Source: Treponema sp. (GTDB taxonomy: Bacteria; Spirochaetota; Spirochaetia; Treponematales; Treponemataceae). From it: a DNA stretch of 46,766 nucleotides. The position numbers were made by a program, and so were the translations under genes. Below the pieces are notes generated by a model. The model did not search any database. It saw only the letters and a program-made list of their open reading frames with translations, and had not been told where the DNA came from. Location: contig JAILHV010000002.1 in assembly GCA_024695625.1 (NCBI GenBank), positions 1-46,766 of the forward strand. Reading direction: 5' to 3'. Positions 1 to 46,766 of the stretch are shown here, one piece after another. Each line of letters starts with the position of its first letter. The stretch's first letter is position 1.

Positions 1-192
1 GTCGAACAAAAGCCCCCATATTATATCCGTAATGAAGTAGCAGTTTGCCGCCGTAAGAAAATGGCTGTAGCGGATGGCCGTAAGCTGTTCGGATTCCTTA
101 TCTTTGGAATAGATTTTGAAATGCCTAAGAGCCTCGTGGTTTATTATGAGATTGAGTATAAATGCAAGCACACTTATGATTGAGTAAGACAT
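1..192 (-). CDS. N-terminal part of a membrane protein, cut by the window edge (possible sensor/GGDEF-type N-terminal region)
   Basis: Open frame on the minus strand from ATG at 192 to the window edge: MSYSIISVLAFILNLIINHEALRHFKIYSKDKESEQLTAIRYSHFLTAANCYFITDIIWGLLFD; hydrophobic segments. Family assignment is weak. Confidence 0.5.
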   Translation of the reverse strand, partial: MSYSIISVLAFILNLIINHEALRHFKIYSKDKESEQLTAIRYSHFLTAANCYFITDIIWGLLFD

Positions 193-382
193 TTTGCTGT
201 CAAAGTCCTCCGTGTCTATGGCAATCCATTTTCTTAATTATACATTATATATGTACAATTTGGCAAATAAATAATGGCGATGCTTTTTCGTAAATTTTGT
301 GTTTTTTTACAATAAAAAAAGTGATTTTTTGTATTTTTTGATGATTGAATTGTGATATTTTAGATTTATCAAGGAGATTGCC

Positions 383-1591
383 ATGAGCCAAAGCCAGAAT
401 AAATATAATAGAACGCTGCTTGCCTGCTATCTTGGATTTATAACACAGGCTGTTACAGCCAATTTTACGCCGCTTTTGTTTTTGATGTTCAACAAAACTT
501 ATGACGTAACGCTTGGAAAAATAGCCCTTATTCCTGCGGTGTTTTTTATAACCCAGCTTGTTGTGGACATAATCTGCGCTAAAGTGGTGGATAAAATTGG
601 CTACAGAAAATGCATTGTAACATCATGCCTGTGTTCTGCCATTGGTCTTATTCTGCTTGCATTCTTGCCGGAATTTTTTGCTGAACCCTTTGTTGGAATA
701 ATCGTGAGCGTTGTTGTGTATGCCATTGGAAGCGGTCTTGTTGAAGTGCTTGGCAGCCCCATTGTGGAGGCATGCCCCTTTGAACACAAGGAAGCTGTCA
801 TGAGCCTTTTGCATTCGTTTTACTGCTGGGGCTCCGTTGTGGTAATTATTGTTTCTACGATTTTCTTTAGGTTCTTTGGCATGGACAAGTGGAAAATCCT
901 TTCCTGCATTTGGGCTTTAATACCGCTTTTTAACATCTACAATTTTTTAGTCTGTCCAATTGAACGGCCCAACAACGGCGAAAAAGGGATGGGGCTTGTG
1001 GCTCTGTTCAAGCTGCCGCTTTTTTGGGTGGCAATAATCCTTATGGTTTGCGCGGGGGCTTCGGAGCTTTCTATGGCACAATGGGCTTCTGCGTTTGCGG
1101 AGTCGGCTCTTGGTCTTTCCAAAAACATAGGCGATCTTGCAGGCCCTTGCCTCTTTGCCGTTTCTATGGGAACAATCCGTGCAATCTTTGGAAAGTTTGG
1201 CCACAGAATAAACCTTATGCGCTTTATGATTTTTTCTGGAATTTTGAGCGTTGTAAGTTATTTGCTGGCTTCACTTTCTAAGCTTCCTGTGCTTGGTCTT
1301 TTGGGCTGCGTCCTCTGCGGTTTTTCGGTAGCAATAATGTGGCCTGGAACAATAAGCATTTGTTCTCCAAGAATTCCCAAAGGCGGAACTGCGCTTTTTG
1401 CAATGCTTGCAATGTCTGGCGACTTGGGTGGTGCGGCAGGCCCTGTTCTTGTGGGGAACATTTCTCAGATTTTTGGCAACAACCTTAAGAAAGGCCTTTT
1501 GGTGGGAAGCATCTTTCCCCTTGTCTTGATAGCGATGATTCTACTTATTGCAAAATCTGAATCTAAGGAATCACTGATTAAGCCAGAATGA
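383..1591 (+). CDS. MFS transporter (sugar/fucose-permease-like)
   Basis: 402 aa, about 12 hydrophobic segments, MFS-like motif DKIGYRKC; GGAG-like RBS just upstream. Confidence 0.85.
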   Translation: MSQSQNKYNRTLLACYLGFITQAVTANFTPLLFLMFNKTYDVTLGKIALIPAVFFITQLVVDIICAKVVDKIGYRKCIVTSCLCSAIGLILLAFLPEFFAEPFVGIIVSVVVYAIGSGLVEVLGSPIVEACPFEHKEAVMSLLHSFYCWGSVVVIIVSTIFFRFFGMDKWKILSCIWALIPLFNIYNFLVCPIERPNNGEKGMGLVALFKLPLFWVAIILMVCAGASELSMAQWASAFAESALGLSKNIGDLAGPCLFAVSMGTIRAIFGKFGHRINLMRFMIFSGILSVVSYLLASLSKLPVLGLLGCVLCGFSVAIMWPGTISICSPRIPKGGTALFAMLAMSGDLGGAAGPVLVGNISQIFGNNLKKGLLVGSIFPLVLIAMILLIAKSESKESLIKPE

Positions 1592-1682
1592 TGTCATTAC
1601 TGGACTTGGCACGATGCCATAAGTCAGCGTTTCCCTAAAAGGTGGCAGTGGTATTTTTTTTTTGCGGAATAATTCATTTTGT

Positions 1683-2057
1683 TTAGCTTTCTGCAGACGT
1701 TTGGTCCGGGTAGTCCCAGAACTTTCCCTTGTGGAAATTTTCGTTTCCCAAAGGCTTTGCGGTAAGCTTGAACATTACGCAGCCATCCGGGCAAACAATG
1801 GTCTTTGAATACTTTCCGTCTCCGCCAAGATTTTCCAGGTCTCCGCCGCTTCTTACGGCTTCCATAAGCGGGTAAAGCATCATCATGGTTTTGGAGCAGA
1901 TGCCAAATCCGTCTTTGTTAACAGGGCAACCGTAAGTGCATGTGTATTTGTCCCCAACTTCCTCCCCGTTGCGGCAGTAGTGCTCGGTGCGCTTTCCGTG
2001 CAAAAATCCTGTTACTTCAACGGTAAACTCGTATTCTTCGTCATACCATTTTTTCAT
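1683..2057 (-). CDS. TIGR04076 family protein
   Basis: 124 aa Cys-rich protein, pattern CTYGCP...GDGKYSKTIVCPDGCVMFKL typical of the family. Confidence 0.7.
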   Translation of the reverse strand: MKKWYDEEYEFTVEVTGFLHGKRTEHYCRNGEEVGDKYTCTYGCPVNKDGFGICSKTMMMLYPLMEAVRSGGDLENLGGDGKYSKTIVCPDGCVMFKLTAKPLGNENFHKGKFWDYPDQTSAES

Positions 2058-2065
2058 GGCGGCTT

Positions 2066-3028
2066 TTACCTTGCGTTGGTTGCAGTTCTGCAGACGCGTA
2101 TTCCGTCATCGCTGTAGCGGTAGTTGCGGTAGTTGCTGTAGCGGTTGAATGTGCGGCAGTAGATGTCTGCGGAAAGGTAGGAACCGCTTTTTTCTATGCG
2201 CCCGTTCTTCTTGTCCGGCTCTGCAGCTCCTGTAGGGTCAGTCTGCTCTTCTTCCGTGTAGGGCTCGTTTGTGTTGCTCCAGTCCCAGCACCATTCCCAG
2301 ACGTTGCCCGCCATGTCGTAGAGTCCCCATGCGTTTGGCTGCTTGCCCTTTACCTCATGAATCTTTTTGCCGCTGTTTTCCCTGTACCAAGCGTATTGGC
2401 CAAGGATAGAACTGTCGTCCGTACCTGCCCAGAGGCTCTTTTCTGAACCGTCTGCACCTGCACATGCCGCGTATTCCCATTCAGCCTCGGTTGGAAGCCT
2501 GTAGCCGTTTACCGAAGTGTTCATTATGATAGCGTCCCATTCCTTGCTTCCGTTCTTTGGACCGCAGAAACGTCCTGCGTTTGCGTCGGCACCTTCAACT
2601 ATGCCCTTCCATTCGCGGGGGTCCGTTACTCCGTCCATGGAAAATGCTGGCTCAAGACCTTCCGCAATGCTCCTTAGGTTGCAGTAGACCACCGCATCGT
2701 AGGAACTTACGTAGTAGGCCGGGTAGTTGTCTCCAATCCCAAGCTTTTCTGACGGCTGGGAACTTCCGAATATGCAGTAGGCCTTGTATTCAGCCTGGGT
2801 AAGTTCGTGGTCGCTCATGTAGATGTCGTGGGTGAGTTTTACCTGATGAGCCGGTTTTTCAAATTTGTCTCCTGCCTTGCTTCCCATCTTAAAAGTTCCC
2901 GCGGAAATTCTTACGAAACCTTCCGGCGTATTGTCCTTCTTTTTTTCTTCCTTCTTTTTGCATGAAACTAAAAGCAAAAGTATACTTGCTGCAAGGACAA
3001 TGGAACTAAAAACCGATCTTTTCATCAA
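2066..3028 (-). CDS. Formylglycine-generating-enzyme (SUMF1/FGE-sulfatase) domain lipoprotein
   Basis: Lipobox LLLVSC; motifs GTFKMGS, YRLPTEAEWEYAA, WGLYDMAGNVWEWCWDW, GIRVCR. Confidence 0.9.
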   Translation of the reverse strand: MMKRSVFSSIVLAASILLLLVSCKKKEEKKKDNTPEGFVRISAGTFKMGSKAGDKFEKPAHQVKLTHDIYMSDHELTQAEYKAYCIFGSSQPSEKLGIGDNYPAYYVSSYDAVVYCNLRSIAEGLEPAFSMDGVTDPREWKGIVEGADANAGRFCGPKNGSKEWDAIIMNTSVNGYRLPTEAEWEYAACAGADGSEKSLWAGTDDSSILGQYAWYRENSGKKIHEVKGKQPNAWGLYDMAGNVWEWCWDWSNTNEPYTEEEQTDPTGAAEPDKKNGRIEKSGSYLSADIYCRTFNRYSNYRNYRYSDDGIRVCRTATNAR

Positions 3029-3104
3029 AAACTCCTGTGAATAAAAGTGATAGTTAATTGTACACTTAAATTTCCATTTTGTCCACTTTTGTTTTCAAGT
3101 AGCT

Positions 3105-3240
3105 TTCAAGGGTGGGCCCTTGGACCCCGGACTTGGAGGGGGAAAACCCGCTCAGAGTCCGAAGCCCGCTGGTTTTCCCCCTCCAAACCTCCCCCTTTCT
3201 TCGGGCACGGCTTAGGGGTTCCCCCTAAGAACCCCAATTT
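3105..3240. repeat. GC-rich intergenic repeat, copy 1 (inverted copy near 23545-23620)
   Basis: TTGGAGGGGGAAAACC (3133-3148) is the perfect reverse complement of GGTTTTCCCCCTCCAA (3171-3186). The TCAAGGG...CCTTGGACCCCGG.CTTGGAGGGGGAAAACC.GCTCAGAGTCCGAAG tract recurs inverted at 23545-23620. Confidence 0.85.
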
Positions 3241-3356
3241 TCAACAGTTGTTTTTTTTTCAGACGGATTTGCCTGGGGGCGGAACAGAAAATTGATTTCT
3301 GTGCTGGTAACAAAGTGTCAATTGTTAAATTTGGTGCGTTTTGGTATACTGATTGA

Positions 3357-5048
3357 ATGGAATTTGGGACAGCGTATTTGACGGAGCAGATAATTGCGTA
3401 TATTGGTAACAAGCGCAAGCTGCTTACTCTTATCTACAAGGCCATGCAGGAATGCGGGGCCAGCTTAAAGCCAGGGCTTAAGTTTTTTGATGCCTTTTCG
3501 GGCAGCGGGGTAGTATCCCGCTTTGCAAAGTCTTTGGGATTTGAGGTTTTTAGCAACGACTGGGAATATTATGCAAAGATAATCAACACTGCATTTCTTA
3601 CGGTTGGCAAGTCCGACATAAAAAAGATTTTTGGCTCAGAAGAAAAGTTTTGCTCGCTCCTGGAAAAGATAAATTCCCTTCCCGCACCAGCAAAGAAAAA
3701 GCAGTTCATTGCAAAGTATTATGCCCCAAAAGAATTCAGCATAGAAAAGGCAGAATTTAGAACCGAGCGCCTTTTTTACACCAGGCAGAACGCCCTTAAC
3801 ATAGACAAAATCCGCAATTATATAGAAGAAAACTATCCTTCCCATTCAGAGGACAAAAGCGTCTTACAGGCACGCTCCCTGCTTCTTGCCCTTTTGCTTT
3901 ACGAGGCAGCAACCCACACCAACACTTCCGGGGTATTCAAGGCCTTCCACAAGGAATTTGGTGGGCACGGAAAGGATGCGCTAAAGAGGATTCTTGCCCC
4001 CATTGAACTGCACTTTCCCCAGCTGATAGACTCTGATTTTCCCTGCCACGTTTTTAAGGAAAATGCCAACGAACTTGCCAAGGACTTGCGCGGCATAGAC
4101 ATTGCCTATCTTGACCCGCCCTACAACCAGCACCAGTACGGAAGCAACTATTTTATGCTTAACACAATTGCCAAGTGGGACTTTATAGCCCCTTCCCTGG
4201 AACTTAACGAAAGCGGCAGGCTAAGGGAAAAGGCCGGCATAAGGCACGACTGGGTTCAGACAAGATCCCCTTATTGCAGCAAGGCAGACGCCACCCAATA
4301 TTTTGCAGACCTTGTGCAGAACTTGGACGCAAAGTACATTCTTGTAAGCTATTCAACGGACGGAATCATTCCATTTAATGCCATGTGCGAAATTTGCATG
4401 AAGAAGGGCTACGTTTCCGTTGTTACAAATGAATACACCACTTACCGGGGCGGCAAGCAAAGCAACAAGAGGCAGAACAGCGACATTGAATTCATCCTCT
4501 GCATAGACACTTCAAGAAAGTCCAACAAAAAGTCGGCAGAAGAAATAGAGGCAATCTTTGCAAAGAAGGAACTCTTGCTTTTGTTCAGGCAGCACTTTTG
4601 CAGGGAAAGGCTAAAAAAGGCAAGCAGCTCTTCTTTTTCTTCCAAAGACGGAAAGACCTTTTTGGAATTTGAAGTTTGCGGAAATAGAATTCAGGTGCAG
4701 ACAGATGATTTTTTTGTGCTCAAGGAAAATTCACTTACGGAGTCTCTTTCTGCATCAGAGGCAAAGGCCCTTTATTCACTTCTTTTTCCATGCGCCTGTG
4801 CAACAAAGGAAGAGGAGCTCGGTGAACTTTTGCAGAGGGTGTCGGAAAAAAATGAACTTTCATGCTCCTTTGCAAAACTGATTCCTGCCACCCTCAAAAA
4901 GCTTGCAAGCAAAAAGAACCGCCTGGCTTTCGAAAAGTGGCTGGGCAAGGTAAGGGGCTTAAAATCCGCCAACCGCCAAGCATACAATATAATAGAAGAA
5001 AAAATTGACCGTGTGGAAGAGATTGCCAAAATCCGCTGGTCCACTTGA
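3357..5048 (+). CDS. D12-class N6-adenine DNA methyltransferase with C-terminal extension
   Basis: AYIGNKRKLL, FDAFSGSGVVSRFAKSLG (AdoMet motif), IAYLDPPYNQHQYGSNYF (DPPY). Confidence 0.88.
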   Translation: MEFGTAYLTEQIIAYIGNKRKLLTLIYKAMQECGASLKPGLKFFDAFSGSGVVSRFAKSLGFEVFSNDWEYYAKIINTAFLTVGKSDIKKIFGSEEKFCSLLEKINSLPAPAKKKQFIAKYYAPKEFSIEKAEFRTERLFYTRQNALNIDKIRNYIEENYPSHSEDKSVLQARSLLLALLLYEAATHTNTSGVFKAFHKEFGGHGKDALKRILAPIELHFPQLIDSDFPCHVFKENANELAKDLRGIDIAYLDPPYNQHQYGSNYFMLNTIAKWDFIAPSLELNESGRLREKAGIRHDWVQTRSPYCSKADATQYFADLVQNLDAKYILVSYSTDGIIPFNAMCEICMKKGYVSVVTNEYTTYRGGKQSNKRQNSDIEFILCIDTSRKSNKKSAEEIEAIFAKKELLLLFRQHFCRERLKKASSSSFSSKDGKTFLEFEVCGNRIQVQTDDFFVLKENSLTESLSASEAKALYSLLFPCACATKEEELGELLQRVSEKNELSCSFAKLIPATLKKLASKKNRLAFEKWLGKVRGLKSANRQAYNIIEEKIDRVEEIAKIRWST

Positions 5049-5079
5049 TGGGGAAAGCTGAAACGCAAAAGGAGAAAAA

Positions 5080-6495
5080 ATGAAGAAAACAATTGTTATC
5101 GCATTGCTCTTGCTTTGCACATTGAAGATATTTGCACTTGTTGATGACGACGACCCGCTTGCGGAGGCTCGATATCAGATTCCTAAACTTCAAGGCTGGT
5201 ACGACTTTTCGGACGTGGGCGTAGAGGTAAGCGTAAGTCCTGACTGGATTGTGTTCGAGGGGGAGAAAATTCCGCGCAAAGAGTTCCGGCTTGCCAAAAA
5301 CGGCTGGTATTATATCAAAGACAACCTTGTGATTTTTGACCAGTTCCATCATCTTTTTTGCTGGCACAACAGCACTCTGAACTTTCATCCGGCTGCAGGG
5401 GAAAAAGTCCCATACGGCTCTAAAGCACACTATACGCAGTCGTCCTACTTTACCGAGACGCTGAACGGAAATAAAATTGCTTACGATGCGGAAAATCTTA
5501 ATTCTGTTACGTGCAAGCCCGGCGTAATCAACGAGAATTACGATGTCAGACGTATCGTTGAGGAATACGAGCATTTTTTCATCTGGAACGAGGAGCACAG
5601 GCCTTGGGTTACGCAAAAGGTGGGAGAGAGCGTTACGGCAGAGTTCGACGACGAAGCAAACGCGGTTTCGCTTTTGAACGGTTATGTTGATCCGTATCAC
5701 CCCGATTATTACAAGAAAAATGCACGCATCAAGGACATCAAAATCACCGATGAAAACGGCAAGGACTATTTTTTCACGCTCAAAGATGAGGTTCGCGTTC
5801 AGACTTTTATGCTGGACAACTGCACGAAAAAGGTGACGCTCACGGTGCTTTCGGTGTACGCTGGCGAAAAATACGGCGACATAGCCCTGAGTATGTTTGC
5901 GGGAGTTTACGCAGACACCTACATTGACTGGATTGTTTTCCGCGAGCTAGAGGTGGCAAAAGAGCGGGCAGAAAGTGCTTACCGCGGCTATTTGTGGAAT
6001 TTGGAAAACTACCCTAAAAATATTCCGCACGACTGTTCGCTCATAAAATCCGAATGGACGATGTACTATATGACCGTGGAAGACAGAATAAAAAAAGAAT
6101 TCGGCGGCAAATTTGCAGAGCACGACATTGAGATTTACGATTCCCCCGACTTGAAAATACATCTTGCCGTTGTCCATCACAACATTGTTACCGTATTTTA
6201 CGCAAAGGAAAAAATCACAAAATACGGCTACGAGTTCAAGAATATGCCTGACATCATAAGTGGCCCGTTTGAAGACGATGATTACGAGTACAGCAGTTAT
6301 GCCACAGAGAAAGACGGCTGGATTATTTCGGCGTTTTGGTATGGAGCGGGCGATACCTGTGCCCTGCCTGTGTCTGCGCGCTTCAAGGTGATGACGGAAA
6401 GCGGAAAAATCCGAAAAGTCGTCATCAGTAAAGAGGGGCTGAAGGGTGTCAAACGCTTCGGTGAGCTTCTGATCGGAGCAAGTGACCTAAAATGA
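5080..6495 (+). CDS. Secreted protein with NADase-type glycan-binding-like domain
   Basis: Signal peptide MKKTIVIALLLLCTLKIFA; segment SLLNGYVDPYHPDYYKKNARIKDIKI resembles NADase-type glycan-binding domains. Confidence 0.65.
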   Translation: MKKTIVIALLLLCTLKIFALVDDDDPLAEARYQIPKLQGWYDFSDVGVEVSVSPDWIVFEGEKIPRKEFRLAKNGWYYIKDNLVIFDQFHHLFCWHNSTLNFHPAAGEKVPYGSKAHYTQSSYFTETLNGNKIAYDAENLNSVTCKPGVINENYDVRRIVEEYEHFFIWNEEHRPWVTQKVGESVTAEFDDEANAVSLLNGYVDPYHPDYYKKNARIKDIKITDENGKDYFFTLKDEVRVQTFMLDNCTKKVTLTVLSVYAGEKYGDIALSMFAGVYADTYIDWIVFRELEVAKERAESAYRGYLWNLENYPKNIPHDCSLIKSEWTMYYMTVEDRIKKEFGGKFAEHDIEIYDSPDLKIHLAVVHHNIVTVFYAKEKITKYGYEFKNMPDIISGPFEDDDYEYSSYATEKDGWIISAFWYGAGDTCALPVSARFKVMTESGKIRKVVISKEGLKGVKRFGELLIGASDLK

Positions 6496-6566
6496 AAAAA
6501 GTATCATTAATAATTCTGTTGGCGCTTGTTTCTTTGGCTTACGCTGATATTTTGAGACATCTGTAA
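6492..6566 (+). pseudogene. Truncated 5' end of a secreted-protein gene, cut off just before cassette island 1
   Basis: ATG...TAA encodes MKKVSLIILLALVSLAYADILRHL*; nearly identical at DNA level to the 5' end of the ORF at 9206 (MKKVSLIILLAFVCLAQLLA...). Confidence 0.6.
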
Positions 6567-6594
6567 GCGTTTACGGTGGATATGGTGAATAATT

Positions 6595-6620
6595 GTTATG
6601 TGAACGCCCGCACTGGGGCG
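6595..6620 (+). other. Cassette island 1 left junction: lone attC core half-site plus leader hairpin
   Basis: GTTATGTGAACGCCCGCACTGGGGCG; CGCCC 6605-6609 pairs with GGGCG 6616-6620; no RYYYAAC/L-box partner upstream. Confidence 0.7.
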
Positions 6621-6635
6621 CAGAAAGGTAATAAA

Positions 6636-7469
6636 ATGAAGTCTAAGTTTTATATTTTTATTCTCGTCTTTTTTATTTTTATAGGTTGTAATAAACAAAA
6701 TACAAAAAAAACAGATATTAGTAATAGTTGCGAAGTAATTCGTAATTTTAATATGGTTTATGTAGAAGGCGGAAGTTTTACAATGGGGAGCTCAGAACAA
6801 CTGGATAATCCACCTCATCAGGTTCTATTAGATAATTTTTATATTGCTGATGTGGAAGTTACTCAGCGTTTATTTGAATCTATAATGGGAGAGAATCCTG
6901 TTCCAAATTATGATTTAGGAGATAATAAACCTGTATATTTCGTATCTTGGTATTCAGCTATTGATTTTTGTAATAAACTGAGTATAAAAGAGAATTTAGC
7001 TCCTTGTTATGAAATTTATGACGGAGAAGTTATTTGTAATTTTTTGAATAACGGATATCGATTGCCGACAGAAGCTGAATGGGAGTATGCTGCTAGTGGT
7101 GGAAAATTTACACATGGCTATAAATTTAGTGGAAGTAATAATATCGATGAAGTTGCATATTGGATACAAGATATATCTGATTTACTTACAGAAAATGTTG
7201 CTAATAAGAAACCTAATGAATTAGGAATATTTGATATGACAGGTAATGTCGAAGAATGGTGTTGGGATTGGTATTCTGAATATCATGAAATGGAATCATT
7301 GAATAAATATCCAACCGGCCCCTTAAAAGGAGTTTATAAATCAAGCAGGGGATGTTCTTTTAATTTGTTTAGCGAAACGCAATATGTTTTGACAAAACGA
7401 AGTTATTTATACCCATCAAAAGGATACAGCTATTTAGGTTTTAGAATCTGCCGTACAAAAATAGATTGA
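6636..7469 (+). CDS. Cassette gene: FGE-sulfatase domain lipoprotein (AT-rich homologue of 2066-3028)
   Basis: MKSKFYIFILVFFIFIGC lipobox; GGSFTMGSSEQ, GYRLPTEAEWEYAASGG, LGIFDMTGNVEEWCWDWY, GFRICR. ATG 6636 preferred over the ORF-track start at 6576. Confidence 0.88.
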   Translation: MKSKFYIFILVFFIFIGCNKQNTKKTDISNSCEVIRNFNMVYVEGGSFTMGSSEQLDNPPHQVLLDNFYIADVEVTQRLFESIMGENPVPNYDLGDNKPVYFVSWYSAIDFCNKLSIKENLAPCYEIYDGEVICNFLNNGYRLPTEAEWEYAASGGKFTHGYKFSGSNNIDEVAYWIQDISDLLTENVANKKPNELGIFDMTGNVEEWCWDWYSEYHEMESLNKYPTGPLKGVYKSSRGCSFNLFSETQYVLTKRSYLYPSKGYSYLGFRICRTKID

Positions 7470-7494
7470 GACTCAAGGTATCGAATTTGTCCGG

Positions 7495-7557
7495 GTATAA
7501 CCAATTCAAAAAGAACATCCTGTTAAGTCCGCTGAGGTTTAAACAGTTGTGTTATGT
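7495..7557 (+). other. attC-like recombination site
   Basis: GTATAAC (7495-7501)...GTTATGT (7551-7557), 63 bp, followed by the GAACGCCCACACAGTGGGGC leader. Confidence 0.65.
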
Positions 7558-7591
7558 GAACGCCCACACAGTGGGGCAAGGATAAAAAAGT

Positions 7592-8518
7592 ATGAAAATT
7601 TTTATAGTTTATTGTCATCCGTCAGAAGATTCATTTACAAGACACATCCGCGATTCTTTTATAAAGGGAATTGTTGATTCTGGAAATGAATATATCCTCT
7701 CTGATTTATATAAAATTAATTTCAATTCTGATATTTCTGAATCACAATATCTTAGAGATTCTTATTACAACGATAAGCTTCCTGTTGAAGAGGATGTTAT
7801 AGCAGAACATGAAAAGATAAATGCCTGTGATGCGATTGCATTTATTTATCCTGTATTCTGGACGGAGGCACCGGCAAAACTTGTTGGCTGGTTTGACAGG
7901 GTATGGTCTTACGGTTTTGCTTACGGTAATAAGAAAATGAAAATGCTTGATAAAGGAATGATTCTTTGTTCTGCGGGAAATCCTATTGAACGGCTTGAAC
8001 AGTTTGGTCTTCTTTCAAGTATGAAAAGAGTTATGTTTGGCGATAGGCTTTTTGGGCGAATTAAGAAAAGTGAATTTGTTTTGTTTTCTGGTACTTCAAG
8101 AGAAAAAGAAGAACGTACCAAAAATTGGGATTTGAATCTTTTAAAAGCTTACGAAAAGGGAAAGAATTTTTTTGCTGATGATGAAGATGAATTTACGTTA
8201 GAAGACAGATTTTTTACAGCCGTAGAAAACTCTGAGTCTGGTGAAGTTTCTGATAAAACAGTTTTTGCTTATCATCAGAAAGATAATGCTATATGGGCTG
8301 AATACTCTGGCGGAAGTATTGTAAAAGGATTCTTGATAGGTAATATGGATGAGAAGCATAATTTGCATTTCAGCTATCAGCATATTAATGAAGCAGGTCA
8401 ATTGAAATCAGGAAAATGTAATTCTGAGCCTAAATTAGAAAATGGTAAACTACGTTTTTATGAAAAATGGAAATGGGATAATGGTGAAGAAGGAAGTTCA
8501 ATTATTGAAGAAATCTAA
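7592..8518 (+). CDS. Cassette gene: flavodoxin-fold NAD(P)H oxidoreductase fused to an 'n-acetylglutamate synthase'-like C-terminal domain
   Basis: N-term MKIFIVYCHPSEDSFTRHI...AFIYPVFWTEAPAKLVGWFDRVWSYGFAYG (NQO-like); C-term TVFAYHQKDNAIWAEYSGGSIVKGFLIGNMDE...KWKWDNGEEGSSIIEEI (recalled small-family pattern). Confidence 0.8.
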   Translation: MKIFIVYCHPSEDSFTRHIRDSFIKGIVDSGNEYILSDLYKINFNSDISESQYLRDSYYNDKLPVEEDVIAEHEKINACDAIAFIYPVFWTEAPAKLVGWFDRVWSYGFAYGNKKMKMLDKGMILCSAGNPIERLEQFGLLSSMKRVMFGDRLFGRIKKSEFVLFSGTSREKEERTKNWDLNLLKAYEKGKNFFADDEDEFTLEDRFFTAVENSESGEVSDKTVFAYHQKDNAIWAEYSGGSIVKGFLIGNMDEKHNLHFSYQHINEAGQLKSGKCNSEPKLENGKLRFYEKWKWDNGEEGSSIIEEI

Positions 8519-8525
8519 ATATAAC

Positions 8526-8589
8526 ACATAACAAGAGGTTCAAAGCCGACATGCGGTCGAGCCTCGTGCGGTACAGCCATTTGTTATGT
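8526..8589 (+). other. attC-like recombination site
   Basis: ACATAAC (8526-8532) perfectly complementary to GTTATGT (8583-8589); TTCAAAGCCGAC and GCGGTACAGCC boxes; 64 bp. Confidence 0.85.
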
Positions 8590-8641
8590 AAACGCTCGCA
8601 CTTTATGGGGAGCTTGATTCCATTCCCGAGGATTATTTGAA

Positions 8642-9181
8642 ATGATTTGTAATAATAAAAAATATTTTGTAATATTAGCTTTATTGATGAGTTCAATTTT
8701 TGCATTTGCTCAAGTTTCTTCTGGGAAGTATACAGATTCAAAATACAGGGATTCTATACAAACATTTTATTACGAGCTGTATGATTTTTATCTTTACGGT
8801 TATCCATGTTCTTATGAAAGTTTTGATTGCTTGAAAAAATTGTTTGACGGTAAAAGTCCTGTATCGTATTCGTCGTATGAATGTTTTTCTGATGATTCAC
8901 CTGGCTCATTTTTTGTAAGCACGAGTATTTATGCGGTGGAAGATTGTTTGATTGAAGTGCATGAACACAATGATAATTTTTATTGGCATTCTTCAACTTT
9001 TACAAAGGATATTCCCAACACTTTTGGCGTAAAAATGGGAATGACACTAGATGAGCTTAAAGATATTTTTGGGCAGGAAACTGATGAATGGAATAGTGGT
9101 TTATTTGGAGAATCTGTAAGGTTTATTTTTGAAAATGGCAGATTGAAAAAAATATATATTTATTATCAGGACACTGAGTAG
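8642..9181 (+). CDS. Secreted hypothetical protein (last cassette gene of island 1)
   Basis: Signal peptide (YFVILALLMSSIFAFAQ); follows attC plus leader; no attC after it. Confidence 0.7.
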   Translation: MICNNKKYFVILALLMSSIFAFAQVSSGKYTDSKYRDSIQTFYYELYDFYLYGYPCSYESFDCLKKLFDGKSPVSYSSYECFSDDSPGSFFVSTSIYAVEDCLIEVHEHNDNFYWHSSTFTKDIPNTFGVKMGMTLDELKDIFGQETDEWNSGLFGESVRFIFENGRLKKIYIYYQDTE

Positions 9182-9205
9182 GGCAGTTTTTGGGAGAGAG
9201 ATAAA

Positions 9206-10129
9206 ATGAAAAAAGTGTCATTAATAATTCTTTTGGCATTTGTTTGTTTGGCACAGCTTCTTGCAAAAGATTATCCGTATCTTGTTTACGGCGAAGACGG
9301 AATTTACACTTATAATATAGAAGACAAAAAGTTTTGCCTGAAGGAGTTTTTTAAGTATAAAGAAAAGCAGCGTCCATACTACCGTTATTTTTCGGACAAG
9401 GATTCTGTTGTTATGTATGATTCAGAGTTTGACAATTATCATTGCATGTTTTACAGGCTTAACAGGCAGTCCCATGAATTTGAAGAAATCTATAAAATTG
9501 GCCGGTACAATCCTTATAAAGAATGCCTTGTTTCTGTAAAAGATTTTATTTACATGGTTGAAAGAAATTTGACCAAAGACACGGATTCATATTGGCTTAC
9601 AAAAAGAAGCTTTGGTTCGCCGGATGTTATAGAAAAAATTGAGCTGGAGATTCCTGATACAGAGTATTACAAAAAAACTGGTTTCAAGGATGAGGTTGTG
9701 GATGAGTGCTTTCTTTTTAAGGAGCATTTAATTGTTCCCCGCTTCCGCTGGTCAAATGAATATTGCATTTTGGCAAAAAAGACTGGAAGATGCCTTCTTT
9801 CTGGAAAGGGGAAGATATTGTTCAACAGGAATTCTAAGTCCATATTTATTCTTGAAAATGAAAGGGAGCTTTATTCTATAAATATGGATGATTCTGGCTT
9901 TGCAAAGAAGAGGGTGAATACTTTTGTTTCCGAAAAAGAGATAATTCTTGACATAACCGATTACGGGGATTTTTGCATCCTTAAAACTGGGGTGTGGAAG
10001 ACTAATTTTGAACCCTTTACAAGGATTATTTTTGACCACAAGAGAAAGCTTGTAACTACAGAATATTATTGTTCTAAAAAGGGTGATGTGCTTGTGAACG
10101 AAGGAAAAATGAACAAGCTAAAAAATTAA
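9206..10129 (+). CDS. Secreted hypothetical protein
   Basis: Signal peptide MKKVSLIILLAFVCLAQLLA; RBS GGGAGAGAG; full-length paralogue of the 6492 fragment at its 5' end. Confidence 0.7.
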   Translation: MKKVSLIILLAFVCLAQLLAKDYPYLVYGEDGIYTYNIEDKKFCLKEFFKYKEKQRPYYRYFSDKDSVVMYDSEFDNYHCMFYRLNRQSHEFEEIYKIGRYNPYKECLVSVKDFIYMVERNLTKDTDSYWLTKRSFGSPDVIEKIELEIPDTEYYKKTGFKDEVVDECFLFKEHLIVPRFRWSNEYCILAKKTGRCLLSGKGKILFNRNSKSIFILENERELYSINMDDSGFAKKRVNTFVSEKEIILDITDYGDFCILKTGVWKTNFEPFTRIIFDHKRKLVTTEYYCSKKGDVLVNEGKMNKLKN

Positions 10130-10207
10130 GCCTAGCCCCGATTGGAAGGGCGGCGCAGCCGTTCCGAAGCGCAGCGTAGGAATGGAGCGAAAGCGGAACC
10201 CTGGAAA

Positions 10208-10304
10208 GCGGGAAAAAGTTGCATCCATGCAACTTTTTCCCGCAAGTTTTCTGCGAAAACTTGCCAGACCTTTTTGCTGCCAAACGACGCGCCGTCCATG
10301 GCGC
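10208..10304. repeat. Modular triple-hairpin repeat (A-B-C), copy 1
   Basis: A: GCGGGAAAAAGTTGCAT-cc-ATGCAACTTTTTCCCGC (10208-10243, perfect 17-bp arms); B: GCAAGTTTTC-tgc-GAAAACTTGC (10242-10264); C: GCGCC-gtccat-GGCGC (10289-10304). Confidence 0.9.
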
Positions 10305-10468
10305 TTCTTTTCTGCGATTTAGGGGAAAAGTTGCAGGCAGTAAAACCAATCAATACGCTCCAAAGAATTCAGATTATTTTTATATTAATAAGGGGAAGTG
10401 TAAATATTAAGTTGACTTTTGCCGATAAGAAAGGCGGAGGAGTGTTTCTCTTGAGGAATCGGTCAAAA

Positions 10469-12778
10469 ATGGGCATTTTAAGAAAGGATAAAAAGTCCGG
10501 TTACGGGCATAAGGTTCGCTTTCCCATAGGTGCAAAGCTTGCCCTTATCATTGGTTTTATAGTTTTGGTTTCTCTTGGCCTTGTAACATACCTTAACAGC
10601 TATTTTATTGGCAAGGATGTCCGCCGTACTGCAGAGGACGCAAACCTTTCCACAAACGTGCGCATTGCAAAGACTGTGGAAGACAAGCTTGCCATGGTGC
10701 GTTCGAGTGCCTTCCAGCTGTTGGATTTGTGCAATGTTGCAGGAAATTCCTCCCAGGCACTTGCATCCCAGGCTGAAATTTTCTTTTTTGAGCGCAATCC
10801 AGACATTGCTGCCATAAACATTCTTGGCTACGGGCGTGATGCTGAGCGCAACCAGAACATTGTGAACCAGCAGTTTTTTATTACCCACGAGGCGGATCCC
10901 TCAGTTCTTGATGTGTTTTTAAAGTCCGAGTCTGCCGTGGTACGCCGCTCCTGTGCGGGGGAAACCGTTGCAACCAATCCGTCTCCTTTTTTTGCCCTTC
11001 CAATGATGACTGTCTTTTTCCCATACAAGGAAAACGGCTTTGACCAGACCTGCGCAATCACATTCTCCCTGGATTCCATACTGGAAATTATAAGCTCCAA
11101 TTCTACCAACACGAGCTTTTTGATAAACGATTCCGATGAACTGCTTGTCCACCCTCTGTCCGAAAGGATTTTGCGGGGGGAAAGCATGAGGAATTATCCC
11201 CTTGTGCGCATAATGAGGGCCCAGAACAAGAACGGCAATGACACCAGGCAGATTCCCTTTGAAGACCCTGATGCGCCGCCTTTGGGTGAATTTGTCTCTA
11301 CATCGCTTGTTGCGGAAATTGCAGGCGAAAAAAAACTTTTCTCGCTCAGCGCTTTTGCGGAAAAAGTATTTTCCTTCATTTCTAAGCATGATTTTCTCAT
11401 AAAGCATTTAGGTTCCCTTGAGGTTTCCCACAAGGACTTTTACGGTGCCTACTGCAAGATTTCCGTGGGGGACATTTCCGTTCTTACTACGGTTCCCCTT
11501 GCCTATATCCTTGAAGGGGTAGAGACTACCAGGCGGAACAACATCTACCTTACGCTTGTGGTATTTTTCCTTTCGATAATCGCAATCCTTTTCTTTGGCC
11601 GCTATGCCATTTCCCGCCATTTAAGGAGGCTGACCCTTACGGCAGACCAGATTCAGAGGGGCAACTTTGACATAGGGGACAAGCAGCTCAAGAAGCTAAG
11701 CTCCAACCGCTGGGACGAGATTGGCGTATTGAACCAGAGTACCAAGGACGAACTTGACTTTTTGAACACATTTGCCCGCTTTACCAACAAGAACGTTGCA
11801 AAGGCCATTGCCCGAAAGGAGATAGACTTTGAGCCGCACCTAAAGGACATAACGGTATTCTTTAGCGACATCCGAGGCTTTACCTCTATTTCCGACGGCT
11901 TCAACAAGAGGTTCGGGGACAACTCTCCAAAGGAAATCATAAACTTTTTGAATGACTACATGGGCCGCATGGTTGAGTGCGTTTCACTTAGCGGTGGTAA
12001 CATAGACAAGTTTGAAGGTGACGCAATCATGGGCGTCTGGGGGCTTATGCGTGAGGATACCCTTGATTTTGAGCACCTGCCCGAAGGAAGCCCAGCCCGG
12101 CTTGAAGCGGAGAAAAGCCACCTTGCCCACGTTAAGCAGGATGCCCTTAACGCAGTAACAGGAATTATTGCCATGCGCTACGCCCTGATGAAGTACAACA
12201 AGGATGCCATGGAATACACTGCCCAGCACGAAAATGATGCCCATGCTTCGTTCAAGCCCTATATCCGCATAGGCTGCGGCCTTAATACCGGTCGTGCCAC
12301 CTGCGGAATCATGGGCGGTGCGGAGAAGATGGAATATACGGCTATCGGCGACTCCGTAAACTTTGCATCCCGTACGGAAAGCTCCAACAAGGTGTGCGGT
12401 ACTGACATCCTCTTTACGGAAGCCACCTACAATATGCTCAAGGATGAATTCATAAGGAATCCGTCCAACAATTTTACAATCCGGGAGGACTATGCCCCCT
12501 ACGAGATTGTGGTTGAGCGCATACCGGTTGATTTTGAAGTTAAGGGAAAAGGAATACAGCATTTTTACGGTGTGGTGAACATGCCAGCCTTTGACGTGGA
12601 GGCCTTCTTCCGCAGGGGAAACCCGGATTTTGTGGCTGACCCTGACTGCCTTAAGGCTGTTGGCCCGGAAGGTCCAAAAAGTCTGGATGAAGTGCGTGAC
12701 ATGCTTGGAATTCCGACCCCTGATTTTGCAAAGGTTGATTTGAATGCAGAAGAAAACAAAGTCCAAGTCCGAAAATAA
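10469..12778 (+). CDS. Class III adenylate/guanylate cyclase with N-terminal membrane sensor region and HAMP-like segment
   Basis: Two TM segments; TVFFSDIRGFTSISD, NDYMGRMVE, GGNIDKFEGDAIMGVWG, RIGCGLNTGRATCGIMG. ATG 10469 preferred; the 5' extension from 10142 is repeat DNA. Confidence 0.88.
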   Translation: MGILRKDKKSGYGHKVRFPIGAKLALIIGFIVLVSLGLVTYLNSYFIGKDVRRTAEDANLSTNVRIAKTVEDKLAMVRSSAFQLLDLCNVAGNSSQALASQAEIFFFERNPDIAAINILGYGRDAERNQNIVNQQFFITHEADPSVLDVFLKSESAVVRRSCAGETVATNPSPFFALPMMTVFFPYKENGFDQTCAITFSLDSILEIISSNSTNTSFLINDSDELLVHPLSERILRGESMRNYPLVRIMRAQNKNGNDTRQIPFEDPDAPPLGEFVSTSLVAEIAGEKKLFSLSAFAEKVFSFISKHDFLIKHLGSLEVSHKDFYGAYCKISVGDISVLTTVPLAYILEGVETTRRNNIYLTLVVFFLSIIAILFFGRYAISRHLRRLTLTADQIQRGNFDIGDKQLKKLSSNRWDEIGVLNQSTKDELDFLNTFARFTNKNVAKAIARKEIDFEPHLKDITVFFSDIRGFTSISDGFNKRFGDNSPKEIINFLNDYMGRMVECVSLSGGNIDKFEGDAIMGVWGLMREDTLDFEHLPEGSPARLEAEKSHLAHVKQDALNAVTGIIAMRYALMKYNKDAMEYTAQHENDAHASFKPYIRIGCGLNTGRATCGIMGGAEKMEYTAIGDSVNFASRTESSNKVCGTDILFTEATYNMLKDEFIRNPSNNFTIREDYAPYEIVVERIPVDFEVKGKGIQHFYGVVNMPAFDVEAFFRRGNPDFVADPDCLKAVGPEGPKSLDEVRDMLGIPTPDFAKVDLNAEENKVQVRK

Positions 12779-15644
12779 GGGCAAGGACAGAGATGCATCA
12801 ATTTTTCTCATACTGTTCATTCTGGCAGTACTTTTTTGCCTTTTTGGGGCAACGCTGAATGCTTTTATGTTCTGCAAAAGCTTCTTCCGTTCCCTCACAA
12901 AGGTGAATGAGACTCCTATTGCTACGATAACTTTTAAATACAAGACAGCCGAGCGTAAATTTGCAGACCGCGTAATCTGGGACAGGCTAAGGCAAAACTC
13001 CCCCCTCTACAACGGTGACACCATACATACGGAAAGCCTTTCCGAAGCCACGATTCATTTTAACGACGGAAACTCAATTGACCTTGCGGAAAACAGCATG
13101 GCCCAGGTTTTTGTTACCGAGGACGGCATTGCCACTGCCAGCATTGGGGAAGGAAGCGCAACCGTTGACACCTCCGCTGCCGAGCACGGAATGTCCTTTA
13201 GCGTAAACGGCATGGTTGTTTCCGTAGAGCGGGGCTCAAGCGTTGCAACTGGCGGAAACCAGCTTCAGGTGCTTTCGGGGAATGCAAGCGTTTCATCCGG
13301 CGGGGAGAATGTTTCCGTGGCGGAAGGAGAAGGCGTTTCCCTGGAGGAGGGCGGGGGAAAGACGCAGATTGTCGTTACTAGTCCGGCTCCGTCTTCCAAA
13401 TTCTTCTATTTTGAGGAAGGCGATGCCAAGATTCCCTTTAGCTGGAAGGTTTCGGGGCAGGGGGTGCAGGGAGGTCTTAGGCTTACCCTGGCGGAAGACC
13501 GCAACTTTACCCGCGAGGTGTTCACTTCGGCAAAGGACACCCTTGCTTCTGGTTCATCGGGATCAGTGGAGGTTCCCCTTAAAAGCGGTGCTTATTATTG
13601 GAAGCTTTCCACAGCATCTACAGGTCAGGTGATTACATGGAGCCGCCTGCAGGTTATTCAGTCACTTCCTCCAAAGCTTCTGGTTCCGGTTGACAAGTAT
13701 GCATATTCATACAGGACCCAGAGTCCGGCAGTCCGCCTAATATGGTCGGAAAGCGCAATGGCAGCTTCCTACAAACTTGAAATTTCTGACGACAGTTCAT
13801 TTACCCACTCCTACATAGAAACTTCTGTGGATGGCACATCCGCAATAATTTCCACTCTGGTAAAGGGCAACTGGTGGTGGCGCGTTACACCCTATTATTC
13901 CATAAACCGCATGGGCTACGGAAAGACCAGCAAGACAGGCTTCTTTACGGTTGAGCAGAGGTCAAGGATGGAGGTTCCGGTCCTTGGTGTTCCTGCAGAA
14001 AACAGCACTGTCAACTCGACAGGGGAAAAGGGTGTGAATTTTTCATGGAAGGCAGATCCAGAGGCTGTTAGCTACACGATTATACTTTCGCGTGACCCCA
14101 ACATTGGAGCGGATGCAAAGCGGATTGAAACGAATAAGAATTTCTTTGTCCTTCCTCCCGACGAAAAGCTTTCTGAAGGAAAGTGGTACTGGACCGTTGA
14201 GGCAACGGACAGGGAGGGGACTGTTTCTCAGAGGGCAAAGCCACGGTCCTTCTATGCCCAGGACGGAAGCCTTGACCAGCATACGATAGAACCGACTGAA
14301 GGTTATATGATTGCCCAGAACCTCTTGCCTGACGTTACATTCTCTTGGAGGAAGAACCTTCCCCAGACTTTTACTACGGAAATACAGATTGCCAGGGACA
14401 AATCATTCAATACGCTTGTATACTCTGCGGAAGTGAAGGGCTCAAGCACCAGGGTAAGGGACCTTTCTATAGGAAAGTACTATTGGCGCATAGTTTCAAA
14501 GAGCTCTTCCTCAACACTTGAAACCCCGCCAAAGGGATTCTCCGTAGTGGACAGCATCCCTGCTACGCAAATGATTACTCCCATGGCAAACGGCAAGGCT
14601 GTGGTGCGCGACGGAAAGCCTTTCAACTTCAAGTGGCAGCCTGTTGATGGTGCGGACTACTACCGCGTAGAGATTTTCCCCGAGGAAGGCAATGTCCCGG
14701 TCTATAAGGATGTTATCTACGGAACAAGCGCAAACGTAAACATGTATTCTGCCCCGGGCTTTGTGGACAAGCATAACTACAGGATTGAAATCCAGGCTAT
14801 TTCGAATGCAATGCCAGGCGTAAAGACAAGGATGAACGGCCGCCTTATGAAGAGTTCCTTCCTGTTGGCAAAACTGCATCCTGTGAACGTAACCCTCCCA
14901 ACCCGTGGCGTCAAGATAGACGGACTTGAAGCAATATACAACCCGCCCTATGCCTCTTGGACCAGCGAGGAAACACCTGCGACCGCACAGCTTGTAGTTA
15001 TCCGCACGGACTTGCAGAAGCCCAAGGTGGTGATGAAATTCCCCACGGACGAGCAGATGGCGAGGGGTGTAAAGGTTGCACCAAACAGGGTTCGCCTTAC
15101 AAGCACGAACGAAGCCCTAAGGAGCGGCACTTACGAGGTTATAGTCTACGCCCGCACCCAGGACGGCATTGACATTTCAAGTACGGACAGCCGCTACAAG
15201 AGCTACTTTACGGTTCTCCCGGTCCCGCCACTGGACAGCCCGACACGGCTCTCTCAGACTCCCCCAAGGTTTGACCAGAACTACCTTAGCAACGTGAACA
15301 ACGAAAGGACCATAAGGCTTGGCTGGCATGGGGTTTCCGGCGCTAATGACTACGGCCTAAAGATTTACGATGAGGAAGGCAACATCGTCTTTGAAAAGTA
15401 TATTGGCGACAATACCGAATATGTGATAGACTTTGTACAGCTTCCGGCGGAAACCAAAAAGGCACTTGCAAAAGGAACCTACAGGTGGACTGTTCAGGGT
15501 CTAAAAAGAGTTGATACGGATAAGGACGGCAATGTTGATGCCGTTATGCAGGAAAGCCCGGAAATAGGCTCCCAGTTTGTTACGGACATTCCTGCCCCAA
15601 CAAAGGTAACGCCAAGGAAGTCATTGAATCCGTATGGAAAGTAG
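12744..15644 (+). CDS. FecR-domain protein with multiple Ig/FN3-like repeats
   Basis: PLYNGDTIHTESLSEATIHFNDGNSIDLAENSMAQVFV (FecR-like); repeated FSWK..P.A..Y.I.I..D segments; overlaps the upstream cyclase by 35 nt. Confidence 0.8.
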   Translation: MQKKTKSKSENKGKDRDASIFLILFILAVLFCLFGATLNAFMFCKSFFRSLTKVNETPIATITFKYKTAERKFADRVIWDRLRQNSPLYNGDTIHTESLSEATIHFNDGNSIDLAENSMAQVFVTEDGIATASIGEGSATVDTSAAEHGMSFSVNGMVVSVERGSSVATGGNQLQVLSGNASVSSGGENVSVAEGEGVSLEEGGGKTQIVVTSPAPSSKFFYFEEGDAKIPFSWKVSGQGVQGGLRLTLAEDRNFTREVFTSAKDTLASGSSGSVEVPLKSGAYYWKLSTASTGQVITWSRLQVIQSLPPKLLVPVDKYAYSYRTQSPAVRLIWSESAMAASYKLEISDDSSFTHSYIETSVDGTSAIISTLVKGNWWWRVTPYYSINRMGYGKTSKTGFFTVEQRSRMEVPVLGVPAENSTVNSTGEKGVNFSWKADPEAVSYTIILSRDPNIGADAKRIETNKNFFVLPPDEKLSEGKWYWTVEATDREGTVSQRAKPRSFYAQDGSLDQHTIEPTEGYMIAQNLLPDVTFSWRKNLPQTFTTEIQIARDKSFNTLVYSAEVKGSSTRVRDLSIGKYYWRIVSKSSSSTLETPPKGFSVVDSIPATQMITPMANGKAVVRDGKPFNFKWQPVDGADYYRVEIFPEEGNVPVYKDVIYGTSANVNMYSAPGFVDKHNYRIEIQAISNAMPGVKTRMNGRLMKSSFLLAKLHPVNVTLPTRGVKIDGLEAIYNPPYASWTSEETPATAQLVVIRTDLQKPKVVMKFPTDEQMARGVKVAPNRVRLTSTNEALRSGTYEVIVYARTQDGIDISSTDSRYKSYFTVLPVPPLDSPTRLSQTPPRFDQNYLSNVNNERTIRLGWHGVSGANDYGLKIYDEEGNIVFEKYIGDNTEYVIDFVQLPAETKKALAKGTYRWTVQGLKRVDTDKDGNVDAVMQESPEIGSQFVTDIPAPTKVTPRKSLNPYGK

Positions 15645-16974
15645 AATTTGCCTTTTTGCTTCGATTTTGATTTTCCTCTTGGCCTTAACCGGCTTTTCCG
15701 CATTTGCGCAGACCCCTTCTTCCGCCGCGGATCAGCAGGATTCTTCCGCTTCACAAAATGCCAATCCAGATGGATTTGATGAAGATGATGAAGTCCCCGC
15801 ATTCAAAGGAAACAAAATGACGCCAGAGGAAAGCTGGCAGATTCTCTCGTGGGAAGAAAAGAACCCGGCAGCCGTCCTCAAGTACGAAGTCATAATCGAG
15901 ACCCAGAGTGACCACAGGGAACTTAGGCGCATGGAAAGCAAGCGCAGTGAAAACTCAATCCACGTATTTCCCCTTTTGCCGCCTGGAAAATACCGCTACA
16001 GGGTCATAACATACGACCTAGTGGGAAGTCCCGCAGCAGAAAGCGACTGGACCAACATTACAATTTACGCCGCCCACCAGCCGGAAATTTCTTCCATAAA
16101 AACTACGCTGAACAATTCCTCCACAATTTACCTAGAGGAAGTTAACGACGGAAAATTCGCAGTCAAGGGAAGAAACCTCTTTCCCCCCAAGGAAGGAAAA
16201 GACGACCTGGAATATACTGAATATGCCCTGGTCCCCAAAAAGAGCATGGGCCGAACCTACAAGCCCAAGATTCTTTCGCAGGATTCTAGCAACCGCAAGA
16301 TGGAAATTCAGTTCAACATAGACAGCCTGGATCCTGGCGTCTACCACTTTAGGGCAACCGATGCAAGTGGCCTTTACACTCCCGACAACGGCGACAATGA
16401 AGTGGTCGTGCGCTACACCAAGCCTATGGACATTAACCTGAGCCTGGGCTATTCGTGCCCCTTGATTCTGTACGACGACACCTTTAAGAAATACATGGGC
16501 AGCAACATCTGGCCTTTGAGCGGCAACGCAAAGCTTGTATTCATTCCCATGAAGCTAAGCTGGGGTTACCTTGGCGTAGGCCTGCTTGGAACTTACACCC
16601 GCATGAATTACGAGGGCAAGTACTTTGACATAGACGGAAACCTTATGACAGCAAGCGGACTTTTGGTCTACCAGAAGCCTATAAAGGTTGCCTCCCGTGA
16701 TGACCCCTCCAAAAAGCGGCTGCTGGGAACGGTGGAAGCCCATGCCGGCGTGGGGGCAGCATATTTTTACAAGTATCAGTACCACTATGAAAACGGCTTT
16801 GATTTGGACCCGCTTTACAGTGTAGATGCCTGTGCTGTACTTGGAGCTTCTTTCCAGTACTACCTTACAACTCATATTTTTGTTGAGGCCCAGGCTGATT
16901 TCATTACTGCATTCATTTCCGACATGAGCTACGGAATGGTGGTTCCTTCCATAAATATAGGCTATCAGTTCTGA
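15634..16974 (+). CDS. Exported protein, FN3-like N-terminal part plus outer-membrane-like C-terminal region
   Basis: Signal peptide; C-term alternating segment ending SINIGYQF; overlaps the FecR gene by 11 nt. Confidence 0.6.
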   Translation: MESRICLFASILIFLLALTGFSAFAQTPSSAADQQDSSASQNANPDGFDEDDEVPAFKGNKMTPEESWQILSWEEKNPAAVLKYEVIIETQSDHRELRRMESKRSENSIHVFPLLPPGKYRYRVITYDLVGSPAAESDWTNITIYAAHQPEISSIKTTLNNSSTIYLEEVNDGKFAVKGRNLFPPKEGKDDLEYTEYALVPKKSMGRTYKPKILSQDSSNRKMEIQFNIDSLDPGVYHFRATDASGLYTPDNGDNEVVVRYTKPMDINLSLGYSCPLILYDDTFKKYMGSNIWPLSGNAKLVFIPMKLSWGYLGVGLLGTYTRMNYEGKYFDIDGNLMTASGLLVYQKPIKVASRDDPSKKRLLGTVEAHAGVGAAYFYKYQYHYENGFDLDPLYSVDACAVLGASFQYYLTTHIFVEAQADFITAFISDMSYGMVVPSINIGYQF

Positions 16975-17002
16975 TTCTTTAGGACGTTACTTTTTTCTGT
17001 TC

Positions 17003-17130
17003 TACCAATTTGCTCTTTGGCTAATTCGACAGGACAGGCCTCTGCGCCACCGCCCTTTCGCCCTTCCCTAACGGTCATCCCGCCCTGCGGTCGGGACTTG
17101 CGGGGCTCCACGGCGGCGTACGTCGCTTGG
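17003..17130. repeat. Intergenic repeat family D, copy 1
   Basis: TTCTACCAATTTGCTCTTTGGCTAATTCGAC ... GGGCTCCACGGCGGCGTA; related to 38427-38675 and 42209-42345. Confidence 0.7.
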
Positions 17131-17179
17131 GAAAATCCATCCATGGCTTTCTAATGGTTGGCAAGTTCGCGAGGATATG

Positions 17180-18235
17180 TCATTCGGTGGGGAATGTAAT
17201 CATTCCCGCATCCTTTATGCTTTCACTGCTTTCTTCATATTGGTCAGGAGAGCCGGATGAATCAGAAGAATTTTTCCTTGCGCGGCTTTCTCTTAAGCCC
17301 TTCTGCGTCCTTACCCTGTCTGCATAGTTAAGTTCGCTGTTCAGGTTTCTAAGGGCATTCTTGATTTTTCCGTCCTGATTCCTCTGGTACACGTCGTCCA
17401 AAAGCCTTTTTGCATCGTCCAGCTTTCCCTGGGACTGTAGAATCATTGCGGCATTGTAGCCAGCCTTGTAGCTGCCCGAAGCTTCATAGTATTCACTGTA
17501 AATCTTAAGGGCTTCTTCCGTGTTTCCGTCTGTGGCAAGCTTGTATGCTTTTTGCAGCGTTTCGTTCTTTTTGTCTTTTATGAGCGAATAGTATTCCCTT
17601 TCCTTGTAGGGCGAGATGTAGCGAGTCATTTCCCTTAAGCTGCTGTCCAGGTCGCTACGCACAAGGCTTATTGGGTCAGGCAAGTCCCTGCGCCTTTCTG
17701 CTTCGTAGCTGGAACCGCTTGCGTTAAAGCGCTTGTAGCCAAGTTCTTTACCTGTGTTTGCATCCAGTATGCTGTAGGTTAGGGTAAAGCTTACACGGCG
17801 GATGTAGTAAACCCTTTCCTTTCCATCGTCGTCTTCGCGTACCCGGTGGTCTATCCTGTCTTCGTAGTGGGTTATACTGCCAGAAACGTATGCATCGCAT
17901 GGCGGTGTGGTTCTGTATCTAAGGGCTTTTTCTGCTTCTACTGGACTTGCTATGCTAAGGTAACCTTCTTTGGAAATTCTTGACTCCAGACCGCGGGTAA
18001 GGTAGTTTACAATCTGGTCCTTGTTCCTTTCCTTGCGGTAGTAGTTGTTTCTGTGCTGCCAGATGTCTGCATTCCAGTTGTCCTGAACCGTAAAGTCCAA
18101 AACCGCAATGGACCTTGCCCCGTTCATGTCCAGCCCAGCCGGCCTTTCAAATTCGCCGGAAACAGTCGTCGTGCATGAAAGGAGCGTTGCAAAGAGGATA
18201 AATGCGCCTAATATAAAAGCTAAAGTCTTTTTCAT
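17180..18235 (-). CDS. Lipoprotein with TPR-like C-terminal region
   Basis: Lipobox LLSC; ARSIAVLDFTVQDN (LpoB/CsgG-like pattern); ALKIYSEYYEASGSYKAGYNAAMILQSQGKLDDAKRLLDD. Confidence 0.65.
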   Translation of the reverse strand: MKKTLAFILGAFILFATLLSCTTTVSGEFERPAGLDMNGARSIAVLDFTVQDNWNADIWQHRNNYYRKERNKDQIVNYLTRGLESRISKEGYLSIASPVEAEKALRYRTTPPCDAYVSGSITHYEDRIDHRVREDDDGKERVYYIRRVSFTLTYSILDANTGKELGYKRFNASGSSYEAERRRDLPDPISLVRSDLDSSLREMTRYISPYKEREYYSLIKDKKNETLQKAYKLATDGNTEEALKIYSEYYEASGSYKAGYNAAMILQSQGKLDDAKRLLDDVYQRNQDGKIKNALRNLNSELNYADRVRTQKGLRESRARKNSSDSSGSPDQYEESSESIKDAGMITFPTE

Positions 18236-18745
18236 ATCAATTTATTAACAATTATATTGGCAATTGGTTAAATGGTCAAATGCAGACTGGAATGTTGTGC
18301 CGTGGTTTGACTACGCTTGGGCATCTTTTTTTTGCGCATTTGTGTCAGAAATTGAATTTCTTCTGCATATATATAGCCCGAGTTTTTTAGATAGAAATTG
18401 ACTGCACCAAAAAGTCCGGGTTCTTAGGCATATCGCGATACGTTGAGCGATATGGCCCTAAGCCGTGCCGGAAAAAGTTGCAGACTATTGTTCCCTTCCT
18501 TTAGAAGAAGTATTGTCTGTTGAAAGGTAAAAAAAAAGACGCGGCAGGCACTGGAGGGGCGCGGTAGCGTTGCCGCAGGCAATGGAGGCGAAAGCCGAAA
18601 CCCCGGAAGCGCCACACGAGGGGCATGTATGTTAGCGTAAAAATGCCTGTTGAAAGTGCAAGTGCCGCAAAAAAAGAAGAAAAATTCAGAGGAAATTCAG
18701 AAAAAAATCTTTGTAAAAAGCCACTGATTGCATTACAATAGAGGT

Positions 18746-21700
18746 ATGAAAAAACTCGTGGTATTTGCAGCGGCGGCTTTTGCCTTTTGCATGCAGCTGG
18801 CGTCTCAGTCGTCATTTTTTGACAATTATGTTTACCAGCAGTGGACTTCCTTTGGAGGCCTTACTGGAACGACGGCTACTGATATTGCGCAAACCAACGA
18901 CGGCTTTATTAATATAGGTACATACGAAGGTCTTGTCCGCTTTGACGGAGTGGCTTTTTCCACTATGAGGCGCAGCAAGGACAATGGTCTTACTTTTGCT
19001 TCCGTACGCGTTGTTGTGGAGGATAGTTCAGGAAACCTTTGGATAGGCTCCAACGACGAAGGTGTGCAGCTTTTGCAGCCGGATTTGAATATGACCTTTA
19101 CCACCCAGAACGGTCTTCCCAACAATTCAATCCGGGCGATTGTGGAGGACAAAGACAAGAACGTGTGGGTTGGAACTGCCGGTGGGGTTGTCTACATGTC
19201 CAAGAGCCGCCACCTCTTTAACCCCCAGTTTGAGGCGGGTACGGTTTCCAAGGGCGTTATTTCCACCCAGCTTATTTGCGACAGGGACGGTCGTGTTTGG
19301 CTTACTACGGAGAACGACAAGGGGCTTTTTGTTTTTAAGGACGGCCTTTTCCGTACAATTCCTTCCATGGATAAATTTGGCGACTATGCGGTTACGGATG
19401 TTTGCCAGGACAAGGACGGTAACTTTTGGGTTGGCACGGACAATTCCGGTCTCGTAAAGATTGTCGGAGAAGAGGCCATTGCCGTCCACACAGGCACAAT
19501 TCTGGACAGCATCCCGGTTACTGCTATTTTTCAGGCCCAGGACGGAAATATTTGGTTTGGCACAGAATCAGGTCTTGTGGTCTACAGCGAGGGAAAATTC
19601 CATGTCTGTGACAAGGCAGAAATTCAGAATGCTAAGATAAACAGAATTATCTCTGACCGCGAAGGCAACATCTGGATTGCCACTGACAGAAACGGTGTTG
19701 GCAAAATGACCCGCAGCCGCTTTAAGATGTTCCGCACAGGAGAAACTTCCAATGCCATAGCAGAAGGCAAAGACGGCAGGGTTTGGGTTGGAACAGATTC
19801 CGGTTTGTTCTGCTACGTAGACGGTAAGCAGGAGACCAATGCCCTTACCAAATACACCAAGGACATAAGAATCCGCCACGTTGCCACTGCACAAAACGGT
19901 GACATACTGGTAAGCTGCTACAGAAAGCCCGGACAGTTACGCTACAATCAGGCAAGCGGAAAGATTACCTCTTGGAGCACGGACGAAGGTCTTGCCGGCA
20001 ACAAGGTTAGGGTTGCAATAGAAGGTTCCAAGGGAGAGCTTTATGTTGGTACAACCACCGGCCTTAGCATAATCCACAAGGACGGTAGCATAAAGAATTT
20101 TAAGCAGCTGGACGGTCTTGAAAACGAGTACGTAATGTGCCTCTACCGCGACCCCAACGACGTTGTCTGGATTGGCACGGACGGCGGCGGTGTCTACCTT
20201 ATGCGGGACGAAACACTTTTTGGCTGGATAACGACAAACAACGGCCTTGCGGGTAACGTTGTATTTAAGATTTCGCAGGATAATATGGGCGCATACTGGA
20301 TTTGCTCTGGAAGCGGCATAACCAGGTGCCCCGACTACGACAGCTCAAAGGATGTCCTTCCCGAAAAATTCGAAGTGATTAGGGCAGAGCAGGGGCTTGG
20401 CACGGATTCAGTCTTCCAGCTTTTACAAGACAGGGCTGGCAATGTTTGGATGACGAGCAACTACGGCATTTCTTCCGTTTCCAGCGGAAAGCTTAGCGAA
20501 GTTGCCAAAGGCGTTAGCGACGTGATTGTTCCCAAATACTACAGCAAGAGCGACGGCCTTGATTCCGACGGTCCAACTTCCACCGCAGTAAGCATTTGCG
20601 ACAGGGACGGAAGACTCTGGTTCCCAATGGTGGATGGCGTTGCTGTTTACAATCCGGTAAAGGTTCGCGGCAGCCAGATAAAGCCCCTTGTCTGCATAGA
20701 AAACCTAAGGGTAGACACCGTTGAATACAAGGACTTTGACAATGTCATTGAGTTTAAGCCCGGCACAAAGCGCGTGGACATAAAATACACAGGCCTTAGC
20801 TTTGACGCACCAGAGCGCATCCTGTTCACCCATCAGCTTACAGGTTTTGACGATGATTTTTCCACCCCAAACACGGAGAGGTCAGTTTCCTACACCAACC
20901 TAAAGCCCGGCCGCTACACATTCATGGTTTCTGCAATAAACGGAGACGGAATCATGTCCGACAAGGCAGAGACCATGCTCTTTTTGCAAAAACCCTACAT
21001 CTGGCAAACGGAATGGTTCTGGATTGTCTGCACAGTTTTGTTCCTTGCGGCTGTCATTACAATTTTCTACCTAAAAGAAAGGGCAGTAACCCTGGAGAAC
21101 ATAAGGCTTGAAGGCCTTGTTAAAGAACGCACAAAAGAGCTTGCCGTGGAAAAGGAAAAGTCAGACCAGCTTCTGCACGCAATCCTTCCCGACAAGATTG
21201 CAAAGGAACTCAAGGACAGCGTCCGCGCCATAGGTGAAAGCTTTGCAGACGTTACCATGCTTTTTTCCGACATAGTAAGCTTTACCAAGACTTCCAGCGA
21301 GCACACCGCCGCAGAAATTGTATACGCACTGAACGACCTCTTTAGCCGCTTCGATGAAAGGGCTAAGCGCATGGGGGTAGAAAAAATAAAGACCATCGGA
21401 GACGCATACATGGCTGGCTGCGGACTTCCTTCACTTAACGAAGACCACGCACGTATAATGGTAGAATTTGCCAAGGGCATGTACCAAGACCTCAGGGACT
21501 ACAACGCTAGCGCAAAGATAAAGTTCAACATAAGGATAGGCCTTAACCGTGGGCCTGTTAGCGCAGGTGTCATTGGCAAGACCAAATTCATCTACGACGT
21601 GTGGGGCAACACCGTCAACGTTGCAAGCCGCATGGAGTCTGCCTGTTCCCCTGGAGGAATAAGGGTTTCCGCCGCGGTATACGAAAGGCTCAAGGACACG

Positions 21701-21790
21701 GACATAAAATTCTCAGGTCCAATCGAATGCGACATAAAGGGCAAGGGGCTTATGACCACCTACGACGTTATTATGGGAGAAGACGAATGA
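18746..21790 (+). CDS. Two-component-regulator-propeller/Y_Y_Y sensor fused to class III adenylate cyclase
   Basis: Many propeller repeats (DGRVWVGTDSGLF, GNIWIATDRNGV), Y_Y_Y-like LTGFDDDFS...YTNLKPGRYTF, one TM, cyclase TMLFSDIVSFTKTSS, KTIGDAYMAGCG, IGLNRGPVSAGVIG. Confidence 0.9.
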   Translation: MKKLVVFAAAAFAFCMQLASQSSFFDNYVYQQWTSFGGLTGTTATDIAQTNDGFINIGTYEGLVRFDGVAFSTMRRSKDNGLTFASVRVVVEDSSGNLWIGSNDEGVQLLQPDLNMTFTTQNGLPNNSIRAIVEDKDKNVWVGTAGGVVYMSKSRHLFNPQFEAGTVSKGVISTQLICDRDGRVWLTTENDKGLFVFKDGLFRTIPSMDKFGDYAVTDVCQDKDGNFWVGTDNSGLVKIVGEEAIAVHTGTILDSIPVTAIFQAQDGNIWFGTESGLVVYSEGKFHVCDKAEIQNAKINRIISDREGNIWIATDRNGVGKMTRSRFKMFRTGETSNAIAEGKDGRVWVGTDSGLFCYVDGKQETNALTKYTKDIRIRHVATAQNGDILVSCYRKPGQLRYNQASGKITSWSTDEGLAGNKVRVAIEGSKGELYVGTTTGLSIIHKDGSIKNFKQLDGLENEYVMCLYRDPNDVVWIGTDGGGVYLMRDETLFGWITTNNGLAGNVVFKISQDNMGAYWICSGSGITRCPDYDSSKDVLPEKFEVIRAEQGLGTDSVFQLLQDRAGNVWMTSNYGISSVSSGKLSEVAKGVSDVIVPKYYSKSDGLDSDGPTSTAVSICDRDGRLWFPMVDGVAVYNPVKVRGSQIKPLVCIENLRVDTVEYKDFDNVIEFKPGTKRVDIKYTGLSFDAPERILFTHQLTGFDDDFSTPNTERSVSYTNLKPGRYTFMVSAINGDGIMSDKAETMLFLQKPYIWQTEWFWIVCTVLFLAAVITIFYLKERAVTLENIRLEGLVKERTKELAVEKEKSDQLLHAILPDKIAKELKDSVRAIGESFADVTMLFSDIVSFTKTSSEHTAAEIVYALNDLFSRFDERAKRMGVEKIKTIGDAYMAGCGLPSLNEDHARIMVEFAKGMYQDLRDYNASAKIKFNIRIGLNRGPVSAGVIGKTKFIYDVWGNTVNVASRMESACSPGGIRVSAAVYERLKDTDIKFSGPIECDIKGKGLMTTYDVIMGEDE

Positions 21791-22977
21791 AAACTAAGAT
21801 AGTTGCCGTTGGCGCTCTTTTTGCGCTGCTTCTTTCCGGCTGCAAGAAGGTGGAAGAAAAACCCACAGTAAAAGTTGGCCTGCTCTATTCGCTTACCGGT
21901 GCAATGGCCCAGAGCGAGATCCCTGTTTGCGACATTGAGCGCATGGCCATAGACGAAATAAATTCATCGGGCGGAGTTCTTGGCCACACAATAGAAGTGG
22001 TTCAGCTGGACGGAGAAAGCAAGCCCCAGCGCTTTGCAGAACTGGCGCGCAAAATGCTAACGGAAGACAAGGTTGCCACCATATTCGGCTGCTGGACATC
22101 TGCATCCCGCAAGGAAGTAAAAGCCGTTGTGGAAGAAGAGGACATCTTTGGCCTGCTCTGGTATCCGCTCCAGTACGAAGGCCTAGAAGCAAGCCCCAAC
22201 ATCATGTACATGGGTGCCGCTCCAAACCAGCAGGTTATTCCAGCCGTAGACTACTGCCAAAGGAATTTTGGCAAAAGGGTTTTCCTCATCGGCTCCGACT
22301 ACATATTCCCCAGAACCACAGGCGAAATGGTAAAAGCCTACCTTTCCCACATAAAAGGCAAGTGCGTGGGCGAACGCTACGTAGACATGGAATGCGAGGA
22401 CTTTAGCGACGTTATAAAACAGATAAAGGCATCCAAACCCAGCGTAATATTGAACACACTCAACGGAAGCTCAAACAAAGCCTTCTTTGCCCAACTAAAA
22501 GAAGCCGGCATTGGCGCAAACAAAATCCCCGTAATGAGTTTCTCCGTCTCAGAAAGCGAAGTTAGCTACATAGGCGCAGACTTGCTCGAAGGGCATTACG
22601 TTTCCTGGAGCTACCTGCAAACAATATCATCCTTCCACAACCACCTTTTTGTCTCCCGCTTCAAAAAACGCTTTGGCCAAGACAGGGTAATCGGAGACCC
22701 CATGGAAGCTGCCTACATATCGGTCTATTTGTGGGCGGCTGCATGTGAAAAGGCTGGAACCTTTAACGTAGAAGACGTGCGCATGGCAGCAAAGGGACTT
22801 TCTTTTGACGCACCGGAGGGCACTGTTACAATAGACGGAGAAAACCAGCACCTTAAAAAACAGGTCCGCGTTGGCCGGGTAAACGCAAAGGGGCTCATAG
22901 ACGAAGTCTGGCGCGGCGACAACCTTGTAAAACCAGACCCCTATCTTAGCACCTACATCTGGGCAAAGGGACTTTAG
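21787..22977 (+). CDS. UrtA-like (urea/short-chain amide) substrate-binding lipoprotein
   Basis: Lipobox LLLSGC; KVGLLYSLTGAMAQSE, ATIFGCWTSASRKEVKAVVE, LLWYPLQYEGLEASPNIMYMGAAPNQQ; ATGA overlap with the cyclase stop. Confidence 0.85.
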   Translation: MKTKIVAVGALFALLLSGCKKVEEKPTVKVGLLYSLTGAMAQSEIPVCDIERMAIDEINSSGGVLGHTIEVVQLDGESKPQRFAELARKMLTEDKVATIFGCWTSASRKEVKAVVEEEDIFGLLWYPLQYEGLEASPNIMYMGAAPNQQVIPAVDYCQRNFGKRVFLIGSDYIFPRTTGEMVKAYLSHIKGKCVGERYVDMECEDFSDVIKQIKASKPSVILNTLNGSSNKAFFAQLKEAGIGANKIPVMSFSVSESEVSYIGADLLEGHYVSWSYLQTISSFHNHLFVSRFKKRFGQDRVIGDPMEAAYISVYLWAAACEKAGTFNVEDVRMAAKGLSFDAPEGTVTIDGENQHLKKQVRVGRVNAKGLIDEVWRGDNLVKPDPYLSTYIWAKGL

Positions 22978-23044
22978 TTTTTTAATATTCTTCTTGCGGC
23001 GCTTTTTTATGCAGAACATTCGCGTCTTCAAAGAACATCTTGCC

Positions 23045-23630
23045 ATTTTTCATTGCAAACCGATAGCACCCGGTTCCTGAGGCTCTCGAAGGACCGCTAA
23101 AACCAGCCGCCACTTTCCCGTCATCAAAAATGGCAAGGAGGCCATTTTTAAGGGGCTTTCCGGGGTTCCGGCCTTCGCCTCCATTGCCTGCGGCAACCCG
23201 CCTGCGGCGGGCCCCTCCAATCCCTGCCGTGCTTCAATATGCAACCTACCCTCATCCCCAGTAAAGAAAACCGTCGCCGAATTCCGGTCCCTGAGGCTCT
23301 CGAAGGGCCGTGTAAAATTGCCCCCCCACTCATACATGGCTTAGTATTGCTTGGCAGAAAGAATACCGTTCCCTGAGCCTGCCTTAAAAAAAATCCCTCC
23401 ATGGATTTTTTTAAGGAACGTAGATTCGCTCCGCAAATCTACGAGTTGCTAACTCGCCATCCATGGCTTGGCATTGCTTGGCAAGTAAAAAAAAACGTTC
23501 CCAGAGCTTGTCGAAGGGAACCTTACAAAAAAAAAGCATTCTTTAAACATCAAACTTCGGACTCTGAGCTGGTTTTCCCCCTCCAAGACCGGGGTCCAAG
23601 GGAACTCCCTTGAAAAATCAGAAAAATAAG
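23045..23630. repeat. Composite intergenic repeat cluster
   Basis: Contains AAAATGGC-aagga-GGCCATTTTT, CTTAAAAAAAATCC-ctccat-GGATTTTTTTAAG, CGTAGATTcGC-tcc-GCaAATCTACG, and an inverted copy of the 3105 element. Confidence 0.8.
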
Positions 23631-23688
23631 AAAACATTTGAAGTTTTTATCTTTTGATGTTAAACTTTCACTTATAGGAGTTTACTCA

Positions 23689-24780
23689 ATGTCCAAGTTA
23701 AAAGAATATGAATGTCCCGCTTGCGGCGGCATGATGGAATTTAACGTAGCAACCCAAAAACTTAGGTGCCCCTACTGTGCCACGGAAATAGCAGCTGACG
23801 CACTCGAAACAGAAGAAGACGGAAGCAGTGCGGAAGGCGGGGGTTCTGCCCAAGACTCTTCTGCAGCATATTCCGGCAATTATACACAGGAAGAACTTGA
23901 GCATCTTAGGGTGTATTCCTGCAATTCATGCGGAGCAGAAATCGTTGCGGATGAAAATACAGCCGCAAGCAAATGCCCCTACTGCGGAAACAACGTCGTA
24001 ATGACCGGCCAGTTTTCCGGCGGAAAAAAGCCCGACGGTGTAATTCCCTTTAAGATTACAAAAGAACAGGCCCAGAATATCTACAAGGAACACATAAAGA
24101 CCCGCTGGCTTGCCCCAAAAATCTTTAAGGACAACAGAAAGATAGACGAGATAAAGGGCGTATACGTCCCCTTCTACCTTGTAAGCGGAACTGCCTATTC
24201 CCATGTCCAGGGTAAGGGTTACCGCAACGGCCGCAGCTGGTCAGACTCCCAATACAATTATACGGAAACCCAGGAATACGACCTGGACCGCGACATAAAC
24301 CTGCCCATAAAAGACCTTCCTTCAATCTGCACGGACAAGGCCAACAGCGTCCTTATGGAATCCATAGAACCCTTTGACGCGAATGGACTAAAGCCCTACG
24401 CAGGAGGCTTCCTGGCAGGATTCTCTGCAGAAAAATACAAGGAAAGCTATGTCCAGCAGTGCCTCAAGCAAGCAGAAGAGCGCATGGCAACTTCTGCCTA
24501 TGAGTCGGTTGTTTCTTCAATCAACGAATATTCTTCAAAGAACATTACAAGCCATTCGGAAAAGATAAACGGCCTTAGCCACAAGTACTGCCTGCTGCCG
24601 GTCTGGTTTTTTACAGAACGCTATGCAGACAAGGCCTGGAACGTCGTTATAAACGGCCAAACAGGAAAGGTTGCCGGTATCCTTCCCGAAGACAAAAAGA
24701 AATTCATTCTTTCTGTTCTTATAAAGGCTGTGATAATCGGTGCGGTTGCCTATGCCGTAAAATTCTTTCTTAAATTCTAG
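23689..24780 (+). CDS. Zinc-ribbon membrane protein
   Basis: YECPACGGMMEFNVATQKLRCPYCATEI; second ribbon CNSCGAEI...CPYCGNNVV; C-terminal TM. ATG 23689 preferred. Confidence 0.75.
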   Translation: MSKLKEYECPACGGMMEFNVATQKLRCPYCATEIAADALETEEDGSSAEGGGSAQDSSAAYSGNYTQEELEHLRVYSCNSCGAEIVADENTAASKCPYCGNNVVMTGQFSGGKKPDGVIPFKITKEQAQNIYKEHIKTRWLAPKIFKDNRKIDEIKGVYVPFYLVSGTAYSHVQGKGYRNGRSWSDSQYNYTETQEYDLDRDINLPIKDLPSICTDKANSVLMESIEPFDANGLKPYAGGFLAGFSAEKYKESYVQQCLKQAEERMATSAYESVVSSINEYSSKNITSHSEKINGLSHKYCLLPVWFFTERYADKAWNVVINGQTGKVAGILPEDKKKFILSVLIKAVIIGAVAYAVKFFLKF

Positions 24781-24809
24781 CATAAGATGCTATACCGGAG
24801 AATTCAATT

Positions 24810-25709
24810 ATGAAGAAATTTTTTAACATACTTTGCGTATTGTTTTTTGCCTCCTTTGCCCTGCTGCCTCTTTCTGCACAGTCGGAAGATGGCGGCATAG
24901 TTGAAGTGACGCAGAATGAAGGAACTGGCAACGGCTCTGGCGGCATGGCTTCTTCAAAGGCCCTTGTCGTGGACGATGCAGGGCTTCTTTCGCCATCTCA
25001 GGCCGAAGCTTTGCAGCAGAAACTTGCCTCTGTAAGCACCCGCTACAATTGCGATGTAGTTTTGGTAACAAAGGCGGACATTGCAGGTACAAACGTTACG
25101 GCCTATGCAGACGACTATTTTGACAACAATTCCTACGGCCAGGGTTCTGAGAATGAAGGAATCCTCTTTCTCATTACAATGGCTGAACGCGAATGGGCCA
25201 TTTCCACCAGCGGCCATGACACGATTACGATTTTTTCTGACTGGCGGCAGGAGCAGATAAGCGGAAAAATGCTTCCCTTCCTAAAGTCCGGCGACTATGC
25301 AGGCGCATTCAATGCCTATGCCCAGAGCTGCGAATACTATCTCTCTCGGGGAGTCCCTTCCGACGAGACTCTTACAAATGAAGAAAACGGCTATGCAGAC
25401 GAAAGCGAAGAAAAAGGCCCTTTGGATCCTGTCTGGGGCTTCATTTCAGGTCTTATTGGCTTGATTTCTTCATGGCTTGGAACTTCGGCCAAGAGAAGCA
25501 AATACCGCACTGTCTTTGAAAAGACAACTGCATCAGGCTACGAGCGTCTTGCAGCTTCCTCCGGCAACAATGCTGACCGCTTCGTCCGTACCTTTACCAC
25601 AAGAACAGCCCGGCCAACAGAACGTACAGTCTCAAGCGGCTATTCCCACTCATCTACCCACACAAGCTCATCCGGCCACACCCACGGCGGCAGCCACGGC
25701 TCCTTCTAA
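24810..25709 (+). CDS. TPM-domain secreted protein
   Basis: Signal peptide; VVDDAGLLSPSQAEALQQKLASVSTRYNCDVVLVTKADI...GSENEGILFLITMAEREWAIST; Ser/His/Gly-rich tail. Confidence 0.85.
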   Translation: MKKFFNILCVLFFASFALLPLSAQSEDGGIVEVTQNEGTGNGSGGMASSKALVVDDAGLLSPSQAEALQQKLASVSTRYNCDVVLVTKADIAGTNVTAYADDYFDNNSYGQGSENEGILFLITMAEREWAISTSGHDTITIFSDWRQEQISGKMLPFLKSGDYAGAFNAYAQSCEYYLSRGVPSDETLTNEENGYADESEEKGPLDPVWGFISGLIGLISSWLGTSAKRSKYRTVFEKTTASGYERLAASSGNNADRFVRTFTTRTARPTERTVSSGYSHSSTHTSSSGHTHGGSHGSF

Positions 25710-25781
25710 AACAATTATTTATCACCCCGTCTTCCCCGCAACAACCCCAAAGCTGCCGGGAAGATTTTTGGGGTAAAATAT

Positions 25782-25809
25782 GTTATGTGGACGCCCGCAC
25801 TGGGGTGCG
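25782..25809 (+). other. Cassette island 2 left junction: lone core half-site plus leader hairpin
   Basis: GTTATGTGGACGCCCGCACTGGGGTGCG; no attC left half upstream. Confidence 0.7.
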
Positions 25810-25819
25810 AGGTTAAGAA

Positions 25820-26782
25820 ATGAATAAAAAAAGTATTATAAAAATTATTTTTCTTTTTCTCTCTATTAATGCTTATTGCCTTTCTCCTGAAGAGGAATAC
25901 GATTTTCTAATAAAAGATTTGTATAATTATTCAACCTACGCTTATAAAAGAACATTTGATTTTGATGCAGATAAAACCGACGGAATAATAAATCTCTCAC
26001 AAGGTAATGTTCAAGCGACAAATAATTATTTGGATATTGCCATTCAAGGAGATGGATATTTTAAAGTAAAAGATGAAAAGGGTAATGTATATTATACAAG
26101 ATATGGAAAACTTGGGTATGACAGTGAATACTGTTCTCTGTATGTTTTAGTTGACAAAAGAAAATTTTTTCTGGATTTAAAACCACTTCCTAAGTATGTT
26201 TTTGTGTTTGACCAAATTCGAATTCTCAGGGATGGAAGTGTTGAATGTATAATTCCAGAAGAAAAAAACAGTGAAAATTCTGGCAAAATAAAAAGCTTGA
26301 GCATGTCCGAAACCTTTAAATCAAAAAACAGATTAAGGGGAAAAATAGCAATCGCTGATGAGAAGTTAGAAGAAGCAATAGAAAAGCAAAAAAAAGAAGA
26401 AAAAAAGAAGGTTAAGGAGATTATAGATAAAATAGTTTTATATGACATTAGGGAAACTGACATAGATTTTTATGATGGGTATCTTATAAAAACAAAAGCT
26501 TCTCCTGAAGTAATTAACGATACTCATTTTATAATGGGTGCATTGGAAATGAGCAATGTCCTTATTGATAAAGTTTTGATAAGAATGTTATTCATAATTG
26601 AAAAATTGGATGACAGTAAAATAAAACAAAAGGAAGTAAAAAAATATTTAATACAAAAAATGCTTGACCCTGATTTTATTCGAGTAAAATTATTTGGATA
26701 TTTTTATGAAGAACATCCAAATCTGGATGATATCAGTGGATTAAAAAAGTATGTACATTTTCTTGAACGTACTTATGAATAA
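25820..26782 (+). CDS. Cassette gene: secreted FlgG/FlgF-like (flagellar hook/rod family) domain protein
   Basis: Signal peptide; STYAYKRTFDFD...GNVQATNNYLDIAIQGDGYFKVKDEKGNVYYTRYGKLGYD matches the FlgE/F/G conserved pattern (TGNxLDlAIxGdGfFxV...YTRdGxF). Confidence 0.75.
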   Translation: MNKKSIIKIIFLFLSINAYCLSPEEEYDFLIKDLYNYSTYAYKRTFDFDADKTDGIINLSQGNVQATNNYLDIAIQGDGYFKVKDEKGNVYYTRYGKLGYDSEYCSLYVLVDKRKFFLDLKPLPKYVFVFDQIRILRDGSVECIIPEEKNSENSGKIKSLSMSETFKSKNRLRGKIAIADEKLEEAIEKQKKEEKKKVKEIIDKIVLYDIRETDIDFYDGYLIKTKASPEVINDTHFIMGALEMSNVLIDKVLIRMLFIIEKLDDSKIKQKEVKKYLIQKMLDPDFIRVKLFGYFYEEHPNLDDISGLKKYVHFLERTYE

Positions 26783-26784
26783 AC

Positions 26785-26848
26785 ACATAACAAAGTTTCA
26801 AAGCCGATAGCGGGTCAAGCCAGTTTGCGGTTAAAACAGTTGCTATGT
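26785..26848 (+). other. attC-like recombination site
   Basis: ACATAAC (26785-26791)...GCTATGT (26842-26848), with GTTTCAAAGCCG and GCGGTTAAAAC boxes; 64 bp. Confidence 0.82.
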
Positions 26849-26885
26849 AGATGCCCGCACTGGGGCTGTGGATGGAGAAATAATT

Positions 26886-27651
26886 ATGTCAGCACGAAAT
26901 AGAATAAAATATTTTTCTTTTTTTATTTTTATATTGTCGCTAAAAGCTGCTTGCGTAGAAACACCTTCCATAAATACGGATGGGGATTTTGAATTCTCAA
27001 AAAAAGAAAAAACAGCCATAGAGCGTGGAAATCAAATCATAGAGGCACTTGGAAATTATTACGCAGATAATGGATATTATCCAAATAAACTGGAAGAGTT
27101 GCGACCAAAATATATAAAGAGGATTCCAAAAACCGGTTTATGGGATCTTTTTAGTTTCAGTGTTCCATTCCAATATTATCCTGAGCCGATGAAATGCCGT
27201 GAAGGATGTTTTTCTATAAGGTTCCTTAATTATGATGATAAAAAAAATTATTATTATTACTCAATTTCCGATTCATTTGAAAAGGATAAATTCATTAATA
27301 AGATAGATGACCCGGATCTTGCGGTTCTGGACAAAGTGACTTTTGAAGATATAAAAATTCTTGCAAGCGCAGTCAAAAAGTATTACTCTGATAAAAAAAA
27401 TATTTCCAGACAAATTAGAAGATTTAATTCCAGATTATTTAGCAGCAATTCCTATTCCACTGACAGTTCGGTATACTTGTAAATCTGATGATGACATTTG
27501 GAATGATTATGTTTCATACAGTTGCCAACAGCCTCTAAGTGACGATGAGTCAGAATTTCCTCAATATTATCGTATTCGGTTTAGATACAATTTTGATGAG
27601 GAATATAGATATAGTTCATCTGATAACGAGTGGGTATATTTTCCTCATTAG
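26886..27651 (+). pseudogene. Cassette gene: duplicated-domain exported protein interrupted by a frameshift at an A8 run
   Basis: Frame 1 ORF to 27482 and the ORF ending 27651 join across A8 (27393-27400). With A7 the frame reads YYSDKKIFPDKLEDLIPDYLAAIP, paralogous to the first half YYADNGYYPNKLEELRPKYIKRIP. Confidence 0.75.
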
Positions 27652-27687
27652 TCGTTTTGAATTTATTAGAAAAGAAGAAGAAAGAAA

Positions 27688-28383
27688 ATGGTATCAACAG
27701 CAGATAGAGAATATAAAGAAACAAAAAAGATTATACTCAAGAAGAAGAATCTTAATCCAAGGTTTCAGAAGTTAAAAGATTATATTTCAAAAGAATTTCT
27801 TGTGGATGTGGCAAATATCTGTGTGGATGTTTGCAAAACTTATAAGAGAAAAGACAATAGAATTCAGATTATCCTAAAAACAAATAAGGATTGTGAAAAA
27901 TTTATAAATCATCAATACAAGAATGGTGTCTTGAATTTTTTTGATACGGAAAATAATAAAAAGATTTACGACGAAATTATGACAAATCATAAGGATATAA
28001 TAAAGTTTCCCGATTTAAAAACTTTTATTGTATATTCCTCTTTTGAACAGCTTGCAGTAGAAGAATTATACAATAGTATTCCCAGCAAAGTCATAAAGGA
28101 ATTAAAAAAGGAATGTGGTGAAGAAATTTGGGAGGTTAAGAATTTTCTTTCATTAATTTGCATAATGTGCTATAAAAATAATCAGATAAACTTGTGTAAA
28201 GATAAATATAAGTCAAAAATACAAAAAACTATATATCAGGAATTAAAGAAAAATGATTTCTATGATTTTATAACAGACTATAATCAGATAAACATTAAGT
28301 TTGATTCAAAAGAGAATTTTGATGCTAATTACGAAGGAAGTTTTTTGCTATATAAGCTGAATTGCTGTGTGGACTTCCTCTGA
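27688..28383 (+). CDS. Hypothetical protein
   Basis: 231 aa AT-rich ORF; no recognised family. Confidence 0.55.
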   Translation: MVSTADREYKETKKIILKKKNLNPRFQKLKDYISKEFLVDVANICVDVCKTYKRKDNRIQIILKTNKDCEKFINHQYKNGVLNFFDTENNKKIYDEIMTNHKDIIKFPDLKTFIVYSSFEQLAVEELYNSIPSKVIKELKKECGEEIWEVKNFLSLICIMCYKNNQINLCKDKYKSKIQKTIYQELKKNDFYDFITDYNQINIKFDSKENFDANYEGSFLLYKLNCCVDFL

Positions 28384-28473
28384 GTGATAAAATAAAAAGG
28401 GGAGTAGAAAATGACTTGTTATTAGAGAATTGAAGTCTTGACAAAAGATTATAAATAAAAATGATTAAAGAAT

Positions 28474-29013
28474 ATGAACACAATAACTTATTCATTTTTA
28501 ACAGAGAAAAATTTTAATGAAGATTCATTGGATGATTTTTTGCGGTACCAAGAGGTAAAAGAGTGCTGGAGAAAAAATAGCAATAATGAGTATGTCTTGG
28601 TAGCAAACGAGTATGTGGAAGATTGGGACTTAAATAAGCGAAAGGAAGTGGCACGGGATATTCTGCATAAAATTGCGGGAAAGGGTTTTGCCTATGGTGC
28701 TTTTTGTGAAGGAAAGGTGGTTGGATACATTTTAGTGTCTAATGAGTTGTTCGGAAGCAGTAATCAATATTTGGAACTGCTTTTATATCATGTGTCAGAG
28801 CCGTATCGCAGGCGTGGTATTGGAAAAGAACTTTTTGACTTGGCTTGTAAAAAGGCAAAAGAGATTGGTGCAAAGAAGTTATATATTTCAGCACATTCGT
28901 CTAAAGAAAGCCAAGCCGCTTATAGAAGATTGGGTTGTACAGAGGCAGCAGAAATCAATCAAGCGATAGCAGAAAATGAACCCTATGATGTACAGATGGA
29001 GTTTGTTTTATAA
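28474..29013 (+). CDS. GNAT family N-acetyltransferase
   Basis: LLLYHVSEPYRRRGIGKELFDLACKKAKEIGAKKLYISAHSSKESQAAYRRLGC. Confidence 0.9.
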   Translation: MNTITYSFLTEKNFNEDSLDDFLRYQEVKECWRKNSNNEYVLVANEYVEDWDLNKRKEVARDILHKIAGKGFAYGAFCEGKVVGYILVSNELFGSSNQYLELLLYHVSEPYRRRGIGKELFDLACKKAKEIGAKKLYISAHSSKESQAAYRRLGCTEAAEINQAIAENEPYDVQMEFVL

Positions 29014-29021
29014 GCTTATAA

Positions 29022-29165
29022 AAAAATCATGAATTGATTCATAGCTATAGTGCGGCTCGAAGTGTTGGGTATGCAAAAGTGGAAAAAATGAATCAGGATA
29101 GACTTGATATAGATGCGTTTAACAAATATAATATGCCAAAACAAAAAATGGAGATAAAAAAATGA
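29022..29165 (+). pseudogene. C-terminal remnant of a second acetyltransferase-like gene
   Basis: Open frame KNHELIHSYSAARSVGYAKVEKMNQDRLDIDAFNKYNMPKQKMEIKK* with no start, overlapping the start of the next gene. Confidence 0.5.
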
Positions 29166-29896
29166 GCATATTTAAAACAAAGAATTTTCTTGCGCTTTTG
29201 GGAGCATGCATTTTGTTAGCTTCCTGTGTGACCAATAAAGATTTTGTGGCCATGCCTGAATGGGCTAGACTTGCAGCTGAAAGTGATTTGGGCGGAGATT
29301 TTTTTGAACTAAAATGGACTGACGAAAAGACTCAGGAAGTTGCTGCGGCTGAATACCTTGCTGGTGTTGGCACAGAATTGCACTTTGAGGCAAAGACAGA
29401 AAATCTTACTGATGGCAAAGAAGTTTTTGCATACATTTACCGGAGCAATGCCAAAGGCAAGGACGATTTTGTTCAAAAGGTTTTATGCAAAGTAAAGGAC
29501 GGCAAAGTTTTTGGCGAACTCCAAATAATAGAGTCAGTTGAATTTCTTAACGGCCTTTCTGAAAATGACGCTCTTGCATATTTTTTTGTGCTTGGCCAAC
29601 AAATTTCAAAACCCATAAAAATAGGCTTTGCTTTTAAAATAATAGTCTGGGGCAATCCCTACAAGGACGTTCAGAACAATTCTTCCTATGTGCTAGAAGA
29701 CATGAATGACGGCAAAAAGTATTCGCAGCGAAGATACTGTAGCGACGACAGAATCATTGTTGATGACAAGCATTATTATCTTAAGTTTACAAACGTAAAG
29801 CCAGGGGTGATCTACCGCATAAGATACTGCTTGGGCAGAGAAAGTTTCGGATCTGTTATTTATGACGATATTTCGTTTGGCGCCTTGATGGAATAG
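29162..29896 (+). CDS. Lipoprotein, hypothetical
   Basis: Lipobox LLASC; 244 aa. Confidence 0.65.
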   Translation: MSIFKTKNFLALLGACILLASCVTNKDFVAMPEWARLAAESDLGGDFFELKWTDEKTQEVAAAEYLAGVGTELHFEAKTENLTDGKEVFAYIYRSNAKGKDDFVQKVLCKVKDGKVFGELQIIESVEFLNGLSENDALAYFFVLGQQISKPIKIGFAFKIIVWGNPYKDVQNNSSYVLEDMNDGKKYSQRRYCSDDRIIVDDKHYYLKFTNVKPGVIYRIRYCLGRESFGSVIYDDISFGALME

Positions 29897-29959
29897 GAGT
29901 GGCAAGATATTATTATTGTGCAAGCTTCCAAAAGCCGCTATAATTCTTTTGAGGTTTGT

Positions 29960-30781
29960 ATGAAAAAGTATTGTTTTGTTCTTGCAGTTTTTTTAGCTGC
30001 TGCTTTTGCTTGCTTTGCCCAAGGCTATAAGTATGTGGATGCTTCGTCTGGATTGCGCGTCCGTGACAGTGCAAGTTTGAGCGCAAAGAAGATTGGCGTA
30101 GTTTACGACAGAATGAAAGTTAAGGTTGTTGAACTTGGCCCTAAGGTTACAATAGACGGAATATCTTCCAACTGGGTAAAAATCATTATGCCTTTGGAAT
30201 CTTTTAAAAAACAGACTAGCGTTACCGGTTGGGTTTTTGGCGGCTACCTTAGCGATAAGTTAAAACCCTTTTCTACGGCAGGATGGACCGATGCGGATTT
30301 GAAAATCTATTTGTCCCGCTTTCTCTGGATTTATGACGGATTCCGTTTTATGAATTTTGAGGCAGACGGAAAATACAACTTTGGTCTTATGGAATCTTCT
30401 CTTGGTGGCGACGGAACATTTTCTCTTTCAATGAAAGACAAAAAGATAATTGTAAAAGTTTCCTACAGCGATGATTCTGGAGAATGGTCAAGTGTAGAAA
30501 CAGAAGTTTACGAGATTGACTCTATTTTAGAAGACAAACTCTGCCTTAAACGTGATGGCAAAAAACTTGAGCTTTATCCGGCAATTTTTTCGCACGACTA
30601 TTTTTACTACAGCCTTTGTAACAGCAACGCTTCCGTCTCAGCCTCATTATATCTTAAAAGCTACAATGCACTCTTCTACGAATGGAGCCGCGAATACATA
30701 GTTAACGACTTGAGCAAAAAAATGGAATTCAACGAAGTCTTTTACAAGAACATGAGCCTTATGGGAATTGAACTTGAATAG
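29960..30781 (+). CDS. SH3-domain secreted protein (backbone paralogue of 42536-43405)
   Basis: Signal peptide; SGLRVRDSASLSAKKIGVVYDRMKVKVVELG...GWVFGGYLSDKL. Confidence 0.82.
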   Translation: MKKYCFVLAVFLAAAFACFAQGYKYVDASSGLRVRDSASLSAKKIGVVYDRMKVKVVELGPKVTIDGISSNWVKIIMPLESFKKQTSVTGWVFGGYLSDKLKPFSTAGWTDADLKIYLSRFLWIYDGFRFMNFEADGKYNFGLMESSLGGDGTFSLSMKDKKIIVKVSYSDDSGEWSSVETEVYEIDSILEDKLCLKRDGKKLELYPAIFSHDYFYYSLCNSNASVSASLYLKSYNALFYEWSREYIVNDLSKKMEFNEVFYKNMSLMGIELE

Positions 30782-30791
30782 CCCTGCTGCT

Positions 30792-31709
30792 TTAGTTTAC
30801 GTCCAGATTGTATGTAACGCTCTGGGCGGAATTGAGCATGTCTACAACTGTAACCGAAAGACCCACGTGGCCGTAGGGGAGTGAAATCTTTCCAAGGAGC
30901 AGCCTTGTGTCGTCCGGGTACATAAGTTCTACCGGGTAGTTGTTGTTGCCTGTAATGCAAAGCCTGCCGTTGTATTCTTTTAAAGTGTCGTAAGAAATGC
31001 GTTCCACGGTAGCACCGTTTATTGCAACTATTGTCCTGAATGGAACTGCTGTTGCGTCGCGGGTTTTGTAGATGTAGTATGTTCCAGCCTTTAGGTTGCG
31101 TTCGTTAACAAGGTAGTGGGTAACTCCCTTTTCGTCGTCAAGAGTGATGTAGCCCATGCTTACGGGAAGTTCTGCGCCAATCTTTGGCATGAGCATTCTT
31201 GGGTTGATTGAAATACCGCTCTTTGTGTCCAGCACCTGGAATTCGAGGCAGCTTTCCCCTTCCTGCCAGCCTGAGTTTCCGCTTGTGCCGAGTGGGGTTC
31301 CTGTAGAAACAAAGGATGATGCGCCAAGGGATGCGGGTATGGATTCTGCGTCGAGGTTTGCGTAAATTGTTACCCTCTGGTCGCTGTGGCCAAGGATTAC
31401 CGCATTGCCCAGGGTTGACTCGAACCAGCCGTAGTCTTCCGTGTGGTCGTCTATGACTGCCAGTATGTCTCCGGGGTCTGCCGTTTTTACTTCTGAATTG
31501 TCCTTAAAGATAAGGGATGAACTGATTGTGCCACCCCTAAGCTGACCAAAGTATGAGTGGAAGGTGTCCGAGTTGGTCTGTGCCTGTGGCCAACTGAATG
31601 CAAATAGGGCTGCCGCTGTGCCAAGGAGTGTTACCGCAAGGGTTCCTGCCACAAGGTATTTCTTTTTGTTAAGTGCCAATTTTTTTCCAAAGCCAAAGTC
31701 TTTCTTCAT
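30792..31709 (-). CDS. M23-like peptidoglycan peptidase-related protein
   Basis: GDILAVIDDHTEDYGWFESTLGNAVILGHSDQRVTIYANLD...GTPLGTSGNSGWQEGESCLEFQV resembles LytM/M23 architecture. Confidence 0.6.
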   Translation of the reverse strand: MKKDFGFGKKLALNKKKYLVAGTLAVTLLGTAAALFAFSWPQAQTNSDTFHSYFGQLRGGTISSSLIFKDNSEVKTADPGDILAVIDDHTEDYGWFESTLGNAVILGHSDQRVTIYANLDAESIPASLGASSFVSTGTPLGTSGNSGWQEGESCLEFQVLDTKSGISINPRMLMPKIGAELPVSMGYITLDDEKGVTHYLVNERNLKAGTYYIYKTRDATAVPFRTIVAINGATVERISYDTLKEYNGRLCITGNNNYPVELMYPDDTRLLLGKISLPYGHVGLSVTVVDMLNSAQSVTYNLDVN

Positions 31710-31721
31710 TTTTACTGCCCC

Positions 31722-32795
31722 CTATTTTCTTGAAACCGAAAGTTTTGAAATCTTGTCGTTGCGGCCAACAAAGAGGGAGTTGCCCCTTACCTGTATGAAT
31801 GAATAGTTTGCGTTATAAGAGAAGGATGCAACGCTCTGGTTAAATTTTTCTATTACGGTTATAGTGTATTTTTTTCCGTACCTGCTAAGGATGAAGGCAA
31901 GGGTTCCCTCTTCATTTTCTTGAATTTGAACCACGTGTCCGTTTAGCGGAAGTTTGTAGCTCTGCATTTTTTCCAGGTCAACAACACCAAGGCCTCCTTC
32001 GTAGCCGTAGTAGACAACGTTGTCCTTGCTGTTGAATTTTACAAGCTCCTGCTTTACAGAAGCCTTTTCAAGATATTCGTGGAAGATAATCTTGCTGTGT
32101 TCCCCGCTTTTCTGAGCCACAACAAAACGCTGCTGGTCCTGTCCGCAGACACAGGCAACCGTGTCTCCGCTCTTGGAAATTCCTGCTCCAAGTATAACGG
32201 AAAAATTGCTTCCACCCGGCTGGAACTTCTGGTCTACTGCGCCGTCCTTTGTAAATGAAACAAGGGTTCCGTCTGCAAAGCCCGCTACTGTTCCTCCAGA
32301 ACTGGAAGAGAATGCCGTTACAGGACAATAGCTTTCGTAAAGCCACTTCCTTGCGCCCGAACTTGAGCACTGGACAAAAGAAGAGCCGCCCGGCAAGAAG
32401 ACATAGATTCTGTCTTCGTCAAAGAAGGGGAAGCCAGATTCCTTGATCGTTCCAGCCTTTTCCCCGCTTGGCAAAAAGAAGTCCGCGCTGGAGTTGTTTG
32501 CGGAATAAGAAGTGTAGTATGAGTCGGAGATGGATGCCTTGAATGGATAGGTTACAAGGTTTGTGATTTTTCCTTCCGGCGTAAAGAAGCCCATGTTCTG
32601 CCCCAGCTTAAAGGGGATTGTTTCTTGAGCAGAAGTTCCCCCCTGAACCCTGGTGATTCCTTCCGTCCATTCCGGGGTAAGGTGCAGTTCTGTGCTCAAA
32701 GGCCTAAGAGCCAATGCAATATATAGAAGACAAAATGCCGCCACACCCAAAATTCTGTTGCGCATGGCCTTGTTAAAGATGTCGTATTTTTTCAT
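31722..32795 (-). CDS. Beta-propeller-like hypothetical exported protein
   Basis: N-terminal TM, repeated short beta segments; adjacent to the M23-like gene. Confidence 0.5.
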   Translation of the reverse strand: MKKYDIFNKAMRNRILGVAAFCLLYIALALRPLSTELHLTPEWTEGITRVQGGTSAQETIPFKLGQNMGFFTPEGKITNLVTYPFKASISDSYYTSYSANNSSADFFLPSGEKAGTIKESGFPFFDEDRIYVFLPGGSSFVQCSSSGARKWLYESYCPVTAFSSSSGGTVAGFADGTLVSFTKDGAVDQKFQPGGSNFSVILGAGISKSGDTVACVCGQDQQRFVVAQKSGEHSKIIFHEYLEKASVKQELVKFNSKDNVVYYGYEGGLGVVDLEKMQSYKLPLNGHVVQIQENEEGTLAFILSRYGKKYTITVIEKFNQSVASFSYNANYSFIQVRGNSLFVGRNDKISKLSVSRK

Positions 32796-32885
32796 TCCTA
32801 TATAATAGTAAAAGAACGCACTTTTAGCAATAGACTTGAGTGGTCAGTTTTAAAGGGTGGCTTATTAAGGCACGGCAGGGATTGT

Positions 32886-33199
32886 GGCAGGCGGAGCCTG
32901 CCCTGGAGTTTTCTGCGAAAACTCCCTTAGCAAGTGCAAGCACGGCAGGGATTGGAGGGGCGGTTGGTAAAAAATTGCATCCGTGCAATTTTTTACCATG
33001 AGTTTTCTGCGAAAACTCACCTGATTTTTGTTCTAACAAAAGACGCGCCCTCCATGGCGCTGCTTATTTTACATCTATTTGGGCCCGCGGAACCCCGGAA
33101 AGCCCCTAAACAATGGCCTCCTTGCCATTTTTTATGACGGGTTTTCTGGCGAAAACCCGCGGGCTGTTATGCAAAGATTTGACGCGCCGTCCATGGCGC
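32886..33199. repeat. Modular hairpin repeat cluster, copies 2 and 3 of A-B-C
   Basis: GGCAGGC-gga-GCCTGCC (32886-32902); GGAGTTTTC-tgc-GAAAACTCC (32905-32925); A GGTAAAAAATTGCA-tccg-TGCAATTTTTTACC (32966-32997); B GAGTTTTC-tgc-GAAAACTC (33000-33018); then ATGGC..GCCAT, CGGGTTTTC-tggc-GAAAACCCG (33138-33159), GCGCC-gtccat-GGCGC (33184-33199). Confidence 0.9.
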
Positions 33200-33361
33200 T
33201 GTTTGTTCTGAAAAAATGGGAAGAGTTTCTTTGGGGGCACTTTTGTTGCGCAGATGAGAGTGCCGCAATAAGAAGAAAAAAAAGCCTCTGTAACAAAAAG
33301 GGCTTTGCTTGTTTTAAAATATGATTTTTCGTAAACTCATTTAATAAAAAAGAGGAAAATT

Positions 33362-35179
33362 ATGAAGTTGAAATTTTTGAATTCTGCATGGCAGGAGCTT
33401 AAGAACTCTGCCCTAAAATTTCCGGCATTTTTTGCGGGAACTGTTGTTGCCGCGGTTTCTGCAACGCTTTCTGCTTGCAGCTACGATATATTCAAGAGCC
33501 AGTACGATGCCCTGCGCAAGTCCGGTGCTTCTTACGACAGCGAGGCATATTCGGCACTGCGCGAAAGGGAGAATGCCTTTTCTGAGAATGCAGGCTACCT
33601 TGCCCTTACTGCCGTCTGGTGCTGCGCGGCATCTTTTTTTGCGGAAATGTTCTGCCGCGTCCTGTGCGAAAATAAGGACATTCAGGGTAAAAAGAAAAGT
33701 CTGGTTCACGCTGCGGGACAGGTTTTGAGCGCAATACTTTCTGTTTCAATCTTTTTTCTTTTGAAGTCTGAAAGTGACTGGCGCTTCTTTATTTACGGTT
33801 CGTCCATGTTCATTTTTGTAGCCATGGGGCTTTGGATGCTGCACAAGTTCCAGGATGAAGAAAAGGTCGTGCCCAATGCGGTGGTTTCTCTTGTTATGCA
33901 AGGGATTACCGTAACCTGCCTTGTGCTGGGGCTTTTTCTTGTTGTCTTTGCATTCAAGAACCTTATCTATTCTTTTTCCAATAATATTCCATTTGCGGCA
34001 TGTTTTTTCTTTTCTTATTTTGTGATTGGAATGAACCTTTTGGTTTCTTGCGTTACGCGCCCGAGGGAAAGGGTTTCCATTCCAAAGGCTTTTGACGTAA
34101 TTGTTTCATGTGCGCTTCTTCCAATTTATGCGATGCTGCTTCTTGTGCTTTACGTTTATTTTGCAAAGTGCATCTTTACGCGCAGCATGCCGGTTGGAAT
34201 GGTAAATCCATTTGTGTCTGCCGCGACTGCCGTTTACCTTTTCTTTTATCTTGCCCTTCCGCATGAGGGAACTTTTTCTGCCGCCGGAAAATTCCTTCGC
34301 AGGTGGGGTGCCATCTTTCTTTTGCCCCTCATTGCCCTGCAGTGCTTTTCTTTTGGAATAAGGATTGGGGAATACGGTTTTACTCTTGCCAGGGTTGCAA
34401 GCCTTTATTATATAGCCGTGAGCATAGTCTTCTGCATTCTTCCTTTTGTTAAGAAGGGAAAATATATGAAGGCTGTTTACCTTGTTCTTTCTTTTGCTGC
34501 GTTCTTGATGGCAGTTCCTGGAACTGGTTGCATAAGCATTGCCCGCTTTAGCCAGACCTCCCGCATTGTGGGCATTTACAAAGCACATTCCCTCTATGAA
34601 AATGGAAGGCTTGACGCTGCAAAGGCTGAGGCTCTTCTTTCTGACAAGGAAAAGGCGGCTGTTGTTTCTGCTGCCGATGAACTTAATGACTTTGAGAAAA
34701 TGCCATCCTGGTGGGTTGAGTCTTCCAAAGAGGAAAATAAGTATGCTGATTCTTTTGAAAAGACCTTTGGTTTTGCCCATTCAACAAAATATGCAAGGCG
34801 GGCAAAAGGTGAGGCTATGGAACTTTACAATTCTCTTACGCTTTACCTGCCTGCAGGGGCTGCGCTGGACGTTGGGGAATTTTCCACCCTCTATTCATTT
34901 TATGAATCAGGCAGGGGGAGCAGTGATGGAAAAGGTGTAATTTCCTTTGGCCCCGAGTCTGAAGAAAAGGAACTTGATTTTACAAATGAACTTAAGGAAT
35001 TCCTGCTTAAAAATTCAAGCAAGTCGGAGGATAGCTATTCCCATGGCAAAGAGGTGGAGCATGTCCTTACCCTTAAAAAGGACGGCTGGACTGTTATCTT
35101 TACCCGCCTTGAGCTTTCCTTGAAGGACGGGGATTCGACCTTTTATGAGTTTTCTGCTTCGGGGTATGTTTGCAAATAG
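33362..35179 (+). CDS. DUF4153-like polytopic membrane protein
   Basis: 605 aa, many TM segments, N-term LKFPAFFAGTVVAAVSA; family match from memory. Confidence 0.6.
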   Translation: MKLKFLNSAWQELKNSALKFPAFFAGTVVAAVSATLSACSYDIFKSQYDALRKSGASYDSEAYSALRERENAFSENAGYLALTAVWCCAASFFAEMFCRVLCENKDIQGKKKSLVHAAGQVLSAILSVSIFFLLKSESDWRFFIYGSSMFIFVAMGLWMLHKFQDEEKVVPNAVVSLVMQGITVTCLVLGLFLVVFAFKNLIYSFSNNIPFAACFFFSYFVIGMNLLVSCVTRPRERVSIPKAFDVIVSCALLPIYAMLLLVLYVYFAKCIFTRSMPVGMVNPFVSAATAVYLFFYLALPHEGTFSAAGKFLRRWGAIFLLPLIALQCFSFGIRIGEYGFTLARVASLYYIAVSIVFCILPFVKKGKYMKAVYLVLSFAAFLMAVPGTGCISIARFSQTSRIVGIYKAHSLYENGRLDAAKAEALLSDKEKAAVVSAADELNDFEKMPSWWVESSKEENKYADSFEKTFGFAHSTKYARRAKGEAMELYNSLTLYLPAGAALDVGEFSTLYSFYESGRGSSDGKGVISFGPESEEKELDFTNELKEFLLKNSSKSEDSYSHGKEVEHVLTLKKDGWTVIFTRLELSLKDGDSTFYEFSASGYVCK

Positions 35180-35467
35180 GTGAACTGGCTAAAGTTTGCA
35201 TATTAAGGCACGGCAGGGAAGTGGCGGCTGTTTTGCGGTTCTTCGACCCTTCGACAGGCCCAGGGACCGCAGGAACCGGGTGCTATCTGTTTGCGGTAAA
35301 AAATGGCAAGATCTTCTTTGGGGGCACTTTTGTTTTGCAGATTAAAGCGCCGCAAGAAAAAAGTCAAAAATAGCTTTCATGCTTGCACAAGAGAAATAAA
35401 AATTGTATAATTATGTCTACTTTGTCAATGGTGACTGTATAAATATTCAGTAAGGTAGGTGGCACGC

Positions 35468-36904
35468 ATGGCTGATTTTTCTTTCATAAACAAGTTGTCG
35501 GTTTTGGCCCAGAATAATGACCCCATAGATCCTTCGCTTTACCAGAAATATGACGTGAAGCGCGGCCTTCGCTATGCAGACGGAAGGGGTGTTCTTGTTG
35601 GTCTTACCAGAATCGGTGATGTTGTTGGCTACAAGGTTGACGAGGCCGGTAACAAGATTGCTGTTCCGGGAAAGCTTATCTACCGCGGCTACAATGTTGA
35701 GGACATTGTTCACGACAGCCAGAAGAACCACCAGTTTGGCTACGAGCAGTGCGTCTACCTTCTTTTGTTTGGACAGCTGCCTACTGCTTCCCAGCTTGAG
35801 GAATTCAGTACGGCTCTGGGTGCCCTTAGGACTTTGCCTCCCAACTTTACGGAAGACATGATTATGAAGGCCCCTTCTAGCGACATAATGAACAAGCTTG
35901 CACGTGGCGTTCTTGCTTCCTATTCTTACGACAACAATCCAGAGGACCGTGCCATAACAAACGTCCTCCGCCAGTGTATTGAGCTTATTTCCCGCTTTTC
36001 AACTCTTGCGGCTTATGCTTACCAGGCAAAGAGGCGCTACTACGACGGAAAGAGCATGTATATTCACAATCCGGCTCCTTCTCTGAGTACGGCAGAAAAC
36101 TTTTTGCGTCTTATCAGGAGCGACAAGAGTTATACCCGCCTTGAGGCTGAAATTCTTGACCTTGCTCTTATCCTGCACGCTGAGCACGGTGGCGGTAACA
36201 ACTCTTCTTTGACGATTCACGTTGTTTCTTCTGCGGATACGGATACCTATTCTGCGGTGGCGGCTGCGGTTGGTTCTTTGAAGGGTAGGCGTCATGGTGG
36301 TGCCAACATCCGCGTAATGGAAATGATGGACGACATCAAGAGCCATGTTAGCGACTGGAGCAACGAGGCGGAAATACGCGAATATCTTAGGAAGATTGCC
36401 ACAAAGCAGGCTTTTGACCATACAGGCCTTATCTATGGTCAGGGTCATGCGGTATACACTATAAGCGATCCACGCGCACTTCTTCTCCGCGAAAAGGCTG
36501 CCGAGCTTGCACGCGAAAAGGGCATGGAGGAGGAATTCAACCTCTACCGCTCAATCGAAAAGCTTGCACCCGAGGTTATTTACGAGCTTCACGGCGACAA
36601 GAAGAAGATCTGCATAAACGTGGACTTCTACACAGGCTTTGTATACACTATGCTCAATATTCCCCGCGAGCTTTTTACTCCGCTTTTTGCAATAGCACGT
36701 ATTGCAGGCTGGAGCGCACACCGCATAGAAGAGCTTGTTGCTGGTGGCCGCATCTACCGTCCGGCTTACAAGAATGTTTCGGAAGAGCGTGAGTATGTTC
36801 CTATGGAATGCCGCAAGGAGTCCGATTCTGACCAGGCTACGCTTTTGGCTTCGGATTCAAGTGCGGATTCTAATGAAGTGCGTACTTCTGGGCCTAGCGA
36901 CTAG
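35468..36904 (+). CDS. gltA: Citrate synthase
   Basis: KLIYRGYNVEDIV, LLLFGQLPT, LHAEHGGGNNSSLTIHVVSSADTDTYSAVAAAVGSLKGRRHGGAN, GQGHAVYTISDPRA, VDFYTGFVYTML. Confidence 0.92.
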   Translation: MADFSFINKLSVLAQNNDPIDPSLYQKYDVKRGLRYADGRGVLVGLTRIGDVVGYKVDEAGNKIAVPGKLIYRGYNVEDIVHDSQKNHQFGYEQCVYLLLFGQLPTASQLEEFSTALGALRTLPPNFTEDMIMKAPSSDIMNKLARGVLASYSYDNNPEDRAITNVLRQCIELISRFSTLAAYAYQAKRRYYDGKSMYIHNPAPSLSTAENFLRLIRSDKSYTRLEAEILDLALILHAEHGGGNNSSLTIHVVSSADTDTYSAVAAAVGSLKGRRHGGANIRVMEMMDDIKSHVSDWSNEAEIREYLRKIATKQAFDHTGLIYGQGHAVYTISDPRALLLREKAAELAREKGMEEEFNLYRSIEKLAPEVIYELHGDKKKICINVDFYTGFVYTMLNIPRELFTPLFAIARIAGWSAHRIEELVAGGRIYRPAYKNVSEEREYVPMECRKESDSDQATLLASDSSADSNEVRTSGPSD

Positions 36905-37159
36905 TATAGGGATTCTGATTCCATTTTTTCTTACTCATATCCTCTATGCAAAGCAGCCTAGCACGGATTGGAGGGGCCCGCCGCAGGCGGGTTGCGGAAC
37001 AAAGTGGAGCAATGGAGCGGGTCAGGGTCCCGCGGAACCCCGCAAAGCCGGATTTAAAATGGACTGCCTTGAATGCCCTGCATTTAAGGCACAGTAAAAA
37101 AAGAGATAAAGCTCCAAAAGAGAAAAATAAAAAATTGTGGCTGCCGGAAGTTTTTTTGC

Positions 37160-38362
37160 TTACCGTATGGCCTTGCTTATGATTCCGCCGCCCGCCGTGA
37201 TTCCGTCCCTGTAAAAGACGACCGACTGTCCCGGGGCAACCGCCCTCTGCTTTTCCTTGAATTGCACAAGGTAGGCCTTTCCTGCAAATTCTTCCCCGTC
37301 TTTGGGAGTGTATGGCGAAAGCACTGCCGCAACCGGTTTTGCAGCAAGACGGATTTTTACCTGGGCTTCAAAAGTGCAGTCTGGATCGTAGCCTGCTGGC
37401 CAAACCAAATCGTCTGCGATAAGTGAAGAGACAAAAAGTTCGCTGTCCGGGGCAAGCACCACAAGATTTTTTTCTTTGTCGATTGCGCAAACATAGAGCG
37501 GCACTTTTGCGCTTACGCCCAGCCCCCGTCTCTGGCCAATCGTATAGTGTTCTATTCCCCTGTGCCTTCCAAGAACGTGTCCGTCCAAATCGATTATGTC
37601 GCCGGGAACAGATGGCTTGTCTGCAAAGAGGTAGTCAAGGTAGGCTTCCGGGATAAAGTCCTGGCTTTCTTCCCTGTTTGCCGCAAGCAGACCCCGCTCC
37701 TTTGCCATGGCAAAAATGTCTTTTTTGGAGAACGTGCTAAGTGGAAAGCGTACTTTTTCCAGCACGTCCGAAGGTATGCGGTAAAGAAAGTAGGCCTGGT
37801 CTTTTGTGGCGTCTTGTGCTACTGCAATCTGTGCCGGTTTTGAACTTCCTGCCGGGTTTTGCGCTGCCTGTGAACCGTATGCGGATGAAAGGCTTTCACT
37901 TCCGCGGACAACTTTTGCGTAGTGGCCGGTGCAAAAATAGTCGTATTCAATGCCCAGCTTTTGTATTCCGGAAAGCAAAGCCCCAAATTTTATAAAGCGG
38001 TTGCACCTGATGCAGGGGTTGGGGGTACGGCCTGCCCGGTATTCAGCTTTAAAGTAGTCAAGAACCTCTTTTTGGTATGCGTCCTTTACGTCTATTACGT
38101 GGTAGGGAATGCCGTTCTTTTGGCAGAATTGCCTGCATTCGTCAATGTTTTCCTCTTCGCCCGGACCGTAGCAGCTTTCGTGCATTCCGACTGCTTCTGG
38201 CAATATGGGGAGGTCGCCTTTCCACAGGGACATGGTAACTCCGGTTACTATGCATCCCCTTTCCTTTAGGAGAACTGCGGTCATCGTTGAATCAACACCG
38301 CCAGACATACCAACTACAACGCGGTCTCCGGCCTTTGGCATTTCTAGTTCTGAATAGGTCAT
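37160..38362 (-). CDS. mnmA: tRNA-specific 2-thiouridylase MnmA
   Basis: RVVVGMSGGVDSTMTAVLLKERG; GRTPNPCIRCNRFIKFGAL; TKDQAYFLYRI; REESQDFIPE; HYTIGQRRGLGV. Confidence 0.95.
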   Translation of the reverse strand: MTYSELEMPKAGDRVVVGMSGGVDSTMTAVLLKERGCIVTGVTMSLWKGDLPILPEAVGMHESCYGPGEEENIDECRQFCQKNGIPYHVIDVKDAYQKEVLDYFKAEYRAGRTPNPCIRCNRFIKFGALLSGIQKLGIEYDYFCTGHYAKVVRGSESLSSAYGSQAAQNPAGSSKPAQIAVAQDATKDQAYFLYRIPSDVLEKVRFPLSTFSKKDIFAMAKERGLLAANREESQDFIPEAYLDYLFADKPSVPGDIIDLDGHVLGRHRGIEHYTIGQRRGLGVSAKVPLYVCAIDKEKNLVVLAPDSELFVSSLIADDLVWPAGYDPDCTFEAQVKIRLAAKPVAAVLSPYTPKDGEEFAGKAYLVQFKEKQRAVAPGQSVVFYRDGITAGGGIISKAIR

Positions 38363-38487
38363 TCCAATAATATATCAATACGGTAGGATTTATGCAATAT
38401 TTGTTTTAGGACGAAAGTCCTGCCTGTTCTACCATTTTACTCTTTGGCTATAATCGACATTTGCCATTTTTTACTCGGCAAACAAGG

Positions 38488-38580
38488 AGTGCCATGGATG
38501 GCACGTCAAGTGTTTGCATGTCAAACTGCGGGTTTTCGAAGAAAACCCATGGTAAAAAATGGCAAGGAGGCCATTTTTTA
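38488..38580. repeat. Modular triple-hairpin repeat, copy 4 (order C-B-A, inverted)
   Basis: GTGCC-atggat-GGCAC; GGGTTTTC-gaa-GAAAACCC; GGTAAAAAATGGC-aaggag-GCCATTTTTTACC. Confidence 0.88.
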
Positions 38581-38680
38581 CCCGCTTTCCGGTGCTTGCC
38601 CGCCTTACGGCGCGCGGCCCGTCAGTTCCTGCCGGTCGCCTTCGGCCACCTACAATCGGGCGTAGGCTGGTGCGGTTGTC

Positions 38681-39397
38681 TTAGCCCTGTACTTGCTTCT
38701 GCAAACCTTTGACTTCTTCTATGGAAAGGTTTGTCATGTCTGCAATTTGCTCCAGGCTGCATATCTTTGCTTCCAGCATGCGGCGGGCTGTGTTCAATTC
38801 CCCTTGTTTTATTCCCCTCTGTTCAGCATTGTAGAGGCCTGTATTGTAGTCCATCTGGTCTTTAAAAATAGAATTCTCGATTGCCCAGTTGATGTCGTCT
38901 TGGCTTACTTTGCAGAGCGCGGTCTTTGCATTCATAATCCCTTCCTCGGAGAGTATGAGGCTTTCAAGGTAGTCTTTCTTGGCTTCATCTTCTGCATAAG
39001 AAAGAAACAGTCCCCATTTCTCCAGTTTCGTAAGTTTTTCTGGCGGTGTACCCAAGAGTTTCTTTATCTTGAGCAAATCAAAGAAGATAACATTGAGCCT
39101 TTCGCCAAGCTTTCCTCCGCTGGCCTTTCTCATAGTATACCACTCAAGGGCAGATTTGTCATCTTTGTCAAAGTGGAAGTCAAGCACGGAAATAAGGAAG
39201 CATCGCACCGTGGGTTTAGCAATGCCGTAGGTGACGGTCTTAGCATTGTTTTCTTTTCCATTTGTCCATCCTGGTGATTCATCATTTGCTTCTATAAATA
39301 TATATGCTTTAAAAGATCCATTTCTGACGCATTTACGACAATTTTCTTTGCAAAATGCTGTGCCGCAAAAACCATCTGCAATTCCACTGTTGAACAT
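38681..39397 (-). pseudogene. Rpn/PD-(D/E)XK nuclease family transposase-like protein, N-terminally degraded
   Basis: C-terminal features KLLGTPPEKLTKLEKWGLFLSYA...YNAEQRGIKQGELNTARRMLEAKICSLEQIADMTNLSIEEVKGLQ; the usual N-terminal 'D..FK..F' catalytic region is not recognisable. Confidence 0.65.
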
Positions 39398-39448
39398 CTT
39401 TCCTTAAAACTGTATAATGGAGAATAAAGTTTTTTCTAAGAGGTTGAT

Positions 39449-41170
39449 ATGTTACTTAACGGTTCCCAGATAGTTGTTGAATGTCTTGTTGAACAGGGCG
39501 TTGATACGGTTTTCGGTTATCCCGGAGGAGCCATCCTTAATATTTACGATGAACTCTACAAGAATCAGGACAGGATTCACCACATTCTTACCGCCCACGA
39601 GCAGGGTGCATCCCACGCAGCAGACGGATATGCCCGTTCAACAGGAAAGGTCGGCGTCTGCATGGCAACATCCGGCCCCGGAGCAACAAACCTTGTAACA
39701 GGCATTGCCACCGCCTACATGGATTCATCCCCAATCGTGGCAATCACATGCAACGTTCCAACACCGCTTTTGGGAAGGGACTCATTCCAGGAAATAGACA
39801 TCACCGGCATCACCATGCCTATCACAAAACACAACTTCATGGTGCATAAGGTAGAAGACCTTGCCGCCACAATCCGCGAAGCCTTCATCATTGCAAAAAG
39901 CGGAAGACCAGGCCCAGTGCTTATAGACATTCCAAAAGAAGTCACCGCAAACCAGACGGAATTTGAGCCTTTAAAGAATCTCTCCGAAGCAAGCATTGAA
40001 CTTTCCAAAGGTAAGGACAACCTTCGCCGTGTCTTTAACGCATCAGTTCCATCCGACGAAGAAATTGCCGCCGCCGCACAAATAATCAATTCAGCAAAGC
40101 GCCCGGTAATCTATGCAGGCGGTGGAATCATCATAAGCGAGGCAGCAGAAAAGCTTAAGGACCTTGCCGTAAAAGCGGACATTCCTGTTAGCGAAAGCAT
40201 GATGGCACGCTCAGCATTCCCTTCATCAAATGCCCTTAACCTTGGCATGGTTGGTATGCACGGAACAAAAGCCAGCAACATGGCCGTAACAGAAAGCGAC
40301 CTTGTCCTTGCACTTGGAGCCAGGTTCAGCGACCGTGTAATTTCCGACGCAAAGCGTTTTGCAGAAAACAGCCGCGTATTCCAGATAGACGTAGACCCCG
40401 CAGAAATCAACAAGAACATACCTGTTGCAGGAAGCCTCGTTGGTGACGTAGGAGCAATCCTGGAAAGACTTCTTCCCCTCATCAATAAAAATGACCATGC
40501 AGAATGGAAGAGCCAGATAGAAGAATGGAAGAAGGTTTACCCCGCAATCTACGACGAGCATCCTTCAGACTCAATCAATCCAAAATTCCTTTGCGAATGC
40601 GTCCACAAAATTGCAGGTGACGATGCCTTTGTTACCACAGAAGTTGGTGAGCACCAGCTCTGGGTAGCCCAGCATTATCCATTTGAAAAGCCCCGCACCT
40701 TCATCACATCCGGTGGACTTGGAACAATGGGCTTTGGAACAGGAGCCGCAATCGGTGCCCAGTTTGCAAACCCAAAGAGACGCGTAGTCCACATAGCAGG
40801 CGACGGTTCATTCCGCATGAACTGCAACGAACTTGCCACAATCGGCCACTACAAGCTTCCAATCGTAATCGTCGTGGTAAACAACGGAACCCTTGGCAAC
40901 GTCCGCCTTTGGCAGCGTGTCTTCTACGGAAAACGCTATTCCGCAACCACCTTGGACTTTGGCCCGGACTGGGTTTCACTTGCCGCCGCATACGGAATCA
41001 AGGGCTACAAGGCAAACTCGGAAGTTGAATTTGAAAAGGTCTTTAAGGAAGCTCTTGACTCCGGAGAGGCCGCAGTTATAGATGCAAAAGTCGGAATAGA
41101 CGAACCCGTTCTTCCGATGGTACCCGGCGGAAAGCCAATCTTTGCCCAGGTGATGAATTTGGGAGACTGA
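39449..41170 (+). CDS. ilvB: Acetolactate synthase large subunit
   Basis: ETVFGYPGGAILNIYDELY-type N-term, TAHEQGASHAADGYARSTGKVGVCMATSGPGATN, TPLLGRDSFQEIDITGIT, GDGSFRMNCNELATIGHYKLPIVIVVVNN. Confidence 0.95.
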   Translation: MLLNGSQIVVECLVEQGVDTVFGYPGGAILNIYDELYKNQDRIHHILTAHEQGASHAADGYARSTGKVGVCMATSGPGATNLVTGIATAYMDSSPIVAITCNVPTPLLGRDSFQEIDITGITMPITKHNFMVHKVEDLAATIREAFIIAKSGRPGPVLIDIPKEVTANQTEFEPLKNLSEASIELSKGKDNLRRVFNASVPSDEEIAAAAQIINSAKRPVIYAGGGIIISEAAEKLKDLAVKADIPVSESMMARSAFPSSNALNLGMVGMHGTKASNMAVTESDLVLALGARFSDRVISDAKRFAENSRVFQIDVDPAEINKNIPVAGSLVGDVGAILERLLPLINKNDHAEWKSQIEEWKKVYPAIYDEHPSDSINPKFLCECVHKIAGDDAFVTTEVGEHQLWVAQHYPFEKPRTFITSGGLGTMGFGTGAAIGAQFANPKRRVVHIAGDGSFRMNCNELATIGHYKLPIVIVVVNNGTLGNVRLWQRVFYGKRYSATTLDFGPDWVSLAAAYGIKGYKANSEVEFEKVFKEALDSGEAAVIDAKVGIDEPVLPMVPGGKPIFAQVMNLGD

Positions 41171-41183
41171 CGCGGAGGCGCAG

Positions 41184-41558
41184 ATGAACGATATACACGA
41201 ATCTGGAGAGGACTACCTCGAGGCAATCTTGTGCCTAAAAGAAGAGAACGGAATTGCCCGCTCTGTAGACGTTGCCCGCAGACTGAATGTGTCAAAGCCC
41301 AGCGTAAGCCGTGCAATGAGCATTCTGGAAGAAAAGGGCTACGTCTTTGTAGGCAAGATAGGTTCCCTGGAACTTACGGAAGAGGGAAAGAGGCTCGCTG
41401 ACGAAATCTATGCCCGGCATGTGCTGCTTACGAGATTCCTTCAGAAGATAACCGGTGTTAGCGAAGAACAGGCCGAAGTGAATGCGTGCAAAATCGAGCA
41501 CGACATAGACGACGACGTTAAGCGTGGCATAGAAAAATGGATGAAGGAAAACAGCTAA
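41184..41558 (+). CDS. DtxR/MntR-family metal-dependent regulator
   Basis: SGEDYLEAILCLKEENGIARSVDVARRLNVSKPSVSRAMSILEEKGYV...LTEEGKRLADEIYARH...ACKIEHDI. Confidence 0.88.
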   Translation: MNDIHESGEDYLEAILCLKEENGIARSVDVARRLNVSKPSVSRAMSILEEKGYVFVGKIGSLELTEEGKRLADEIYARHVLLTRFLQKITGVSEEQAEVNACKIEHDIDDDVKRGIEKWMKENS

Positions 41559-42046
41559 AAAAATTACTGTTTTTTATATTCACGCCTCTGCTTGTCTTTG
41601 CGCTTGCCGCAGCCGTCTTTTTGTTCATCGTAAATAAGGCATCCCCGGACGGCATGCTAAGAAGCCGCTTTGACTCAAAGACCTGGATGGAGCTTCGCCT
41701 GGGGGAGGAGCTCCACTTCGACGTCGAAAACAAAACCGACCGCTCCTTCATGATGATAGCCATGTGCGGCACAAAAAGCCACATCTTTACGGTAACGCCA
41801 TCTTCCCACGCAATCTACACCCCCCTTTTTAGAATCCCGTCCAGCAAAGTGGAACTCGAAAAAGTTTACCTCCATTTTATTGACGAGCAGAGCATCCTCT
41901 TGCAAGACCCCGTTGAACTTTTTATTCCCCTCACCGCATCCGACGGTTCCCTTTTTCCCTACAGCGCTTACGGTGACCTTACCTGCGAAGCCATGCTAAT
42001 GGAAGCCACCGACGGTGCATTCATGGCCGCCTACATTGCAGACTAA
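41537..42046 (+). CDS. Membrane-anchored hypothetical protein
   Basis: One N-terminal TM; overlaps the regulator by 22 nt. Confidence 0.6.
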   Translation: MDEGKQLKKLLFFIFTPLLVFALAAAVFLFIVNKASPDGMLRSRFDSKTWMELRLGEELHFDVENKTDRSFMMIAMCGTKSHIFTVTPSSHAIYTPLFRIPSSKVELEKVYLHFIDEQSILLQDPVELFIPLTASDGSLFPYSAYGDLTCEAMLMEATDGAFMAAYIAD

Positions 42047-42060
42047 ATCTTTCTTGCCCG

Positions 42061-42164
42061 CATCCCGAACAAGCAACCGTCATCCGGAACAAGCAACCGT
42101 CATCCGGATCAGCAACCGCATCCATAACCAGTGACCGTCATCCTGAACTTGATTCAGGATCTGT
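42061..42164. repeat. Degenerate 20-bp tandem repeat ending in a palindromic repeat unit
   Basis: CATCCCGAACAAGCAACCGT/CATCCGGAACAAGCAACCGT/CATCCGGATCAGCAACCG/CATCCATAACCAGTGACCGT/CATCCTGAACTTGATTCAGGATCT. Confidence 0.85.
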
Positions 42165-42208
42165 AAATCTTTGCAACTTTTTTGAATTCTCTGGACGGTA
42201 ATTTCCCC

Positions 42209-42345
42209 GCTCTACCATTTTATTCTTACTCTAACCCGACCGAAAGTTTTCTTTCGTCACCGCCGTTCCGCCCTTCGCTAACGCTCATACCGCCCTCCGT
42301 GCGGTACTGCCGGGGCTCCATGGCGGCGTAGGCTGGTGCGGGTGC
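42209..42345. repeat. Intergenic repeat family D, copy 2
   Basis: CTCTACCATTTTATTC...CCGTTCCGCCCTTCGCTAACGCTCATACCGCCCTCCGTGCGGTACTGCCGGGGCTCCATGGCGGCGTAGGCTGGTGCGG. Confidence 0.75.
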
Positions 42346-42495
42346 TTTTGAAAACACACATTCTATTCCATCACAAGCAACCCTTGAAAACTTTCCAAAA
42401 TTTGATATTATAAAAAGCATAAGGCATTTGCTGTAACAGCTTGTGCCTGCTCTTTCTGCTACCATAAAATTTGGTGGCGGATATGGGGAATTTAT

Positions 42496-42521
42496 TTTAT
42501 GTGGACGCCCGCTACTTGGGG
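42496..42521 (+). other. Cassette island 3 left junction: lone half-site (TTTATGT) plus leader hairpin
   Basis: TTTATGTGGACGCCCGCTACTTGGGG; no attC left half upstream. Confidence 0.6.
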
Positions 42522-42535
42522 TACTTGGAGAAAAG

Positions 42536-43405
42536 ATGAAAAAGAATTTTTTATTAGTATTTATGCTAGCCTTTTGCAATTTATTATTCGGATTAAGCAG
42601 TGACTATTTTCAAAAAAATAAAAATATTGATATTTTATATGTAAACTCGCCGGAAGGTTTGCGTGTCAGGGATAATGCCTCTCTTAATTCAAAAAAAATC
42701 GAAACCTTATATGACAGAATGGTTGTAAAAGTTGTTTCAATTGGAAGTGAAGCTGTAATTGATGGAATAAAATCTAACTGGGTTCAAATTCTTCTTCCTG
42801 TTGAAACCATTAATAAAGGAAGAAATGTATACGGCTGGGTTTTTGGTGGTTATTTAACAGATAAATTATCAGCCTTTTCAACCGAAAAGTGGTCTGATGC
42901 CGATTTACAAAGATATCTATGCAGATTTCCATGGGTTTACGGTAGGGATTGCAGGGAATTTTCTGCTGATGGAACTTATCATTATTTATTTCTGGAGGCT
43001 GCTGGCTCTGGAAAAGGAAGCTATTCAGCATCAATGAAAAATAAAAGTATAACTGTATATGTTTCCTATGAAGCTATAGATTATGTAGGCCCGGAACAAA
43101 AAGAAATCTATAAAATTATAAGAATAAACGAAGATTCTCTGGTATTAAATATAAACGGTGAAGAAGTTAAGCTTGTACCGGCTTTTACACATGGATCTTT
43201 CTCAAGCTATATTTCTGACGAAAAATTTCCTTCCTTTGTCCTCTCGTCAATGAACGCATTGCGTTATTCTTTTGTAACATCATTGATAAATAATTTGCCT
43301 TCTGAAAACAAAAAGGCTTGTTGGCCCAACCTTATAAAAATGGGAATTCGCTTAGATGATCCAGAATATATAAATGAATATAATAAAACATGGAATAATC
43401 AATAA
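42536..43405 (+). CDS. Cassette gene: SH3-domain secreted protein (AT-rich paralogue of 29960-30781)
   Basis: EGLRVRDNASLNSKKIETLYDRMVVKVVSIGSEAVIDGIKSNWVQILLPVE...YGWVFGGYLTDKLSAFSTEKWSDADLQRYLCRFPWVY. Confidence 0.85.
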   Translation: MKKNFLLVFMLAFCNLLFGLSSDYFQKNKNIDILYVNSPEGLRVRDNASLNSKKIETLYDRMVVKVVSIGSEAVIDGIKSNWVQILLPVETINKGRNVYGWVFGGYLTDKLSAFSTEKWSDADLQRYLCRFPWVYGRDCREFSADGTYHYLFLEAAGSGKGSYSASMKNKSITVYVSYEAIDYVGPEQKEIYKIIRINEDSLVLNINGEEVKLVPAFTHGSFSSYISDEKFPSFVLSSMNALRYSFVTSLINNLPSENKKACWPNLIKMGIRLDDPEYINEYNKTWNNQ

Positions 43406-43407
43406 CG

Positions 43408-43452
43408 CATAATAAACCTTCAAAGCCGAAAGGAGGCCAAGCCTCCTTTCTT
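43408..43452 (+). other. Degenerate attC (left half retained, right core lost)
   Basis: GCATAATAAACCTTCAAAGCCG...; internal hairpin GAAAGGAGGC-caa-GCCTCCTTTC; no GTTATGT or leader afterwards. Confidence 0.6.
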
Positions 43453-43458
43453 TTGTTC

Positions 43459-43510
43459 TTGACGGTTACTATAAAATATCGGATAATATATTTCGTAAAA
43501 TCTTACGAAA
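43459..43510 (+). promoter_or_regulatory. Promoter plus operator-like palindrome of a cassette-borne TA module
   Basis: TTGACG (43459-43464), 17-nt spacer, GATAAT (43482-43487); perfect inverted repeat TTTCGTAA-aatc-TTACGAAA (43491-43510) just after the -10. Confidence 0.75.
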
Positions 43511-43525
43511 CTTTTAGGGGTGTTT

Positions 43526-43771
43526 ATGATTACAATAAAACCAGTTTCAGATTTGCGAAATTATAACAAAGTTTTGCAGGATGTAGCAGATGAATCTCCA
43601 GTTTTCCTCACAAAAAATGGACGGGGTTGCTATGCAGTAATATCAATAAAAGATTATGAAAAGCTTACTGCTACAAAAACCTTGTTTGCGGAACTAAAAA
43701 AAGGAGAAGATTCAGCAAAAGAAAAGGGGTGGCTTAGCACAAAAGATGTTCGTGCAATGGTAGGGCTTTGA
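43526..43771 (+). CDS. Phd/YefM-family antitoxin
   Basis: MITIKPVSDLRNYNKVLQDVADESPVFLTKNGRGCYAVISIKDYEKL. Confidence 0.88.
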   Translation: MITIKPVSDLRNYNKVLQDVADESPVFLTKNGRGCYAVISIKDYEKLTATKTLFAELKKGEDSAKEKGWLSTKDVRAMVGL

Positions 43772-44085
43772 TGTTTAAAGTAGACGTTTCTCCATAGGCG
43801 GCAGAAGATTTGCTCGAAATAAAAAACTACATCGAAAATGAATTGCTGAATCCAATCGCGGCACACAATACTGTAGAGAAAATTGTAGAAACCTATGAAG
43901 ATTTAGCAAACTATCCAGAAATAGGGATTCCTGTAGAAAGATATGTTTATTTTCCAACAGAGTATAAATTTGTGCTTGCGAATAATTATTCAATTTTTTA
44001 CAGAATAGAAGGGGAATTTGTAAGAGTAATCAGAATAATGTATTCAAGACGAGATTTTGTAAGAATCTTGTTTGGAGAAGATTAA
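43771..44085 (+). pseudogene. ParE/RelE-family toxin with in-frame amber codon at codon 9
   Basis: ATG 43771 overlaps the antitoxin TGA; MFKVDVSP-TAG(43795-43797)-AAEDLLEIKNYIENELLNPIAAHNTVEKIVETYEDLANYPEIG...NYSIFYRIEGEFVRVIRIMYSRRDFVRIL. Confidence 0.8.
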
Positions 44086-44089
44086 AATC

Positions 44090-44156
44090 ACATAACAAGT
44101 AGCTCAAAGCCGCCGGCGCAGTAGGGTCTCGTTGCGGTTTAACTACATAGTTATGT
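44090..44156 (+). other. attC-like recombination site
   Basis: ACATAAC (44090-44096) complementary to GTTATGT (44150-44156); GTAGCTCAAAGCCGC pairs with GCGGTTTAACTAC leaving unpaired bases; 67 bp. Confidence 0.88.
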
Positions 44157-44190
44157 GGACGCCCGCACTGGGGCGCTTAGGAAGAAAAAA

Positions 44191-45375
44191 ATGAAAAAAA
44201 TATTATCAATTTTTACCGTATTGTTTTGTATTTTACAAATTTCTTATACAGAAGCTCCGGAACTCAAAAACATGATGCCAAACAGCTGGCAGAAATTAAC
44301 AAGACTTTCAGGTGCAGAAGAAAAAGATTTCTTTCAGAAATCAGAAGTCAGAACTGCAATTCAAAGTATTGATGATTCTTTTTTTAGTGAGACCAAAATA
44401 GAAGAAAAATATTATCAGGTTTTTACAGAAACTGATTGCGGAATACAGTTCTACAGGTTTTTGATTAGTAATATTCCGTTAGAAGAAGGATATACGAGAG
44501 AATATAAGAATAAAACACTAACCAATGAAGAATGCTCGAAAATGCAGAAAAAAGAGGAATGTATCTGGCAGATAGTGTTTTTGAAAAATAAAAAAAATGA
44601 ACTTCAAAAAATCCTTATTCGCCCTTATGCTGAATATTGGGCATCGCAGGGAGCGGATGAAGGATACACATTTAATGATTTAATGATAAAACCACTTAAT
44701 AAAAATGAAATAGGCTTTTTTATTACAGAAATAAGTGTTGCGTTTACAGTAGACAGAAAACGATGGGACCAAAACATTGTTCCAGTCTATTATAATACCT
44801 GTAAAAATCAAATTGCAGCAGCGAATGATATTGATTTTGCAAGATATAAAATTAAAGAAAATATTGTATCTGCCTGGAGCAAAGATGGAGTAAGCATTCA
44901 GGCTTCAGCCTGTCTTTTTGATTCAAAATGCCCATTCAAATACAGCATACAAAATGCTTTTGACGGAAATCCGGCTACAAGTTATGTGGAAAATACGGAA
45001 GATGATTTTATGAAAATTGAATTTAGTGGTTTTAAATCTATGTTTTCTAAAAAAGTTAATTTAGCAATTATTAATGGATATGCACTGAATGAAAAATATT
45101 ATTATGCAAATAATCGAATTATAGTTCTAAATGCAAATAGTTATAAAGTTAATAATGAAAAGACAGAATTAATACAAAGAGAACCAATTCAATTAGACTT
45201 GAAGGATGGAATACATAAATATCAAACAGTATGTTTTGATTACAATAATCGTGTTGGCTCATTCTCTTTTAGCGTAGCTAAAATTATCAAAGGCAATTCT
45301 TATAATGATACATGTATAGCAGAATTGAATTTAAAAGAATCAAACAACTTTGTATTTGGAGACTTTGATGAGTGA
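44191..45375 (+). CDS. Cassette gene: secreted protein with NADase-type glycan-binding/discoidin-like C-terminal domain
   Basis: Signal peptide MKKILSIFTVLFCILQISYTEA; IQNAFDGNPATSYVENTEDDFMKIEFSG...AIINGYALNEKYYYANNRI. ATG 44191 preferred over 44155. Confidence 0.7.
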   Translation: MKKILSIFTVLFCILQISYTEAPELKNMMPNSWQKLTRLSGAEEKDFFQKSEVRTAIQSIDDSFFSETKIEEKYYQVFTETDCGIQFYRFLISNIPLEEGYTREYKNKTLTNEECSKMQKKEECIWQIVFLKNKKNELQKILIRPYAEYWASQGADEGYTFNDLMIKPLNKNEIGFFITEISVAFTVDRKRWDQNIVPVYYNTCKNQIAAANDIDFARYKIKENIVSAWSKDGVSIQASACLFDSKCPFKYSIQNAFDGNPATSYVENTEDDFMKIEFSGFKSMFSKKVNLAIINGYALNEKYYYANNRIIVLNANSYKVNNEKTELIQREPIQLDLKDGIHKYQTVCFDYNNRVGSFSFSVAKIIKGNSYNDTCIAELNLKESNNFVFGDFDE

Positions 45376-45705
45376 ATCATATAAACGAAATTTAGCAGTA
45401 CCGTTTTTTACACAGAGAGACAATACATATGTTTGGCAACAAATAGATTCTGATACAAATTTAAAAAAGGTCCAAAATATCCAATGGCCTGGCGGACTTG
45501 TAATATAACAAGTCTCTGTATGATTCTTCATTATTGGGGCTTAACAGAAGAAACTCCAAATCAGATGGTAGAAAAAATTTTTGCAAAGAAACAAGAAGGT
45601 GAAGGAGCGAATGCAAAATGGGGCTGGTTATATGAAGCAAATAGTGATTCAGCACTTACGGGGGCTTCACGACTTGAAAATTGGGCAATAGTTTGTAGTT
45701 TATAG
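45368..45705 (+). pseudogene. C39-like peptidase domain gene, frameshifted and truncated
   Basis: Frame A MSESYKRNLAVPFFTQRDNTYVWQQIDSDTNLKKVQNIQWP..., then a shifted frame gives WRTCNITSLCMILHYWGLTEETPNQMVEKIFAKK; ends just before the attC. Confidence 0.6.
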
Positions 45706-45711
45706 AAAATC

Positions 45712-45776
45712 ACATAACAAAGCTTCAAAGCCGACAAACCGGTCAAGCCGGTTGGCGGTTTAAGCAATTGATATGG
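45712..45776 (+). other. attC-like site, terminal, variant right core
   Basis: ACATAAC (45712-45718); GCTTCAAAGCCG pairs with CGGTTTAAGC; inner stem AACCGG/CCGGTT; right core GATATGG instead of GTTATGT. Confidence 0.82.
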
Positions 45777-46042
45777 TGAGCCAAAAGTCAATATGTAAAA
45801 AACAGAAAAGGAACAGTGTCCGGGCTTGTCCGGTAGTGACCACTATGATATTCGTGCATAGGCCGAGGCCCGCTCCAGGTCAATGATCCGCCGTAGAACC
45901 CTTCTGCTATGTTAACAGGAATCAGATTCTGAAAATCAGAAAATGTCCTAAAACTGGTTTCGAAGATGGTTGTTTATGTACTGCAATCCCCGAATCACTT
46001 TGTCCCCTTCCTGATAAATCCTGAAAATACCGAAGCAAAAAT

Positions 46043-46766
46043 TCACTGAATATGATTCGTCATTATTCCCCATGCAAAACATGCAAGCTCCCTTGCGCAT
46101 GCGACAGCCGCCTTGTTGTAGTTCAGTCCCCTAATCTCAAGCTTCCTCATCCTAGACTTTATCCTTAACGCAGCCCTGTCCGCATAGTTTATGATTTCAG
46201 ACTTCATTCCTTCCTGTCTTGCCAGAAGCCTCCTTGACTTCTGACCGTGCGATAAAGCTGTCGCCCTCTTTATCGATTTTGCCGACTCCACAAGAAGATG
46301 CCGCAGGTTCTGATTTCCCTGCTTCGTTATTCCCACGCTGTTTCCGACCGAAAGCCCGCTGTCATGGCGGCCTGGAATGAGTCCCGTGTAGCTTGCGAAT
46401 TCCTTTGCCGACTTAAAGCGGTTAAAGTCTCCTGTTTCCGCTATCAGACTGATTGCCGTAACAGTGTCAATTCCGGAAATGCACTTGAGCTTTTTTACAC
46501 CTTCAGAAATTTCCTTGTCTCCTTCAAGCTCCTTGAGCTTTGCATTCAACTGTTCCAGACGCTGGATTTGACGTGAGACCTCGCTGACATATTCCTCAAA
46601 GCAATACGTCAGGTAATCTGATGCAAAAGTGACAGTCTTAAGCCATGTAAAAAATTTCACTGTCCAATAAGATTCCCTTCCGCCGCCCGGATACGAAATT
46701 CCGTGATAGAGTAAAAATGACAGAAGGTTCTGCTTTGCCTTCTTGCAGCTTTTCAACACGCTGGCA
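46043..46766 (-). mobile_element. IS110/IS1111-type transposase (5' end beyond window)
   Basis: KKLKCISGIDTVTAISLIAETGDFNRFKSAKEFASYTGLIPGRHDSGLSVGNSVGITKQGNQNLRHLLVESA is the transposase_20 domain; frame open to window end. Confidence 0.9.

What the first reader, a model, noticed from the sequence alone, without database searches (positions are those of the whole stretch)
45712..46766. IS110/IS1111-type element beside the terminal attC, with a candidate bridge-RNA region
The transposase (46043 onward, minus) is followed by about 260 bp of non-coding DNA (45783-46042) ending within a few bases of attC 45712-45776, whose right core is altered. Known: an IS1111 subgroup targets attC sites, and IS110-family ends encode a bridge RNA guiding insertion. 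On the minus strand this stretch has structured tracts (GGCGGATC...GAGCGGGCCTCGGCC, GTCACTACCGGACAAGCCCGGAC). Its bridge RNA may be programmed to spirochaete attC.
Basis: partly seen in the sequence, partly recalled or inferred. Interest (0 to 1): 0.7.

Follow-up and report, generated by a model that had tools for sequence, protein, structure and literature searches.

The report
RNA-guided insertion element inside integron attC
A small mobile element in a rumen Treponema sits inside the recombination site (attC) of a gene cassette, and comparison with ten relatives indicates that an RNA made from its own tail picks that site by base pairing, as its proteobacterial counterparts do.

Summary
The minus-strand ORF is the C-terminal part of an IS110/IS1111-type DEDD transposase, cut by the contig end. 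Near-identical complete copies elsewhere give the full element: 1510 bp, 377-aa transposase, ~273-nt downstream non-coding region, 10-bp subterminal inverted repeats set 7 bp and 3 bp from the ends. It is inserted in the attC, not beside it. The attC stops at 45769; the 'altered core' GATATGG is the IS terminus. Twelve distinct right flanks and at least ten left flanks fall at the same attC point in one orientation. The non-coding RNA carries a right-target guide (AACCAGUU), a shorter left-target guide (GUUAACA), and a donor guide (AUAUCAUA) matching the joined IS ends. Across ten related Treponema elements with different targets, all three change with target or junction (permutation p ≤ 2e-4). 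A second lineage (47% identical) fills 12 of 14 attCs that match its guide in one integron, against 1 of 28 that do not. attC-targeting, seekRNA-guided IS1111 elements are known from Proteobacteria, so this is a new member in spirochaetes, notable for natural reprogramming and two attC-targeting lineages. No RNA or transposition was measured.

The parts
45712..45769 (+). attC (R'' side through L') of the terminal cassette, split by the IS; its R' core is displaced to the other end of the element
   Evidence: attC model hit 45769(-) E 4e-17; junction comparison
45770..46766 (-). IS1111-architecture insertion sequence, right (3') 997 bp of an expected 1510 bp; rest lies beyond the contig end
   Evidence: 99% identical to complete copies; second 3' end in own genome at G000:C30:1-139, left end at G000:C263
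45770..45782 (-). IS right terminus: sTIR GGCTCACCAT plus 3-bp extension ATC
   Evidence: matching left end ATACAAT+ATGGTGAGCC in L044
45786..45791 (-). TTGACT, candidate -35 box of the circle-junction promoter (17 bp from TACAAT of the left end once ends are joined)
   Evidence: conserved TTGAC[AT]-17-[TG]ACAAT in ten elements; not tested functionally
45770..46042 (-). non-coding region, template of the presumed seekRNA/bridge RNA
   Evidence: no Rfam match
45844..45851 (-). donor guide ATATCATA, identical to joined IS ends ATATC|ATA
   Evidence: 8/8 in ten elements with three right-end and two left-end variants, p 2e-4
45910..45916 (-). left-target guide GTTAACA (pairs with the bottom strand of ..RTAAC|A)
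   Evidence: column scan p<2e-4; coordinates
45917..45951 (-). hairpin between the two target guides
   Evidence: present in all ten relatives with changing pairs, Stouffer z -7.3
45952..45959 (-). right-target guide AACCAGTT (pairs with the top strand AAYTGSTT); preceded by conserved CATCTTCG
   Evidence: permutation p<5e-5, column scan p<2e-4, elements outside the set
46043..46765 (-). C-terminal 240 aa of the DEDD transposase, with the GLxPxxxxSG motif

Best explanation
An IS1111-architecture insertion sequence whose transposase is guided by an RNA from its 3' non-coding region. The RNA holds, in order, a right-target guide (pairs with the top strand right of the insertion point), a hairpin, a left-target guide (pairs with the bottom strand to the left), and a donor guide identical to the joined IS ends. 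In this lineage the target guides read the two conserved boxes of Treponema attC on either side of AATT|GTTATG, so the element inserts there in one orientation and splits the attC. Shown: ends, insertion point, single orientation, and guide-target and guide-junction covariation. Inferred by analogy with the seekRNA and bridge-RNA work: transcription from the circle-junction promoter, binding to the transposase, strand exchange, and loss of cassette recombination at the occupied attC.
For: 12 distinct right flanks and at least 10 left flanks at the same attC point and orientation; intact joined site on the same contig as copy L044; sTIRs with 7/3 extensions and downstream non-coding region; right-target guide covaries with target in ten elements (p<5e-5; p<2e-4), left-target guide (p<2e-4), donor guide (p 2e-4); matches in elements outside the set: L157, Butyrivibrio, IS4321; guide variant AAGCAGTT found only in two copies, both at GCTT-type attCs; second lineage fills 12/14 guide-matching attCs and 1/28 others in one array, p 1e-7.
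Against: No RNA or transposition data. The window copy is truncated by the contig end. Left-guide matches are short (4-7 nt). The window copy itself pairs 6.5 of 8 with its own attC (one C-C mismatch). G176 (4/7), G160 (5/7) and a third G239 element (5/7) match poorly. The donor half has no folding-energy support. No convincing second (top-strand) donor guide was found.
Confidence: 0.9

Rival explanations
1. The transposase recognises the folded attC hairpin (structure) rather than reading sequence through an RNA.
For: All copies of the window's lineage and 13 of 14 of the second lie in attCs, which fold.
Against: In one array the second lineage fills 12/14 AAACCGC attCs but 1/28 attCs of other letters and similar fold; one copy lies outside attC at AAACAGC, 6 of 7 guide letters; relatives insert in non-attC targets with matching guides.
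Confidence: 0.04
2. The copies spread by cassette duplication and integrase shuffling, not by repeated targeted insertion; the guide matches follow from shared ancestry.
For: Integron cassettes do duplicate and shuffle; some attCs in the G239 array are near-identical.
Against: Twelve different attC bodies carry the window's lineage, in contigs of several genomes with unrelated neighbouring cassettes; relatives with unrelated, non-attC targets show the same guide rule.
Confidence: 0.03
3. The guide matches are chance similarities of short segments.
For: Guides are 5-9 nt, and several related elements share targets beginning AGGG.
Against: Permutation tests with the whole non-coding region searched, a single homologous column, matches in elements outside the set, and the occupancy test.
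Confidence: 0.01

Closest known systems
IS1111-attC group (ISKpn4, ISPst6, ISPa25, ISPa21) of Proteobacteria
   Same: Inserts in one place of attC; RNA from the downstream non-coding region with a segment for each target strand, top-strand segment first (PMC11187229; PMC11616780).
   Different: Here in spirochaetes; transposase 377 aa, against 330-350 aa for IS1111 members in that paper. Exact insertion point could not be compared because the original papers (Tetu and Holmes 2008; Post and Hall 2009) are not held.
IS1111 family prototypes IS4321 / IS5075
   Same: sTIR with 7/3 extensions, downstream non-coding region, right-target guide matching the right flank 8/8 in IS4321.
   Different: About 24% transposase identity over ~295 aa and a long branch in the tree; target is Tn21-type ends (title of Partridge and Hall 2003, cited in PMC11187229).
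IS110 bridge-RNA element IS621
   Same: Target and donor guides in one non-coding RNA; DEDD recombinase (PMC11208160; PDB 8wt6 matched, E 9e-9).
   Different: In the IS110 type the RNA is in the left end and the guide order is reversed (PMC11187229, PMC11208160); here it is in the right end, and sTIRs are long.
Butyrivibrio proteoclasticus plasmid IS110-family element (L192)
   Same: 38% transposase identity; same anchor, right guide 7/8, donor guide 8/8, 16-bp sTIR.
   Different: Different target (right flank AGTTTTTT), not attC.

Membership tests
IS1111 family | Subterminal inverted repeats of ~11-13 bp (range 7-17) with 7-bp left and 3-bp right extensions | tested here: met
   10-bp ATGGTGAGCC/GGCTCACCAT (ATAT-flanked), 7/3; definition from PMC11187229 and PMC11208160
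IS1111 family | Long non-coding region downstream of the transposase gene | tested here: met
   273-275 nt downstream against ~100 bp upstream
IS1111 family | RNA with top-strand complement 5' of bottom-strand match | tested here: met
   right guide at column 159, left guide at column 206; sequence only, RNA not observed
IS1111 family | Transposase related over full length to IS1111 members, 330-350 aa, GL-P----S(t)G motif | tested here: inconclusive
   motif present (GLIPGRHDSG) but 377 aa and ~24% identity to IS4321/IS5075; the tree lacks IS110 prototypes
IS1111-attC group | Specific insertion in integron attC in one orientation | tested here: met
   12 right and at least 10 left flanks; integron integrase in the same genome, 422 bits
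IS1111-attC group | Same insertion point and transposase clade as ISKpn4/ISPst6 | not testable with these tools
   sequences and original papers not held
seekRNA/bridge-RNA guided elements | RNA bound to transposase and required for movement | not testable with these tools
   needs experiment
IS110 family (IS621-like) | Guide RNA upstream of the transposase gene, short sTIR | tested here: not met
   downstream region carries the guides; 10-bp sTIR
Rfam RNA families | Match to a curated family | tested here: not met
   no match in the window at gathering scores, nor in 45700-46100 at E up to 5

The most novel reading that the evidence does not exclude
In Treponema, attC targeting was acquired at least twice within one transposase group, and independently of the proteobacterial IS1111-attC elements, by rewriting a few guide letters; the elements then saturate guide-matching attCs and lock parts of the integron array.
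Probability: 0.45. Interest if true: 0.65.

Novelty: new member of a known kind. Interest (0 to 1): 0.5.

Why it matters
It extends RNA-guided attC-targeting elements to spirochaete integrons and supplies a natural series of related elements in which the right-target guide, the left-target guide and the donor guide all change with their DNA partners, useful for working out the guide rules of the IS1111-type architecture. The G239 array is a natural specificity assay (12 of 14 matching attCs filled, 1 of 28 others). It also suggests a concrete way in which cassette arrays may be frozen.

Tried and rejected
An early eye-match ACATAAACAACC as left guide was dropped because it is not at a position that varies with target; the column scan chose GUUAACA instead. 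A top-strand donor guide was sought: no column stood out (best p 0.009 in one of several windows tried), so none is claimed. Folding energy of the donor half and of the whole RNA was not above shuffles. ISEc45 and ISSfr2 gave weak or no guide match with the ends I guessed. A covariance model and a protein structure prediction were not run because the guide covariation already answered the question.

Full report
What is there. The minus-strand ORF from 46043 is the C-terminal 240 aa of an IS110/IS1111-type transposase cut by the contig end. The host is an uncultured, apparently rumen-associated Treponema: near-identical complete copies lie in other Treponema MAGs (L044/L073, L074, L046/L075, L045/L077, and L076 in an unclassified MAG), some with cattle omasum or sheep rumen in the record title. 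From these the element is 1510 bp: left end ATACAAT then ATGGTGAGCC, a 377-aa DEDD transposase (PF01548 plus PF02371), a non-coding region, then GGCTCACCAT and ATC. The 7-bp and 3-bp outer extensions match the published IS1111 definition (PMC11187229).

Insertion site. In element orientation the target is ..CCACATAAC|AAYTGSTTRWACSG: the attC right core (R', GTTATGTGG in cassette orientation) lies left of the element and the rest of the attC right of it. Twelve distinct right flanks and at least ten distinct complete left flanks of this lineage sit at this point in the same orientation; one further left end (G116) has a doubtful flank. The joined flanks of copy L044 occur intact about 900 bp further on the same contig, with no duplicated bases beyond an ambiguous CA. 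In the window the attC therefore ends at 45769 and GATATGG is IS sequence. From general knowledge of integrons, the insertion point is about one base from the integrase crossover in the R' core.

A second lineage. A relative 47% identical in transposase has 13 full-length copies in a 130-kb cassette array of genome G239 beside an integron integrase (716338-717285, 416 bits), plus one outside. It uses a point 8 bp further into attC..TAACNNNNNNTT|AAACCGC.

Guides. I took ten related elements, most with different insertion sites, and aligned their non-coding regions. Searching the whole non-coding region for the best complement to the first 7 bases of the right flank, own targets beat permuted targets (66 against mean 57.2; none of 20,000 permutations reached it), and in 8 of 10 the best place is directly after a conserved ATCTTxGA. 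In the alignment one column stands alone (62; next 37; permuted maximum mean 36.9). A second column, 3' of a hairpin, matches the left flank (51.5 against permuted maximum mean 32.1, p<2e-4). A third segment equals the joined IS ends in all ten (8/8), following three right-end variants ATATC, ATATT and ATATA and two left-end variants. The order, right guide then left guide, is that reported for IS1111 seekRNAs.

Elements outside the set. Element L157 (G099) pairs 7/7 after the anchor (ATCTTTGATTGGCGCT with flank AGCGCCAA). Butyrivibrio proteoclasticus has the same kind of anchor, right guide 7/8 and donor guide 8/8; IS4321, a bona fide IS1111 element, has right guide 8/8. Within the window's lineage, two copies carry guide AAGCAGUU in place of AACCAGUU, and both sit in attCs with GCTT in place of GGTT. 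Copies with AACCAGUU, including the window's own, are found at both attC types, so one mismatch is tolerated. Exceptions are G176 (4/7, left end lost), G160 (5/7) and a third G239 element (5/7).

Specificity in one genome. In the G239 array the second lineage fills 12 of 14 attCs reading AAACCGC (the guide match; the two empties were found by direct search) and 1 of 28 reading AAACGGT, AAACGGC, GTACCGC or AAAGCGT (Fisher p 1e-7). Further sites of other attC types could not be classified by the script and are not counted. This argues for sequence reading rather than hairpin recognition. For the window's lineage, guide pairing at its 12 flanks (mean 7.2 of 8) exceeds that of attCs in the G239 array (5.5; p 0.003), a weaker test because the background comes from another genome.

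Circle-junction promoter. Joining the ends gives TTGAC[AT], about 17 bp, then TACAAT here or GACAAT in most relatives. This resembles the junction promoter described for IS1111 circles (PMC11187229) but was not tested.

Classification. Architecture is that of the IS1111 family; the transposase is longer (377 aa) and only about 24% identical to IS4321, and the tree lacks IS110 prototypes, so protein-level membership is left open. The window lineage's nearest relatives in the tree (G160, G188; support 98/100) do not target attC, and the second lineage does not group with it, which suggests that attC targeting arose twice; the deeper branches are weakly supported. No paper on such elements in Treponema was found, in a library that lacks most subscription journals. 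No Rfam family matches.

What is not shown. No RNA has been seen, no transposition measured, and the effect on cassette mobility is inference.

Noticed in passing
G160 L148, G188 L137, G200 L134-L136: Related elements (60% identical) are inserted in genes whose reading frame around the junction reads ..GVRFDAYVKDSSRIFNVE|MQKVAND.. (G160) and ..GIRLDVYLKDVDKVIDVE|MQNHKEE.. (G188), resembling the Rpn/PD-(D/E)XK nuclease family (from memory); a conserved motif of a multi-copy gene family seems to be the target.
   Followed up: partly
G239:C1:716000-848400 (L176-L183): An integron array beside intI in which nearly every attC of one sequence class carries an IS (13 copies of 1638-1640 bp); also a third IS of this group next to it near 714-715 kb (L050, right flank AGGAGATCC).
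   Followed up: partly
window 43520-44085: A cassette-like unit with an 83-aa Phd/YefM-like ORF and a 91-aa ParE-like ORF (by eye), followed by an attC at about 44090-44180; looks like a toxin-antitoxin cassette.
   Followed up: no
window 8582, 26841, 43444 (minus-strand ends): Further attC-like hits (E 1e-10, 2e-14, 2e-4) far from any integrase in the window; the integrase of this genome is on contig C91.
   Followed up: no
G176 L142: A 69% identical relative lacks its left end and its right flank does not pair with its right guide (4/7); its left-guide letters GATAAC resemble attC. Possibly a rearranged copy.
   Followed up: no
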